64,000 nucleotides of DNA from Deltaproteobacteria bacterium (lineage in GTDB: Bacteria > Desulfobacterota > Deferrisomatia > Deferrisomatales > BM512): the NCBI GenBank assembly GCA_002869015.1, contig PKTT01000003.1:1-64000 (forward strand). The letters run 5' to 3'. Below the pieces are notes generated by a model. It had not been told where the DNA came from, did not search any database, and worked only from the letters and a program-made list of their open reading frames with translations. Below, piece by piece: positions 1 through 64,000 of this stretch (positions are counted from its first letter, which is position 1; every line of letters starts with the position of its first letter). The position numbers and the translations under genes were made by a program.

Positions 1-69
1 GACCCCAACTTCTGCACCGGCTGTTCCGTTTGCGCCCAGGTGTGTAAGTTCGATGCCATCGTAAAATAG
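1..69 (+). CDS. iorA: Indolepyruvate ferredoxin oxidoreductase alpha subunit, C-terminal ferredoxin end (partial)
   Basis: Frame 1 reads DPNFCTGCSVCAQVCKFDAIVK then stop: a CxxCxxCxxxC 4Fe-4S motif directly upstream of iorB. Confidence 0.75.
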   Translation, partial: DPNFCTGCSVCAQVCKFDAIVK

Positions 70-103
70 CGCGAGAAACGGAAAGTTAAAGGAGAATATA
101 GAT

Positions 104-679
104 ATGAAGACAATAAATATCCTGCTCGCCGGTGTCGGGGGACAAGGGGTGCTCCTCGCCTCCAAAATTCTCTCCGAAGCGGCTTTGGTACAAGGCCTCG
201 ATATAAAGCAGAGCGAAGTTCACGGCATGAGCCAGCGCGGCGGGTCGGTTGTCAGCCATGTGCGCATCGGAGACAAGGTCCACTCTCCGCTTGTGCCCGA
301 TGGCTCCTGCGATATCCTAGTAGGGTTCGAGCCGCTGGAGGGCCTTCGCCACTCCCACAATGTTGCCGCTGACGGAACCCTCATCTATGCGCTGGACCGC
401 ATCAACCCCTCCACCGTTTCGGCCGGCTTTGCCGAATATCCGGCGGATACCGAGGAACAGTTAAAAGCGTTGCCAATAAAGACGATTGGTGTCCCCGCGG
501 CCAAATACGCAGAAGAAGCCGGTACACGCAGAGCTGCAAATGTGGTATTGGTAGGGGTGATGTCAAATTTGTTTGATTTTAAAACGGATGTTTGGGAAAA
601 GGCTCTAAAGGCGTCTGTCCCGGCGAAGGTGCTCGATACCAATATTAAAGCCTTCGAGCTGGGTAAGAAGCATATATAA
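104..679 (+). CDS. iorB: Indolepyruvate ferredoxin oxidoreductase beta subunit
   Basis: 191 aa; MKTINILLAGVGGQGVLLASKILSEAA and SQRGGSVVSHVRIG are typical of the 2-oxoacid oxidoreductase gamma-type domain (IorB). Confidence 0.88.
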   Translation: MKTINILLAGVGGQGVLLASKILSEAALVQGLDIKQSEVHGMSQRGGSVVSHVRIGDKVHSPLVPDGSCDILVGFEPLEGLRHSHNVAADGTLIYALDRINPSTVSAGFAEYPADTEEQLKALPIKTIGVPAAKYAEEAGTRRAANVVLVGVMSNLFDFKTDVWEKALKASVPAKVLDTNIKAFELGKKHI

Positions 680-713
680 ACCCCGTTTTACACCCAACAA
701 GAGGAGCACAACG

Positions 714-1772
714 ATGAAACAGATTAAAAGGATGGTAATCCTGGTTGCCCTGCTGGCGATGGCGCTGGTACCGGCTCTGGGCTTTGCAGCCTCCCCCGCC
801 GAGATGCTGGCGGCATGGAAGCCCAAATTCGACCCCTCCGGGGCAAAGTACGTTATGAAGGTTTCAAACGTATCTCACCCCGTGCTTGAGGGCGTCGGCG
901 CAGGATACAGGATTCGCGACCGTCTCTGGGAAGAGACCAACGGACAGATTTACTTCGATTACTACCCCCTCTCACAGCTTGGCGGTGAGGTGGAAGTTTT
1001 GAACCAGCTCATGATGGGCTCCGTTCAGGGGATGCTCTGCTCCTCCGTCGCAGCGGCCAACCTTGGCCCCAAGCTCGGCGTCGTCAACCTCCCCTTTCTG
1101 GTCAACTCCTTTGATAAGCTTGACAAGTTCGTCAGCGACAAAGAGATCTTTCAGCCCTTCCTCGATGGCGCGCTTGATAAGGGCGTAATGGCCGTTGACA
1201 TCACCGGCTACGGCAACTACGGCTGGGCTACGACCTCCCCCGTCAAAACTATCGCTGACGCCAAGACCCTCAAGTTCCGCATCGCAGAGGCTCCCGTCAA
1301 CAAGAGCCTTTACGCAGCCTGGGGCCTAAACCCGGTTGTTATGCCCTGGCCGGACGTACCCGTCGCCCTCAAGCAGGGCGTTATAGATGGCCTCGACCAC
1401 ACCCCGATGGTCTGCAATATCACCAAGAAGTTTGAGGTGGCGAAGTACTTCACGCAGATCAACTACGCTCAGGGCCTCTTCATCCACCTGGTCAACAAGG
1501 CTTGGTTCGACTCTCTTCCCGCAGACCTCCAGAAGACCCTTGTCAAGGTCATCCAGGAAGAGTGCGCAAATACCCGCGAGCTGACCCGCAAGCAGGAGGA
1601 CGAGCAGATCGCCAAGGCCAAGGCCGCCGGTATCGAATTCTTCACGCTCCCAGAGGCTGACATGGCTACCCTTAGGAAAGAGGGCGCCACGGTCATAAAA
1701 GAGTGGGAGAAGGAAATCGGCGCCGACTACCTGAAGAAGGTTGAGGAAGCACTGGACTACAAGGCAATGTAA
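714..1772 (+). CDS. dctP: TRAP transporter periplasmic solute-binding protein, DctP family
   Basis: Signal peptide, 352 aa, DctP-like body (NVSHPVLEGVGAGYRIRDRLWEETNGQ); followed by DctQ and DctM. Confidence 0.88.
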   Translation: MKQIKRMVILVALLAMALVPALGFAASPAEMLAAWKPKFDPSGAKYVMKVSNVSHPVLEGVGAGYRIRDRLWEETNGQIYFDYYPLSQLGGEVEVLNQLMMGSVQGMLCSSVAAANLGPKLGVVNLPFLVNSFDKLDKFVSDKEIFQPFLDGALDKGVMAVDITGYGNYGWATTSPVKTIADAKTLKFRIAEAPVNKSLYAAWGLNPVVMPWPDVPVALKQGVIDGLDHTPMVCNITKKFEVAKYFTQINYAQGLFIHLVNKAWFDSLPADLQKTLVKVIQEECANTRELTRKQEDEQIAKAKAAGIEFFTLPEADMATLRKEGATVIKEWEKEIGADYLKKVEEALDYKAM

Positions 1773-1788
1773 TTTAAGCGCTACAGTC

Positions 1789-1818
1789 AAACCGGGGGCA
1801 AGAGATTGCCCCCGGTTT
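1789..1818 (+). terminator. Intercistronic hairpin between dctP and dctQ (attenuator or RNA-stabilising stem)
   Basis: Perfect 12-bp stem AAACCGGGGGCA / TGCCCCCGGTTT with 6-nt loop AGAGAT. Confidence 0.6.
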
Positions 1819-1840
1819 ACCTTTATTATGGGAACAGACG

Positions 1841-2362
1841 ATGTTTCGTAAAGCTCTTTACTACCTTGACAAGGCCATCACCTTGTTTGAGGAATGGACG
1901 CTCTTTTTGACGGTGTCGGCAGCACTTGTCACCCTCTTCGTGAGCGTCGCTATGCGTTTCGGCGCAAGGTACGGCATAACCTCAACCCTGGCCTGGCCCG
2001 AAGAGTTCGTGCGCGAGGTCATCGTCTACTCCACATTCGTGGGGTGTGTCGCCGCGGTGAAGTCACGCTCTTTAATCCGCGTTGACGCGCTGCCGAATAT
2101 AGTCAAAAGCTGGAAAAAGCCGCTGGAGATACTATCGAATATAACGATGGTCTTTTTCGCCGTTTTTATAACATGGTTCGGCGTGAAGATGGCGCTCTTT
2201 CAGTACAAAATGGGTATGAGCACAATCATCCTCAAAATACCTCAGGTATGCCTCTACTCGATTCTTCCGATAATGGGGATTGGGATGCTTTGCAGACTGT
2301 TGCAAGTGTTTTACGAGGATATAACCGGCACCAAGGTTAGCGATCTGGAAGCGGGAGGCTAA
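1841..2362 (+). CDS. dctQ: TRAP transporter small permease, DctQ family
   Basis: 173 aa, 4-TM pattern with WPEEFVREVIVYSTFVGCVAAVKSRSLIRVD. Confidence 0.87.
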   Translation: MFRKALYYLDKAITLFEEWTLFLTVSAALVTLFVSVAMRFGARYGITSTLAWPEEFVREVIVYSTFVGCVAAVKSRSLIRVDALPNIVKSWKKPLEILSNITMVFFAVFITWFGVKMALFQYKMGMSTIILKIPQVCLYSILPIMGIGMLCRLLQVFYEDITGTKVSDLEAGG

Positions 2363-2368
2363 CGGCAC

Positions 2369-3682
2369 ATGGATACATCAATATTCTTTGCCCTTGGGCT
2401 TTTGCTCATTTTCCTCGCGCTGACAGTGCCGGTCTATCTGGCGCTATTCGCCACCGGCGTTCTTGGGTTGGTTTTCCTCTCCAACTCGATGCTCCCCTTC
2501 GATGTTCAGGCTTTGCAGCTTGTAGACGCCTTCTATAAGAGTATGGACAAATTCCCCCTTGTGGTGGTGCTATTCTTCATACTCTGCGGGAACATAATGA
2601 CCTCTGGGACAATCGTGGACAAGCTTATCAAGGTCGCCAAAGCGGTCGTAGGCTTCTTCCCCGGCGGGCTCGGCATGGCTGGAATTCTCGCTTGCGGGCT
2701 TTTCGGCGCGATCTCCGGCTCCACGGTCGCAACGGTCGTCGCTATCGGCAGCTTCATGATCCCCGCGCTCGTTGCAGAGGGCTACGATGAGAAGTACGCG
2801 GTTGGCGTTATGACGACCTCGCCGATTCTCGGCATCGTTATCCCGCCCTCCATCTCGATGATCCTCTACGCGATGATAACCAACGATTCGCTTGAAGCGC
2901 TCTTCATGACGGGCTTTGTTCCCGGCGTCCTTATCATCCTCAGCTTTTGCATCTACACCTACGTTGTCTGTAAGCGCGGCGGCATGAAGATGCAGAAGAT
3001 TATCCCCTTCGCCGAGTTCGTAAAGATAATGAAGGAGGGGATGTGGGCGCTGCTCCTGCCGATACTTATCTTCGGGGGCATCTTTTCAGGCGTCTTTACG
3101 GCGAATGAGGCTGCGGTAATAGCATGCGTCTACGCTTTCATCGTGGAGATATTCATCCACAAGGACATGACCTTCAGGCAGGCAAAGAAGGTTATCGTCT
3201 CCTCCGCGGTTACCTCCGCGACGCTGCTGATAATTGTTGCGGGCGCGACGGTCTTCGGAAAGTACCTTACGGTTGAGCGTATACCCGAGATGTTAACTGA
3301 GGCGGTAACCGCCTCAATAAGCTCGAAGGTAATGTTCCTCCTTGTTATGAACATCTTCCTTTTGATCGTCGGCATGTTCATGGACATCATCAGCGCGACG
3401 ATGATCCTGACGCCTGTATTTTTGCCGATGCTCTACCAGTTCGAGATAAATACCCTGCATTTCGGGCTTCTGATGACAATAAACCTTGGTATCGGCTACG
3501 TCACTCCTCCCATGGGGGTCAGCCTCTACATAACTGGAGCGGTGGCGGACAGGGACCTGATCTATGTTACCAAGGCTGTTGCGCCGTTTATCTTTATTCA
3601 GCTCGCAATCCTGGCCATCCTCACCTACTGGCCCGACGTGGTCCTCTTTCTTCCGAGGATTTTTTACCCGGGCGCGTTCTAG
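2369..3682 (+). CDS. dctM: TRAP transporter large permease, DctM family
   Basis: 437 aa polytopic protein; AISGSTVATVVAIGSFMIPALVAEGYDEKYAVGVMTTSPILGIVIPPS motif. Confidence 0.92.
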   Translation: MDTSIFFALGLLLIFLALTVPVYLALFATGVLGLVFLSNSMLPFDVQALQLVDAFYKSMDKFPLVVVLFFILCGNIMTSGTIVDKLIKVAKAVVGFFPGGLGMAGILACGLFGAISGSTVATVVAIGSFMIPALVAEGYDEKYAVGVMTTSPILGIVIPPSISMILYAMITNDSLEALFMTGFVPGVLIILSFCIYTYVVCKRGGMKMQKIIPFAEFVKIMKEGMWALLLPILIFGGIFSGVFTANEAAVIACVYAFIVEIFIHKDMTFRQAKKVIVSSAVTSATLLIIVAGATVFGKYLTVERIPEMLTEAVTASISSKVMFLLVMNIFLLIVGMFMDIISATMILTPVFLPMLYQFEINTLHFGLLMTINLGIGYVTPPMGVSLYITGAVADRDLIYVTKAVAPFIFIQLAILAILTYWPDVVLFLPRIFYPGAF

Positions 3683-3706
3683 CCGCCTTAACTTGAGGAG
3701 AGCTAC

Positions 3707-4555
3707 ATGCCTATGTCTGTAAAGATTTTGGTGCCGGTAGAGGATACTGAGGTGAGCAAGGCCGCTGAGGACGCATGCGCCTGCCTGGCAAAGTTTGTCG
3801 GAGCGGAGGTGACGCTCTTTCACACCACCGACATAAGCGGGGTGCAATATAAGAACCTCACGGAGACCCTCCTGGATTCTATACGCGTCAGCGCGAGAAG
3901 CACCGCCCACCGCTATCTAACAGCCCGCTCGGAGGCGATGGCGGCGCGCAGCGGGGTCCTCCCGAGAATTGTCTCGATGGAGGGGGAGCCCGCCGAGTGC
4001 GTAATCAGGGAGGCCAAACGGGGATATGATTTAGTGGTTATGGGAACTGAGGTTCATAGCGATCTCCGCTACATGTTTCTCGGCTCCGTTTCCAGCTCTC
4101 TCATCAAAGAGTCGCCGATTCCCGTGGTCGTTATAAAGAAAAACGGCCCAAATCTTTCGCAGTGCATTGATGGCAAGCCGGTAAAGGCGCTGGTTGCCGT
4201 TGATGACTCCAACGCCTCCAGAAGGTGCGTCGAGGCGCTAGCGAGGTTGGCGATACCCAATGCCTTCGATATCTCCCTGGTTCATGTAATGTCCAAGGAG
4301 TTCCCCACCTCCAAAGACCCGGAGGCTACGCTGGACCGTAATGAAAAGCGGTTGACTCTCGCGGGGTATACCCCGGATACTATCCTCGCCGAGGGCGACC
4401 CCGGCAAGGTCATCGCAGAGATTTGCGAAGTGGAGGGGTTTGAGATGGTCATCGCAGGTAAATCCAGGGGCAACGAGCTCCGGGAAACCCCGGCGATGGC
4501 CGTGGGACACTACCTCTTTCACCACTCCAAGGCCCACCAGATGATAGTCCCATGA
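3707..4555 (+). CDS. Tandem-domain universal stress protein (UspA family)
   Basis: 282 aa, two Usp-like halves (VKILVPVEDTEVSKAAEDA ... LVVMGTEVHSDLRYMFLGSVSSSLI ... VKALVAVDDSNASRRCVEAL). Confidence 0.87.
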   Translation: MPMSVKILVPVEDTEVSKAAEDACACLAKFVGAEVTLFHTTDISGVQYKNLTETLLDSIRVSARSTAHRYLTARSEAMAARSGVLPRIVSMEGEPAECVIREAKRGYDLVVMGTEVHSDLRYMFLGSVSSSLIKESPIPVVVIKKNGPNLSQCIDGKPVKALVAVDDSNASRRCVEALARLAIPNAFDISLVHVMSKEFPTSKDPEATLDRNEKRLTLAGYTPDTILAEGDPGKVIAEICEVEGFEMVIAGKSRGNELRETPAMAVGHYLFHHSKAHQMIVP

Positions 4556-4584
4556 TGGCGATCTGAGGGACAGCCGGAGAGATT

Positions 4585-4623
4585 CCGCGCTCCTTGAGGT
4601 CACCGGGAGCGCGGTTTTTATTT
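4585..4623 (+). terminator. Rho-independent terminator or attenuator-like hairpin just before the sigma-54 activator start
   Basis: CCGCGCTCC-N12-GGAGCGCGG followed by TTTTTATTT; the ATG at 4624 follows immediately. Confidence 0.7.
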
Positions 4624-6048
4624 ATGGACAACTTTTCAAAACTTACCGAGATACTAGCCGAGGCGATTGGCCCTTACGGTCTCCATGAGACGACCGTTGA
4701 GGCGATAGAGCACCTTGTTGATAACCGTTACGAGGGGCTTATCATTGTCGATGTGAATGGCCGCGTCGTCTACATGAACCGGGAGAATGAAAAGTTCCTT
4801 GGGCTGCCGAGGGGAGGGGCCAAGGGGCGGCACATTACAGAGCTGATACCGTCCAGCCGGCTGCACATCGTCTGCCGTGAGGGCAAAGCGGAGGTTGCGC
4901 AGATTCAGGAGGTTGACGGCGTTCTCAAGGTCTCCTCAAGAATCCCCATACGGAAGGATGGCAAGGTGATTGGCGCCATGGGCTCAATCATCTTCCATGA
5001 CGTAAAGGAGGTGGACAAGCTCTCGCGCCGGGTTAAAGTCCTTGAAGACCAAGTCGCGGTATACCAAAAGCGCCTCAAAGCAGTGCCCCAGCGTCAGCGC
5101 TATACATTTGAGAATATCCTAGGCGTAAGCGAGGCGATGCGCCGCACCACCTCCTTGGCGAAGCAGCTCTCCGCCTCCGGGGCGGATGTCCTTATCAGCG
5201 GGGAGACCGGCACCGGCAAGGAGCTCTTCGCCCACGCGATCCACAACGACAGCAACCGAGGTAATGGACCCTTCGTAAGGCTGAACTGTACGACGATCCC
5301 CCGCGAGCTAGCCGACAGCGAACTCTTCGGCTATGAGCCGGGGTCATTCTCAGGAGCCAAGCGAGAGGGGCAGGTGGGTAAGTTCGAGCAGGCCCACGGC
5401 GGAACAATCTTTCTCGATGAGATTGGCGACCTGCCCCTTGAAATCCAGGGTAAGCTCCTTCGCGTCCTTCAGGAGCGAGAGGTTGAGAGGATTGGAGGCA
5501 GCTCAATAAGATATGTTGACTTCCGCCTTATCGCCGCATCAAATATAGACTTGAAAGAGCTTACGGAGCAGGGCAAGTTTAGATTGGACCTCTACTTTAG
5601 GCTCTCCAAAATGCTCCTGCATATCCCCCCGTTGAGGGAACGCCCGGATGATATCCCCCTCTACGTCCGTCACTTCCTCGATACCCGCTTTACCTTTGAG
5701 GGGCGCCAGAGAGAGATAGCGCCGGAGGCAATGGACGCGCTCACACGTTACAGCTGGCCCGGCAATGCGCGTGAGCTTATGAACGTCATTGAGCGCGTGG
5801 CCTGGAACGCTAAGGGGCCCGAGATAAGCCTTGAAGATCTGCCGGCCGTAGTCCTTACCAACCAGAGTAAGCCCCACTCTCAAGAGGCGCCGCTTTCATT
5901 GGCGGAGACAGTGGAAGCTGCCGAACGCGACCTCATAACCCGCGTCCTTACCCTCACTGGAGGCAACAAAAAGCGAGCTGCCTCTATACTCGGAATCCAC
6001 CGAACCACCCTCTACGAGAAACTTTCAAAATACGGCCTCCTTCAGTGA
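4624..6048 (+). CDS. PAS-domain sigma-54-dependent transcriptional activator with Fis-type HTH
   Basis: PAS region (YEGLIIVDVNGRVVYMNRENEKFLGLPRGGAKGRHITELIP), Walker A GETGTGKE, GSFSGA loop, C-terminal GNKKRAASILGIHRTTLYEKLSKYG. Track start 4594 lies inside a hairpin, so ATG 4624 is preferred. Confidence 0.92.
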   Translation: MDNFSKLTEILAEAIGPYGLHETTVEAIEHLVDNRYEGLIIVDVNGRVVYMNRENEKFLGLPRGGAKGRHITELIPSSRLHIVCREGKAEVAQIQEVDGVLKVSSRIPIRKDGKVIGAMGSIIFHDVKEVDKLSRRVKVLEDQVAVYQKRLKAVPQRQRYTFENILGVSEAMRRTTSLAKQLSASGADVLISGETGTGKELFAHAIHNDSNRGNGPFVRLNCTTIPRELADSELFGYEPGSFSGAKREGQVGKFEQAHGGTIFLDEIGDLPLEIQGKLLRVLQEREVERIGGSSIRYVDFRLIAASNIDLKELTEQGKFRLDLYFRLSKMLLHIPPLRERPDDIPLYVRHFLDTRFTFEGRQREIAPEAMDALTRYSWPGNARELMNVIERVAWNAKGPEISLEDLPAVVLTNQSKPHSQEAPLSLAETVEAAERDLITRVLTLTGGNKKRAASILGIHRTTLYEKLSKYGLLQ

Positions 6049-6070
6049 AATAGCCCTTTTAGGTCAGCGG

Positions 6071-6088
6071 TGTAGCATATGCGGTACA
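6071..6088. promoter_or_regulatory. Candidate upstream activator site 1 (TGTAGC-N6-GGTACA)
   Basis: 18-bp dyad with one mismatch relative to TGTAGC-N6-GCTACA. Confidence 0.55.
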
Positions 6089-6106
6089 TGTAGTGAAAAT
6101 GCTACA
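6089..6106. promoter_or_regulatory. Candidate upstream activator site 2 (TGTAGT-N6-GCTACA)
   Basis: 18-bp dyad with one mismatch, directly abutting site 1. Confidence 0.55.
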
Positions 6107-6137
6107 CGTTTGCTATAACCCCACGCCCCATGGGCTT

Positions 6138-6161
6138 TGTAGCCTTGTGAAGCAAGGTACA
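6138..6161. promoter_or_regulatory. Variant half-site pair (TGTAGC-N12-GGTACA) in the same array
   Basis: Same half-sites as the 18-bp dyads but 12-nt spacing; inner CTTG/CAAG is also symmetric. Confidence 0.35.
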
Positions 6162-6169
6162 GCTTGGCG

Positions 6170-6187
6170 TGTAGCGTTATCGCTACA
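6170..6187. promoter_or_regulatory. Candidate upstream activator site 3 (TGTAGC-GTTATC-GCTACA)
   Basis: Perfect inverted repeat GTGTAGCG-TTAT-CGCTACAC (6169-6188), about 85 bp upstream of the -24/-12 element. Confidence 0.65.
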
Positions 6188-6271
6188 CTTATCTGGTCGA
6201 ATTGATTGACCAGGTTCCTTGTTCGCCTGTAAGTATCTAATAATACAGCTAAAAATATTATAAAACAATGG

Positions 6272-6287
6272 TGGCACGCCTCTTGCT
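6272..6287 (+). promoter_or_regulatory. Sigma-54 (-24/-12) promoter
   Basis: TGGCACG-CCTC-TTGCT matches the TGGCACG-N4-TTGCW consensus; downstream of a sigma-54 activator gene. Confidence 0.9.
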
Positions 6288-6335
6288 ATGTTAAGTCGGC
6301 TCACAATCAATGGGCGGCAGGCCCAAGTGGAGACG

Positions 6336-6473
6336 ATGATGACGGAAGCATTCGGCATACTTTTCGGGGGCATAGTTAGCGTCTTTTGCGGGATGGCGCT
6401 GCTTTACATTTCGATTAAGGTTACCGGCAAAGCTGTAGCCAAAGTAACGAGCGGGGAGAAATCCGATGGATAA
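6336..6473 (+). CDS. Short OadG/GcdD-like membrane subunit of a Na+-translocating decarboxylase
   Basis: About 45 aa with one TM (AFGILFGGIVSVFCGMALLYISIKVTGKAV), immediately 5-prime of an OadB-type gene; start moved to ATG 6336, downstream of the predicted TSS. Confidence 0.6.
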   Translation: MMTEAFGILFGGIVSVFCGMALLYISIKVTGKAVAKVTSGEKSDG

Positions 6474-7596
6474 CAGCATAGTCTCCTCACTCACTTCGGT
6501 TTTTACAAGCAGCGGCTTCACCGCTGTGACATGGCAGGGCTGTGTGATGTGGGCGCTGGCGCTTGGACTTCTCTACCTCGCAATCAAGAAAAAATTCGAG
6601 CCGCTCCTCCTTTTGCCGATAGCTTTCGGTATTATATCGGCCAATTTACCCATGACCGGCCTGATGGAGCCGGGTCACGGCCTGCTTTGGCAGTTTTACG
6701 CCTATGGCATAAAGAGCGAGGTTATCCCCCCGATTATTTTTCTGGGGCTTGGCGCCCTTACGGATTTCGGCCCGATGCTCAGTCAGCCAAGGCTCATATT
6801 TTTGGGCGCCGGGGCACAGGTTGGCGTCTTCGTAACGTTCTTTGGCGCTCACCTTATTGGGTTCAACCTCTCCGAGGCTGCGACAATAGGTATAATCGGC
6901 GGAGCTGACGGGCCGACGACAATTTTCCTCGCCACCAAACTCGCTCCCCATCTCTTAGGGACTGTTGCAGTAGCTGCATACTCCTATATGGCGCTTGTTC
7001 CGCTCATTCAGCCTCCGATTATGAAGCTGATGACCAGCGAGGATGAGCGCAAGATAAGGATGAAGCCCTCCCGTAAGGTGCACCCCGTCGAGAAGATACT
7101 TTTCCCGATAATTTCGGCGATGCTCCTCATACTGCTGATTCCGGCCTCCGCGCCCCTTATGGCGATGTTCATGCTGGGCAACCTATTCCGTGAGTCCAAG
7201 GTGGTTGAGCGCCTCGTTGAGGCCAGCCAAAATGAGCTTATGAATATCGCGACGATCTTCCTTGGTGTCTCGGTCGGCGCGACGATGAACGCCGAAAACT
7301 TTCTTACCCCCAAGGTTATATTCGTCTTCTTCCTTGGCTTGGCCGCCTTCGCCGTTTCAACTGCGAGCGGAATACTGATAGCCAAGGGGATGAATTTGTT
7401 CAGCAAAGATAAGATAAATCCTCTCCTCGGCGCAGCTGGCGTTTCGGCCGTCCCAATGGCGGCGCGTGTCGTTCACAAGGTTGGCACCGAGGCTGACAAG
7501 AGAAACTATCTCCTCATGTATGCCATGGCACCGAATATAGCCGGGGTAATCGGAACTCTCATCGCGGCGGGCGTCTTTGTCTCGCTGCTCAAATGA
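6466..7596 (+). CDS. gcdB: Sodium-ion-translocating decarboxylase beta subunit (GcdB/OadB family)
   Basis: 376 aa polytopic protein with GLGALTDFGPMLSQP and GIIGGADGPTTIFLATKLAP. Confidence 0.9.
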   Translation: MDNSIVSSLTSVFTSSGFTAVTWQGCVMWALALGLLYLAIKKKFEPLLLLPIAFGIISANLPMTGLMEPGHGLLWQFYAYGIKSEVIPPIIFLGLGALTDFGPMLSQPRLIFLGAGAQVGVFVTFFGAHLIGFNLSEAATIGIIGGADGPTTIFLATKLAPHLLGTVAVAAYSYMALVPLIQPPIMKLMTSEDERKIRMKPSRKVHPVEKILFPIISAMLLILLIPASAPLMAMFMLGNLFRESKVVERLVEASQNELMNIATIFLGVSVGATMNAENFLTPKVIFVFFLGLAAFAVSTASGILIAKGMNLFSKDKINPLLGAAGVSAVPMAARVVHKVGTEADKRNYLLMYAMAPNIAGVIGTLIAAGVFVSLLK

Positions 7597-7623
7597 CACT
7601 GATCATTGGAAAGGTAAAGAACG

Positions 7624-7839
7624 ATGGAAGAGGTACGCGCACCTATGTCTGGTAACGTCTGGAAAATCGAATGCGCCGAGGGCGACTCTGTATCCCTTGA
7701 CGACGCCGTCATCGTTATGGAGGTGATGAAGATGGAGGCTGAAGTTTTCGCCACCGCCGACGGCACCATAGCTGAAATAAAAGTAAAAGAGGGGCAGGCT
7801 GTCGAAGAGGGCGACCTGCTCATGACGATAAATCCCTAG
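7624..7839 (+). CDS. gcdC: Biotin carrier protein (decarboxylase gamma-type subunit)
   Basis: 71 aa biotinyl domain with VMEVMKMEAEV biotinylation motif. Confidence 0.88.
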   Translation: MEEVRAPMSGNVWKIECAEGDSVSLDDAVIVMEVMKMEAEVFATADGTIAEIKVKEGQAVEEGDLLMTINP

Positions 7840-7870
7840 TTCACACACTACTTTATTTAAGGAGAACGAG

Positions 7871-9028
7871 ATGAATTTTGAGCTGACCCCCGAACAGAAG
7901 ATGGTACAGGAGCAGGCGCGCCGCTTTGCCGAGAACGAGATCAAGCCATATGTAGAAGAGGAAGAAAAAAATCACGCCTTTTCACTGGAGCGCGTCCGCC
8001 AGATGGCAGACCTCGGCTTCTTCGGCTGCGGCATCAAAGAGGAGTACGGCGGCAACGGCATGGGCATCCTGGAGTCTGTCCTCCTAGCCGAGCAGGTCGC
8101 GAAGGTAAGCCCCTCCTGGAGGCTCCCCTTCAACATGCAGAACATCGGCCCTGCCCTCACCGTGCAGAAGTTCGGCAACGAAGAGCAGAAGCAGAACTTC
8201 ATTCCCAAGTGGGTAAGCGGCGAGAACGTAGGCTTCTTCGCGATAACCGAGCCCAACTCCGGCTCCGACGTCGCGGGCATGAAGACCAACGCCAAGCTCG
8301 ATGGCGACGAGTGGGTAATTAACGGCCAGAAGACCTGGATCTCCAACGCCCACATCGGCGACTGGGGCCTGCTCTACGCCTACACCGACCGCGACGCCAA
8401 GTACAAAGGCATGACATGCTTCCTCATCAACCTGAAAGAGACCCCCGGCGTAACCACCCAGGCGATTGAGACCAAGCTCGGCCTCTACTCCGCCCCCACC
8501 GGCGAGGTTCAGTTCGACGACGCCCGCATCCCCAAGGACGCAGTTCTCGGCGAGGTAGGCGACGGCTTCAAGATTTGCATGTGGCAGCTGAACAACACCC
8601 GCATCGGTTGCGCCGCCGGCGCACTCGGCTGCGCGGGCGGGCTCATCGACCTCGCCCTCCAGTACTGTGAGGACCGCACCCAGTTCGGTCGTCCCATCGG
8701 GCAGTTCCAGATGATCCAGTCCTCCATTGCCGAGCTTATCGTGGAGCACCATGCAGCGCAGCTGCTCGTATACCGCGCCGCCTTCCTGAAAGATCAGGGT
8801 AAGCCCAACCAGTATGAGACCTCCATGGCGAAGTATTACTCCGCCGAGGCCGCCGTCCACGCAGCCAACGAAGTCATGAAGATTTACGGCTCCTGGGGCT
8901 TCTCCACTGAGTACCCCGTCGAGCGCTACTTCAGGGACGCGAAGTCCTACCAGGTGGTTGAGGGTACCTCCAACATCCAGAAGACGATCATCGCCGGCAT
9001 CGCTATGGGTACCGCCCAGAACCGCTAA
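7871..9028 (+). CDS. Acyl-CoA dehydrogenase; probable non-decarboxylating glutaryl-CoA dehydrogenase
   Basis: 385 aa; AITEPNSGSD, RTQFGRPIGQFQ and VVEGTSNIQK motifs; lies between biotin carrier and GcdA. Confidence 0.85.
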   Translation: MNFELTPEQKMVQEQARRFAENEIKPYVEEEEKNHAFSLERVRQMADLGFFGCGIKEEYGGNGMGILESVLLAEQVAKVSPSWRLPFNMQNIGPALTVQKFGNEEQKQNFIPKWVSGENVGFFAITEPNSGSDVAGMKTNAKLDGDEWVINGQKTWISNAHIGDWGLLYAYTDRDAKYKGMTCFLINLKETPGVTTQAIETKLGLYSAPTGEVQFDDARIPKDAVLGEVGDGFKICMWQLNNTRIGCAAGALGCAGGLIDLALQYCEDRTQFGRPIGQFQMIQSSIAELIVEHHAAQLLVYRAAFLKDQGKPNQYETSMAKYYSAEAAVHAANEVMKIYGSWGFSTEYPVERYFRDAKSYQVVEGTSNIQKTIIAGIAMGTAQNR

Positions 9029-9049
9029 ATCGTCTACGGGAGATTAGAT

Positions 9050-10783
9050 ATGAAAAGATATTTTGAACATATGCCGACCTTCGGCTCGCCGCTGACCGAC
9101 CGGCAGCTTGAGACCACCGTGGAGAACCTCCGCGACATCAAGGCTGTGGAGGAGGAGTACGCGGCGGCGGTCGAGGCGGTAAAAAATGCGGGTATCCCCA
9201 CGGAGAAGGTTAATTCCCGTGGTCAGATGACCGTTTGGCAGCGCCTTGAGTACCTCGTTGACGAGGGAACTTGGTGCCCGCTCAACACCGTTTATAACCC
9301 GTTGGACAATAATTACGGCACCACCGGCGTAATTAACGGCCTCGCCAAGATCAGCGGCAAATGGGCCGTAGTCATCGGCTTTGACAACAAGGTGCTCGCG
9401 GGCGCATGGATCGCCGGGCAGTCGGAGAACATCCTGCGCGCCACGGACCAGGCGAAGCGCCTCAATATCCCGCTCGTCTGGCTCGTCAACTGTAGCGGCG
9501 TCGATCTGCCGAATCAGGAGCAGGTTTACGCGGGCAGGCGCGGCAGCGGCACCACCTTCTTCCGCCACGCCGAGCTACAGCAGATGGGCGTGCCGGTACT
9601 CGCCGCGATCTACGGCACCAACCCTGCGGGCGGCGGCTACCAGTCGATCAGCCCCACGGTCCTCTTCGCCCACAAGGACGCCAACATGGCGGTCGGCGGC
9701 GGCGGTATCGTTTCCGGCATGAGCCCCAAGGGCGGCTTTGACGAGGAGGGCTGTCAGCCCCTCATCGACGCGACCCGCAAGTTCAAGGCGGTCGCTCCGG
9801 GCCGGGTTGAAATTCACCATGATGTTACAGGGTTTTTCCGCTACGTCTCAGACGCTGAGACCGGCGTCCTCGACGGCATCAAAGAGTACATGGCTGAGAT
9901 GCCAGCCTACAAGCCGCGCTTCTTCCGCGTGGCCGAGCCAAAGGAGCCGTTGTTCAAGCCCTCCGAGCTCGATCGTATCGTGCCCTTTAACCAGAAGCGG
10001 ACTTACTCCCTTACGCAGGTTCTCGCAAGGCTGGTCGACGGCTCCGAGCACATGGAGTTCCGCCCCGACTACGGCCCGGAGGTTTACTGCGGCCTCGTCA
10101 AGGTGGACGGTTACCTAGTAGCGGCTATCGGCAACCAGCAGGGCTTTTTGCCCCACGGCTACCCCGAATACGCCGACTATCCCGGCATAGGCGGCAAGCT
10201 CTACCGTCAGGGTCTCATCAAGATGAATGAGTTCGTGACGATGTGCGGCCGTGACCGCATCCCGATAATGTGGTTCCATGACACCAGCGGCATCGACGTC
10301 GGCGACATCGCTGAGCAGGCGGAGCTCCTCGGCCTCGGTCAGTCGCTCATCTACTCCATCGAGCAGACCGAAGTGCCGCAAATGCTCGTCGTCTTAAGAA
10401 AGGCGAGCGCGGCGGCTCACTACGTCATGGGCGGCCCCACGGCCAACAACCACAACACCTTCACCCTCGGCACTCCCACCACCGAGGTCTACGTCATGCA
10501 TGGCGAGACCGCGGCGGCAGCCTCCTTCGCGAGGCGTCTGGTGAAGGAGCAAGATGCAGGCAAGCCCCTCGGGCCGGTCATCGACAAGATGAACGACCTC
10601 GTGGAAGCCTATCAGGCCAAGTCCCGCCCGCTCTTTTGCGCAAAGAGCGGCTTCGTGGACGAGATCGTACGCATGCCTGAAATCCGTAAGTACATGGTCG
10701 CCTTCGCAGGGGCCGCGTACCAGAATCCGCGCTCAATCTGCGCGCAGCACCAGCTTGTAACGCCACGCCTCATAAAGGGATAG
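9050..10783 (+). CDS. gcdA: Glutaconyl-CoA decarboxylase alpha subunit (carboxyltransferase)
   Basis: 577 aa; strong resemblance to remembered Acidaminococcus GcdA (GIGGKLYRQGLIKMNEFVTMCGRDRIPIMWFHDTSGIDVG, SRPLFCAKSGFVDEIV). Confidence 0.88.
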   Translation: MKRYFEHMPTFGSPLTDRQLETTVENLRDIKAVEEEYAAAVEAVKNAGIPTEKVNSRGQMTVWQRLEYLVDEGTWCPLNTVYNPLDNNYGTTGVINGLAKISGKWAVVIGFDNKVLAGAWIAGQSENILRATDQAKRLNIPLVWLVNCSGVDLPNQEQVYAGRRGSGTTFFRHAELQQMGVPVLAAIYGTNPAGGGYQSISPTVLFAHKDANMAVGGGGIVSGMSPKGGFDEEGCQPLIDATRKFKAVAPGRVEIHHDVTGFFRYVSDAETGVLDGIKEYMAEMPAYKPRFFRVAEPKEPLFKPSELDRIVPFNQKRTYSLTQVLARLVDGSEHMEFRPDYGPEVYCGLVKVDGYLVAAIGNQQGFLPHGYPEYADYPGIGGKLYRQGLIKMNEFVTMCGRDRIPIMWFHDTSGIDVGDIAEQAELLGLGQSLIYSIEQTEVPQMLVVLRKASAAAHYVMGGPTANNHNTFTLGTPTTEVYVMHGETAAAASFARRLVKEQDAGKPLGPVIDKMNDLVEAYQAKSRPLFCAKSGFVDEIVRMPEIRKYMVAFAGAAYQNPRSICAQHQLVTPRLIKG

Positions 10784-10816
10784 GGTGAATGGCGGCTTAT
10801 GCCGCCGGTTGAAATA

Positions 10817-10852
10817 AAAGAGGGGCCGCTTATTTGCGGCCCCTCTTTTTTT
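10817..10852. terminator. Rho-independent terminator, likely bidirectional
   Basis: AAAGAGGGGCCGC-TTATTT-GCGGCCCCTCTTT then TTTT, between convergent genes gcdA and xdhC. Confidence 0.9.
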
Positions 10853-10865
10853 GCCAGGCTAAATG

Positions 10866-11894
10866 TCAGCCGTTCTGGCGTCTTATCTGGATCATCTCGG
10901 CTACGATTGAGACGGCTATCTCCTCGGGTGTCTGCGCCCCGATGGAGAGACCGACCGGGGTGCGCACCGCAGAGGTAATCCGCTCCTCAGAGATGCCCTC
11001 ATCGGACATCTTTTTGAGGACCATGCCACGCTTTCTTTTGGAGCCAATCATGCCCACATAGGGCGCATCGCTCCTCAAGGCGTCGAGGGCGCAGATGGTA
11101 TCTCCCATGTGACCCCTCGTCGCTATGACGATAAAGGTATTCTCATCCACTCCAGCCTCTTCTAGCGCGCCCTCGAAGGGGCGGCATAGTACGCTCTCCG
11201 CCCAGGGTAGATTCTCCTCATTGGCGAACTCCGACCGATCGTCGATAACGGTGACGGCAAAACCCGCCACGGTGGCGACATTGGCAAGGGCCCGCCCGAC
11301 GTGGCCTGCGCCCATGACAATAAGCGGCGCCCGTTCGCGCTCGATAAATTCAGCGAATAGCCCGCCGTCATCATCAACCCTTACGACGTTAGCCGCATTG
11401 AAGAGCGCCTCCTTCGCCGCCTCCTCAAGCTCCTCCGTGAGCCCGGAGCTGGAGTGCCATTGACCATTGAAGTAAAGACCTATGGCGAGAGCGTTTCCCT
11501 CTCCATCCCACTTGGTGAGGAGCGCGCCGTGGTTGCCGGAGGAGTAGAGGGCGGAGAGGCCCTCTGACACAGGCACCTCGGCTTCGCCCCAGGGGGCGAC
11601 TAGAATGTCAACGGAGCCGCCGCAGATCATACCGCTTGCCGCGAGCTCCTTCTCTTTGAGGCGCATCTTGAGGTACTCGACGTTGTTGTCCGAAAGCGCT
11701 TTGGCTCCGGCCTCCTGAGTCTTTGCCTCCATCAAGCCGCCGCCGATGGTCCCTAAAATTGAACCGTCAGGGAGTATGGCGCAGCGCGTTCCCTGGCTTC
11801 TGGGAGCTGAGCCGATTCGACGGGCAATGGAGGCGACCGCTAGTTTTTCGCCACCAGAGAGCCGCGCCGATATCTCTTCGTAAAGCTTCTTCAT
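10866..11894 (-). CDS. xdhC: XdhC/CoxI family accessory protein
   Basis: 342 aa; MGAGHVGRALANVATVAGFAVTVIDDRSEFAN Rossmann motif and GMIGSKRKR. Confidence 0.9.
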   Translation of the reverse strand: MKKLYEEISARLSGGEKLAVASIARRIGSAPRSQGTRCAILPDGSILGTIGGGLMEAKTQEAGAKALSDNNVEYLKMRLKEKELAASGMICGGSVDILVAPWGEAEVPVSEGLSALYSSGNHGALLTKWDGEGNALAIGLYFNGQWHSSSGLTEELEEAAKEALFNAANVVRVDDDGGLFAEFIERERAPLIVMGAGHVGRALANVATVAGFAVTVIDDRSEFANEENLPWAESVLCRPFEGALEEAGVDENTFIVIATRGHMGDTICALDALRSDAPYVGMIGSKRKRGMVLKKMSDEGISEERITSAVRTPVGLSIGAQTPEEIAVSIVAEMIQIRRQNG

Positions 11895-12658
11895 CTGTGT
11901 ACCACTTTCTTCACGGGCCTTCCGCCCGCCAGTTTAAGGATTGCCACACCCTCCCACTCCGACGACCCGGAGAGAATCTTTTTAGCCAATTCGTCGGCTT
12001 TCCTGAATTCTTCATCCGTGTCGCACTGGTTTAACGCCACAAGCCCACGGGCATAGGCTGGGAGGCCCTTTTTAAGGCCCTCCGGTGCGTTTAGAAGGGC
12101 GCTTACCATCTCAGTCGTTATTGTATCGCCGACCTTCGCACCTGTAGCCTTGGCGGCAAGGTGGGGCCGAAAAACATTATCCTCGTCCAAGGTGGCCCCC
12201 AGCGCTGAGAGCCCTACTACCGCGATGAAGAGGGAGGTCATGAAGGGCACCACCGGCTCACCGTCACCCGGGGCTTTCAGGGGCATCCTACGAGAACCGT
12301 CGCCCTCTACTACAATAAGGTCATAGCCGCCCTCACCGTAGAGCTCGTCAATAAGCTCGGGAGTGAGCCCGGAGACCTTGCCGCCGGGTATACGCCCGGA
12401 GGCGAAGAGGGGAGGGACCGCCCCCCCTAAAATCCGAGGGAAGTCTTCCTTGCCATTTACAAGGCAGAGCTCGACGCCATCTGAGGACTTAGGCTCAAAG
12501 AGCTTGGTTGTAGTGGCTGCCGCCGCCTTGAGCCCTCGCGCCTTTGCCTCTCGTATCAGCGCGTACATGAGGGTCGTCTTCCCGCCCCCGCCCACCAGGG
12601 TAACAAGCTCAGGGGTGTCCACGGAAAAGGCCTCAAGGAGATGAACTGGAACGCTCAT
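11891..12658 (-). CDS. yqeC: Selenium-dependent Mo-hydroxylase accessory protein YqeC family
   Basis: 255 aa; ELVTLVGGGGKTTLMYALIREAKARG P-loop and DLIVVEGDGSRRMPLKAP. Confidence 0.85.
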   Translation of the reverse strand: MSVPVHLLEAFSVDTPELVTLVGGGGKTTLMYALIREAKARGLKAAAATTTKLFEPKSSDGVELCLVNGKEDFPRILGGAVPPLFASGRIPGGKVSGLTPELIDELYGEGGYDLIVVEGDGSRRMPLKAPGDGEPVVPFMTSLFIAVVGLSALGATLDEDNVFRPHLAAKATGAKVGDTITTEMVSALLNAPEGLKKGLPAYARGLVALNQCDTDEEFRKADELAKKILSGSSEWEGVAILKLAGGRPVKKVVHR

Positions 12659-13470
12659 TTTTCATTCATCCAGCTTAGGATCGCCTCAAGAGCGCTGCCG
12701 CCGAGGTTTCTTCCCTTTTCAGAGATAGAATCGCAATAGGCCACTATGCCGCGCGGGTCAACGTCGGCTATTTTGAGACCGGCCTTGACCTTGGAGCCGG
12801 GGCGTATGAGACCGCGCACTACTCCTGACAGGGGGGAGGTAACATCGCTACCGCCAACCCGCGCCAATAAATCCCCCTCCTTAACCAGATCGCCTATTGA
12901 GACTACCGGTTCAAGTATACCGGTATCGGGCGAATGTATGACGCGCCTAGCGCTCTCTCCAGCGATTACACCAGGTATTCCCGTGTCTGGAGCGGCGGCG
13001 CCTTCGCGAATCAATCTGCCGAGGTCGTGGCCCCGATTGGTCTCTATAACTATGTCAACGTCTTCACCGGCGGTGAAGCCGGGGCCATAGCCAACTACAA
13101 GGGGGGCCATGTCGCGGGTTGTGCCCAAGTTGCGCTTCGCTATTGCGGCGTCGAGGAGGATGTGGGGCTTCCACTCGCCTATTGAGGCCAGGCCGGGGTC
13201 CACAATCACCGGAATCTCACCCGCCGCAATAGTCTCGCTAAACTCACTGGCGCTACTCACTCGTCTTGCGGTGACACCCTCAACTTGGCGTGTCCCGTCA
13301 TGAATGCACTCGCAAAAAGATACGTGGCGCCTTATGGCGAGGGGGTTTTCAAGCTCCGTCATAGCGATGCTGAAGCCGGCGCTTCTAAGGCGGTGTGCAA
13401 TTGCGGAGGCGAGCTCTCCCGCGCCCCGCATAAGTACGCGCACTTCGCTCACTCGCTCAGGTTTATTCAA
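12655..13470 (-). CDS. yqeB: Selenium-dependent Mo-hydroxylase system protein YqeB (EF2563 family)
   Basis: 271 aa; MRGAGELASAIAHRLRSAGFSIAMTELENPLAIRRHVSFCECI, VVGYGPGFTAGEDVDIVIETNRGHDLG. Confidence 0.87.
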   Translation of the reverse strand: MNKPERVSEVRVLMRGAGELASAIAHRLRSAGFSIAMTELENPLAIRRHVSFCECIHDGTRQVEGVTARRVSSASEFSETIAAGEIPVIVDPGLASIGEWKPHILLDAAIAKRNLGTTRDMAPLVVGYGPGFTAGEDVDIVIETNRGHDLGRLIREGAAAPDTGIPGVIAGESARRVIHSPDTGILEPVVSIGDLVKEGDLLARVGGSDVTSPLSGVVRGLIRPGSKVKAGLKIADVDPRGIVAYCDSISEKGRNLGGSALEAILSWMNEK

Positions 13471-14065
13471 GGTCCAGTCTCCTATTTAGTTCGTCAAGCT
13501 CCTCCTCGGTGTCTATGTCAAGGAGGATTCCCGGGTCCTGCGCCTCCACTTCGAGGAGGTCATCCTCATGATCCCGAAAGATAGAGCGGGCACCCACGTC
13601 GCCTGTTAGGGCCAGCAGCTCTTCCCTGTACCTTGCAAGGTCCAGGAGCGCCGGGTGGCCTCTCTCCCCGCATATAAGCGGGAGGGTAAGCCCCTTGGTT
13701 GAAACTCCGTGGGCCGTGAGCAGGAGGCGTATTGTGCGAGGCGACACCTTAGGCATATCGCCGAGGGCTATGATCAGTGTCTTGGCGTCGGGGGGCAATG
13801 CCTTTACCCCGGCGACTATCGAGGAGGCTTGCCCCTCCTCCGGGGCCGGGTTATCGACGAAGGTGATCGGGAGCCCCTGTAGCACGGCGCGAACCTTGGG
13901 GGCGCTCTTTCCGACTACGACGTAGAGGCCATCCACGCCGCCGGCAAGGAGATTCTCCGCAGCTCGCCTTACGATCGGCGCTTCGCCGAATTTGCGTATA
14001 AGTTTGGATTCTCCCTCCATGCGCCTGGAGAGACCGGCGGCGAGGAGCAGCGCATAGTTTGACAT
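13463..14065 (-). CDS. mocA: Molybdenum cofactor cytidylyltransferase-like NTP transferase (MocA family)
   Basis: 200 aa; LLLAAGLSRRMEGESKL nucleotidyltransferase motif, DIDTEEELDELN end. Confidence 0.83.
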   Translation of the reverse strand: MSNYALLLAAGLSRRMEGESKLIRKFGEAPIVRRAAENLLAGGVDGLYVVVGKSAPKVRAVLQGLPITFVDNPAPEEGQASSIVAGVKALPPDAKTLIIALGDMPKVSPRTIRLLLTAHGVSTKGLTLPLICGERGHPALLDLARYREELLALTGDVGARSIFRDHEDDLLEVEAQDPGILLDIDTEEELDELNRRLDLE

Positions 14066-15153
14066 CAGCTTCTATCCCCCTCAGAGGGGAGGAGGGAGAA
14101 GCTCCCCGGCCTTATGTGGAAACCTATCTTCTCGCCAATCGACATGGGAAACTCCCGCGCTGCGCGTATGTTGAGCCACGATTCAACGACCCAATCGCCG
14201 ACGCGGAGGTTGACCAGCCGGTAGTGCCCGAGGTCAACCCACCCCGTTACCTCGCCGAAGAAAAAGTTGGGAGTCTCACGGTGGTACTCGACGCGCTCGC
14301 TCCTTACCAGGATTATCTCCTCAGGCCTCACCCCAAGATAAACTTCGTCTCCCACCTTGTGCTTGCCGTCATCATCGACGAGCAGGGCGTCTGTCTCTGT
14401 CTTTACCTCAAGGAAGCCCTCATCAGTAATCCCGACTACTGTGGCGAGAAATAGATTCTGAAGCATTAAAAAGCTCGCCACCTTGCGGTTGGCGGGGTTG
14501 TTGTAGAGGCTGTTGGGGGTGCCTACCTGCTCTATGCGCCCTCCAATCATTATCGCCATCTCATCCGCCATGAGGAAGGCCTCCTCAGGATCGTGGGTAA
14601 CCTGTACGGTGGTGAGGCCGAGGTTTCGCTGAAGCTCTCGAAACTCTATCTGTATTCGCCGCCTCAATGATACATCCAGCGCGGAGAAGGGCTCATCCAT
14701 GAAGAGCACCCTCGGCTCACGGATGAGGGCGCGCGCAAGGGCTACCCGCTGCCTTTCACCGCCGGAGAGGGTGGCTACGTCGCGCCGGTGGCGTACCCTG
14801 CCGAGGTTAAGGAGCTCAACCCACCTGTCGAGACGCTTCTGAACCTCCTCGCCTCGCTCCTTCATGCCGAAGAGGATGTTTCCCTCGACCGTGAGGTGAG
14901 GAAATAGGGCAAGGTCTTGAGGTACGTAGGCTACGCCACGCTTCTCAGGCGGCGCTTTGGTGATATCCGTAGAGTTTAAAAATATCTTTCCGCTCCTCGG
15001 CGGCTTGATGCCAAGGAGAATCTCCAGGAGGAGGGTCTTTCCAGCCCCCGATGGGCCCAGTATGAAAAAGGATTCCCCTGGAGCTACCGACAGAGATATA
15101 TCCTCCACTATGAAATCGCCGAAGCTGAAAGAGAGGTTCTCAGCCCTAATCAT
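14065..15153 (-). CDS. Molybdate/tungstate-type ABC transporter ATP-binding protein
   Basis: 362 aa; Walker A GPSGAGKT, signature LSGGERQRVALARAL, Walker B VLFMDEPFSALD. Confidence 0.87.
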   Translation of the reverse strand: MIRAENLSFSFGDFIVEDISLSVAPGESFFILGPSGAGKTLLLEILLGIKPPRSGKIFLNSTDITKAPPEKRGVAYVPQDLALFPHLTVEGNILFGMKERGEEVQKRLDRWVELLNLGRVRHRRDVATLSGGERQRVALARALIREPRVLFMDEPFSALDVSLRRRIQIEFRELQRNLGLTTVQVTHDPEEAFLMADEMAIMIGGRIEQVGTPNSLYNNPANRKVASFLMLQNLFLATVVGITDEGFLEVKTETDALLVDDDGKHKVGDEVYLGVRPEEIILVRSERVEYHRETPNFFFGEVTGWVDLGHYRLVNLRVGDWVVESWLNIRAAREFPMSIGEKIGFHIRPGSFSLLPSEGDRS

Positions 15154-15953
15154 CTTGCCCTCACCAGCAGTCGCACCATTAGGAGCGCCGAAAGGCTGAT
15201 CATTGAGAGCAGCACGATGAGCGATACCGCTCCGGTGATATCAACCGAGGCCATCCTAAGGTATATCGCCACGGGGATGGTCTCTGTTTTGCCAGCTACC
15301 GCCCCTGCGAGGGTCACCGTTGCGCCGAACTCTCCCATTGAGCGGGCCCAGGCGAGGATAAAGGCCGCCAGGATGCCCCGCTTTGCCAATGGCAACGTCA
15401 CCTTTAGCAAGGTCTCCCATCCGTTCAGCCCAAGGAAACGGGAAACCTGCTCATAGCGTACGTCCACCTCTTGAAATGCAGCCTTAAGCACCCTTATCGA
15501 TAATGCAAGCGCTACGGTGAACTGCGCGAGGACTATTCCGGGGGTCTCGAAGATAAAGGCCATAAGGTGAGTTTCCACCCACCGCCCCGGCGTCGTTCTG
15601 AGGAGGAGCAGCAATGATACGCCAACCGCGACCGGCGATAGGATGACGGGCAGGTCAAGGATCAGGTCAACCAGAAATGACCCCGGAAATTGGTGGCGGG
15701 CCAGCGCATATGCAACCGGGAGCGCCGCCAATAGCGCCAATGTGGAGGCGATCGTTGCCGTTGTCAGGCTGAGGAAGATCGCGTGCCTAAGCTCGCCGTT
15801 CCTAAGGGCGGCGGCCATATCGCCGGGCTGGGTGTAGCCAAGCTGCACCGCGAGGAGGCCCGCTACAAAGGATAGGGCGAGCACTACTGCGGCAGCTAGC
15901 AGGAGGTTTAGTCCCCTGGAGGACAAGCTATTTCCATCCATCGGGGAGGGCAT
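15150..15953 (-). CDS. Molybdate/tungstate-type ABC transporter permease
   Basis: 267 aa polytopic protein with GWETLLKVTLPLAKRGILAAFILAWARSMGEFGATVTLAG (ModB-type EAA loop). Confidence 0.87.
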   Translation of the reverse strand: MPSPMDGNSLSSRGLNLLLAAAVVLALSFVAGLLAVQLGYTQPGDMAAALRNGELRHAIFLSLTTATIASTLALLAALPVAYALARHQFPGSFLVDLILDLPVILSPVAVGVSLLLLLRTTPGRWVETHLMAFIFETPGIVLAQFTVALALSIRVLKAAFQEVDVRYEQVSRFLGLNGWETLLKVTLPLAKRGILAAFILAWARSMGEFGATVTLAGAVAGKTETIPVAIYLRMASVDITGAVSLIVLLSMISLSALLMVRLLVRAR

Positions 15954-16767
15954 AGAAACCTCCCACCGGAGTATTGGGCGTGGTGCGGCGGCGGGCCTCC
16001 TCGACGCTGGTTATATACCCCGCCTCGCTAAAAAAACGAGCCCCTTCTCCGTCGGTGATAAAGGCAAGGAAATCACTGGCAGCGGCTGGCTCCGTAGTGT
16101 TTTTGGTCAGCGCGCCGGGGATGTAGCCTATGCGCGGGGTCGACTCGGGAGGCAAAGGAACCGCTTCAATCTTGTCGCTCCACTTTGCGAAAACGTCCCA
16201 ACCCATTACGGCATCGACCAGGCCAAGGGCCACAAGCTGCGCTGTCTTGGAGCATGACTCCGCGTGGGAGACCACGTTGAGTTTGACTCCCACGCCAAGG
16301 CCGGCCCGCTCAATCGCCTCAACTCCGTAGAGGCCTACGCAGACGGTGTCGGGGCGGCCTATCCCCACTCTTAGGCCGGGTTGGGATAGGTCCTCAAGGG
16401 TTTTTATCCCTTTGGGGTTTCCTTTGGGGACGCAAATAGCCGGTAGAAGATAGGCTATTACCCGCTCCGTGGAAGGGTCGACCGCGTCTTTTTCCTTGGC
16501 TAGCTCCATGAAGTCGGAGGAGCCGGGGATGTACAGGTCTCCGCGCCCCGAGAGGGTTATCTGAGATAACATAGTCCCCGACCCGCCAAAGTGAAGGTCG
16601 ACCTCTGCGCCTGTGCGCTCCTTGAACAGCAGCGCCGCTTCGCGCAGGGGCGGCGCCGACGCGGAACCGGCGAAGACCTCTACAGTTCTTCCCTCCCACT
16701 TAGGTGCGCCCACCGCAACTGCCGCCGTAAAGAGGAGAACCAGTAGAGTTAAAGCTAGCTTGCCCAT
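15928..16767 (-). CDS. modA: Molybdate-type ABC transporter substrate-binding protein
   Basis: 279 aa with signal peptide; VEVFAGSASAPPLREAALLFKERTGAEVDLHFGGSGTMLSQI. Confidence 0.85.
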   Translation of the reverse strand: MGKLALTLLVLLFTAAVAVGAPKWEGRTVEVFAGSASAPPLREAALLFKERTGAEVDLHFGGSGTMLSQITLSGRGDLYIPGSSDFMELAKEKDAVDPSTERVIAYLLPAICVPKGNPKGIKTLEDLSQPGLRVGIGRPDTVCVGLYGVEAIERAGLGVGVKLNVVSHAESCSKTAQLVALGLVDAVMGWDVFAKWSDKIEAVPLPPESTPRIGYIPGALTKNTTEPAAASDFLAFITDGEGARFFSEAGYITSVEEARRRTTPNTPVGGFYALPDGWK

Positions 16768-16806
16768 CTTCTTAACCTTCCGCCGCGCCGGCGGTTTTAT
16801 CTTTGT

Positions 16807-19119
16807 TTACTCTTTTTTGCCCTGCTCCCGTTCGCGCTTTTCCTTCAGCGCTCTCCACACCTTCTCATAGGAGAGGGGCAGTGAGTATACCCTAACTCCC
16901 ATCGCGTCGTAGATAGCATTTGAGAAGCACCCCATAGTCGGGTTGGTGGAGCCTTCGCCAATCTCTTTGACGCCCCAGGGCGCGATATCCTCGTAGGAGT
17001 CTACAATCTCCGACTCTACCGGGGGCATATCGAGGGCTGTGAGTATCCTGTAATTGGCGAGGTCGGGGTTTTTGATCTTGCCCTTGTCGTCAAAGAGGAC
17101 CTCCTCCCAGACCGATTCTCCCATACCCATTGAGAGCGCGCCGTGCACCTGACCGTGGAGCAGCCGGGGGTTGACGACTGTACCACAGTCGTGGACATCC
17201 CAGAACCCTACAGCTTCGATCTCGCCGGTCTCTTCGTCGATTTTAACCTCTCCGACCTGTACGCCAAAGGAGTACGCGGGGCTGGTTCCGACGGGGGAGC
17301 CTTTGAATTTGCCGCCGAGCTTGGGCGGGGTGTAGGAGCCTTTGCCGATGAGGGGGCCCTTTAGGACGAAGTGTTTCCTGGCGACCTCCTGAAAGGTAAG
17401 CGCTTTGCCCTCACGCGATTTGGAGTAGATTATCGCGTCCTCGCATTCGAGGTCATCCGGGGGCAGGTGTAGCATAGAGGAGGCCATCTCAAGGAGGCTC
17501 TTCTTGATCTCCTCGCCCGCGGCTTTGCATGCCGCGCCGGTCATCAGGGTTAGGCGGCTTGCGTAAGCGCCGAGGTCCATCGGGCATGTCTCAGTGTCTG
17601 CCGCGATGATCTTCATCTTCTCATAGTGAAAGCCCATCGCCTCCGCGGCCATCTGGCAGAGGACGGTGTCTGAGCCCTGCCCGATATCGGGGGCGCCTGT
17701 GTAGAGGGTGGCGCTTGTGCCATCCTCGTTGACCTTGATGACAACCGCTGAATGGGGAAGATCCGTGCGGTAAATCGGGTAGCCCGCGCCGGATACGAAG
17801 GAGCCGGTGGAGACTCCTATGCCGTGGCCCTTGGGCATGCCGCCCTCTTTTTTCTTTTCGTCCCAGTTGGAGATTATCCTCGCCCTCGTAAGGCACTGGG
17901 TAAGCTCGCAGGAGTGAATGGCAAAGTCATTGGGGGTTACCGTCTCCGGGCGGCGGGCGTTAAGGAGCCTGATATCCATCGGGTCCATGCCGAGCTCGGT
18001 GGCGACGTTGTCGAGGTGGCTCTCAAAGGCGTATTTGGGCTGCGGCGCGCCGTGACCGCGCTGCGCTCCGCAGGCGGGGAGGTTGGTGTAGAGCCTGAAG
18101 AGGTCGAACTTGTAGTGGTCGAACTCGTAGGTCAGGGGCAGCAACGCGCCCGCGTAGTAGGCCGTGGCGATACCGAGTGAGGTGTATGCGCCGCCATCCA
18201 TCATGAAGTTGGAGTGCGCGCCGAGAATTTTGCCATCCTTTGTGACGCCGGTGGTAATCTCCATATACTGCGCGTGGCGGCCACGGTTGTGGGCGAACAT
18301 CTCATGGCGGTCGAAGAACATCCTAACGGGTCTGCCGGTAAGCTTTGCCAATACGGCCCCTGCGAACTCCAGGCCCGTTGGCTCCATCTTGCCGCCGAAG
18401 CCGCCGCCGACATAGGGCTTCACAACGCGCACATTACCCATATCCATCCCGAACTCGCGGGCGATGTAGTACTGGAAATAGTGAGGTGACTGCGTTGAGG
18501 AGTATACCGTCAGCTTATCGCCGTCCCAGAGGGAGGTCGCTGAGTGGGGCTCGATGGGCGACTGGTAGGCGCGGTTGCCTAGGAAGGCGTCGGTCCTGAC
18601 CAGATGCGCTTCTTTGAAGGCTTTTTCAATGTCGCCGAACTCCTGATGGATTTCGACGTTGATGTTTTTGGGGTACTCATCGTGAATTTGCGGCATCCCC
18701 TCGTCCATCGCTTTTCTAAAGTCTAGGACCGCCGGAAGAATCTCATACTCGACCTTGATTAACTTTAGGGCCTTGTAGCAGGTCTCCTCGTCTGTGCACG
18801 CCACCGCCGCGACCTTGTCGCCGACGAAGCGCACCTTGTCGATGCAGAAGATATTCTCATCCCAGCGGGCGGGGCTGATGCCATATTTAATGTCCGGCAC
18901 GTCCTTGTGGGTAATCACCGCCTTCACCCCCGGCAGCGCCTCCGCGGCGGAGGTGTCGATGGAGATTATGCGCGCGTGGGCGTGGGGGCTCGTCAATATC
19001 TTTCCAAAGAGCATATTGGGGAACTTTATGTCGCCGGTATATTTTGCCGCGCCGGTTACCTTGTCCCTGCCGTCAATGCGGGGGACGGACCTACCTATAA
19101 TCTTGGTGTTGATGCTCAT
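16807..19119 (-). CDS. Xanthine dehydrogenase family molybdopterin-binding subunit
   Basis: 770 aa; VGGGFGGKMEPTGLEFAGAVLA, CGAQRGHGAPQ, GAPDIGQGSDTVLCQMAAEA, VKEIGEGSTNPTMG. Confidence 0.92.
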   Translation of the reverse strand: MSINTKIIGRSVPRIDGRDKVTGAAKYTGDIKFPNMLFGKILTSPHAHARIISIDTSAAEALPGVKAVITHKDVPDIKYGISPARWDENIFCIDKVRFVGDKVAAVACTDEETCYKALKLIKVEYEILPAVLDFRKAMDEGMPQIHDEYPKNINVEIHQEFGDIEKAFKEAHLVRTDAFLGNRAYQSPIEPHSATSLWDGDKLTVYSSTQSPHYFQYYIAREFGMDMGNVRVVKPYVGGGFGGKMEPTGLEFAGAVLAKLTGRPVRMFFDRHEMFAHNRGRHAQYMEITTGVTKDGKILGAHSNFMMDGGAYTSLGIATAYYAGALLPLTYEFDHYKFDLFRLYTNLPACGAQRGHGAPQPKYAFESHLDNVATELGMDPMDIRLLNARRPETVTPNDFAIHSCELTQCLTRARIISNWDEKKKEGGMPKGHGIGVSTGSFVSGAGYPIYRTDLPHSAVVIKVNEDGTSATLYTGAPDIGQGSDTVLCQMAAEAMGFHYEKMKIIAADTETCPMDLGAYASRLTLMTGAACKAAGEEIKKSLLEMASSMLHLPPDDLECEDAIIYSKSREGKALTFQEVARKHFVLKGPLIGKGSYTPPKLGGKFKGSPVGTSPAYSFGVQVGEVKIDEETGEIEAVGFWDVHDCGTVVNPRLLHGQVHGALSMGMGESVWEEVLFDDKGKIKNPDLANYRILTALDMPPVESEIVDSYEDIAPWGVKEIGEGSTNPTMGCFSNAIYDAMGVRVYSLPLSYEKVWRALKEKREREQGKKE

Positions 19120-19121
19120 GA

Positions 19122-19655
19122 TTATGCCTCCCCTCCGGCGTTGGTTTCCTCCGGCGGGGTCGTGCGCCCCTCCGATACGGCGAGAATCGCCTCTACTATG
19201 TGGACATACCCGGTGCAGCGGCAGAGGTTGCCGCTTATTGCTTCTCTAACTTCGAGCTCGGTGGGGTGGGGGTTCCTTTTCAGGAGCGCCTTGGCGGAGA
19301 GGACCATGCCGGGTGAACAGTACCCGCACTGGACCGCTCCATGGTTGACGAAGGACTCCTGTAGGTCGCTTAGCTTCGCGCCCTCGGCGACACCTTCGAT
19401 GGTCGTTACCTCGTGGCCCTCGGCCTCAAGGGCCAGCACCATGCAGGAGTTCACCGGCTTGCCGTCCATGAGGACGGTGCAGGAGCCGCAGTCGCCAAGC
19501 TCGCAACCCTGCTTGGTGCCGGTGAGCGCAAGCTCGTTCCTCAGCACCTGAGAGAGGGTGGTGTTGGCCTTAACAACGACGGTATGGGGGTCGCCATTCA
19601 CCGTCAGGCTAAGCATGTATCTCTTTACGCCTTCTTTATCTTCAATCGTATTCAT
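19122..19655 (-). CDS. Xanthine dehydrogenase family 2[2Fe-2S] subunit
   Basis: 177 aa; GCELGDCGSCTVLMDGKPVNSC and QCGYCSPGM...GNLCRCTGY. Confidence 0.94.
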   Translation of the reverse strand: MNTIEDKEGVKRYMLSLTVNGDPHTVVVKANTTLSQVLRNELALTGTKQGCELGDCGSCTVLMDGKPVNSCMVLALEAEGHEVTTIEGVAEGAKLSDLQESFVNHGAVQCGYCSPGMVLSAKALLKRNPHPTELEVREAISGNLCRCTGYVHIVEAILAVSEGRTTPPEETNAGGEA

Positions 19656-19670
19656 CTCGATATCCTCTTC

Positions 19671-20555
19671 TTAATCTTCGGCGGGGAGTCCGTGGCCGCT
19701 TTCGACCGCATCTACAAGGGCGCGTTTAGCCAGTACGCCGGCGAGGTTCCTGCGATATTCAGCGGAGCCCCTTATTGAGTCCCTGGGCCGCACCTCGCTC
19801 TCGACTATAGCCTGAAGCTCTTCGAGTACCTCAGGTGCCGGGCTCTTGCCTGCTAGGAAAGCTTCTGCCTTGGGCGTGCGGATTACCTTGGGCGCGCTTG
19901 AGGCGCATACAATGCGTGCCTCCTCAATGACCCCCCCAGCGACACGAGCGGATGCCGCGACGCCGACTACAGCGAGGGCGCCTGAGCGCCTGAGCCCGAA
20001 CTTGTGGTAGGAGCTGCCGGTTAAGTCGCCATCGGGGATTACTATCTCCGTTAAAATCTCCCCCTCATTAATCACCGAGGAGGCGGGCTCTACGAAGAAC
20101 TCCTCAAGGGCCATCTCCCGCTTGCCGGAGGTTGACACCAGGGTTATCGAAGCCCCAAGGGCTATGAGAATCGGCGGCAGGTCAGCTGAGGGTACTGCGT
20201 TAACAATGTTACCGCCCACTGTGCCAAGGTGGCGTATCTGGTTTGACGCCATCTTTTTCGCCGCATGTGAGACCGAAGGGTACTTTTTGGCGAGCACTTC
20301 GGAGTAAAGGATGTCGTTTTGTGTGGAGAGCGCGCCAATTACTACGCCGCGTCCCTCTACATAGTTGATTCCTTTTAGCTTGTCGAGCCCTTTGAGGGAG
20401 ACCAGGGCTTTGGGGGCGAGGTCGCCCTGCTTCATCTTGTGAAGCAGGTCTGTGCCTCCGGCGAGGACCTTTGCCCCGCTCCCCAGGTTGGCTAGGAGGG
20501 AGAGCGCTTCATCTATGCTCTCCGGGGAGTGGTAATCGAAGTCTGGCAAATACAT
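19671..20555 (-). CDS. Xanthine dehydrogenase family FAD-binding subunit
   Basis: 294 aa; AKVLAGGTDLLHKMKQG, IRHLGTVGGNIVNAVPSADLPP. Confidence 0.92.
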   Translation of the reverse strand: MYLPDFDYHSPESIDEALSLLANLGSGAKVLAGGTDLLHKMKQGDLAPKALVSLKGLDKLKGINYVEGRGVVIGALSTQNDILYSEVLAKKYPSVSHAAKKMASNQIRHLGTVGGNIVNAVPSADLPPILIALGASITLVSTSGKREMALEEFFVEPASSVINEGEILTEIVIPDGDLTGSSYHKFGLRRSGALAVVGVAASARVAGGVIEEARIVCASSAPKVIRTPKAEAFLAGKSPAPEVLEELQAIVESEVRPRDSIRGSAEYRRNLAGVLAKRALVDAVESGHGLPAED

Positions 20556-20598
20556 TCGTGATACCCCTTGCTGTGAGGTTGTTGAGTGCGGTTCACAA

Positions 20599-20618
20599 TA
20601 CGGAACATTATTTTCGTA
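20599..20618. promoter_or_regulatory. Candidate IclR-type operator (imperfect palindrome)
   Basis: TACGGAA-N6-TTTCGTA in the divergent hydroxylase/IclR intergenic region. Confidence 0.4.
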
Positions 20619-20620
20619 AG

Positions 20621-20636
20621 ATTATGCCAGCATAAT
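20621..20636. promoter_or_regulatory. Palindromic candidate operator
   Basis: ATTATGC-CA-GCATAAT, 7-bp perfect arms, adjacent to the first dyad. Confidence 0.4.
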
Positions 20637-20729
20637 ACCAACAAACAAAGGCAAAAATGTATGGATTATGATTTTTTTATTGACCTTGTACGCTTCTGCT
20701 GGCACTCTCCTGTTCACAGGAGTGAACTT

Positions 20730-21488
20730 ATGAACAGAGACAACCGTATTAAGGCGCCGGCGGCCAAGCGTGCGGCAGAGATAATGAAGATGGTAGCCTC
20801 CGCTGCTGCTCCTCCGACCATGAGTGAAATAGCCCGCGCCCTCTCACTTGGTAAGTCTACCACCCATAACATTCTGCACACTCTAGAGGTTGAGGGGTGG
20901 CTGAAAAGAGGCGATTCAGGTGAATATTTGCTTGGCGACGAGTTCTTGAGCCTCTTTCATGCCAGAAGCGGAACAAGGGAGCTAGTGGAGCTTTCAAGGC
21001 CCTTCCTCGATGAAGTTTCGGCGGAGTTCGACCTGTCGGTGTGCATGGGCACCTGGGAGGGCAATGAGGTGCTGATAAGAGCGGTGGCCCGCGGGGGAGG
21101 CGGCATGAAGGTCTCTGTGGAGCCGGGGCTTGCGCTGCCCTTTATGACACCTGCGGTAGGGCGCGCAATACTTTTGGCGCTTGGACCTGGTGAGCGAAGC
21201 GCCCTCGTAAAAAAATCAAGGTTGCCCTCATTCACCGAGCGCTCGATTACGGATAGCGGCAAATACCTTGAGGAGGTGGAGCGCTCGGCTAATCGTGGTT
21301 ACGCAGTTGATGACGAGGAGTATCTGCGTGGCGTTCGCGCTGTCGCCGCTCCCCTTAAAGCCGAGGGGGCGCCCGTCGGCGCGCTTTGGGCTGTGGGGTT
21401 CACCCATTCAATTGATGAACTCCGCTTGCGCGCGACCGGCGAGGCGCTGGTAAGGGCTACATCGCTCATCTCACGTCTTGCGCAATAA
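20730..21488 (+). CDS. IclR family transcriptional regulator
   Basis: wHTH AAAPPTMSEIARALSLGKSTTHNILHTLEVEGWL plus IclR effector domain; AGGAG before ATG 20730, preferred over track start 20586. Confidence 0.9.
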   Translation: MNRDNRIKAPAAKRAAEIMKMVASAAAPPTMSEIARALSLGKSTTHNILHTLEVEGWLKRGDSGEYLLGDEFLSLFHARSGTRELVELSRPFLDEVSAEFDLSVCMGTWEGNEVLIRAVARGGGGMKVSVEPGLALPFMTPAVGRAILLALGPGERSALVKKSRLPSFTERSITDSGKYLEEVERSANRGYAVDDEEYLRGVRAVAAPLKAEGAPVGALWAVGFTHSIDELRLRATGEALVRATSLISRLAQ

Positions 21489-21687
21489 TTCAATCACCTA
21501 AAATATCCCACCTGAAACAATTGTTAAGATAGTTGAGCTGTGAAGTAATATTCCCTATCTTTATTGAGATTATTTCCCCGGCGGAGTATGATGAATTTGG
21601 CAAATTAGGAGGGATCGTCTCTTCTGAAAGCTGAGCCATATGAGTTGGGGGGAGCCTTGCGCCAGAAATTTATAACTGAGAAGCATT

Positions 21688-22944
21688 ATGAATAGATTAG
21701 TTTTGATCTCAGCTTCAAAGGACTTTGTTGACGGACTAGCCTCAGAGCTTGAGTCTGTTAAGGGTGAATACGATTGTAAAATCACTACCTTTGATAACTC
21801 AGAGGAGGGTGCCCGCTTTCTCTCCTCCACCCCGGTAGACCTTATAATTGCTGACCTTCCGGCGTCGGAAATCGACCCTCGCAGCTGGGTGAGAAAGCTC
21901 CGAAAAGCCCGCCCCGATGCCCCTCTCCTTGTAATGATCGATAAGGATGCCGCACACGACTTCAAGGGGCTCAAAGGGGTATGGCTGGTAAGAAAACCGG
22001 CGCCGCTGGGCAAGCTCGCCGAGGCCGCCATAAACATAGCCAAAAAGGAGGCCAAGGCCTTCCTCAAGGGTATGAACATCGGCAACTTCACCCAGGTCGT
22101 TACCAGTGATGGTAAAACTTGCTCCCTTACGGTGAGAAGCAAAGAGGGGGAGGGGACGCTGCACTTCATTAAGGGGCAGCTTTACGATGCAACCTGCGGA
22201 GCAAAGAGCGGCAGGAACGCCGCAATAGAGATATTGAGCTGGCAGGATGAGGTCAACACGGAGCTTCGCAAACTGTATTTCGTGCCTGAGCGCACCCTTA
22301 CCGACTCCATCGATTCGCTTATAATAGCCAGCGTCCATTATGCTGATTCGAAGCCCGCGGCGGCTGAAGTTGCCGATAACGATGTTGAGATAGTTGCCCC
22401 CGAACCAGGTGAAGCACCATCACCTGAGGCGGAAGCGGGACCAAGTGAGGACAGGGGGCTGCCCGAAGCGCTGGTGAAGCTCCTCCCGGAGATAGAAGAG
22501 GTCTTAACCAGGCAGATAGGGCCAGTAGCTCCGATGGTTTTAAAGAGCTGCATCGACCGCTGGGTGGCTACAGGGGGGGCGGACCTCGTGGATTTCGAGG
22601 GGCTACAGGAGTGTATCTGCGAGGAGGTAGAGGACAAAAAGGCCTGCTCAAATCTGAAAAAAGAGTTCAGCCGTAAGTTCGCCGAAATTCATGGAGAGGT
22701 CGGCAAACAGATAATGGGTGGCAAAGAGGTGCCCTTTACCGTTTCGGATGAACAGCGCGCTGCTCTGGGCGACCTGTTGGCGGTTGCCATCGGGCCTATT
22801 GCGGCTATACTAACCGACGATCTCATCGCAAAATGTGAGGGAAGCGGCGGCGGGGTGGAGGAGCTGATAGCGCTTTTCTCCGAGGAGATAGCAGACGGCA
22901 GGGACAAGGAAGCCTTTATAACTTCCGCCAAGAAGTTGTTTTAA
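21688..22944 (+). CDS. Receiver-like plus PATAN (DUF4388) domain protein
   Basis: N-terminal receiver-like fold (VDLIIADLPASE, WLVRKPAP); middle NFTQVVTSDGKTCSLTVRSKEGEGTLHFIKGQLYDATCGAKSGRNAAIEILSW is PATAN-like. Confidence 0.7.
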   Translation: MNRLVLISASKDFVDGLASELESVKGEYDCKITTFDNSEEGARFLSSTPVDLIIADLPASEIDPRSWVRKLRKARPDAPLLVMIDKDAAHDFKGLKGVWLVRKPAPLGKLAEAAINIAKKEAKAFLKGMNIGNFTQVVTSDGKTCSLTVRSKEGEGTLHFIKGQLYDATCGAKSGRNAAIEILSWQDEVNTELRKLYFVPERTLTDSIDSLIIASVHYADSKPAAAEVADNDVEIVAPEPGEAPSPEAEAGPSEDRGLPEALVKLLPEIEEVLTRQIGPVAPMVLKSCIDRWVATGGADLVDFEGLQECICEEVEDKKACSNLKKEFSRKFAEIHGEVGKQIMGGKEVPFTVSDEQRAALGDLLAVAIGPIAAILTDDLIAKCEGSGGGVEELIALFSEEIADGRDKEAFITSAKKLF

Positions 22945-22967
22945 GGCTGAATTCATTTTAGATAGTT

Positions 22968-22998
22968 AAAAGCCCCGCCTTTATAGCGGGGCTTTCTT
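22968..22998. terminator. Bidirectional Rho-independent terminator
   Basis: AAAGCCCCGC / GCGGGGCTTT between convergent genes. Confidence 0.85.
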
Positions 22999-23864
22999 TA
23001 CTTTACCAGCCTGAACTCGACTCTTCTGTTTCGCAGCCTGTTATAGGGGGTGTCGTTGGGTGCGACCGGCAAGCTCTCTCCAAAGTAAGCTACGCCCAGG
23101 TTTTCGGCAGTTACTTTAAAGTTTGTCAGGATAAAGTCCCTTACCCCTTCGGCTCTTAGCTTTGAAAGCTCAAGGTTATATTGCTCGTCGCCCATAGCGT
23201 CAGTGTGCCCGACGACCTCAAACTTCTGCCCCTTTAGCTCATCGCTTTCGAGGGCCTCGCCAACAGTCTCAAGCTGACTTTTCGAGCCCTCGTCGAGTAC
23301 CGCCGAATCTGATTTGAAGAGAATCCTCATGCGCAACAAGGGCCCTGTTGCGTCGTTTGGAGCGTTGCTCTGGCCTATGCGCTCTTGCATGACCCTTACG
23401 AACTCCTCCTTAGTAATCGCTTCACCCTCCTCGGCGCGGGATTTGATTAGGGCCAACTCCAAAGAGTGCCTGGCGCGGCGATCCTCCTTTATGGCGAGCC
23501 CCTTCTCGTAGGCAGCGATTGCCCTCTTCACCTCACCCAGATTCATGTAGACATCGCCCATGCCGAAATAACCTTTTGGGGTAACCTCAAGCGACTGCGC
23601 TTTCTCGTAAGCCGTAATCGACTCCGGGTACTTTCTGAGGCGCTCCTTAATCCAAGCGTACTTAAGGTGGATACGGGAGTCGCCGGGGCAGGCTTTAATG
23701 GCCTCCTCAAGGTACTCTTCCTGCTTCACCGCATTGCGTATATCCCTCAAGCCGGTCAGGTAGCTGTCGCAATCCGCTGATAGCGCCGCCGGGGGATGCA
23801 ATGTGACGAAGAGCCCCGCTAAAACAAGCGGGGCTGCCAGCTTAATCACGGGTCCAAGGTTCAC
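22998..23864 (-). CDS. TPR plus OmpA-domain protein
   Basis: 288 aa; signal peptide, TPR-like repeats, C-terminal FEVVGHTDAMGDEQYNLELSKLRAEGVRDFI...NRLRNRRVEFRL. Confidence 0.85.
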   Translation of the reverse strand: MNLGPVIKLAAPLVLAGLFVTLHPPAALSADCDSYLTGLRDIRNAVKQEEYLEEAIKACPGDSRIHLKYAWIKERLRKYPESITAYEKAQSLEVTPKGYFGMGDVYMNLGEVKRAIAAYEKGLAIKEDRRARHSLELALIKSRAEEGEAITKEEFVRVMQERIGQSNAPNDATGPLLRMRILFKSDSAVLDEGSKSQLETVGEALESDELKGQKFEVVGHTDAMGDEQYNLELSKLRAEGVRDFILTNFKVTAENLGVAYFGESLPVAPNDTPYNRLRNRRVEFRLVK

Positions 23865-23865
23865 T

Positions 23866-24753
23866 CTATTTCTTTCCTGTCATCGAAAGTATCTTGACCA
23901 TGCTTATACGCAGTCTGTTTATCGCTTGCGCCAGCATGCCGATCTCATCCTTTGATTTGTGCTCGATAGGCTCGGTCAGGTTTTTGCCGAGGCTGATCTC
24001 CTCTGTGCGGCTGGAGAGGACCATGATCGGCTTTACAACTGCCCCATTTAAAAAGAGCGCTATACATATGAGCATTATGAGTATCGTCCCCGCGCCAATT
24101 GCGAGCAGGCTCGCGGCGGACTTTCTGGCAGCGGCCATCGCCTGTGAGATGGGGATGTAAACTACGAAGGCGGCAACGGTGTCATCCATCTTCCAGTTGT
24201 AGCCATTTGTATCGCCGTAGATCTCAATCTGGTCCTTGGGTGCGTCCATGGGGTCGCCGTGGCAGCGCAGACAACCCTTGGCGTTTACCTTAATCGGAGT
24301 TGCAAGGTAGAAGTAATCGCCCCCATCCTTGCTTATGAGGCCCTCCTGCTTCTTGAGCTTGTCGTCGCTCTGGAATTTGGAGATGATCTTAAGTTCGTCG
24401 GCGTCTGCTTTGTTGTCTTTGTGTAGTGGGTCGATCGTGGCCTGCTTGAAGAGGTAGCCGGGCATATTCTCTTTGAATTTGGCCCAGGTTCCTCGGGTGA
24501 CGACGAAGCCGCTCATGAGCTCGGGGTAGAAGCGGTCCTGCTCGACTATCTCAAGGACTATTGAGCGCTGCTCATCTTTGAAGAAAGCGCGCTGCGACTT
24601 TATGTAGTTAAAGATGATCTCGCCCTTGGTTTTTGCTTCGGAGATCGCCGACGCCGTGCTGAACTTGTAGCTGGCCGCGCCAATTACGGCAACCGCTACA
24701 AGGGAAAGTATGCCGACGAATGCTATAAGTTTTCCTCTGATGCCCATACTCAA
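23866..24753 (-). CDS. Tll0287-like/DUF3365 c-heme sensor with HAMP domain and no output domain
   Basis: N-terminal TM, GCLRCHGDPMDAPKDQIEIYGDTNGYNWK heme motif, second TM and HAMP segment, ends LSMTGKK. Confidence 0.75.
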   Translation of the reverse strand: MSMGIRGKLIAFVGILSLVAVAVIGAASYKFSTASAISEAKTKGEIIFNYIKSQRAFFKDEQRSIVLEIVEQDRFYPELMSGFVVTRGTWAKFKENMPGYLFKQATIDPLHKDNKADADELKIISKFQSDDKLKKQEGLISKDGGDYFYLATPIKVNAKGCLRCHGDPMDAPKDQIEIYGDTNGYNWKMDDTVAAFVVYIPISQAMAAARKSAASLLAIGAGTILIMLICIALFLNGAVVKPIMVLSSRTEEISLGKNLTEPIEHKSKDEIGMLAQAINRLRISMVKILSMTGKK

Positions 24754-25067
24754 AAACCTCCTCTATTATTAAAAAGGTTCAAAATTTCAATCAGTTATTC
24801 AATATGAAAGTTGTAAATAAACGGGGTGATGCCTGACGCAAACAACAGCAAATTGCGTAAAATATTCTCACTGCGCCACAAGCACCATCATTACTCATCG
24901 GCGCGTTCCCATGTGACTTTATGTACCAAGCAATTTATGGTTGAATTTTCTAAGAATAAATATCCCGATTGATGGCGTATCCTGCTTTGCCCCGATACTT
25001 CGATGGGTGGATAGTGTATACTTCAGCCGCTTGCAATTTATAAAAGAGGCCCTCAGAGGCGGAGTTT

Positions 25068-26261
25068 GTGATGAGTGAAGGAAGTATCGTAGAGGATTTG
25101 AGGCTCATAGGAATACCTGGCACCAATAAGGTTATGGCGGGTGAGTTCTCCCGCCTTGTCAGGAGAGCCTTTGACGATGTCAGGGTCAAAGATCCGGTAA
25201 AAGCAGGGCTTGGTGCGCTCATCTACCCCTTCGACCCTCGCTTGGCGGCGCTGGCGGTTACCTATCACAGGACCGCGTCGAGGGTTCTGCGCGGGCTCTA
25301 CCAAAGCGGGGCAAAGAGGCTGGAGCCGCTATATAAGGAACTTTTGGCGGGTGTTAGCGCTGACACCCGTGGTTGGTTCAAAGATGGTATGACCTTCTCG
25401 GTAGCGGTCTCAAACGTCGCCAACTTTGAAGCCGGTGGCAGGCAGATAGTGGGGGTGGTTAAAAACGCCATTGTTGATGGCGCCAAAAGCAGGGGGATAA
25501 GCCTCAGCGTTGACCCTGAAAACCCCGACTTCAAGATAGATGTCAGGATGCACGGCGATACCCTGGCGGTGGCCATGGACCTGGCGGGCAGGCCGATGAA
25601 TCAGCGTGGCTACCGGACTGATAGGGGGCTCGCCCCGCTCAGGGAGAACCTCGCTGCGGTGCTCCTCATGCTGGCCCGTTACGACTCGCGCTTCGACCTC
25701 CTCCTGGACCCGATGGCAGGGTCCGGCACGATAGCGATTGAGGCAGCTCTGATGGCTAAGGGGCAGGCTGTATGGAGCCCTCCGAGAGCCCCGATGGCGA
25801 AGGGGATTGACCCCTACAGAGAGTTTATCTCCGATGATCCGCCCCCCCTCTTCGCCGATGCCGAGCCCGCGATAATCGCAAGCGATATCGATAAACGTAT
25901 GCAGCGGGTCACGCAAAAGAATATGGCCGCGGCGGGGGCTCAGGGCCTCATAGAGTCGTGGTGCGCAGACTTCAGGAGCCTTGATGCCGAGATGGTAAAG
26001 GAGCGCGCCCTCGCTCTTGGCCTCACGCGCGAGCGTGGCCTCATCATAACGAACCCACCCTACGGAGAGCGCCTCGACCCCGAGGACCTGACAGGTCTAT
26101 ATGGAGAGCTTGGAGAATGGGCGCGCACCTTCAAGGGCTGGCGCGCAGCTTTCATAGTGGCAAACCCCGACTTCGAGAGGGCGTTCGGCGGCAAGGCGAG
26201 GATCAAAAAACCCCTCAGCAACGGACCGCTGAAGGGTTATTTTCTACAGTACGACCTCTAG
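25068..26261 (+). CDS. THUMP-domain class I SAM-dependent rRNA methyltransferase (RlmL N-terminal type)
   Basis: 397 aa; LLLDPMAGSGTIAIEAALMA and IITNPPYGERLD. Confidence 0.87.
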   Translation: MMSEGSIVEDLRLIGIPGTNKVMAGEFSRLVRRAFDDVRVKDPVKAGLGALIYPFDPRLAALAVTYHRTASRVLRGLYQSGAKRLEPLYKELLAGVSADTRGWFKDGMTFSVAVSNVANFEAGGRQIVGVVKNAIVDGAKSRGISLSVDPENPDFKIDVRMHGDTLAVAMDLAGRPMNQRGYRTDRGLAPLRENLAAVLLMLARYDSRFDLLLDPMAGSGTIAIEAALMAKGQAVWSPPRAPMAKGIDPYREFISDDPPPLFADAEPAIIASDIDKRMQRVTQKNMAAAGAQGLIESWCADFRSLDAEMVKERALALGLTRERGLIITNPPYGERLDPEDLTGLYGELGEWARTFKGWRAAFIVANPDFERAFGGKARIKKPLSNGPLKGYFLQYDL

Positions 26262-26273
26262 GGGAGAACCTTT

Positions 26274-27863
26274 TTAATAGGCGCTCTCCCTGAAGGTCAC
26301 CCCTTTGTGGCGGTCGGCGAGTAACCCGACTGCCCACTCTGAGTTGAAGAGGACGACAGGCCGCTCCTCGTTATCGACCACCCACCTCGTTGTTGCCGAG
26401 CGGTTTACCACCGCCGGGTCGAGCTTGCCCTCGACCCACCTCGCCGTCTGGTAAGGGAGTTTTTCCAGAGTAACCACAGCGCCATACTCATGCTCCAGCC
26501 TGTATTTCAATACGTCGAGCTGTAGCTGACCGACAGCCCCGACTATGGGGTCCGGGTCGCCGGTGGGCTCGCTGAATAACTGTATTGCGCCCTCCTCGCC
26601 AAGCTGCTGTAAGCCCTTCTGGCGCTGCTTTGATTTTAAGGCGTTCTTTATGCGCACCTTTGCGAAGTGCTCAGGTACGAAGTGGGGGATGCCCTTTAGG
26701 AGTATGGGCTTTCCGGTGTAGAGGGTGTCGCCGATCCTCAAGGTGCCCCGGTCGTGTATGCCGATGACGTCGCCGGGGTACGCCTCCTCGACGTGGTCTC
26801 TCTCCTGCGCCATGAACTGCATCGGCAGCGCGAGGGTCACCTCTTTGCCAAGGCGGGCGTTTGTTGCTTTGAGGCCCTTTGAAAAGTGGCCGGAGGTTAC
26901 CCGGATGAAGGCTACCCGATCTCGGTGCTGAGGGTTCATGTTCGCCTGAATCTTAAAGACGAAGCCTGTGAAGTCGGCGCTAACCGGCTCTATGCGGCCC
27001 TCCTCGGTATACCTGCCCGAGGGCTGCGGGGAGTTTTTTAGAAAATCCCGCAGGAAGGGTTCGACGCCAAAGTTTTTCATCGCCGAGCCGAAGAATACGG
27101 GGGTCAGCTCTCCCGCGAGTATCCTATCGAGGTCGAACTTCTCTCCGGCCCCCTCCAGGAGCTCGATCTCATCCTGAAAATTTTTATAATCCTCCTCAAA
27201 GAGCAGCTCTCGGAGGGTAGGGTCTGTGGGGCCGACCAGCTTTGAGGGTGCCTGGTACTTGCCGTGTCTGGTTGAGTCATAGAGGTGTACTTCACGCCTG
27301 GTCAAGTCGTAGACACCCTTGAAGCGTTTGCCCATCCCAAGGGGCCAGTTGACCGGGCAAGCCGCGATGCCAAGGACCTCCTCGATCTCCGCCAATAGCT
27401 CAAGCGGCTCCCTGCCTTCACGGTCCAGCTTGTTGACGAAGGTGAATATTGGAATCCCGGACATCCGGCAGACTTTGAAGAGCTTCATCGTCTGCGCCTC
27501 CACGCCCTTTGCGCAGTCGATGAGCATCACAGCCGAGTCGGCAGCGGTGAGGGTGCGGTAGGTGTCCTCAGAGAAGTCTTGGTGGCCCGGAGTGTCGAGG
27601 ACATTTATCTTGTGCCCTGCGTACTCAAACTGCATAACCGAGGAGGTGACGGAGATGCCGCGCTGCTTCTCAAGCTCCATCCAGTCGCTCGTCGCGTGGC
27701 GCTCGGCGCGCCTTGCCTTAACTGCTCCCGCCTGATTGATGGCGCCGCCATAAAGAAGGAGCTTCTCGGTGAGGGTCGTCTTGCCGGCGTCGGGATGCGA
27801 TATGATCGCGAAGGTGCGACGGCGGGCGACCTCTTCAGATATTTTGTTAAGTGTTACGCTCAT
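26274..27863 (-). CDS. prfC: Peptide chain release factor 3
   Basis: RRTFAIISHPDAGKTTLTEKLLLYGGAIN, LDTPGHQDFSEDTYRTL; start trimmed to MSVTLNKISEEVARR (track start 27953). Confidence 0.92.
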   Translation of the reverse strand: MSVTLNKISEEVARRRTFAIISHPDAGKTTLTEKLLLYGGAINQAGAVKARRAERHATSDWMELEKQRGISVTSSVMQFEYAGHKINVLDTPGHQDFSEDTYRTLTAADSAVMLIDCAKGVEAQTMKLFKVCRMSGIPIFTFVNKLDREGREPLELLAEIEEVLGIAACPVNWPLGMGKRFKGVYDLTRREVHLYDSTRHGKYQAPSKLVGPTDPTLRELLFEEDYKNFQDEIELLEGAGEKFDLDRILAGELTPVFFGSAMKNFGVEPFLRDFLKNSPQPSGRYTEEGRIEPVSADFTGFVFKIQANMNPQHRDRVAFIRVTSGHFSKGLKATNARLGKEVTLALPMQFMAQERDHVEEAYPGDVIGIHDRGTLRIGDTLYTGKPILLKGIPHFVPEHFAKVRIKNALKSKQRQKGLQQLGEEGAIQLFSEPTGDPDPIVGAVGQLQLDVLKYRLEHEYGAVVTLEKLPYQTARWVEGKLDPAVVNRSATTRWVVDNEERPVVLFNSEWAVGLLADRHKGVTFRESAY

Positions 27864-28003
27864 TTTTTCTCGCAATGCCTTAAATACGGGGAGGCGTGAA
27901 GGATAGAGAAAAAGATCGCCGCTGTCCAGCGTATTGCTTTTTGATTGAACCACTTGGGTGGTAGAGTAACTTAAGGATGCTCTAACTTTTCAGGAGGGGA
28001 AAA

Positions 28004-29896
28004 ATGCCTGTTACCTCTTATGGCAAAGCCGGACTAGCCTTAACCCTTGCAATTCTCTTCTCAATTCTCCTCCTCTCTGGTTGCGCGGATTCAACGGGGG
28101 AGGAGCCTATAGTCGTAAATTCCCTAAATGATACGTTGGAGCCTGCCGCTGACGAGGTCACCATGAGGCTGGCGCTTGAGCTTGTAGGGGAGGGCGGAAG
28201 GATAACCTTCGCCGATTCGCTCGACGGCGGCGTTATCAATTTAACCATTGTCGGAGATGAACACTCCATCCTCAAAGGCGAGGTCTACCAGAATTTTCGC
28301 ACCTACCTTGGAATCTTTGAGCGGGACTACGGCAGGAGCGCCCTCTATACGGATAAGGACGTTATCATCGACGCCTCGAATTTGCCGGAGGGAATAACGC
28401 TGGCTTGGAGCGGTGAGGATAACGCCAGAGTGATGGCTGTCTTTGGCGACTTGACGCTCATAAATGTCGATGTCACCGGGGGCTTTTCAGAAGCGGCGCC
28501 GCTGGAAGGCGACCAGCCATGGACACTCGCTCGCGGCGGCGGCCTAGCCGTTTGGGGTATAGCGGCCATCAAAGGTTGCGCGCTCTACGGTAACCGCTGC
28601 GTCGGTGACTCCGAGGGTAGCCGGGACCGGGGCACCTTTGGAGGCGGCATCTATGCCGACGTGATTTTGATGGAGGACTCGGTTGTAAGCGGCAACAGGG
28701 TCGAGGGTTATGGCGGCTCCGGCGGCGGCGTGTTCTCAGTGGGCGGCGCAGAGCAGCCGGATATTGAGGGCTCGGTCATAAGGCGCTCCTCAATCTCTGG
28801 CAACAGGGTCACCGCCGAGCACGCTTACGGCGGCGGAGTTTACTCGGATGGAGGCTCACGCGGCTTCACCAAGCAGATGTCGATTTTGAACACAACTATC
28901 GCTAGGAACATCGTCGAGGATAATCCGGCTATTACCGACCAGTCTCCCTATGCGCAATTTTACTATCGAGGCGGCGGTCTCTATTACTCCAACGGAAATA
29001 TGTACATAGAATCGTGTACCATCGTTGAGAACGAAGTCACCGGCAATCCCTACCCATTCTCCGGCAAGCCCAATATGGGTGGCGGCGGCATTTGCGCTAC
29101 CATCGGCGATGCGCATACCGTGGAGAAGATGGAGATTATGGAGACGGTGGTTGCGGGTAATACTGTAAATGACCTCCCCGAGGATATCTTTACAGGCTCT
29201 TTGGTTCACTTTTTGAGCTACGGATACAATTTGCTAGGGGCTATAGACTTTAGCCAGATTTTGGTGCCAGTGCCCTCTTGGAGCTCTCTCAACCGCCGCC
29301 ATTATCCAATGGAGGGCGATGCTGACGGAGTTGACCTTGAAGATGCGGTTGACCTCGGGAATATAGCCTTCAGCACCAATATCATCTCCACCGGTGTAGC
29401 TTCGGGAGACCCCGCGCCGCTTTGGTACCCTCCGGGGGTATCGGCAATCGATGCGGTGCCGGAGGAGGGGTGGGTAAACTACCTGCGTTTCCTTGGCTAT
29501 CGTGTAGCTGATGGGGGAGTCGATGATTTTCTGCCGAAGCTGATGGATTACCTTAGAAGCAGCTACGGTGACGTAATTGGAAATGACTTTGGAGTTGAGT
29601 ACGACACTTCGGGGCTCTTTTACGGTCCCGCCGAAACATGGCCCTCAAACCCGGAAAATGAGGGCTGGATAACTTTTTGGCAGACACTCGACGCCGACCT
29701 TGGCGATTCTCTTGGGACTGCTGGCCTTGGCGAGTCATTTTGGCAGGATTTCCCCGCTGAGGGGTTCTCGGAAAACCTGATCTTTAGCGGTGCTCTCTCT
29801 GGAGTCGGGGTCGTCCCTCCTCTCAATGATCAGCTTGGGGAGAGCCGTCCGGTAGGCGATGGTGTTGATATTGGCGCTATTGAGCTGCCCCTTTGA
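28004..29896 (+). CDS. Lipoprotein with right-handed beta-helix repeats, choice-of-anchor Q-like C-terminus
   Basis: Lipobox LLLSGCADS; repeated GGG/GN(R/T)V turns; C-terminal GDGVDIGAIELPL. Confidence 0.7.
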   Translation: MPVTSYGKAGLALTLAILFSILLLSGCADSTGEEPIVVNSLNDTLEPAADEVTMRLALELVGEGGRITFADSLDGGVINLTIVGDEHSILKGEVYQNFRTYLGIFERDYGRSALYTDKDVIIDASNLPEGITLAWSGEDNARVMAVFGDLTLINVDVTGGFSEAAPLEGDQPWTLARGGGLAVWGIAAIKGCALYGNRCVGDSEGSRDRGTFGGGIYADVILMEDSVVSGNRVEGYGGSGGGVFSVGGAEQPDIEGSVIRRSSISGNRVTAEHAYGGGVYSDGGSRGFTKQMSILNTTIARNIVEDNPAITDQSPYAQFYYRGGGLYYSNGNMYIESCTIVENEVTGNPYPFSGKPNMGGGGICATIGDAHTVEKMEIMETVVAGNTVNDLPEDIFTGSLVHFLSYGYNLLGAIDFSQILVPVPSWSSLNRRHYPMEGDADGVDLEDAVDLGNIAFSTNIISTGVASGDPAPLWYPPGVSAIDAVPEEGWVNYLRFLGYRVADGGVDDFLPKLMDYLRSSYGDVIGNDFGVEYDTSGLFYGPAETWPSNPENEGWITFWQTLDADLGDSLGTAGLGESFWQDFPAEGFSENLIFSGALSGVGVVPPLNDQLGESRPVGDGVDIGAIELPL

Positions 29897-29959
29897 TAGC
29901 TGGGAAAAACTGCGCGAGTAATTTCGAATAGGGCGAGGCGCTAAACCCGCGCACTCTCT

Positions 29960-30385
29960 CTATCTGCCCTCAAGCGCTTCTATCCCCTCGCGGATGACCT
30001 CGGGGATGGGGGCCTTCGCCGCGATATTGTAGTCGTAGGAGACGAGGTCGCCGGAGCCCTCGGCGGCAATCCGATCCTCCCTTGTAGAGAGTATCCGGTA
30101 GTGCATTGTAAAGCGATCTATTGAGAGCTCTCCTACGCGGGCGCCGACGCGTATCGTATCAGGGTAGGTGAGGGGGAATTTGTAGCGGCATTCAGTTGAA
30201 GCAAGGATCGGCCCTATCCCGGTTTTCTTCGTGTGCTCCATGTACCCCAACTTCTCGAAATAGGCGAGCCGCGCATTCTCGAAATAGCGAAAATAGGTGA
30301 CGTTGTTTACGTGCTCCAGCAGGTCCATCTCGCCCCACGCCACCGGAAACTCGACCACTACAGGAAACTCCTTAAGAATACCCAC
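29960..30385 (-). CDS. Acyl-CoA thioesterase (hotdog fold, 4HBT/YbgC type)
   Basis: 141 aa; VAWGEMDLLEHVNNVTYFRYFENARLAYFEKLG. Confidence 0.87.
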   Translation of the reverse strand: MGILKEFPVVVEFPVAWGEMDLLEHVNNVTYFRYFENARLAYFEKLGYMEHTKKTGIGPILASTECRYKFPLTYPDTIRVGARVGELSIDRFTMHYRILSTREDRIAAEGSGDLVSYDYNIAAKAPIPEVIREGIEALEGR

Positions 30386-30387
30386 CG

Positions 30388-31548
30388 TTATCCTTTCGCC
30401 TTGGTGAAGTCGGGTATGCGCTGCACCGCGACGAGCGATACTAAGCTCATGGCCGCCCCCGCGATGAAGGGGATTCGATAATCAATGACCCATAATGCGC
30501 CGCCAACCACGGGCAATACTACCGCCGCTATATGATTAATCGTAAAACCCACCGCCATGGAGGGCGCTATATCCGATGGGTCAGCTGTCTTCTGGAAGAA
30601 GGTGCGGATTGCTATTGCGAAGTTGAAGAGCAGATGGTCCATTATGTAAAGGAGCGCGGCGACCCACCGTGAACCTGTGACCGCATAAGCTAAGAAGATG
30701 AAGATAAGTCCCGCATACTCAACCGAGAGCACCCTTCTCTCGCCAAAGCGTAAAATCGCTTTTCCGATGAGGGGAGAGGTGAAGTATGCAAAGATGTTGT
30801 TGACCACGAACAACACCGCTATCTCCCGCACTGAAAATTCAAAGACCTTTACCAGGAGAAATACGGAGAAGGCCATGAATATCTGCCTTCTGGCTCCGCT
30901 CATGAAGGTCAAAAAGTAAAAGAGTATGTACCGCTTCCTGAAGACCATCTCCTTGCGCTGGGGCATGAGATCGTTGTCAACGGGGTTGACCATCATTCCC
31001 CACACCCCGGCTGCGGCTGCGGCGAGCCCTATTATCAGAAAAGCGACCTTGAAGTCAGAGATATAGCTTAGGAGGTATACCAGAACACCCATTACAACAT
31101 TAGTCGCCGCTGAAACGGAGCGGATAGCGGCGAAGACCACAGGGGTGGTAGCTGTGTCGAAATATTGGAGGGTCAGCGACTGGTTGGTGGTCTCATAGTA
31201 ATGAAAGCCGAAGCTGAGGATTAGGGTCGTTGCGCAAATACCTAGGTAGGTTGGGTAAAAGCCGACCGACGCCACGCCAAGGCCCAATATCGTTATTGAG
31301 AGGGCGGAGAGCTTGTGCTCCTTGATTAGCAGCATCACCCATACGGCGAAGAGGGCGAGGAAGCCCGGAATCTCTCTTACCGATTGGACTACCCCAATCT
31401 CCTGGCCGTTTAGCCCGGCGCTCTCCACCGCGAAATTGTTAAAGAGGGTGCGCCACCCCTGTAGCCCGCCAATCGACGCTATGGTCAGTACAAGCAGGAA
31501 GAATAGCATCGGGCGCTGCTTTTCGGGAACTTCGGGTATAGAGAACAT
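30388..31548 (-). CDS. MFS transporter
   Basis: 386 aa, 12-TM hydrophobic pattern. Confidence 0.75.
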   Translation of the reverse strand: MFSIPEVPEKQRPMLFFLLVLTIASIGGLQGWRTLFNNFAVESAGLNGQEIGVVQSVREIPGFLALFAVWVMLLIKEHKLSALSITILGLGVASVGFYPTYLGICATTLILSFGFHYYETTNQSLTLQYFDTATTPVVFAAIRSVSAATNVVMGVLVYLLSYISDFKVAFLIIGLAAAAAGVWGMMVNPVDNDLMPQRKEMVFRKRYILFYFLTFMSGARRQIFMAFSVFLLVKVFEFSVREIAVLFVVNNIFAYFTSPLIGKAILRFGERRVLSVEYAGLIFIFLAYAVTGSRWVAALLYIMDHLLFNFAIAIRTFFQKTADPSDIAPSMAVGFTINHIAAVVLPVVGGALWVIDYRIPFIAGAAMSLVSLVAVQRIPDFTKAKG

Positions 31549-31659
31549 GGCTGCCCCTAACTGAATTTAATATCAATTGATAGACGGCAGATAATCCGCC
31601 GTAAACTCTCTTAGAGTCAACCCCTGCGCTCTTTAAAGGCAGCCCTGGTGTCCTCTATA

Positions 31660-32556
31660 TTATGGCTCTCCGATAAGCTCCATAATAACTTCACGCACTG
31701 TTTTGATAGATTTTATCGCCCCCGCTACCTGCCCCGAAGCGAAGAGCCCCGCTTCTAGCTCTCCTCCAATCCAACCTTTACGAATCTTCTCCGGGACGAA
31801 GAGGGCGGATGGGTCCAGCTCTGACTTTGATATCAATTCCACGGTTTTGGTTACCAGCGCGCGAAGGCAAAAACTCCCAAGGTCAACCACTTCGGTTGAG
31901 GTGTCGTCTGCCTTAACTATTGCCTCCTTAAAGGTCGGGTGGGCTATGCACTCCTTAGTTGCGATAAAGCGGGTCCCAACCTGAACTCCGGATGCTCCAA
32001 GGGCGAGGGCGGCGCGATATGATCTGCCATCTGAAATGCCGCCTGCGGCGACTACCGGTATATCTACCGCATCGGCCACCTGCGGCACGAGGACCAAGGT
32101 CGATGAGCCCCGGTAACCCTGTACGCCGCCTGACTCGCTCCCTTCGGCTACGACCGCCGCAGCGCCAGACTCACTGGCGCTCACGGCCCCTCTAACAGTC
32201 GCGGTAACGGCGATAAAGTTTATGCCGAGGTCATTGAGGAGGGGCGCTATTTTTTTGGGCGAGCCCCCTGAAAAGGTGACCGTTCTAACTCCCTCCTCTG
32301 CCAGGACTCGTGCAAAATCAATCGATAGTGGCTGCTTCGCGAAGAGATTTGCCCCAAAAGGGCGGGAGGTCAGGGCTTTAACCCGTCTTACCTGCCTTCT
32401 CAGCTCCTCAATATCCTCCAGAAAAATTGTAGCTAACTGGCCGAACCCCCCGGCGCCGGAGACCGCAGCCACAAGCTCTGGGTTAGAGACAAACCCCATA
32501 GCGCCCTGGATTACAGGGTGCTCAGAGCCGAGTATCTCCCTTAGTGAATTTTTCAT
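31660..32556 (-). CDS. Nitronate monooxygenase / 2-nitropropane dioxygenase family flavoprotein
   Basis: 298 aa; PVIQGAMGFVSNPELVAAVSGAGGFGQLA, VVAAGGISDGRSYRAALALGASGVQVGTRFIATKE. Confidence 0.87.
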   Translation of the reverse strand: MKNSLREILGSEHPVIQGAMGFVSNPELVAAVSGAGGFGQLATIFLEDIEELRRQVRRVKALTSRPFGANLFAKQPLSIDFARVLAEEGVRTVTFSGGSPKKIAPLLNDLGINFIAVTATVRGAVSASESGAAAVVAEGSESGGVQGYRGSSTLVLVPQVADAVDIPVVAAGGISDGRSYRAALALGASGVQVGTRFIATKECIAHPTFKEAIVKADDTSTEVVDLGSFCLRALVTKTVELISKSELDPSALFVPEKIRKGWIGGELEAGLFASGQVAGAIKSIKTVREVIMELIGEP

Positions 32557-32646
32557 GGCTTTTACCTCCTCTCTTCAGTGTTTCCATAATCCCGCTTAAA
32601 GGTCGACAAATACAAGCGTGGGGATGATGAGAGGGGAAATACATTC

Positions 32647-32662
32647 ATAACAATTTGGTTAT
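32647..32662. promoter_or_regulatory. Candidate ArsR-family operator
   Basis: ATAAC-N6-GTTAT ends at the first base of a TTGACA -35-like box (32662-32667). Confidence 0.5.
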
Positions 32663-32717
32663 TGACAGGGGTATTTTATTGTATTACCTTTCGGTTATGA
32701 AGAGAGAGGAGCAAAAC

Positions 32718-33011
32718 ATGGCTGAAGAGAGACGTTTTGAGATACTTAAAGCATTGGCTCACCCAACTAGGGTAGAGATTCTTGAGATTCTGCGGCGCGG
32801 TGAGGAGTGCGTCTGCCGTATAGTGCCCGCTGTCGCGGGCAGCCAGCCCAACACCTCCAAACACTTGGCTATACTAAAGAACGCCGGGATATTGAGCACG
32901 CGCCAGGAGGGAACGATGACCTTTTACTGGGTGGTCGACACGAGGGTGTACGAGATTCTGGACCTGGCTGACCAGATGGTTAAACGGATGGAGCGCGAGC
33001 GGGCTGCTTAA
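32718..33011 (+). CDS. arsR: ArsR family transcriptional regulator
   Basis: FEILKALAHPTRVEILEILRRGEECVCRIVPAVAGSQPNTSKHLAILKNAGIL; GAGGAG before ATG 32718. Confidence 0.92.
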   Translation: MAEERRFEILKALAHPTRVEILEILRRGEECVCRIVPAVAGSQPNTSKHLAILKNAGILSTRQEGTMTFYWVVDTRVYEILDLADQMVKRMERERAA

Positions 33012-33025
33012 AGACTAGTAAAAAT

Positions 33026-33041
33026 ATAAACAAATGGTTAT
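33026..33041. promoter_or_regulatory. Second candidate ArsR operator upstream of the thioredoxin/permease genes
   Basis: ATAAACAAATGGTTAT shares ATAA...TGGTTAT with the site at 32647. Confidence 0.4.
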
Positions 33042-33071
33042 GCAAAATATACTATCGGTTTGGGGTGAGAA

Positions 33072-33482
33072 ATGAAGAAAAAGGCGCTTTTAACTCTTTT
33101 AGTTGTCGCTTTGGCAGTAGGGGCGGCGCTTGTTTTGGAGGGTGTGGGGGAGAGAAGTGTAACTGAGCTGGAATCATCAACCCCAGATTATGAAGCACGC
33201 GGTAAATTCACTTTTTTTGAGCTTGGAAGCGTTGGGTGCAAACCCTGCGAAGCTATGAAGGAGGTGATGGCTCAAGCGGGAGAGACCTTCGGCGACAACC
33301 TTGAAATTATCTTTCACGACGTAAAAGCCGACCCCAAAAAAGCCGCATTTTACAAAATATCCCTAATACCGACGCAGATAATCGTAGACCCACTGGGTGT
33401 CGAGAGGTACCGCCACGAGGGCTACCTTTACTATGACAAGCTGGAAGAGGTGCTCCTTGACCTGGGAGTTGAGAAGCGATGA
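33072..33482 (+). CDS. Exported thioredoxin family protein 1
   Basis: N-terminal TM/signal; SVGCKPCEAMKEVMAQ (CKPC), cis-Pro region SLIPTQIIVDPLG. Confidence 0.85.
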   Translation: MKKKALLTLLVVALAVGAALVLEGVGERSVTELESSTPDYEARGKFTFFELGSVGCKPCEAMKEVMAQAGETFGDNLEIIFHDVKADPKKAAFYKISLIPTQIIVDPLGVERYRHEGYLYYDKLEEVLLDLGVEKR

Positions 33483-33865
33483 AGCGATTGTTTTTTTCTC
33501 TCTTACTGCTGCTCTTCTTAATTTTGCCGCTAGCGGCGGCGGCAGAGGAGGGTAAGGGAGTTGACCTGGGCGCACAGGCCGCAGCGCAGGGCCATCCATT
33601 GGTCGCGGACTTCGGGATGAACCGCTGCTCCTCCTGCATCAGACAGTCCGAGATTATCGAAAAACTAAAGGATGAGACCAGCGGCAAGGTCGAGTGGAAG
33701 TTCATACACATTGGAGAGGATGAAGCCACCGCAGGGCGCTACAAGATACTCCTGATACCGACCCTCATCTTTTTCGATGGGCAGGGTAAGGAGCTTTATA
33801 GGTATGTAGGCCTCATGGATGAGGCCGCCCTCAAGGCGAAGCTCGCGGAATTGAAACTCCTCTAA
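33479..33865 (+). CDS. Exported thioredoxin family protein 2
   Basis: Signal peptide; NRCSSCIRQSEIIEKL (CSSC), LLIPTLIFFDGQG. Confidence 0.85.
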   Translation: MKRLFFSLLLLLFLILPLAAAAEEGKGVDLGAQAAAQGHPLVADFGMNRCSSCIRQSEIIEKLKDETSGKVEWKFIHIGEDEATAGRYKILLIPTLIFFDGQGKELYRYVGLMDEAALKAKLAELKLL

Positions 33866-33888
33866 AGATTAACCGGGGCAATTTAAAA

Positions 33889-35076
33889 ATGAGCGAAAAA
33901 AAGAAGGCATTTCTTATAATCGGCGTCTTTGCGGCGGCTTATTTCATTCCCCTCGGCGAGGAGCGGGTGAGAGCCGCGATCCTTGAATCCTTTTACATGT
34001 TGCAGGATTACGCGCGCGCCCACGTGCTGACCTGCTTGGTCCCCGCCTTCTTTATAGCGGGCGCAATAGGGGTCTTCGTAAGTCAGGCGGCTGTTTTAAA
34101 ATACTTTGGGCAGGGAGCCCGCAGAGTTGTCTCCTACGCGGTGGCCTCCATCTCAGGCAGCGTCCTGGCGGTATGCTCTTGCACGGTCCTTCCCCTCTTT
34201 GCCGGAATATATGCCAGGGGCGCTGGCCTCGGTCCGGCAACGGCATTTCTTTACTCCGGACCTGCCATAAATGTTCTTGCCATGATCCTTACCGCCAAGG
34301 TGCTGGGGCCCGAGCTTGGAGTGGCGCGCGCTGTCGGCGCGATCCTCTTCTCCATAATCATCGGCCTTTTGATGGCCTTCACCTTCAGGCGCGAGGAGGA
34401 GGAGCGCATGGAGGGGTTCGCCGCCCTGCCGGTTGAGGATTCCAAACGCTCCCTAGGGCACAACGCTATATTTTTGGCTGCTATGGTTATTGTCCTCGTC
34501 TTTGGGGCGTGGGGGCAGCCCAAGGAGGCGATCGGCTGGGCTCAGGCGATCTTCTCCGTTAAGTGGTATGTCTCAGGCGCAGCTCTTTTAGCCGTGCTCT
34601 TCATGACCTTCAAATGGTTCGATGCCGAGGAGCGTGTGGAGTGGATGGAGACCACTTGGGGTTTCGCCAAGCAGATACTCCCCCTGCTCTTCGCGGGCGT
34701 GCTTATAGCTGGGGTGCTCCTTGGGATGCCTGGGCGAGATGCGGGGCTTATCCCGGCGCGCTGGGTCGCGGAGCTGCTCGGCGGCAACTCACTCGGCGCC
34801 AACCTCTTCGCCTCATTGGCCGGGGCGTTGATGTACTTCGCCACCCTGACGGAGATACCAATTCTCCAGGGGCTCCTTGGCAGCGGTATGGGGAGCGGCC
34901 CGGCGCTGGCGCTGCTGCTTGCCGGACCCGCGCTCAGCCTACCTAACATGCTCGTCATACGCTCCGTCTTGGGGACAAAGAAGACCCTAGTATTCGTCTT
35001 CTACGTGGTAACCCTCTCGGCGCTTGCGGGGTGGGTTTTTGGAATTTTCTACCCGGTCGTCAAGGTGGCGGGGTAA
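33889..35076 (+). CDS. ArsP/DUF318 family permease
   Basis: 395 aa; VLAVCSCTVLPLFAGIYARGAGLGPATAFLYSGPAINVLAMILTAKVLG. Confidence 0.85.
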   Translation: MSEKKKAFLIIGVFAAAYFIPLGEERVRAAILESFYMLQDYARAHVLTCLVPAFFIAGAIGVFVSQAAVLKYFGQGARRVVSYAVASISGSVLAVCSCTVLPLFAGIYARGAGLGPATAFLYSGPAINVLAMILTAKVLGPELGVARAVGAILFSIIIGLLMAFTFRREEEERMEGFAALPVEDSKRSLGHNAIFLAAMVIVLVFGAWGQPKEAIGWAQAIFSVKWYVSGAALLAVLFMTFKWFDAEERVEWMETTWGFAKQILPLLFAGVLIAGVLLGMPGRDAGLIPARWVAELLGGNSLGANLFASLAGALMYFATLTEIPILQGLLGSGMGSGPALALLLAGPALSLPNMLVIRSVLGTKKTLVFVFYVVTLSALAGWVFGIFYPVVKVAG

Positions 35077-35078
35077 CG

Positions 35079-35780
35079 ATGGAAATAACCGCTTTTCTCG
35101 ACAGCACCCAAAGCCTCATTGAGACAAACCCCTGGCTTGCCTTTGTCGCGGTATTCATAGGGGGAGTGCTCACCGCCTCCAACCCCTGTGTGTTGGCGAT
35201 GATACCGCTTGTCATGGGGTTCGTCGGGGGTCGAGAGGAGCTTCGCGGCTGGAGAAAGTCTCTCGGTTTTTCACTTATTTTCGTTGCGGGGCTTGCCGTT
35301 ACCTTTACGATTATGGGGGCAGTTGCGGTCCTTGTGGGGCGGCTGTTCGGGGATGTCGGCACCTTCTGGCCCATAGCGATCGCGATAGTCTGTATAGCGA
35401 TGGCGGCGCATCTCTGGGACCTCTGGACCTTCTCAGTCCCCCAGGCGCTCACCGCCTACCGGCCAAAGCATTCGGGAGCGCTCGGCGCGCTCGCTTTGGG
35501 TCTGCTCTTCGGAGTCGTATCAGCTCCATGCGCCGCGCCAATCCTGGTCGTTGTCCTCACCTTCATAGCCTCAAAGGCAAATATGCTATACGGCCTCGCC
35601 CTCCTTTGGACTTACGCAGTAGGGCACTGCCTGCTGATTATTGCGGCAGGTACATGCATGGGGGTCGCGACGGGGCTCATTGAGTCAAAGGGTTTCACAA
35701 AGGTAAACCACTACCTAAAACGCATCGCGGGGGTGATTATCGCCGCCGTCGGAATCTACATGTTAGTAACCGCTATTTGA
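35079..35780 (+). CDS. ccdA: CcdA/DsbD-type thiol-disulfide transmembrane protein
   Basis: TASNPCVLAMIPLVMGFVGG and VVSAPCAAPILVVVLTFIASK, 6-TM pattern. Confidence 0.87.
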   Translation: MEITAFLDSTQSLIETNPWLAFVAVFIGGVLTASNPCVLAMIPLVMGFVGGREELRGWRKSLGFSLIFVAGLAVTFTIMGAVAVLVGRLFGDVGTFWPIAIAIVCIAMAAHLWDLWTFSVPQALTAYRPKHSGALGALALGLLFGVVSAPCAAPILVVVLTFIASKANMLYGLALLWTYAVGHCLLIIAAGTCMGVATGLIESKGFTKVNHYLKRIAGVIIAAVGIYMLVTAI

Positions 35781-35804
35781 TGACGCCAATTAAAGGAATA
35801 CACT

Positions 35805-36038
35805 ATGAAGATCGAAGTGCTGGGAACAGGTTGCGCAAAATGTAATAAGCTCTACGAAGCTACTAAGGAGGCGATAGCTGCGGCCGGGGTTGACGCCGAG
35901 TTAGTCAAGGTTGAGAAGATTATGGATATCGCTGCGCGTGGAGTCCTGGTTACTCCTGCCCTTACCGTTGATGGTGAGGTCAAGTTCTCAGGAAAAGTTC
36001 CCAAAGTAGAGGAGCTAGTCAAAGCAATAACGGGCTGA
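35805..36038 (+). CDS. Small thioredoxin/glutaredoxin-like protein (redox-active disulfide protein 2 family)
   Basis: 77 aa; EVLGTGCAKCNKLYEATKEAI, VLVTPALTVDGEVKFSGKVP. Confidence 0.9.
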   Translation: MKIEVLGTGCAKCNKLYEATKEAIAAAGVDAELVKVEKIMDIAARGVLVTPALTVDGEVKFSGKVPKVEELVKAITG

Positions 36039-36040
36039 GC

Positions 36041-36904
36041 TTACCTTACGAAGGAGAAGCCTATCCTAAAGACCTCTTCACGGTCCTTGTAATCCCGCAG
36101 ACCCTCTGCGAGGGCATTGACGTACTGCACGTGAAGGTATAGGTCCAGGTTGTCGTCAAAGAGGGGGCTTAAAGGGTAAGTCAGATCCACATACCCGGAG
36201 ACCCCCTTTTCGGCGAAGGCCAACTTAGTAGTCGCCACCAGCCCGTAAAGGTATCCCGCCGACACATCCAGCTCGAAGTTTCCCCTGTACTTGTGAATGT
36301 CCTTATTCGTATCGTCGTTTGCGAAAAAGAGCTGTAACTTTGGGGCTATATAAAGCCCTCCACCTCTTTTGAAATAGGGCTTTATGTATATGGGGCGAAA
36401 GTAAAAATAATTTGTCGAGCGCGACTCGTCACCTGCCTGCCCGTTTGACTCGTGCCTGAATCCCGTATGTAAGAAGAGCTTCGCACCGAAATCAGGTAGT
36501 ACATCAAAGTTGTTGGTGAGAACGAAGATCTCCGGCTTATAGCTGGTCTCCTCAAAGGGGGCGGAGTCGCTTCTAAGGTCCCAGTATGAGGTTTGGGTGT
36601 AGCCAAAGTAGAGTCCCTGGAGCCACTCGTGACTCTCCCACATAGACCCCTTGGGGTTGAAGAGGCGGTACTTGAAGCTTATCTGGAACTTTGAGTTCTT
36701 AGGGTCTCCGCCAATGAGAAAGTACATCGGCTCATAGGTTGAAGCGTTGGCTGCATATGGTTGGTATATTCTCTCCAACTCTTCCAGGGTGTTGAAATCA
36801 TTGTATACCGCCTCTGCTTCGGAGATATCTGACGATTCGCTATGAGAAAAACCAGCGGCGGAAAAGAGTAGTAAAAGCGTAAGGAAGACTCTAAGCAGAC
36901 ACAT
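36041..36904 (-). CDS. pldA: Outer membrane phospholipase A
   Basis: 287 aa; catalytic HESNGQAGDESRSTNYFYFRP, beta-barrel strands. Confidence 0.87.
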   Translation of the reverse strand: MCLLRVFLTLLLLFSAAGFSHSESSDISEAEAVYNDFNTLEELERIYQPYAANASTYEPMYFLIGGDPKNSKFQISFKYRLFNPKGSMWESHEWLQGLYFGYTQTSYWDLRSDSAPFEETSYKPEIFVLTNNFDVLPDFGAKLFLHTGFRHESNGQAGDESRSTNYFYFRPIYIKPYFKRGGGLYIAPKLQLFFANDDTNKDIHKYRGNFELDVSAGYLYGLVATTKLAFAEKGVSGYVDLTYPLSPLFDDNLDLYLHVQYVNALAEGLRDYKDREEVFRIGFSFVR

Positions 36905-37090
36905 TATAATCTCTGATCATTTATGGTTAATTCAATAAAGGCGAATATTTTACATTGGTGGGGCTGGTTAGCCAAGCAACCTTAATGGACTCTCTTTACT
37001 AAGTTTGTGGAGGAGTTTTTGTGTGGGGTGGAACTTGGCAATTTTCGGGTGTAGAATCGACTCTCATTTATTATTCTGGGAGGTGTCAAG

Positions 37091-38044
37091 TTGGAAGATA
37101 GGGCTCTTGAATCTAGGGTTGTGCTATTTGGAGCATATATCGCGCTCGTGGGTGCGCTGCTGACTGGCGGGCAGGCTGCATATATAACCTTGACCGGCGG
37201 AGAGCTTTGCATCAGTGACGGATGCGCCCTGGTTGGGCAGCTTACCCGGATACCACCTTTCTGGTTTAATCTCCTCGGCTGTGGGCTCTTTCTTACGGTT
37301 GCTTTGGTCTCCTTTACACTCTATCGCACAGGGCTGACCGGCGTTAAGAGTATCCTTCACCTACTCCTGACGGCGGCCCTCGCGGCGGAGGGTGTTCTCT
37401 TCACCTACCAGTATTTCGTTGCAAGTGCGTGGTGCCCCTATTGCCTCATCCTCTTGGCGCTGATTATTGCGCTGAACCTTATACTGCTTGGCCGCGGGGC
37501 GCTTTTCGGCTTTGCCGCCTTCGCTGCCTCCGCGACTATATTCAGCCTGCTTACCTTTGCACCATTCAATAAAGATCTCTCCGACGGCACCTACGCTGTA
37601 AAAAATAGCGAAGGTGGTATGGAGTTGACCCTACTCTTTGATGAGGACTGCCCTCACTGCAGGGAGGTGGAGGAGGCGATACTGCCCCTCGACGGCTGTA
37701 CCCTCTACTTTAACCCGGTCTCCCCTGTTACCAGAGAGCTCTTTCCCGGCCTTGAGAAGAGGCCGGTATATGACTACCGCGTTAACTTCTCAGCAGCCTC
37801 CCTCATGGGGTTTGACCGTATTCCCATTCTGATAGCGAAGAAGGATACAGGCCGTGAGATCGTCACGGGCACTTCAAATATCATTGACTTCGTCGAGGCG
37901 ATGTGCGGCGGCGAGGAGCCTATGCTGGACTTCGGCGGAGGTGGTGGCGGCTTCTCCGGTGGCGCTTCTCCCGCAGGTGGCCTCTTTACCCCGCCGGATG
38001 ATGAGGGATGCGGCCTGGTCGCCGACCCGGACTGCGTCGAATAA
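37091..38044 (+). CDS. VKOR family protein fused to a thioredoxin-like domain
   Basis: TTG start; VKOR SAWCPYCLILLA with partner cysteines CISDGC; C-terminal LLFDEDCPHCREVEEAILPL. Confidence 0.82.
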   Translation: MEDRALESRVVLFGAYIALVGALLTGGQAAYITLTGGELCISDGCALVGQLTRIPPFWFNLLGCGLFLTVALVSFTLYRTGLTGVKSILHLLLTAALAAEGVLFTYQYFVASAWCPYCLILLALIIALNLILLGRGALFGFAAFAASATIFSLLTFAPFNKDLSDGTYAVKNSEGGMELTLLFDEDCPHCREVEEAILPLDGCTLYFNPVSPVTRELFPGLEKRPVYDYRVNFSAASLMGFDRIPILIAKKDTGREIVTGTSNIIDFVEAMCGGEEPMLDFGGGGGGFSGGASPAGGLFTPPDDEGCGLVADPDCVE

Positions 38045-38052
38045 AAGCGGCC

Positions 38053-39639
38053 TTACAGGACACCCTTTCTTATAACCGTATCATGCCTGAAGCGGGCGTC
38101 GTCGCGCTCGGGGTGGTCTATGTTGTAGTGGAGCCCTCTTGACTCCTTCCTGGACTGTGCGCAGCGGATGATTAAGAGCGCCACAAGGGCGAGGTTTCTA
38201 AGCTCCACAAGGCTTGGTGTGACCGTGAAGTTGTAGTAATACTCCTCAATCTCCTCCATCAGGAGGTTTATCCTCTTCCTAGCCCGCTCAAGCCGCTTGT
38301 CCGAGCGGACAATGCCTACGTAGTTCCACATAAAGCGCCTTATCTCATCCCAATTCTGGGTGATGACGACCTCCTCGTCGCTGTCGGTCGTGTCGCTGGC
38401 GTCCCAGGGGTCGGGGGAGGGGAGCGCCGCATCTTCAAGTGAAAGCGCCATGGCTATTGCGGCCTCCGAGGCACGTGCGGAGTAGACCACTGCCTCAAGG
38501 AGGCTGTTTGAGGCGAGGCGGTTTGCGCCGTGAAGGCCCGTGCAGGCGCACTCTCCCACGGCGAAGAGCCCCTTTAACGAGGTGTGACCTACGGCGTCCG
38601 TTAAAATGCCGCCGCACATGTAGTGGGCTGCGGGGACGACCGGAATCGGCTCCTTGGTTATGTCGATGTCAAACTCAAGGCATTTAGAGTAAATTCCCGG
38701 AAAGCGCTCCTTGATAAAGTCAGCATCGCGATGGGTAATGTCCAGCAGCGCCGAATCGAAGCCCCCCTTTTTGATCTCTGCGTCGATGGCGCGGGCTACG
38801 ACATCGCGTGGGGCAAGGCAGCCCATCTCGTGGTAACTCTCCATGAAGGTTTTACCATTTGGCAGGCGCAGCACCCCGCCTTCGCCTCTAACTGCTTCGC
38901 TTATGAGGAAGTTCTTGGCGTAGGGGTGGTAGAGGCATGTGGGGTGAAACTGCATAAACTCCATGTTGCCGACGTCAGCACCGGCGCGGTAGGCCATTGC
39001 GACGCCGTCGCCTGAGGCTATGTCGGGGTTGGAGGTGTAAAGGTAGACCTTCCCCGCGCCGCCCGTGGCAAGCAGCGTAGCCTTCGCGGTGAAGGGCTCA
39101 ATCACCCCGTCCTCATGGAGGACGTATGCGCCAAAGCAAGCCGGGGAGCCTTCAAAGGGGTGGTGCACCAACAGGTCGACGCCGTAATGGTTGTCAAAAA
39201 AGGCGATGTTGGGGTTTGCCTTTGCGCACTCAAGAAGCGCTCGCTCAACCTCTCTTCCCGTGGCGTCCTTTGCGTGGAGGATTCGCCGCTTCGAGTGGCC
39301 GCCCTCCCTGCCAAGGTCGTAGGCTGAATCATCACTCTTTGAGAAGTGCACCCCCCGCTCGATTAGCGACTTTATCGCGGCGGGACCATTCTTTACGACA
39401 AGGTCAACTATTTCACCGTGGCATAGGCCCGCGCCTGCTTCAAGGGTGTCCCTGTAGTGCTCCTCAAAGGAGTCCTCATCGCTAAGCACGCACGCAATGC
39501 CCCCTTGCGCATAGTTCGTATTGGACTCGCCGCGCTCCTTCTTCGTAACCACTGCAACCCGGCCCTTTTCGGCTGCGTCAAGGGCGAAGGATAGCCCCGC
39601 GATGCCGCTTCCGATGACCAGGAAATCATATTGTCTCAT
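38053..39639 (-). CDS. nadB: L-aspartate oxidase
   Basis: 528 aa; FLVIGSGIAGLSFALDAAEKG, NTNYAQGGIACVL, GLHGANRLASNSLLEAVVYSARA. Confidence 0.95.
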   Translation of the reverse strand: MRQYDFLVIGSGIAGLSFALDAAEKGRVAVVTKKERGESNTNYAQGGIACVLSDEDSFEEHYRDTLEAGAGLCHGEIVDLVVKNGPAAIKSLIERGVHFSKSDDSAYDLGREGGHSKRRILHAKDATGREVERALLECAKANPNIAFFDNHYGVDLLVHHPFEGSPACFGAYVLHEDGVIEPFTAKATLLATGGAGKVYLYTSNPDIASGDGVAMAYRAGADVGNMEFMQFHPTCLYHPYAKNFLISEAVRGEGGVLRLPNGKTFMESYHEMGCLAPRDVVARAIDAEIKKGGFDSALLDITHRDADFIKERFPGIYSKCLEFDIDITKEPIPVVPAAHYMCGGILTDAVGHTSLKGLFAVGECACTGLHGANRLASNSLLEAVVYSARASEAAIAMALSLEDAALPSPDPWDASDTTDSDEEVVITQNWDEIRRFMWNYVGIVRSDKRLERARKRINLLMEEIEEYYYNFTVTPSLVELRNLALVALLIIRCAQSRKESRGLHYNIDHPERDDARFRHDTVIRKGVL

Positions 39640-39788
39640 CTTCTCTCTCGTTTTGTATCGGCTGCCTCTTCACGCCACCTTTTACTAGTTGACACACTCG
39701 TTAACTCTTGTCAAGTTGCGGCGCTGTTTGGCGAGGTGAAAAATCTTTTGATTATACGGACTTGCGCACATTTTTATCACGCCGTGCG

Positions 39789-39817
39789 TTGACAATACCA
39801 CCTTGGGCGAATACACT
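39789..39817 (+). promoter_or_regulatory. Sigma-70-type promoter for the ilv/leu operon
   Basis: TTGACA-N17-TACACT; 55 bp from the end of the -10 to the proposed TTG start at 39872. Confidence 0.7.
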
Positions 39818-39871
39818 CCTAAAAAAGTAAAACTTTTTGATGGGGCCTGTGCGCCCTGCGACGGATTTGAA

Positions 39872-41527
39872 TTGAAAAGTTCCAAAATAATTGAAGGGCT
39901 CGAAAGAGCTCCATCAAGGGCGCTCCTGCAGGGTGCCGGTATGCCCAAGGGCGAGTTCGGCAAGCCGATGATCGGCGTTGCTTCGAGCTTTACCGATCTA
40001 ATTGCCGGCCATGTGGGGATGCGTGACCTTGAGCGCTATATAGAGAAGGGCGTCCACTCAGGCGGCGGGTATCCTTTTATCTTCGGAATCCCGGGCGTCT
40101 GTGATGGCATCGCCATGGGCCACGAGGGGATGGGCTACAGCCTGCCCTCCCGCGAGCTCATCGCAGACTGCGTTGAAACGGTGGCGAAAGCTCACTCGCT
40201 GGATGGCCTCGTGCTTTTGACCAACTGCGACAAGATCACCCCCGGCATGCTCATGGCCGCTGCGAGGCTCGACATCCCATCGATAGTCGTCACCGCCGGG
40301 CCAATGCTCTCGGGCAACCTCCGCGGCCGCCGCCTCTCCTTCGTAAGGGATACCTTCGAGGCGATGGCGATGAACAAGGCTGGGGAGATAAGCGCCGAGG
40401 AGCTGGAGTCCTGTGAGTCTGAGGCTTGCCCCGGCTGCGGTTCCTGCCAGGGGCTCTATACGGCGAACACGATGGCGTGCCTAACTGAGGCGCTCGGAAT
40501 GAGCCTGCCCGGCTGCGGCACCGCGCTTGCGGTATCCGCCAAGAAGCGCCACCTCGCCTTTGAGAGCGGCGCCAGAATAGTCTCACTCGTCAAAGAGGAT
40601 GTAACCCCCTCGAAGATTCTCACCGAGGGCGCCTTTGATAATGCCATAAGGCTCGACCTCGCGCTGGGCGGCTCCTCCAACACCCTCCTTCACCTCTGCG
40701 CGATTGCGCGGGAGACAGGCTACGAGCTCGATCCGGATCGTTTCGATGAACTTAGCCGTGTAACGCCGCAGCTCTGCTCGCTCAGACCGGCCGGCGACTT
40801 CTTCATGGAGGACCTTGACGCAGCTGGCGGCATCGCGGCGGTATTCAGCCGTTTTTCTGGCGAGCTGGCGGAGGCCCCCTCTGTTGGAGGCGCATCGGTA
40901 AAGTCTGTCGCCGCCAAGGTGAGCTGGGTAGATGATGAGGTCATAGCAAAGATTGACGCCCCTGTGAGAAAAGAGGGCGGCATAGCGATACTAAAGGGAA
41001 ATCTCGCCCCAGACGGCGCCGTAGTGAAGCAGTCCGGCGTCTCCGAGGCGATGATGAACTTCACCGGCACCGCCCGCTGCTTCGACTCCGAGGAGGAGGC
41101 GATGAAGGCGATCATGGAGGGCACGGTGAAGGGCGGAGAGGTGGTGGTAATCCGCTACGAGGGCCCGAAGGGCGGCCCGGGAATGAGGGAGATGCTCGCG
41201 CCAACCGCAGCGCTTATGGGGATGGGGCTGGGAGATTCCGTGGCCCTCATAACCGACGGGCGCTTTAGCGGCGGTACGCGCGGCCCCTGCATTGGACATG
41301 TCTCACCTGAGGCGGCGGCGGGGGGCACAATCGCCCTCGTTAAGGATGGAGATAAAATAGAGCTCGACATTCCGGGGCGCGGCCTTTCGCTGCTGGTCTC
41401 GGAGGAGGAGCTTTCAAAGCGCAGGGAGGACCTTGTGGCGCCTAAGGCCAAAAACCTTAAGGGTTGGCTATCACGCTACGCCCGACTTGTAACCTCGGCG
41501 AATACGGGTGCCGTTTTGGAAGGGTGA
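39872..41527 (+). CDS. ilvD: Dihydroxy-acid dehydratase
   Basis: [64 protein letters not shown]; start re-assigned from 39803. Confidence 0.94.
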
Positions 41528-41553
41528 CTTCACCCCTGACGCAGTCAGTCCAA

Positions 41554-41585
41554 AGCGGCCGACCCTTAAATAGGAGTCGGCCGCT
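41554..41585 (+). other. Intercistronic hairpin between ilvD and ilvB
   Basis: Perfect 10-bp stem AGCGGCCGAC / GTCGGCCGCT, loop 12 nt, no U tract. Confidence 0.6.
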
Positions 41586-41643
41586 GACATTTGAAAGGTA
41601 ATGACGCCGCACACGCGGCTTCATCAAAGATATGGAGGCATAG

Positions 41644-43332
41644 ATGAAACTCACTGGGGCCGAGATACTCATAGAGTGTTTGAAAAGAGAGGGCGTCGAG
41701 ACGATCTTCGGCTACCCCGGAGGGGTGGTCTTAAACGTTTACGACGTGCTCTACAACTCGGATTTAAAGCATGTGCTGGTGCGCCACGAGCAGGCGGCCG
41801 TGCACGCCGCCGATGGTTACGCGCGCGCCACTGGCCGCGTCGGTGTTGCCCTTGTAACCTCCGGGCCGGGCGCTACCAACACCGTTACAGGGCTTGCGAC
41901 GGCGTATATGGACTCAGTCCCGATGGTTGTTATATCGGGGCAGGTGCCCACCGGGCTCATAGGCAACGACGCCTTTCAGGAGGCGGATATAGTAGGGATC
42001 ACGCGGCCCTGCACAAAGCACAACTTCCTCGTAAAAGATGTAAAAGACCTCGCCCGCATAATGCGCGAAGCATTTTACCTCGCCGCTACGGGCAGACCGG
42101 GGCCGGTCCTCGTCGACCTGCCAAAAGACGTTGTGGTCAACTCGACAAAATTCGAGTACCCGGAGAGCGTTTCCCTGGTTGGCTACAACCCCACCATCGA
42201 GGGGCACACCGGGCAGATCAAGAAGGCGTTAAAGGCAATACTTGCCGCTAAAAAGCCTGTCATCTACGCGGGCGGCGGCGTGGTGCTCTCCGACGCTTCC
42301 GAGGAGATGACCGAGTTCGCGCGTAAGTTAAAGATCCCCGTCACGATGACCCTGATGGGGCTTGGCGGCTTCCCCGGCTCCGATGATCTTTCTCTCGGCA
42401 TGCTGGGGATGCACGGCACCTACCGCGCCAACCTCGCGGTAACGGAGTGCGATCTTTTAATCGCGCTCGGCGCCCGCTTCGACGACAGGGTCACCGGCAA
42501 AGTGGATGAGTTCGCCCCCCGGGCCAAAGTCATCCACGTCGATATAGACCCCACCTCCATCTCAAAGAACGTCAAGGTGGATATACCGATTGTCGGTGAT
42601 TTAAAGGCTGTTCTCACTCGCGCCCTCGACATGTTGAAGGAAGAAGACCTCTCCACGCGCGACAAAGACCTTGCCCCCTGGGAGGCGGAGATAAATGAGT
42701 GGAAAGCCCGTCACATGCTCGGCTATGAGCAGAGCGACGAGGTGATAAAGCCTCAGTACGTCGTCGAGATGCTCCACGAAGTTACTGGCGGCGACTGCAT
42801 CATCTCCACCGAGGTGGGGCAGAACCAGATGTGGGCGGCGCAGTTTTTCGAGCTGGATAAGCCTCGCTGCTGGCTCACCTCAGGCGGACTTGGAACCATG
42901 GGTTACGGCTTCCCAGCCGCCATCGGCGCGCAGGTGGCCTTTCCTGACAAAGTGATCATCGACATAGCGGGCGACGGCTCCATCCAGATGAACAGTCAGG
43001 AGCTTGCCACTGTAGTCCAGTACAAGCTCCCGGTGAAGATCGCCATTTTGAACAACCGCTTCCTCGGCATGGTCAGGCAGTGGCAGGAGCTCTTTTACGG
43101 CAAACGCTACTCACACACCGTAATGGACAACGCCCCGGACTTTGTAAAGCTCGCCGAAGCATATGGCGCGCTTGGGCTCAGGGCTGAAAAGCCCTCCGAG
43201 GTGGTGGATGTCATCAAGAAGGCTCTTGCCCATGACGGCCCCGTGGTGATGGATTTCATAGTGGACCGGGAGGAGGGCGTCTATCCGATGGTCCCCGCCG
43301 GCGCGGCGATCAGCAAGATGCTGCTGGCGTAG
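41644..43332 (+). CDS. ilvB: Acetolactate synthase large subunit
   Basis: 562 aa; [50 protein letters not shown]. Confidence 0.96.
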
Positions 43333-43342
43333 GAGGAGAGCG

Positions 43343-44889
<1,547 letters not shown>

Positions 44890-44935
44890 GCCCTACCGAA
44901 AGGAACGTCTCCGACGGAACGGAGAAGAAGATAAA

Positions 44936-46465
44936 ATGGAACGAGTATATATATTTGATACGACCTTGCGCGACGGGGAGCAATCCCCCGGCGCATCAAT
45001 GAACGTCGAAGAGAAGCTGCGCATGGCGCAGATGCTCGAAAGGCTCGGCGTCGACATTATCGAGGCGGGTTTCCCAATATCCTCGCCCGGTGATTTTGAG
45101 AGCGTGAAGCTCATCGCCGACAAGGTGAGGGGTCTTCAGGTGGCGGGCCTTGCGCGCGCCTCCTTTGAGGATATCGACAGGGCGTGGGAGGCGCTTAAGG
45201 GTGGTGCGGACCCCCGCATACACACCTTTATAGCGACCTCGCCCATCCACATGAAGCACAAGCTCAAGCTCACCCCCGATCAGGTCTTTGAGCAGGCAGT
45301 GGAGTCGGTGAAGCACGCTGTCAAGTACACATCCAACGTCGAGTGGTCGGCGGAGGATGCGGTCAGGAGCGACGTCGATTACCTTTGCCGCATCATCGAG
45401 GCGGTCATCGACGCAGGGGCGAAGACGGTAAATATCCCCGATACTGTGGGTTACGCTATCCCCAACCAATGGGGGCAGACGATTGCCGAGATAATGAACC
45501 GCGTCCCCAACATCGACAAGGCGGTGGTTTCGGTGCACTGCCACAACGACCTTGGGCTAGCCACCGCCAACTCGATAGTCGCCCTCCAGGCAGGCGCGCG
45601 GCAGGTTGAGTGTACGATAAACGGCATCGGCGAGCGCGCGGGGAACACCTCCCTTGAGGAGGTGGTAATGGCGATGAAGGTGCGCCCGGCGCTCCTTGAG
45701 ATGGAGACAAAGATAAACACCGAGTATCTCTACCCGGCGTCAAGGCTTGTCTCCAACATAACCGGCCTCCCCGTGCAGCCCAACAAGGCTATAGTTGGCG
45801 CCAACGCCTTTGCACACGAGGCGGGCATCCACCAGGACGGCGTCTTAAAGGACAAGTCCACCTACGAGATAATGACCCCCGAGTCGGTGGGCATAGCGAC
45901 CAATGACCTCGTCCTTGGAAAGCACTCCGGCAGGCACGCCTTTATAGACAAGATTAAGCGTCTCGGCTACGACCTCGAAAAGGAGCAGCTTGAAGTTGCC
46001 TTCTCGGCGTTAAAGGAGCTTGCCGACAAGAAGAAGACTATCTACGACGAGGATATCGAGGCGATAATCGCCGAGCGGATATTGAGGCTCCCCGACCGCT
46101 TCCGCCTGGTCTACCTTAACGTGACCTCCGGTACTGTAACCGTGCCGACGGCTACGGTTCAGATGGAGGTTGACGGCGTGGTCAGGCAGGAAGCTGAGTT
46201 TGGCGATGGCCCCGTCGATGCCGTCTTCTCGGTCATCAAAAAGCTCACCGGCAAAAAGCCGAGGCTGGAGTCCTTCAATATCGCGGCTATTACAGGCGGC
46301 ACCGACGCTCAGGCGGAGGTCTCCGTAAGAATTGAGGAGAGCGGCGTCATGTCCAACGGGCAGGCTTCGGACACCGATATCATTGTTGCCTCTGCGAAGG
46401 CCTTTGTACGGGCGCTCAACAAGCTTGAGCACAGAAAACAAAAAACATTCATGGCCCACATGTAG
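44936..46465 (+). CDS. leuA: 2-isopropylmalate synthase
   Basis: 509 aa; [55 protein letters not shown]-terminal LeuA dimer region. Confidence 0.95.
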
Positions 46466-46485
46466 GGCCTCGAGGTATCCGTAAA

Positions 46486-47748
46486 ATGGGTATGACTATA
46501 AGCGAGAAGATTCTCGCAAAACATGCCGGAGTAGAGGGGGTTGAGCCCGGGGAGATAATCAGCGTAAAAGTTGATATAGCCCTCGGAAACGACATCACCG
46601 CTCCAATCGCGATAAAGGAATTTAAGCGCGCTGGCGCGAAAAAGGTCTTCGACAAGGGTCGCGTTGCCCTCGTACCCGACCACTTCGCACCCAATAAGGA
46701 CATCGCCAGCGCCGAGCAGTGCAAGATACTCCGCGACTTCGCCAAGGAGCAGGATATCGAAAATTACTTCGAGACCGGCGAGATGGGCGTTGAGCACGCG
46801 CTCCTGCCTGAGCAGGGTATCGTTACCCCCGGTGATGTGATAATCGGCGCGGACAGCCACACCTGCACCTACGGGGCGCTCGGCGCTTTCTCCACCGGCG
46901 TCGGCTCCACTGACCTGGCTGCGGCGATGGTCACAGGAGAGACGTGGTTCAAGGTGCCGGAGTCCATGAAGTTCGTATACACCGGCAAGCTCCCAAAGTG
47001 GGTGGACGGTAAGGACTTGATCCTCTACACCATCGGTAAGATCGGTGTTGACGGCGCGCTATACCGTTCAATGGAGTTCACCGGCCCGGTGATCGACTCT
47101 CTCCCGATGGATGACCGCTTCACGATGGCGAACATGGCTATCGAGGCGGGCGGCAAGAACGGCATCATCGCGCCTGATGCAATAACAAAGGCTTATGTGG
47201 AGGGGCGGATGAAGCGCCCGCCTGTCTATTACGCCTCCGACGCTGATGCGGTCTACTCCGATGTAATCGAGATAGACTGCTCCAAGCTGAGCCCCCAGGT
47301 AGCCTTCCCGCACCTGCCCTCCAATACCCGCGCTGTCGAAGAGGCTGGCAATGTAGCTATCGACCAGGTGGTTATCGGTTCTTGCACTAACGGCAGGATA
47401 AGCGACCTTAGAAAAGCGGCCGCTGTCCTGAAAGGCAAGAAGGTAGCGAAATATCTACGCCTCATCGTCATACCCGCCACCCAGCAGATTTATCGGCAGG
47501 CGATGGAGGAGGGGCTTTTCGACATCTTCCTCGACGCGGGCGCGGCTATCTCCACCCCAACTTGCGGCCCCTGCCTTGGCGGACACACCGGCATCCTCGC
47601 AGCGGGAGAGCGCTCCCTTGCGACGACCAACAGAAACTTCGTGGGCCGCATGGGCAGCCCGGACTCCGAGGTTTACCTTGCGAGCCCCGCTGTGGCGGCG
47701 GCGACAGCGGTGAAGGGCGTAATCGCTTCGCCCGAGGAGGTGGCATAG
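46486..47748 (+). CDS. leuC: 3-isopropylmalate dehydratase large subunit
   Basis: 420 aa; [53 protein letters not shown]. Confidence 0.95.
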
Positions 47749-48240
47749 ATGAAGTTCACGGGTAAAGTTTGGAAATTCGGCGCGGATATAGATACCGACG
47801 CCATAATCCCCGCGCGCTACCTCAACACCTCCGACCCGGAGGAGCTTGCAAAGCACTGCATGGAGGACGCCGACCCGGAGTTCGTAAACAAGGTTAGCCC
47901 CGGCGATATCATATTGGCGGATAAGAACTTCGGCTGCGGCTCCAGCCGCGAGCACGCGCCCATCTCCATCAAGGGCGCAAAGGTCTCTTGCGTCGTCGCC
48001 AAATCATTCGCGAGGATCTTTTACAGAAACTCCTTCAATATGGGGCTCCCCATCTTCGAGTCGGAGGAGGCCTACGACAAGTGCGATGAGGGTGACGTGA
48101 TCGAGGTCGACGCCGACAACGGCGTCATAAGAAACATCACGAAGGGAATAGAGTTCAACGTTGCGCCCATTCCCCCCTTCATGCAGCAGCTAATTGAAGA
48201 TGGCGGTCTAATGGCGCATATCGAGAAGCGCGGCAAGTAG
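47749..48240 (+). CDS. leuD: 3-isopropylmalate dehydratase small subunit
   Basis: 163 aa; GADIDTDAIIPARYL, NFGCGSSREHAPISIKGA; abuts leuC. Confidence 0.95.
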   Translation: MKFTGKVWKFGADIDTDAIIPARYLNTSDPEELAKHCMEDADPEFVNKVSPGDIILADKNFGCGSSREHAPISIKGAKVSCVVAKSFARIFYRNSFNMGLPIFESEEAYDKCDEGDVIEVDADNGVIRNITKGIEFNVAPIPPFMQQLIEDGGLMAHIEKRGK

Positions 48241-48243
48241 CAT

Positions 48244-49323
48244 ATGGCGCGCCTCGAAGGGTTCGTCGTGGCGCCCCCCGGTTTGGAGGGGGTGCTTAAG
48301 GATGAACTCTCGACGCTTGGGGTGAGAGCCCTCCAGCTTACCGTTGGGGGCGTAGCATTCATGGGCGGTTGGCGCGAGGTATATGGAATAAATCTAAGCT
48401 CAAGGGTTGCGGGACGGATCCTCGTAAGGGTCGCCCGTCTCGCAGCCCACTCCTTTAAGGAGCTCTCCAGGGGCCTCTCCCGCATAGCGTGGGAGGGTTG
48501 GTTAGACCCCTCCAAGGGAGCCTCCATCTCCATCTCCACCAGAAAGACCCGCCTCTACCATACCGGCAAACTAGAAGAGATATTTCGGGAAGCTACAGGT
48601 CTTGGGACGGGGGAGGGAGCCAACCTCTTAATGCGCATCTCCGGCGACAAATGCCTAATATCCCTGGACACCAGCGGCGAGCACCTTCACCGTAGGGGGT
48701 ACCGTGTGCTTGCCGGTGATGCACCGCTTAGGGAGAATATCGCCGCAGGGCTCCTCCTAGCGGCTGGCTATGACGGCTCCCGCCCGCTCCTTGACCCCTG
48801 CTGCGGCAGCGGTACCTTCGGGGTAGAGGGGGCGATGATCTCCTTGGGGCTGGCGCCGGGCCTTGGGCGCTCCTTCGCCTTTGAGACGCTGCCCTCCTTT
48901 GACTCCGAAGGGTGGTCCGGCTTAAAGGAGAAGGCGCTAAAGGGCGCTTCTAAGAAGCTCCGGGCTCCCATACTCATAAACGACATTTCATCGGATGCCG
49001 TAGCCCTCGCGAGGGCCAGCGCTGTAAGCGCCGGGGTTGGTGAAATGCTTGAGATATCCCAAGAAGATATGGAGTCTTTAAAGCCGCCCTCAGGGTCGCG
49101 GGGAGTGCTCATTGCAAATCCTCCCTATGGAGTCAGGCTGGGCAGACCCGGGGAAGTTTATGGTAAGATAACCCATCTTCTTGCCGGTCCCTTCAAAGGT
49201 TGGCGATGGGGTGTAATAGCGCTGCGGCGTGGTGTTTATAATCTCCCTAACGGAGCGTCGGAGTGTATTGACTTTACTAGCGGCGGGCTTTCCCTCGCCT
49301 TTCACATGGGCGGCATGCCCTGA
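48244..49323 (+). CDS. Second THUMP-type class I SAM RNA methyltransferase
   Basis: 359 aa; PLLDPCCGSGTFGVEGAMISLG, VLIANPPYGVRLG. Confidence 0.85.
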   Translation: MARLEGFVVAPPGLEGVLKDELSTLGVRALQLTVGGVAFMGGWREVYGINLSSRVAGRILVRVARLAAHSFKELSRGLSRIAWEGWLDPSKGASISISTRKTRLYHTGKLEEIFREATGLGTGEGANLLMRISGDKCLISLDTSGEHLHRRGYRVLAGDAPLRENIAAGLLLAAGYDGSRPLLDPCCGSGTFGVEGAMISLGLAPGLGRSFAFETLPSFDSEGWSGLKEKALKGASKKLRAPILINDISSDAVALARASAVSAGVGEMLEISQEDMESLKPPSGSRGVLIANPPYGVRLGRPGEVYGKITHLLAGPFKGWRWGVIALRRGVYNLPNGASECIDFTSGGLSLAFHMGGMP

Positions 49324-49336
49324 TGGGGAGCAACTT

Positions 49337-50287
49337 ATGAAGACTGGCGTTATACTCCTCAATATGGGCGGTCCCGACTCGATAGAGGCGATACAGCCAT
49401 TCCTTGAAAACCTCTTCTCCGACCCGGAGATCCTCCGCTTTCCCCTCTCTTTTATCCTCCAAAAACCCCTGGCCCGTTTCATAAGTAAAAAAAGGGCTGT
49501 CAAGGTAGCGCCCCTATATGAGGCAATGGGCGGCGAGTCGCCACAGTGCAGGATAACCGCGGAGCAGGCCCGCCTCCTTGGCGAGGAGCTGGGCGATGAT
49601 TACCGAGTGGTTGTTGCGATGCGCTACTGGAACCCCAGAGCGGATGAGGCGGTGCGGGAGGTTAAGGAGTGGGGCGCCGAACGCCTTGTCGTGCTGCCCT
49701 TATACCCTCACTATAGCCGTGCAACCACGGGCACCAGCTTAACCGACCTTGACGTAGCCCTTAAAGCAGCTGGAGCAGTAGGCTTGCCACGGGTCACCGT
49801 TACCTCATGGGAGGATTTTCCGCCCTACGTTGAAGCGCTTGCAGAGACGCTTAAGGAGGCGATGCCGGAGGGTGGGGAGACGACGATTCTCTTCTCGGCT
49901 CATGGTTTGCCTGAGCGGCTCATCAAGGAGGGAGACCCATACCTTGCGCAGGTCGAGCGAACTGTGGCGGCGGTTATGGAGCGCTTCCCCGGCAAGCCGA
50001 ACAAACTATCATTCCAATCACGCACAGGCCCGGTGAAGTGGCTTGAACCCTATACGGACGAAATGATTAAAGAACTTGCCGGGGATGGTGTGGAAGACCT
50101 CACCGTGCTCGCCGTCAGCTTCGTCTCAGACCATATAGAGACCCTTCAGGAGATTGACGTGGAGTACCGGGAGCTGGCCCTTGAGGCTGGGATGAAACGC
50201 TTCAGGCGGGCTCCTGCGCTCAATGCGCGGCCCTCCTTCATCAGGGCCCTCGCAAAGCGTGTTAAGGCGGCGGAAGAGGAGTTCTAG
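49337..50287 (+). CDS. hemH: Ferrochelatase
   Basis: MKTGVILLNMGGPDSIEAIQPFLENLFSDPEILRFP, LFSAHGLPERLIKEGDPY, SFVSDHIETLQEID; ATG 49337 preferred over 49229. Confidence 0.94.
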   Translation: MKTGVILLNMGGPDSIEAIQPFLENLFSDPEILRFPLSFILQKPLARFISKKRAVKVAPLYEAMGGESPQCRITAEQARLLGEELGDDYRVVVAMRYWNPRADEAVREVKEWGAERLVVLPLYPHYSRATTGTSLTDLDVALKAAGAVGLPRVTVTSWEDFPPYVEALAETLKEAMPEGGETTILFSAHGLPERLIKEGDPYLAQVERTVAAVMERFPGKPNKLSFQSRTGPVKWLEPYTDEMIKELAGDGVEDLTVLAVSFVSDHIETLQEIDVEYRELALEAGMKRFRRAPALNARPSFIRALAKRVKAAEEEF

Positions 50288-50324
50288 AAGGGGTTTTCGG
50301 CAAAAGTTTAGATTACGACAAGGG

Positions 50325-51536
50325 GTGGCTTTGCGAGGAAGATTTCATTACGGCTGGGTGATCGTCGCGACGGGGATTCTAACGGTAATCTCCTGCCTGG
50401 GTTTTGCCCGCTTTGCGCTTGGGATGATTCTCCCCGCGATGGGCGAGTCTCTTGGGCTCTCCTACTCCGAGATGGGCTTCATAAGCACGGGCAACTTTAT
50501 CGGCTACCTCATCGCGGTTATCCTCAGCGGCAGGCTATACACTAAATTCGGCGCGAGAAAGCTGATTGTAACCGGAGCTTTGACCTGCTCCCTTATGATG
50601 ATGGCGGTCTCCCGCGCTGAGGGTTTCTGGCAGGTCTTTATCGCTTACATAGTGACGGGAATTGGAACAGGCACCGCCAACGTCCCGATAATGGCTTTGA
50701 TTCCACACTGGTTCAGGCGCAGCCACCGGGGAAGAGCTTCGGGGTTTATAGTCACCGGCAGCGGCATCGGTATAATTATCTCCGGGTGGTTGATACCACT
50801 TGTCAACAGCGCGTTGGGGGTAGAGGGTTGGCGGAGCAACTGGCTCATATTGGGCTTGGCGAGCATCGTCACAACTATTATAGCTCTTACCTTTCTTAGG
50901 AATGACCCAGCGGAGGTCGGCCAGGAGCCCCTTGGTGTGGACCCGCCTCCATCTGAAGAGAAGGCCGGTGGCAGAGAGCTTGCCCCGGAGAGGGCGATAC
51001 TCCTCCTCGGCACCCTTTACTTCCTCTTCGGCTACACCTACGTTATCTACGCTACCTTTATCGTAACGACTTTGGTAAATGAGGTTGGCCTGTCTGAGGC
51101 GGTGGCGGGTAAGACATGGATGTGGATCGGGGCGTTCAGCCTCTTTTCAGGCCCGGTCTTCGGTGCCTTGAGCGATAAGCTGGGTAGGCGCGAGGGGCTG
51201 GCGGCGGTCTTCACCTTCCAGATGGCAAGTTATCTCCTCATGGCTTTCCATGGAGGCATGTGGAGCATCTACCTCTCAGTGGGGCTCTACGGTTTTGTCT
51301 GCTGGGCTATTCCCGGAATTATGGGCGCTGCTGTCGGAGACTACATGGGGCCGCAGCGGGCGGCTATGGCCTTTGGCACCATAACCCTCTTCTTTGGCGT
51401 GGGGCAGGTGGTAGGCCCATCGGTCGCTGGAATGCTCGCCGATGCCTCAGGCTCTTTCTCAACCAGTTACATGATGGCTGCCGCTATGGCAGCGGTAGCG
51501 ATAGCGACAACAAGGTTAATTCCAAAAAAGAGGTGA
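50325..51536 (+). CDS. MFS transporter
   Basis: GTG start at 50325 after AAGGG; FHYGWVIVATGILTVISCLGFARFALGMILP, 12-TM pattern; track start lies inside hemH. Confidence 0.83.
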   Translation: MALRGRFHYGWVIVATGILTVISCLGFARFALGMILPAMGESLGLSYSEMGFISTGNFIGYLIAVILSGRLYTKFGARKLIVTGALTCSLMMMAVSRAEGFWQVFIAYIVTGIGTGTANVPIMALIPHWFRRSHRGRASGFIVTGSGIGIIISGWLIPLVNSALGVEGWRSNWLILGLASIVTTIIALTFLRNDPAEVGQEPLGVDPPPSEEKAGGRELAPERAILLLGTLYFLFGYTYVIYATFIVTTLVNEVGLSEAVAGKTWMWIGAFSLFSGPVFGALSDKLGRREGLAAVFTFQMASYLLMAFHGGMWSIYLSVGLYGFVCWAIPGIMGAAVGDYMGPQRAAMAFGTITLFFGVGQVVGPSVAGMLADASGSFSTSYMMAAAMAAVAIATTRLIPKKR

Positions 51537-51552
51537 AGCAAAAAAGGCCGGG

Positions 51553-52128
51553 TTAAGTTTTACCGCCCTTAACCCACCAGTCGGTTCCCTTGTCGAACCA
51601 CCAAGCCGATGAGTCGCCATTTACTATCGCTTCGGCAAGCTCTCTGGCGCGCTCGGTTTTGATCCTCTTTACGGTGAAGGGTATCCACTCGTCGGCGTTT
51701 TTGTTTCCAACGTCGTGGTGCTCCTTTAGCTGGAGGAGCATCTCTATATTGTCCGCGTCCTTAACCAGTATGGCTTCAGTGCTTTTCTGGGCGCGAAACT
51801 CATCGAAGAGGTCGACAATATCTTCACCGAAGGGGAGCCCCTCCGCCATGTCTGCGGCGGCGCGCTCCTCATCCGCCTTTACATACTTTTGATTCATATA
51901 GTTGAGGTCGCCGGTGCGCGCCTCGGCAAGGTCGTGGAAGAGGGCCATCCTGAGCACCTTGTCGCGGTCCACATCATCGCGCTCTGAGGCCAGGGAAAAG
52001 GCTATCATTGCGGTGCGGAAGATATGCTCGGCTACCGATTCGGTGCCGGAGCCCAGAAATTGCCAGCCGGTGCGGGGTGTACGCTTTAACATCCCGACCT
52101 CGAAGAGAAAGTTCGCTAAACGATCCAA
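51553..52128 (-). CDS. HD-domain hydrolase (YfbR/HDDC2-like nucleotidase)
   Basis: 191 aa; GTESVAEHIFRTAMIAFSLA, MALFHDLAEARTGDLNYMNQKYV. Confidence 0.85.
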   Translation of the reverse strand: MDRLANFLFEVGMLKRTPRTGWQFLGSGTESVAEHIFRTAMIAFSLASERDDVDRDKVLRMALFHDLAEARTGDLNYMNQKYVKADEERAAADMAEGLPFGEDIVDLFDEFRAQKSTEAILVKDADNIEMLLQLKEHHDVGNKNADEWIPFTVKRIKTERARELAEAIVNGDSSAWWFDKGTDWWVKGGKT

Positions 52129-52184
52129 GCTAAACTCCTGATTGTTATTGCGTATTCACGCTATGGGAGGTAAATCTATAACCT

Positions 52185-53942
52185 ATGAGGCGAGAAAGCG
52201 GGCCCCCGGAGAGCAGCAGGACTCAAGTTAAGGAGACATTATTCGACCTCCTTGGGGAAAGTCTGGGCAAAAACGCCGCCCATGTCTTCGAGGAGGTCCT
52301 CGCCATCCACTCAAGACTCGGCTCAATCGAGCACGATCAATCCTGGAAGTCCATAGCTTACGACGCCGCGCAGATATTTGTCGAGAGTTTCGGCGCGAGC
52401 GGCGCTACAGGGCTCTTTAAAGAGCAGGGCACGGGCAAGCTAAGGCGCTTTTTCTCCTACCGCTTTATAGGGTCGATTCCAGATGCCGCCAAAGGTTATG
52501 AGGAGGAGGTGTCTCTTGAGGTTATAGAGCGCGGCCTCCCCATAATATCAGATTGCGTCCCGGAGCATACGGGCACGATGACCTTCGGCCTTCCCATCAC
52601 GATACGGAGCACCCGGGATATAGAGGAGGACATAAGGGGCGCGCTCCTCATATTCTTCGACCACTGCCCGGACTTTAACCCCCTTATCGTAAAGGTCGCC
52701 GAGATGATGGCGGGGCGCGTCGGCGAGGTGCTGGCTAGAAGGCGCATACTGAATATGCACCGTGTGGCGCAGAAAAAAGAGTGGATTGTCGAGAAGGTTT
52801 TTTCAAAGATATCCATTGAGAAGGGCGTAAAGATGAAGGACCTCTTCAGCCTTATGGTTGAAGAGCTTGCCGATATAATAAGGGTGCAGTCATGCTCGCT
52901 CTTTTCAATCTCCGAGGATGGTCGTGAGGCGCTATTGGAGGCGGGTTGGCCGGAGAGCGGCAGTTATCATTCAATTGGCAAGAATTTCAAATTGTCAGAT
53001 CACCCTTACCTTGGCGCGGCAATCAACCGCGATGGCTTGGCCGGTGACTTTGAAAATGAGCGCTTCCACGAGAATTATCTTTTAATTAAAAATCCCGCCG
53101 AGTCCAGCCTCTTGACGCCCTCCATGAAGAAATTCTCGGAGCAGCACGGCATCCATTCAATCCTCTATATACCTATATCGACTGACAGGCGGGTCAGCTA
53201 TCTCCTGGTCTTTGACGCGCTGGAAAAAAAGCGCATCTTCTCCACCGGTGATATCGAGGTGCTCACTTTTTTCGGCAAAGAGCTGACCCAGGCCCTGGAA
53301 ATCGAAAAACTCGACGATATCCTCCACGATTTTAAGAACCCCGCCATAGCTGTGGCCGGCTTTGGGCGTAGGGTCAAGAAGATGGCGGAGCGTGGTGAGA
53401 ACTCAGAGAAGTTCTTAGCCTACCTGGATATAATCATAAAGGAGGGGGTGCGCCTACAAGAGATGGCGATGAGCCTCTACCCTGTGGCGCGGCTGGAGCC
53501 CGTTGACCTATGCGCCGTAGTGCGCGACCGCTTTAAAATTAACAGGGAGGCCTTAGGGGAGCAGGGGCTTACGAACATAAAGCTAAGCGCCGAGGGGCTT
53601 GATTGCGGAGGGGTGAAGATATTGGCGCCCCAAATTGCGATCGAGCGCGTGCTCGACAACCTCTTTAACAACGCAACAAAGGCGATTGGCGCTGCGGGAG
53701 GGGAGCTCTCAACCTCTATTTCGGTGGAGAGGGATACAGCGGTGATAAAGATATCAAACACCGGAGAGCTGCCCGAATATATCCTAAGCCGCCTAAGGAC
53801 CGCCGAGGTTACGACGGGCAGAGGGCTGGGCATCGTCAAGCGGTTGGTCGCTAATATGGGGGGAGAGGTGGTCGCCGAGCAGGATGAAGACCAATGCGTC
53901 TTTACCCTTCGTCTGCCACGTTACCGGGGTAAGGGTGGATGA
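52185..53942 (+). CDS. Soluble GAF-domain sensor histidine kinase
   Basis: 585 aa, no evident TM; LDDILHDFKNPAIAVAGFGRRVKKM phosphoacceptor region, GRGLGIVKRLVANMGGEV ATPase motif. Confidence 0.82.
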   Translation: MRRESGPPESSRTQVKETLFDLLGESLGKNAAHVFEEVLAIHSRLGSIEHDQSWKSIAYDAAQIFVESFGASGATGLFKEQGTGKLRRFFSYRFIGSIPDAAKGYEEEVSLEVIERGLPIISDCVPEHTGTMTFGLPITIRSTRDIEEDIRGALLIFFDHCPDFNPLIVKVAEMMAGRVGEVLARRRILNMHRVAQKKEWIVEKVFSKISIEKGVKMKDLFSLMVEELADIIRVQSCSLFSISEDGREALLEAGWPESGSYHSIGKNFKLSDHPYLGAAINRDGLAGDFENERFHENYLLIKNPAESSLLTPSMKKFSEQHGIHSILYIPISTDRRVSYLLVFDALEKKRIFSTGDIEVLTFFGKELTQALEIEKLDDILHDFKNPAIAVAGFGRRVKKMAERGENSEKFLAYLDIIIKEGVRLQEMAMSLYPVARLEPVDLCAVVRDRFKINREALGEQGLTNIKLSAEGLDCGGVKILAPQIAIERVLDNLFNNATKAIGAAGGELSTSISVERDTAVIKISNTGELPEYILSRLRTAEVTTGRGLGIVKRLVANMGGEVVAEQDEDQCVFTLRLPRYRGKGG

Positions 53943-53969
53943 TAGGCGAGAGATATCTATCTGCAACCT

Positions 53970-55775
53970 TTAGTCGGAGTATATGCCTCTCTTCTTTTCA
54001 AGCTCAGAGGTGTACCTCGCCAGCGCGGAGCGGCGGGTAATCATGTAAAGCACCTTGCCAGGGTTGGCAGGGTCCATCACGGGCAGCTCCTCAAGTCCAC
54101 GCCCGGAGAGCTTTTTGAGCGCATTTGAAAGCAGCTCACCGGGGGTAGTGTAGACAATCTTCGTCTGAGCTATATCCCGGGCGATCACGAGCCCTGGGGG
54201 AATGTCCTCATCGAGAATTCGCCGGATGTCGTTTACCGAGAAAACTCCGGTGCATTTGCCCTCATCATCAACCGTATGGTAGTAGGCGCCCTCGGCTTGA
54301 GCTATCAGCTGCATTACCTCTGTCAAGGTAGTGTCATCTGGTATAAGGGTCGGGGGCAACCCTGTGTCCCTGAGATCACCTACGGTTATGCCCTCCATCA
54401 CGTCAACGACGAAATCCCCGAGGTGGGCTTTAGACTCCATGCGGGAGGTTACCTGCTTCTCATAGATGCTGGATTTTCGCCAGGCAAGCATGGCGAGGGT
54501 GCATATAAGCATCAGCGGCGCCAGGAGGCCATAGTTGCCGGTGAGCTCGCTCACCATTATTAGGGTCGCGATTGGGGTCTTGGAGACGCCCGCGAAAAAG
54601 CCCGCCATACCCAGAAGGACGTAGGCGCGAGGGTCTCCCGCGATGGCTGGAAAGAGCGCGCTTGCGCCCGCGCCGAAGGCGCCGCCGAGCATGGCGCCGA
54701 TTACCAGCGAGGGGGCGAATACGCCGCCTGAGCCGCCGGAGGAGATGGTCAGCGAGGTGGCTACTATCTTTGCAAGGGCTATAACCAGCATGACCCAGAG
54801 GGCGACCTTGCCGTAGAGGGCCGCCTGCACCCAGCCGTAGCCGGAGCCCATCACCTGAGGAACTGCCAAGGCCAGCAGGCCGAGCGCGAAAGCGCCAACA
54901 GCGGGTTTCGCCATCTCGGGCAGGGGGAGCTTCCTGAAAAGGTCCCTCATACCGTAGAAGAATTTGCTGTAAAAGACACCCAGGGCAGCGAGGCATACCC
55001 CCATGACGCCGTAGAAGATAAGCTCCCTTGGATCACGGAAGTGGAAGTTCGGCGTTGCCAGAAGCGGCTCCCAGCCGGTGATTACGCCGAATATAGAGTA
55101 TGCGACGATCGATGAGATGATGCAGGCGATGAGCCCCTCATGCTCAAACTCAGTGTCACGGTAGAGTACTTCGACGGCAAATAGCGCTCCGCCCAATGGG
55201 CTTCTGAAGGTCGCCCCTATGCCCCCCGCCATTCCAGCGAGCAGGAGGACGCGTCTGTCGGCGTTGGAGAGGCCCAGCTTAGTTGCTAGGAATGATCCGA
55301 AACCAGCGCCAATCTGCGCTATCGGACCTTCGCGGCCAGCCGAGCCGCCGGTGCCTATCGTAGCTATGGAGGCGAGGGTTTTGATCACCGGCACCCTAGC
55401 GCGGATAACGCCCGCCTTATTGTGGAAAGCGTCAATCGCGGCGTCGGTGCCATGGCCCTCAGCTTCGGGGGCGAATTTTGTTACTAAAAAGCCTGAGACC
55501 AGGCCGCCTATTATAGGGATTAGACAGAGCCACCACTCAAAGGACATGTGGAGGGAATTTATGATTTCAGGGAAGTGGCTAACGGCCGCGCCCTCCTCGG
55601 GTGGCGTATATCCGGCGGCTTTAGTGAGAAATATTTCGGTGACTGTGTTTGCCCCGAAGTAAAAGGCGATGGCTCCGAATCCAGCGACGACGCCTACCGA
55701 TGCCGCGAGAATTATAGACCTCGTCACGGTCGATGATCGGACGTTGCTAAATAGATATCGGAGTACATTAGCCAT
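53970..55775 (-). CDS. clcA: ClC-type chloride channel/antiporter with CBS domains
   Basis: 601 aa; GTGGSAGREGPIAQIGAGFGS, GGSGGVFAPSLVIGAMLGGAFG, CBS-like C-terminus. Confidence 0.92.
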   Translation of the reverse strand: MANVLRYLFSNVRSSTVTRSIILAASVGVVAGFGAIAFYFGANTVTEIFLTKAAGYTPPEEGAAVSHFPEIINSLHMSFEWWLCLIPIIGGLVSGFLVTKFAPEAEGHGTDAAIDAFHNKAGVIRARVPVIKTLASIATIGTGGSAGREGPIAQIGAGFGSFLATKLGLSNADRRVLLLAGMAGGIGATFRSPLGGALFAVEVLYRDTEFEHEGLIACIISSIVAYSIFGVITGWEPLLATPNFHFRDPRELIFYGVMGVCLAALGVFYSKFFYGMRDLFRKLPLPEMAKPAVGAFALGLLALAVPQVMGSGYGWVQAALYGKVALWVMLVIALAKIVATSLTISSGGSGGVFAPSLVIGAMLGGAFGAGASALFPAIAGDPRAYVLLGMAGFFAGVSKTPIATLIMVSELTGNYGLLAPLMLICTLAMLAWRKSSIYEKQVTSRMESKAHLGDFVVDVMEGITVGDLRDTGLPPTLIPDDTTLTEVMQLIAQAEGAYYHTVDDEGKCTGVFSVNDIRRILDEDIPPGLVIARDIAQTKIVYTTPGELLSNALKKLSGRGLEELPVMDPANPGKVLYMITRRSALARYTSELEKKRGIYSD

Positions 55776-55844
55776 CTTTGAAGCCTTTTATCTTAACGCA
55801 AGAAGCCCCGACGTCATAAAAACGCGGGGAGGAGGGCTGCTTTT

Positions 55845-56768
55845 TCAGGGAATTCGGAAGGTGCCGATGAAATCAGTGACCCTCCCAATTCCTTTAGCGG
55901 TGAGATAGTGCTCTATTTCGGAGAGAATATCAAGGACTGATAAGGGTTTGATGAAATTTGCAGTGCCTATCTGGACTGCGCATGCCCCTAGACATAAGAA
56001 TTCAAGGGCATCCTCGCCCGTTACGATTCCGCCGAGGCCAATAACCGGAATTTTGACGGCTGAGAGCGCCTCCCATGTCATTCTCAGCGCCACCGGCTTT
56101 ATCGCAGGGCCGGAGAGCCCACCGGTGACGTTGGCTAGGGCCGGAGTTTGCCGGTCTAGATTTACCGCCATGCCTGTAATGGTGTTGATAAGGGAGATAG
56201 CGTCGGCTCCCGCCTCCTCAACAGCGCGGGCTAGCACCTTTATGTCTGTGACATTTGGAGAAAGCTTTACTATGAGGGGCAGGTTTGCGGCTTTTTTCGC
56301 AGCACCCACCACCTCTGCGGCGAGGAGGGGGTCCGTACCGAAGGCTATCCCTCCCGCCTTTACGTTCGGGCAGGAGATATTCATCTCAAGGGCGTGGATA
56401 CCCTCCACCTCAGAGAGACAGGAGGCCATCGCCGCATAGTCCTCAACGGTATTGCCGAAGAAGTTGGCTATAACCTTGGTGTCGAGGGTGCGAAGATAAT
56501 CCAGCTTCTCTTCGATGAAGCGCCTTAGCCCGACATTCTCAAGGCCGATGGCGTTTAGCATCCCGGCAGAGGTCTCGACGATGCGCGGCATCGGATTGCC
56601 CTCTTTGGGGTTGAGGGATAGACCCTTTACCGCGATAGCGCCGTAGCTGGACGGATCGACGAAATCGGCGAACTCGCTGCCGTAGCCGAAGGTGCCGGAG
56701 GCTGCTATGAGCGGATTTTTCAGCTCAAGAGCCCCGACCTTGACCGAAAGGTCGAACTCTTTAGCCAT
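55845..56768 (-). CDS. pyrD: Dihydroorotate dehydrogenase catalytic subunit
   Basis: 307 aa; LKNPLIAASGTFGYGSEF, EMNISCPNVKAGGIAFGTDPL, GLSGPAIKPVALRM. Confidence 0.94.
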   Translation of the reverse strand: MAKEFDLSVKVGALELKNPLIAASGTFGYGSEFADFVDPSSYGAIAVKGLSLNPKEGNPMPRIVETSAGMLNAIGLENVGLRRFIEEKLDYLRTLDTKVIANFFGNTVEDYAAMASCLSEVEGIHALEMNISCPNVKAGGIAFGTDPLLAAEVVGAAKKAANLPLIVKLSPNVTDIKVLARAVEEAGADAISLINTITGMAVNLDRQTPALANVTGGLSGPAIKPVALRMTWEALSAVKIPVIGLGGIVTGEDALEFLCLGACAVQIGTANFIKPLSVLDILSEIEHYLTAKGIGRVTDFIGTFRIP

Positions 56769-57357
56769 CTTCCCTGTGCTGCTCCTGTGACCAGACCACC
56801 GCTAGAAGCTGCGCGGTCTTGCCATCAACTGCGGAGAGGCTGTGGGGCACCTTCGCGGAGTATTGGATGGAGTCGCCGGGCTCAAGTATGTCCTTGTGTC
56901 CGTCGAGCTCAATCTCCAGCTTCCCATTTAGGACGTATAGGAACTCCTCGCCCTCGTGGCAGGAGGGTTTGGTTTTGTTTACCGTGGGTGGCTCAAGGGT
57001 AACGATGAAGGGCTCTATGTGGCGGCTGCCCATCCCCATGCCGAGGGATTCATAGCTGTAGCCGTAGGAGACGCCCTCTTTGGAGGCGAAGCGGTTCACC
57101 GGGCGGCGATCCTTCTTCCTCGCGATTGCATAGGGCGCATCGCCGTGGTCGCCCCACAGCTCTCCGATATCAACGCCGAGGGCGTGCGCTATCTTGCCCA
57201 GCGCGCCAAGGGGGGGAGATTCAAGGTGGTTCTCAATCTGGTTGACGAGGGCTGAGGTGTAGCCTGACTTTTCGGCAAGCTCCTGCAGGGTGAGGCCCTT
57301 TGCTTCACGCACCTCTTTTATCTTCTCGCCTACCGATAGGGTCTTCTCTTCGCTCAT
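56761..57357 (-). CDS. XRE-cupin transcriptional regulator
   Basis: 198 aa; HTH IKEVREAKGLTLQELAEKSGYTSALVNQIENHLESPPLGALGKIA; cupin EEFLYVLNGKLEIELDGHKDILEPGDSIQYSAKVPHS. Confidence 0.9.
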   Translation of the reverse strand: MSEEKTLSVGEKIKEVREAKGLTLQELAEKSGYTSALVNQIENHLESPPLGALGKIAHALGVDIGELWGDHGDAPYAIARKKDRRPVNRFASKEGVSYGYSYESLGMGMGSRHIEPFIVTLEPPTVNKTKPSCHEGEEFLYVLNGKLEIELDGHKDILEPGDSIQYSAKVPHSLSAVDGKTAQLLAVVWSQEQHREDG

Positions 57358-57370
57358 CTGACTGCCTCCC

Positions 57371-57916
57371 TTAATTCTCAGCTGCGTATTTGGCTCCCGC
57401 TTTTAGCGCCTTCTCATTGAGAGGTATAAGCTTGTGGGCCTTCTCCGGCAGTACTCTGGGCAACGCCTGAACCAGCGAGTCGATAGTGACGATGCCCGTC
57501 TTCTCCACGAAGGCACCAAGCGCAACCATAGAGGCGAGCTTGGGGTTGCCCAGCTCTGTGGCGATTGTGTTGCACCCGATCCTGAGTACATTGACGCCAT
57601 CTTTTGAGAATTTCTCATCCTGCGCCATATCCGTGTTGATAAGGAGAAAGCCGCCCTCTTTAACGCGTGGGCCGAACTTATCCACGGAGGGGCCGTTCAT
57701 CGCAATCACTCCGTCGGGGCGCGCGGTGACGGGGCTCCCAACCTCCTTGTCGGAGATGGTAACGGTGCAGTTTGCAGTGCCGCCGCGCATCTCAACACCG
57801 TAGGAGGGGAAGTAGGTACACCCAAGGCCCTGCTCCAGCGCGCCGATGGAGAGCAGGTTGCCTATCATCAGAATACCCTGCCCGCCGAAACCTGCCATTA
57901 TGCTGGCGTAATTCAT
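57371..57916 (-). CDS. korC: 2-oxoacid:ferredoxin oxidoreductase gamma subunit
   Basis: 181 aa; IMAGFGGQGILMIGNLLSIGALEQG, PSYGVEMRGGTANCTVTISD. Confidence 0.9.
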   Translation of the reverse strand: MNYASIMAGFGGQGILMIGNLLSIGALEQGLGCTYFPSYGVEMRGGTANCTVTISDKEVGSPVTARPDGVIAMNGPSVDKFGPRVKEGGFLLINTDMAQDEKFSKDGVNVLRIGCNTIATELGNPKLASMVALGAFVEKTGIVTIDSLVQALPRVLPEKAHKLIPLNEKALKAGAKYAAEN

Positions 57917-57928
57917 ATTAATGCCTCT

Positions 57929-58681
57929 TTAGAAGAAATCCGACCCTTTCCGCTCCTTGAATACGCCAAGGGGGAAGTAGGGAATCATCTCTGTTTCAAT
58001 ACGCTTGTTGGCTTCTATAGCGTTCATGCCCCAGTTGGTCGGGCAGGAGGAGAGTATCTCCACCATCCCCATTCCGCGTTTTTCTACCTGCGCCTCAAAG
58101 GCCGCGAAGATTGCCTTTTTAGCTTTGGCAAGGTGCGCGGGAGTATCCACCGCTACTCGCGCCGCGTATGCTACGCCTTCAAGCTGCGCCAGCATCTCGG
58201 TGATCTTGATGGGGTAACCGTCCTGGCTGAACTCCCTGCCGTAGGGGCTTGTGGTAGTGCGCTGACCCAGCATCGTCGTCGGTGCCATCTGACCGCCGGT
58301 CATCCCGTAGACGGTGTTGTTTACGAAGATGACTGTGAGGGGCTCGCCGCGGTTCGCCGCGTGGATGATCTCTGCGGTGCCAATCGCCGCGAGGTCGCCG
58401 TCACCCTGGTATAGGAGGACGAACTTCTCTGGGTTGGAGCGCTTCACGCCGGTGGCGACGGCTGGTGAGCGGCCGTGGGGGGATTCGACGACGTCTATGT
58501 CGAAGTAATCGTACATGAAGACTGAGCAGCCGACTGAAGCGGCGCCGATTGTCTCTTCACGGACGCCATAGTGGTCAATCGCTTCGGCGACTAGACGGTG
58601 TATTGTGCCGTGGTGGCAGCCGGGGCAGAAATGGCTCGCAACGTCCACCAAAGATTCGGGGCGGCCGAATACCTGTTTCAT
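57929..58681 (-). CDS. korB: 2-oxoacid:ferredoxin oxidoreductase beta subunit (TPP-binding)
   Basis: 250 aa; [66 protein letters not shown]. Confidence 0.93.
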
Positions 58682-58682
58682 C

Positions 58683-59747
58683 TTAATTCTCCTCCCCCTT
58701 TAATATTTCCATAATCTTCTCGTAGATCTCATCGGGTGAGGGGAGGTAGCCCGGCGGGTAGCCGCAGAAGGATACCTTGCTGGCTCCCTTCACCGCTATC
58801 TCCACGTCCTCCACCATCTGCCCGGTGTTTAGCTCTACAGCCAGTATCGGCGTGCCCTTCTCTCCGACCTTGACGAACTCCTCTGCGGGGAAGGGCCAGA
58901 GGGTAATGGGGCGCAGCATGCCGACGGAGTGGCCCTCTTCGCGCGCGCGGTCAACCGCGGTACGGGCGATGCGAGCCGCAGAGCCGAAGGCGGTAACCAC
59001 AAGCTCTGCGTCCTCGGGTATATCGACGCTGGCACGGGTTTCGTTTTCAGCTATTCGCTTATGCTTTTCGGCGAGGCGCCAGTTGTGTTCCGCCAAATCG
59101 CCGTCACCCAGGTAGAGAGACTTCACTCTGCGACGCTCCCGGCCTTTGGCGCCGGTGAGAATCCACTCTGAGTGGCCGTAATCGATGCCGAGCTCCGGCT
59201 TCCACTCGTCTAGGGGCTCCTTCATCTGACCGAGCATGGCGTCAGCCAGGATCATCGAGGGGATTCGATACTTGTCGGAGAGGTCGAAGGCCAAGATAGT
59301 GAGGTCATACATCTCCTGCACCGTGGCGGGGGCGAGGACAATGGTGCGGTAGTCGCCGTGGCCGCCGCCTCGGGTGGACTGGAAGTAGTCACCCTGGCTC
59401 GCGGAGATGCCGCCGAGGCCTGGGCCTGAGCGCTGGATGTTGACGATGACGCCCGGTATCTCCGAGCCCGCCATGTAACTTATCCCCTCCTGCTTCAAGC
59501 TTATGCCCGGCGAGGAGGAGGAGGTCATGGCGCGCTTACCTGTGGAGCCTGCGCCAAGCAGCATGTTGATGGAGGCAACTTCGCTCTCCGCCTGTACAAA
59601 CTGCCCGCCGAGGCCGGGGAGGACTCCGCTTAAATATTCAGGGATGTCGGACTGCGGGGTGATGGGGTAGCCGAAATAGTAGAGGCACCCTGCGCTCACC
59701 GCCGCCTTAGCAATGGCGACATTGCCCTTCTCAAAGGATTTGGTCAT
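58683..59747 (-). CDS. korA: 2-oxoacid:ferredoxin oxidoreductase alpha subunit
   Basis: 354 aa; [55 protein letters not shown]. Confidence 0.93.
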
Positions 59748-59760
59748 GGCTGATTCCTGC

Positions 59761-59964
59761 TCACTTGAAAACTTCGATTACGACGTCGGGACACATGCGC
59801 GCGCAGATGGCGCAGCCGGTGCATTCTTCCGTGTTCATCCAACCGACGGGGTTGTACCCCGAGGGGTTAAAACGGTCGGTTATTTCGAGGCACCCCTTGG
59901 GGCAAAACTCGATGCACAGGCCGCAGCTTTTGCAGCGCTCCTCCCGAATCTCCAGCTTGGGCAT
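59761..59964 (-). CDS. korD: 2[4Fe-4S] ferredoxin, delta subunit of the 2-oxoacid oxidoreductase
   Basis: 67 aa MPKLEIREERCKSCGLCIEFCPKGC...CTGCAICARMCPDVVIEVFK; track start 60246 is too early. Confidence 0.92.
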   Translation of the reverse strand: MPKLEIREERCKSCGLCIEFCPKGCLEITDRFNPSGYNPVGWMNTEECTGCAICARMCPDVVIEVFK

Positions 59965-60151
59965 TATCTTTCCTCTAAGGTTTGAAAAAGTTGAGCATTG
60001 CACCCTATCAGGACGGCCTCCCGGCGTCAATCCGCTAGATGGCGCGGGGGGAAACCAATTGTAAAAAAATAGCTCTAAAGCACTTGCCGACAGGGTCAAA
60101 CAAGTGTACCAATTAAGGGCGCGGCTGTGTCGAGGTCGCGAAAAAAACGTT

Positions 60152-60175
60152 TTACCATCCCCTTTTGGGGGGTAA
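60152..60175 (+). other. 5-prime-UTR hairpin upstream of an outer membrane barrel gene
   Basis: TTACC-(AT)-CCCC-TTTT-GGGG-GGTAA, 18 nt before the ATG. Confidence 0.45.
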
Positions 60176-60193
60176 CAATCAAATGAGGTGACA

Positions 60194-60700
60194 ATGCGTA
60201 TCCTGAAATTCATAGCGGCGACGGCAATCGCTATCGCACTCTCCACCCCGGCTTTCGCCCTCGGCGGACCCTACTTCGGCTTCAACTATTCAACCCTCGA
60301 CCTTGAGATTCCGCATAACTCAGATGCAGACATAGACTACATAAGCGGCACCATAGGCCAGTATGTACACCCAAACCTCGCCGTGGAGCTTAGGGCGGGG
60401 CTTGGAATAGATGACGACAGGGTAGATGGGGTAAAGGTCGAAGTGGACTACCTCGTCGGCGCTTATGGCAGAGTGGTATATCCCGTGCAACGCTTCGTCC
60501 CCTACTTCCTCTTCGGCGTCACCGGCGCCAAGGTAAGCGCGGGAAGCGACGACGAAAGCGAAATGGACCTCGGCTACGGCTTCGGCACCGATTACATAAT
60601 CACAGACCAGCTCTCAATGAACGTCGAGTATGCCAACATCATCGACGGCTCCGACATCGACATAACCTCATTCTCAATAGGGCTGAGATTCAGCTACTAA
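60194..60700 (+). CDS. Outer membrane beta-barrel protein
   Basis: Signal peptide, alternating beta strands, terminal aromatic FSIGLRFSY. Confidence 0.8.
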   Translation: MRILKFIAATAIAIALSTPAFALGGPYFGFNYSTLDLEIPHNSDADIDYISGTIGQYVHPNLAVELRAGLGIDDDRVDGVKVEVDYLVGAYGRVVYPVQRFVPYFLFGVTGAKVSAGSDDESEMDLGYGFGTDYIITDQLSMNVEYANIIDGSDIDITSFSIGLRFSY

Positions 60701-60724
60701 CAAATAAATCAACCAGCTAGAAAG

Positions 60725-60754
60725 GGCCGGCTCAAAAGAGTCGGCCTTTTTTTG
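60725..60754 (+). terminator. Rho-independent terminator
   Basis: GGCCGGCTC-AAAA-GAGTCGGCC followed by a T tract. Confidence 0.9.
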
Positions 60755-61197
60755 CCGCAGCCATAAAAACAGCAACTGAATCAAAGTAAAACTCACCTCA
60801 ATTTTGCAATAAAGCTCCAGCCGTGGGGCAATGTGAATCCAATCACACGTCAGGCGGGGGGTGCCACTTGGCAATTTATTCTCTTCAGAGAACAACTCAA
60901 AAGAAAAAGAGCTACGGCTATGCAGCCGATTGGGGAGGCGGGGTGATGAGCTTCACATTGAAAGAGAGTAACTTGAGTCGTATTTCATTTCATTCAATCC
61001 GACCTACAAGGCTACTGCCTTTTTGAAAAAAGTGGGAGCGTGGGCAAGAAAGCACCCGCTACATAATTAAAGGGTGGGCCATGCCAACTCTACATGGTAC
61101 TCAGCGTCAGTGACCTTTTGATTGGCGTCTTTTCCTTATTCAGGTAGATTTTCTCCATGGCGATTTTTTTGAACTTTAACGGCATGGTGGGAATACG

Positions 61198-61626
61198 ATG
61201 ATTCTAGTTCACCCGATTATGCAGGTTTTTTTCATTGCGATGGCTGCGGTGGCGTTTATCCTCGGGTCGCAGCGGTTTCGCTCTAACCATTTGGGCCATC
61301 AGACGCGCTTCAATTGGAAGGGCCATGTTTATGTGGGCCGTATTGCCATTGTGGGTTTGATTTTGGGCACTGTTGCGGGTATCGCGATTACCCCCCACTA
61401 TTTTGAATATACGCCTCCGGTGCTTTCTCACGGGCTGCTCGGACTTGTTTCCATCTCTTTTTTCCTGGTTGGAGCGGTTACGGGCTATATCCTCGACAAG
61501 CACCGAAAGAAGCGTAAAATCCTCCCCCTTATCCATGGTACGGCTAATACCGTTGCGCTTATTCTTACCCTCAATCAGATTAAGTCAGGCTATGCCCTCT
61601 ACATCTCATTTGTCGGTGGCGGCTAG
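61198..61626 (+). CDS. DUF4079-like 4-TM membrane protein
   Basis: 142 aa; spaced His in HPIMQVFF, WKGHVYVGRIAI, LSHGLLGLVS, LIHGTANTVALIL. Confidence 0.65.
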   Translation: MILVHPIMQVFFIAMAAVAFILGSQRFRSNHLGHQTRFNWKGHVYVGRIAIVGLILGTVAGIAITPHYFEYTPPVLSHGLLGLVSISFFLVGAVTGYILDKHRKKRKILPLIHGTANTVALILTLNQIKSGYALYISFVGGG

Positions 61627-61695
61627 TTAGCGGCGCTTGAATTCTTTGACCTTCGCGGTGGCGGAGGTGTAACCTGTTCCCCACTTGTAATGAAG

Positions 61696-61736
61696 AAGGG
61701 GCGGGAGTGGTTCTTGAGGCCGCCCCGCCCCTTTTT
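61696..61736 (+). terminator. Rho-independent terminator
   Basis: AAGGGGCGGG-N18-CCCGCCCCTT then TTT. Confidence 0.85.
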
Positions 61737-61777
61737 ATGTCTTTGTGGCGCTTGTTTGCCATTTGGAGGGAGTAACC

Positions 61778-63136
61778 ATGAAAAAGTTTGCGGCCTTAGC
61801 GGCAGTTGTTCTTCTTTTAGCGATTATATTTGGCGCGCCTTACTACGCCGGGATGAGGATTGAAAAGGCGCTCATAGAGCATGCTTCTCCCGATGCGAGC
61901 TATGAGCTTTTCAGTATCGACTCAATCTCCATCACCAGAGGTATTTTTTCTAGCGATGTGGAGTGGGGAGTTTCTATCCCGACGGTCTCGGCGGCTACGG
62001 TGCAGGATTCCCCCGAGGATGGCGGCGAGGCTGTCGAGACTATGGAGGAGGGCGAGGTCAATTTTACCCTCAAGGCGCATATCACCCACGGCCCCTTTGC
62101 CTTCCCCGGAGAATTTCACAGCCTCGAAAGCTCCTCATTCGGCTGGGGTGTGGTTGATACAGAGCTTTTTCTCCCCGATTTTTCAGAGACCGCGCCTATC
62201 TACGTGAGTCGCAGCATAGCAACTTTTGGCGGCTTGATAGAGGGCGAGGGCCTCTCCGACGCGGGTTCGTTCAAGGATGAGGAGGCGAAGTCCCTATTTG
62301 CCTGGGGAGATTTTACCAATACTTACTCTACGAACTTTGAGGGGAACTCCGTAAGCTACAAAGGTGTTTTGCAGAACCTGAAGATAGAGGATGAAGCCGC
62401 GAAGCTGTTGATTAGCGATGTTGCCTTCGATGGCGTCTTCGCCGAGTACCCCCCGAAGGGCTCCTTTGAGATTAAGGTCGCCTCAATGGGTATTGTGGAT
62501 GAGAGCGGCGAAACAACCATGAAAGGCTTTGCCTTTAAGGTAGATACGGATACTGAGGGTGAGATGGTTTCATCCACAGGAAATTTGCATTTAGATGAGG
62601 TTGTCGCTGACGGTAAGCGGTCCGGGCCGCTTGGGGGAACAATTAGTTTGAAGAGGGTCAGCCTTGAGGCCTATAAAATGCTCAACGAGCTTGGCGAACG
62701 TGTTTCGGAGCTCGGGCCCGATGCCGATCCCGACGCGGTGCAGACGGTGATGATGGGCGAGATGATGCGCATCGTCCCCATAATCCTTGAGGGCGGTCCA
62801 GTTCTAGAGGTTAAGGACGTCTTCGCCAAATCGCCCCTCGGAGATATTGAGGGCGGCGCGGTGGTATCCTTTGAGCCGGATGGCTCCGTCAACATCTTCG
62901 ACCAGCAGGATTTGCTCTCCAAGGTGCGTGGCGATATGGCGGTAACTGCCATAATCCCAGAGGGGGCGAATTCCCCCTTAGCGCAAAAAGCCGAGGAGTT
63001 AAAGGAGATGGGCTTGGTGGTCTTCGAGGAGGGCAAATATATCATACGCGCAAACTTTGACGGCGTTCGCCTCACCGTAAACGGAAACACCCTTTGGGAA
63101 GGCCCCCCGCCAATGAAGCATGAGATGGCTGAATAA
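61778..63136 (+). CDS. DUF945/YdgA-like periplasmic protein
   Basis: MKKFAALAAVVLLLAIIFGAPYYAGMRIEKALIEH with repeated ITHGPFAFPGEF segment. Confidence 0.72.
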   Translation: MKKFAALAAVVLLLAIIFGAPYYAGMRIEKALIEHASPDASYELFSIDSISITRGIFSSDVEWGVSIPTVSAATVQDSPEDGGEAVETMEEGEVNFTLKAHITHGPFAFPGEFHSLESSSFGWGVVDTELFLPDFSETAPIYVSRSIATFGGLIEGEGLSDAGSFKDEEAKSLFAWGDFTNTYSTNFEGNSVSYKGVLQNLKIEDEAAKLLISDVAFDGVFAEYPPKGSFEIKVASMGIVDESGETTMKGFAFKVDTDTEGEMVSSTGNLHLDEVVADGKRSGPLGGTISLKRVSLEAYKMLNELGERVSELGPDADPDAVQTVMMGEMMRIVPIILEGGPVLEVKDVFAKSPLGDIEGGAVVSFEPDGSVNIFDQQDLLSKVRGDMAVTAIIPEGANSPLAQKAEELKEMGLVVFEEGKYIIRANFDGVRLTVNGNTLWEGPPPMKHEMAE

Positions 63137-63162
63137 TTTAACCGATTAGGAGAGAAACCAAG

Positions 63163-63765
63163 TTGAGGGTACTTATATCCGCCATTACAGCGCTTTTTAT
63201 TGCGGCCAGCGTATTAGCTTCGCCCTCATTTACGGCAAAGCGAGAGAGCCTTGATGTCACCGATGACAAGGTGAACTCTATAAAACTCCATTGGAAGGGT
63301 GAGGTGGCTAACGAATCGCTCGTTGACGCCAACCTCGCCGTAGTGCTCAGCCTTATAAACAAGCGCGGCAAGGTGGTCACCCAGCTTGAAGGAAGGCCGT
63401 TTTTGGCTAAGAGGTTGACGACTTACAAAGTTGAGGATGATTTCAAAGTCAAACGCGAGCTTTGGGTAAAGGCAGAGAGTGTTAAGACGGGGGTTAAGTT
63501 TCTTGGTTCGCCTAATAATAATGACAAGGTAAGCGGTGTTGAAATCTTCGTCACCAACTCATGCCCCTACTGTAAAAGGGCGCTTGCCCACCTAAACCGC
63601 CTGGGAGTTGAATACACAAAATTAAACGTACAGACCGACCGCAAAGCATACAACCGAATGAAGACAATAAACCCAAGAGGCGGCGTGCCAACGCTCCTGA
63701 TAGATGGAAAAGACGTCCACATCGGCTATTCGCCCGAGCTTTACGACAGCCTCTTTAAGAAGTGA
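63163..63765 (+). CDS. Exported glutaredoxin-domain protein
   Basis: TTG start, signal peptide; C-terminal VEIFVTNSCPYCKRALAHLNRLGVEYTKLNV...GGVPTLLIDGKDVHIGYSPE. Confidence 0.85.
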   Translation: MRVLISAITALFIAASVLASPSFTAKRESLDVTDDKVNSIKLHWKGEVANESLVDANLAVVLSLINKRGKVVTQLEGRPFLAKRLTTYKVEDDFKVKRELWVKAESVKTGVKFLGSPNNNDKVSGVEIFVTNSCPYCKRALAHLNRLGVEYTKLNVQTDRKAYNRMKTINPRGGVPTLLIDGKDVHIGYSPELYDSLFKK

Positions 63766-63810
63766 GAGCATAAATTTTAAGGGTAGCTCAATCACCACCA
63801 GGAGGTAGAA

Positions 63811-64000
63811 ATGGTTGGAAGGCGCATAAACTGGTATCTGGTCTCGCTGGCGATAATCTTTCTCGCCGTATGGACATGGTCGGCGATTGAGCCAATATAT
63901 CCACACGACTGGCTCCTCGAAAATTACCTCGTCTTCATCTTCGTACCGGTGATTGTCGGGCTAGGCTTCTACTTCCGCCTCTCCAACATCTCCTACACCC
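63811..64000 (+). CDS. YjdF/DUF2238 family membrane protein, N-terminal part (truncated by window end)
   Basis: AGGAGG before ATG; MVGRRINWYLVSLAIIFLAVWTWSAIEPIYPHDWLLENYLVFIFVPVIVGLGFYFRLSNISYT. Confidence 0.7.
   Translation, partial: MVGRRINWYLVSLAIIFLAVWTWSAIEPIYPHDWLLENYLVFIFVPVIVGLGFYFRLSNISYT

Follow-up and report, generated by a model that had tools for sequence, protein, structure and literature searches.

The window, that is, the whole stretch of 64,000 nucleotides analysed here, belongs to a genome (G000) of 67 contigs and 2.53 Mb. It carries a gene encoding a σ54-dependent activator, followed by an intergenic region with several inverted repeats, a -24/-12 promoter and a decarboxylase operon (Table 1). 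Upstream of the activator gene, on the same strand (104-4555), lie genes for the beta subunit of an indolepyruvate ferredoxin oxidoreductase, a TRAP transporter (DctPQM) and a universal stress protein, a gene order retained in the sister species. The activator consists of PAS, AAA+ and Fis-type HTH domains, in this order, with the σ54-contact loop GSFSGA and the recognition helix GIHRTTLYEK. Its Sigma54_activat domain (PF00158) gave 216 bits, which places the protein encoded next to the dyads among the σ54 activators. The loop of most of the 108 relatives studied is GAFTGA, whereas GSFSGA is a conservative variant of it common to the orthologs of the window's order (G008 has GAFSGA), the double variant being found in only 8 of the 108 proteins, all from this order. 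Loops with only one of these two changes, GAFSGA and GSFTGA, count as functional (PMC4641369). The best-matching NCBIfam model was that of PrdR (NF041552), with a score of 429.7 bits below its cut-off of 795, and the activator was therefore not called a member; the TyrR model matched at 238 bits (cut-off 576). The genome contains one rpoN gene and 16 strong σ54-activator domains.

Table 1. Coordinates of the features at the activator locus and in the predicted target operon.
Feature	Position	Strand	Evidence
σ54-dependent activator gene	4624..6048	+	Pfam PF00158, PF00989, PF02954; orthologs
Dyad 1, TGTAGCATATGCGGTACA	6071..6088		Motif scan, sister-species comparison
Dyad 2, TGTAGTGAAAATGCTACA, abuts dyad 1	6089..6106		Motif scan, sister-species comparison
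N12 variant TGTAGC-N12-GGTACA, doubtful site, only left arm conserved	6138..6161		Sister-species comparison
Dyad 3, TGTAGCGTTATCGCTACA, 81 bp from dyad 2	6170..6187		Motif scan, sister-species comparison
-24/-12 promoter, TGGCACGCCTCTTGCT	6272..6287	+	Promoter scan; 14/16 bases kept in the sister species, read at 6271-6286
OadG-like small subunit, first operon gene	6336..6473	+	Weak match below family cut-off
Sodium-pump decarboxylase beta subunit (OadB-like)	6466..7596	+	TIGR01109, 494 bits
Biotin carrier protein	7624..7839	+	PF00364
Acyl-CoA dehydrogenase like glutaryl-CoA dehydrogenase	7871..9028	+	NF045552, 448 bits (cut-off 470)
Glutaconyl-CoA decarboxylase alpha-like subunit	9050..10783	+	3gf3 (E 4.6e-222), 1pix

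The promoter is a perfect -24/-12 sequence, and no other position in the 64 kb comes within one mismatch of it. It starts 84, 165 and 183 bp downstream of dyads 3, 2 and 1, respectively, in agreement with the first-pass annotation, which had placed the dyads between the activator gene and this promoter, about 85-200 bp upstream of it. Both elements expected of a σ54 enhancer, a -24/-12 promoter about 80-250 bp downstream and rpoN in the genome, were thus found. The closest solved relatives of the decarboxylase alpha-like subunit are 3gf3 and 1pix. The set of enzymes suggests that the operon serves to oxidise glutaryl-CoA to crotonyl-CoA, the decarboxylation being presumably coupled to sodium export.

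The positions first given for the three 18-bp dyads and the N12 variant were all correct, and the three dyads fit the TGT/ACA inverted-repeat class with half-sites 12 bp apart. The genome-wide search proposed with them for TGTAGY-N6-GSTACA was carried out and found four exact places in 2.53 Mb, namely dyads 1-3 and a match inside an ORF (G000:C2:28254), which was discarded for this location as a chance occurrence. When up to two mismatches were allowed, the window gave 16 matches (7.3 expected), all three exact ones being at this locus. The abutting pair, TGT-N12-ACATGT-N12-ACA, occurs a single time in the genome, and allowing one mismatch adds no further copy. The dyads are real, conserved, as described below, and almost unique in the genome. 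Another candidate between dctP and dctQ (TGTAATTTAAGCGCTACA, 1768-1785) is lost in the sister species and has no -24/-12 sequence near it, and it was attributed to chance.

Conservation was studied by comparison with the sister species (G001, contig PKTU01000089.1, a Deltaproteobacteria MAG), whose activator is 97% identical. The half-site cores, taken as five bases per arm, were identical at 30/30 positions, the inner 8 bp of the dyads at 15/24 and the rest of the intergenic region, with the N12 block set aside, at 61/132 (46%); the difference between the cores and all other non-dyad bases (89/168) was significant (Fisher, 6e-8). Two other elements of the first description did not withstand this comparison. 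The 9-bp perfect outer repeat, GTGTAGCAT/ATGCTACAC at 6070-6078/6099-6107, is reduced to GTGTAG/CTACAC in the sister species and is thus a by-product of two adjoining sites, and in the N12 variant only the left arm is shared, CGCACA standing there in place of GGTACA. The segment 6133-6152 (GGCTTTGTAGCCTTGTGAAG), of which only the left half fits the dyad motif, is identical at 20/20 positions, better than its surroundings.

In activator relatives at 61-72% identity the layout is mostly retained and the letters are altered. The array of G009 is TGTCGTGATTTCACGACA abutting TGTCGTATGCTGTAGACA, plus TGTCCATGAAATCCGACA, and that of G011 is similar; G008 has an abutting pair with decayed inner arms (TGTAGGGCAAGCGCATCA and TGCCCGGATTTTCCTACA), together with TGTAGGAGAGTCCCTACA and a promoter that departs from consensus at one base. 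The G006 operon lies on another contig than the activator gene and adjoins a divergent ORF that does not resemble the genes upstream in the window. It keeps the pair TGTCGGGCGGGTCAGACA and TGTTGGGTATTCTGTACA, with a third dyad following at about 80 bp and the promoter at 165 bp from the pair. No such array was found in the flanks of the G006 activator gene, and the array thus belongs to the promoter. The distance between the third dyad, measured at its end, and the -24 element was 84 bp in G000 and G001, about 86 in G006, G007 and G011, and 87 in G009; from the pair it was 165 bp in G000, G001 and G006, 152 in G007, 153 in G011 and 154 in G009. G005, whose activator is 69% identical, showed one degenerate dyad and no clear promoter. 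Lack of conservation at orthologous loci had been named as one of the results that would refute the proposal; the dyads are conserved in the orthologs, weakly in G005.

To avoid choosing loci by the motif, 108 activators across the phylum were picked by protein similarity alone and their flanks were then scanned. Many of these loci are related, so the counts that follow are not independent events. Spacers of TGT-Nk-ACA peaked at k=12, with 107 occurrences downstream and 61 upstream (3-22 for most other k), and a second peak at k=30 corresponds to the outer arms of abutting pairs. Strict dyads were present at 85/108 loci (13 in shuffles), an abutting pair at exactly 18 bp at 43 (none in shuffles) and a pair plus a third dyad at 22. 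Distances between dyad centres peaked at 18 (43 pairs), 70 and 88 (70+18), shuffled flanks giving a mean of 0.04 per distance. From the pair to the third dyad, distances were mainly 66-71, 80-82 and 92-93 bp, that is, about 70, 81 and 92, with a periodicity near 11 bp (p 0.005 for unique distances at 21 loci, kinship uncorrected). At loci with pair, third dyad and promoter, the third dyad usually lies 82-108 bp before -24. In addition, the bare pattern TGTN12ACATGTN12ACA gave 65 matches over 395 genomes, the G007 copy being taken from the analysis of the 108 flanks, compared with 22 when the pattern was reversed; of the 65, 27 were at most 300 bp from an activator gene and none was inside one.

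The recognition helix was also compared with the half-sites of related activators. The residue after the helix arginine tracks base 4 of the half-site, threonine or valine going with TGTA (63/67) and serine, alanine or glycine with TGTC (14/14; Fisher, 1.7e-12), but on the tree the change took place independently just twice (sign test, p 0.5). The rule fails in the Firmicutes relatives, whose dyads are N11, and in G006, which has TGTC and TGTT sites with an HRTT helix. Because of the two switches, the Firmicutes and the G006 misfit, a simple recognition code was rejected and the covariation is kept as a lead.

We consider that the three dyads very probably serve the activator encoded immediately before them as its upstream activating sequence, as initially proposed. 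This prediction is supported by the position of the sites, their conservation in orthologs, the promoter and the presence of rpoN, and the pairing of activator and sites is suggested by position, conservation and partial helix/base covariation. Points that speak against it are the uncommon GSFSGA loop, the single degenerate dyad of G005 and the limits of the covariation, which fails to predict the G006 sites. Each 18-bp dyad would bind one activator dimer through the Fis-type HTH, which would read TGTAG/CTACA. The abutting dyads would then hold two dimers side by side and the third, about 80 bp nearer the promoter, another one, so that three dimers would supply the six subunits of the active AAA+ ring. 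Once the PAS domain has sensed its signal, for which a glutarate or aromatic catabolite is our guess, this ring may loop to RNA polymerase-σ54 at 6272-6287 and open the promoter that drives the sodium-pumping glutaconyl-CoA decarboxylase operon. The model was built on the three sites needed by NorR and on the cooperation of weak boxes in TyrR. Locally, it assigns a predicted regulator to an energy-conserving decarboxylase operon of an uncultured organism.

That the dyads bind another dimeric regulator, a repressor or a TyrR-like protein modulating the same promoter while the adjacent activator uses other sites, seems improbable to us. The TyrR box, TGTAAA-N6-TTTACA, is likewise an 18-bp palindrome bound by a related protein, and the outer TGTA/TACA arms and the G-N14-C spacing of the dyads match it (PMC4374768). 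Weak boxes of odd spacing beside strong ones are a further resemblance, and in TyrR a weak box is bound only with the help of a neighbouring strong one (PMC4374768). The G006 dyads, which break the helix/base rule, also fit a different regulator. The dyad arms continue with G and C/T, not with the inner AA/TT, so that none qualifies as a strong box, for which the published count is ten matches (PMC4374768); the promoter here is of σ54 type and the protein has a near-standard σ54-contact loop. Against a different regulator, the same class of dyad flanks 85 of the 108 related activators, the array has no second conserved regulator gene next to it and every intergenic exact match in the genome sits at this locus.

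It is still harder to credit that the inverted repeats act as RNA, either terminating transcription of the activator gene or forming an attenuator hairpin. The region 6160-6225 does fold unusually well as RNA (z -5.4), and a strong terminator-like hairpin (CTGGTC ... GACCAG) was called at 6191-6215, between dyad 3 and the promoter. This hairpin, however, is not conserved in the sister species (8/25 bases), whereas the dyads lie upstream of the promoter without a T run and their conservation tracks half-sites rather than stem pairing; an Rfam search gave no match. Chance palindromes in AT-richer intergenic DNA were the least credible possibility. Two-copy palindromes are indeed common by chance, and the loose matches expected in 64 kb have been given above, but conservation of all core bases and a geometry repeated across the phylum refute this reading.

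The preferred reading, an upstream activating sequence of the neighbouring activator, does not make the motif novel, as it had been called. Sites with TGT/ACA half-sites 9-12 bp apart, the TGT-N12-ACA form included, have been published for EBPs of Desulfovibrio and Clostridiales, among them PrdR (PMC4641369, PMC6615313). These are σ54 activators with a Fis-type HTH, more than one site and usually few target operons, often adjoining the activator gene, as here. Their sites lie mostly 100-250 bp from -24/-12 in Clostridiales, and often no more than 100 bp from it in Desulfovibrio. The target in the present case is, in contrast, a glutaconyl-CoA decarboxylase operon. Neither abutment at 18 bp nor a third site at a preferred distance is mentioned in the available text of these papers (PMC4641369, PMC6615313), and no description of abutting 18-bp dyads was found in the open-access literature. 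The layout, not the motif, therefore appears to be new, a provisional claim as the literature search was largely open-access.

How DNA-bound activator dimers become a working hexamer is still debated. The sensor of NorR is a GAF domain, compared with PAS here, and its site sequence differs. At norVW three sites likewise precede one σ54 promoter, and NorR requires them to hydrolyse ATP and to form a higher-order oligomer (PMC2941729); at the present locus three dyads are found. We lean towards a conserved "2+1" enhancer grammar for the PAS-type σ54 activators of this phylum, in which two gapless 18-bp dyads would be followed, about 6-9 turns downstream, by a third that faces a similar side of the helix and, about 8-10 turns further, by -24/-12, templating one hexamer from three dimers. 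If so, the DNA layout would report directly how the ring is nucleated. Its recurrence in dozens of promoters offers spacings that can be put to the test (18 bp, followed by about 70/81/92 bp and by about 84 bp), and TGTN12ACATGTN12ACA is a simple search rule for finding σ54 activator genes, with their targets, where a genome lacks annotation. In the Firmicutes relatives (Desulfosporosinus, Fusibacter, Tissierellia and others) dyads of 17 bp are frequent, and some of these also abut, at 17-18 bp. Finally, at locus L053 (1501-1536) the abutting pair beside another activator gene is as a whole a perfect higher-order palindrome, TGTCCGAAATGTCGGACATGTCCGACATTTCGGACA, and one in-frame TAG occurs within the activator match at this locus.
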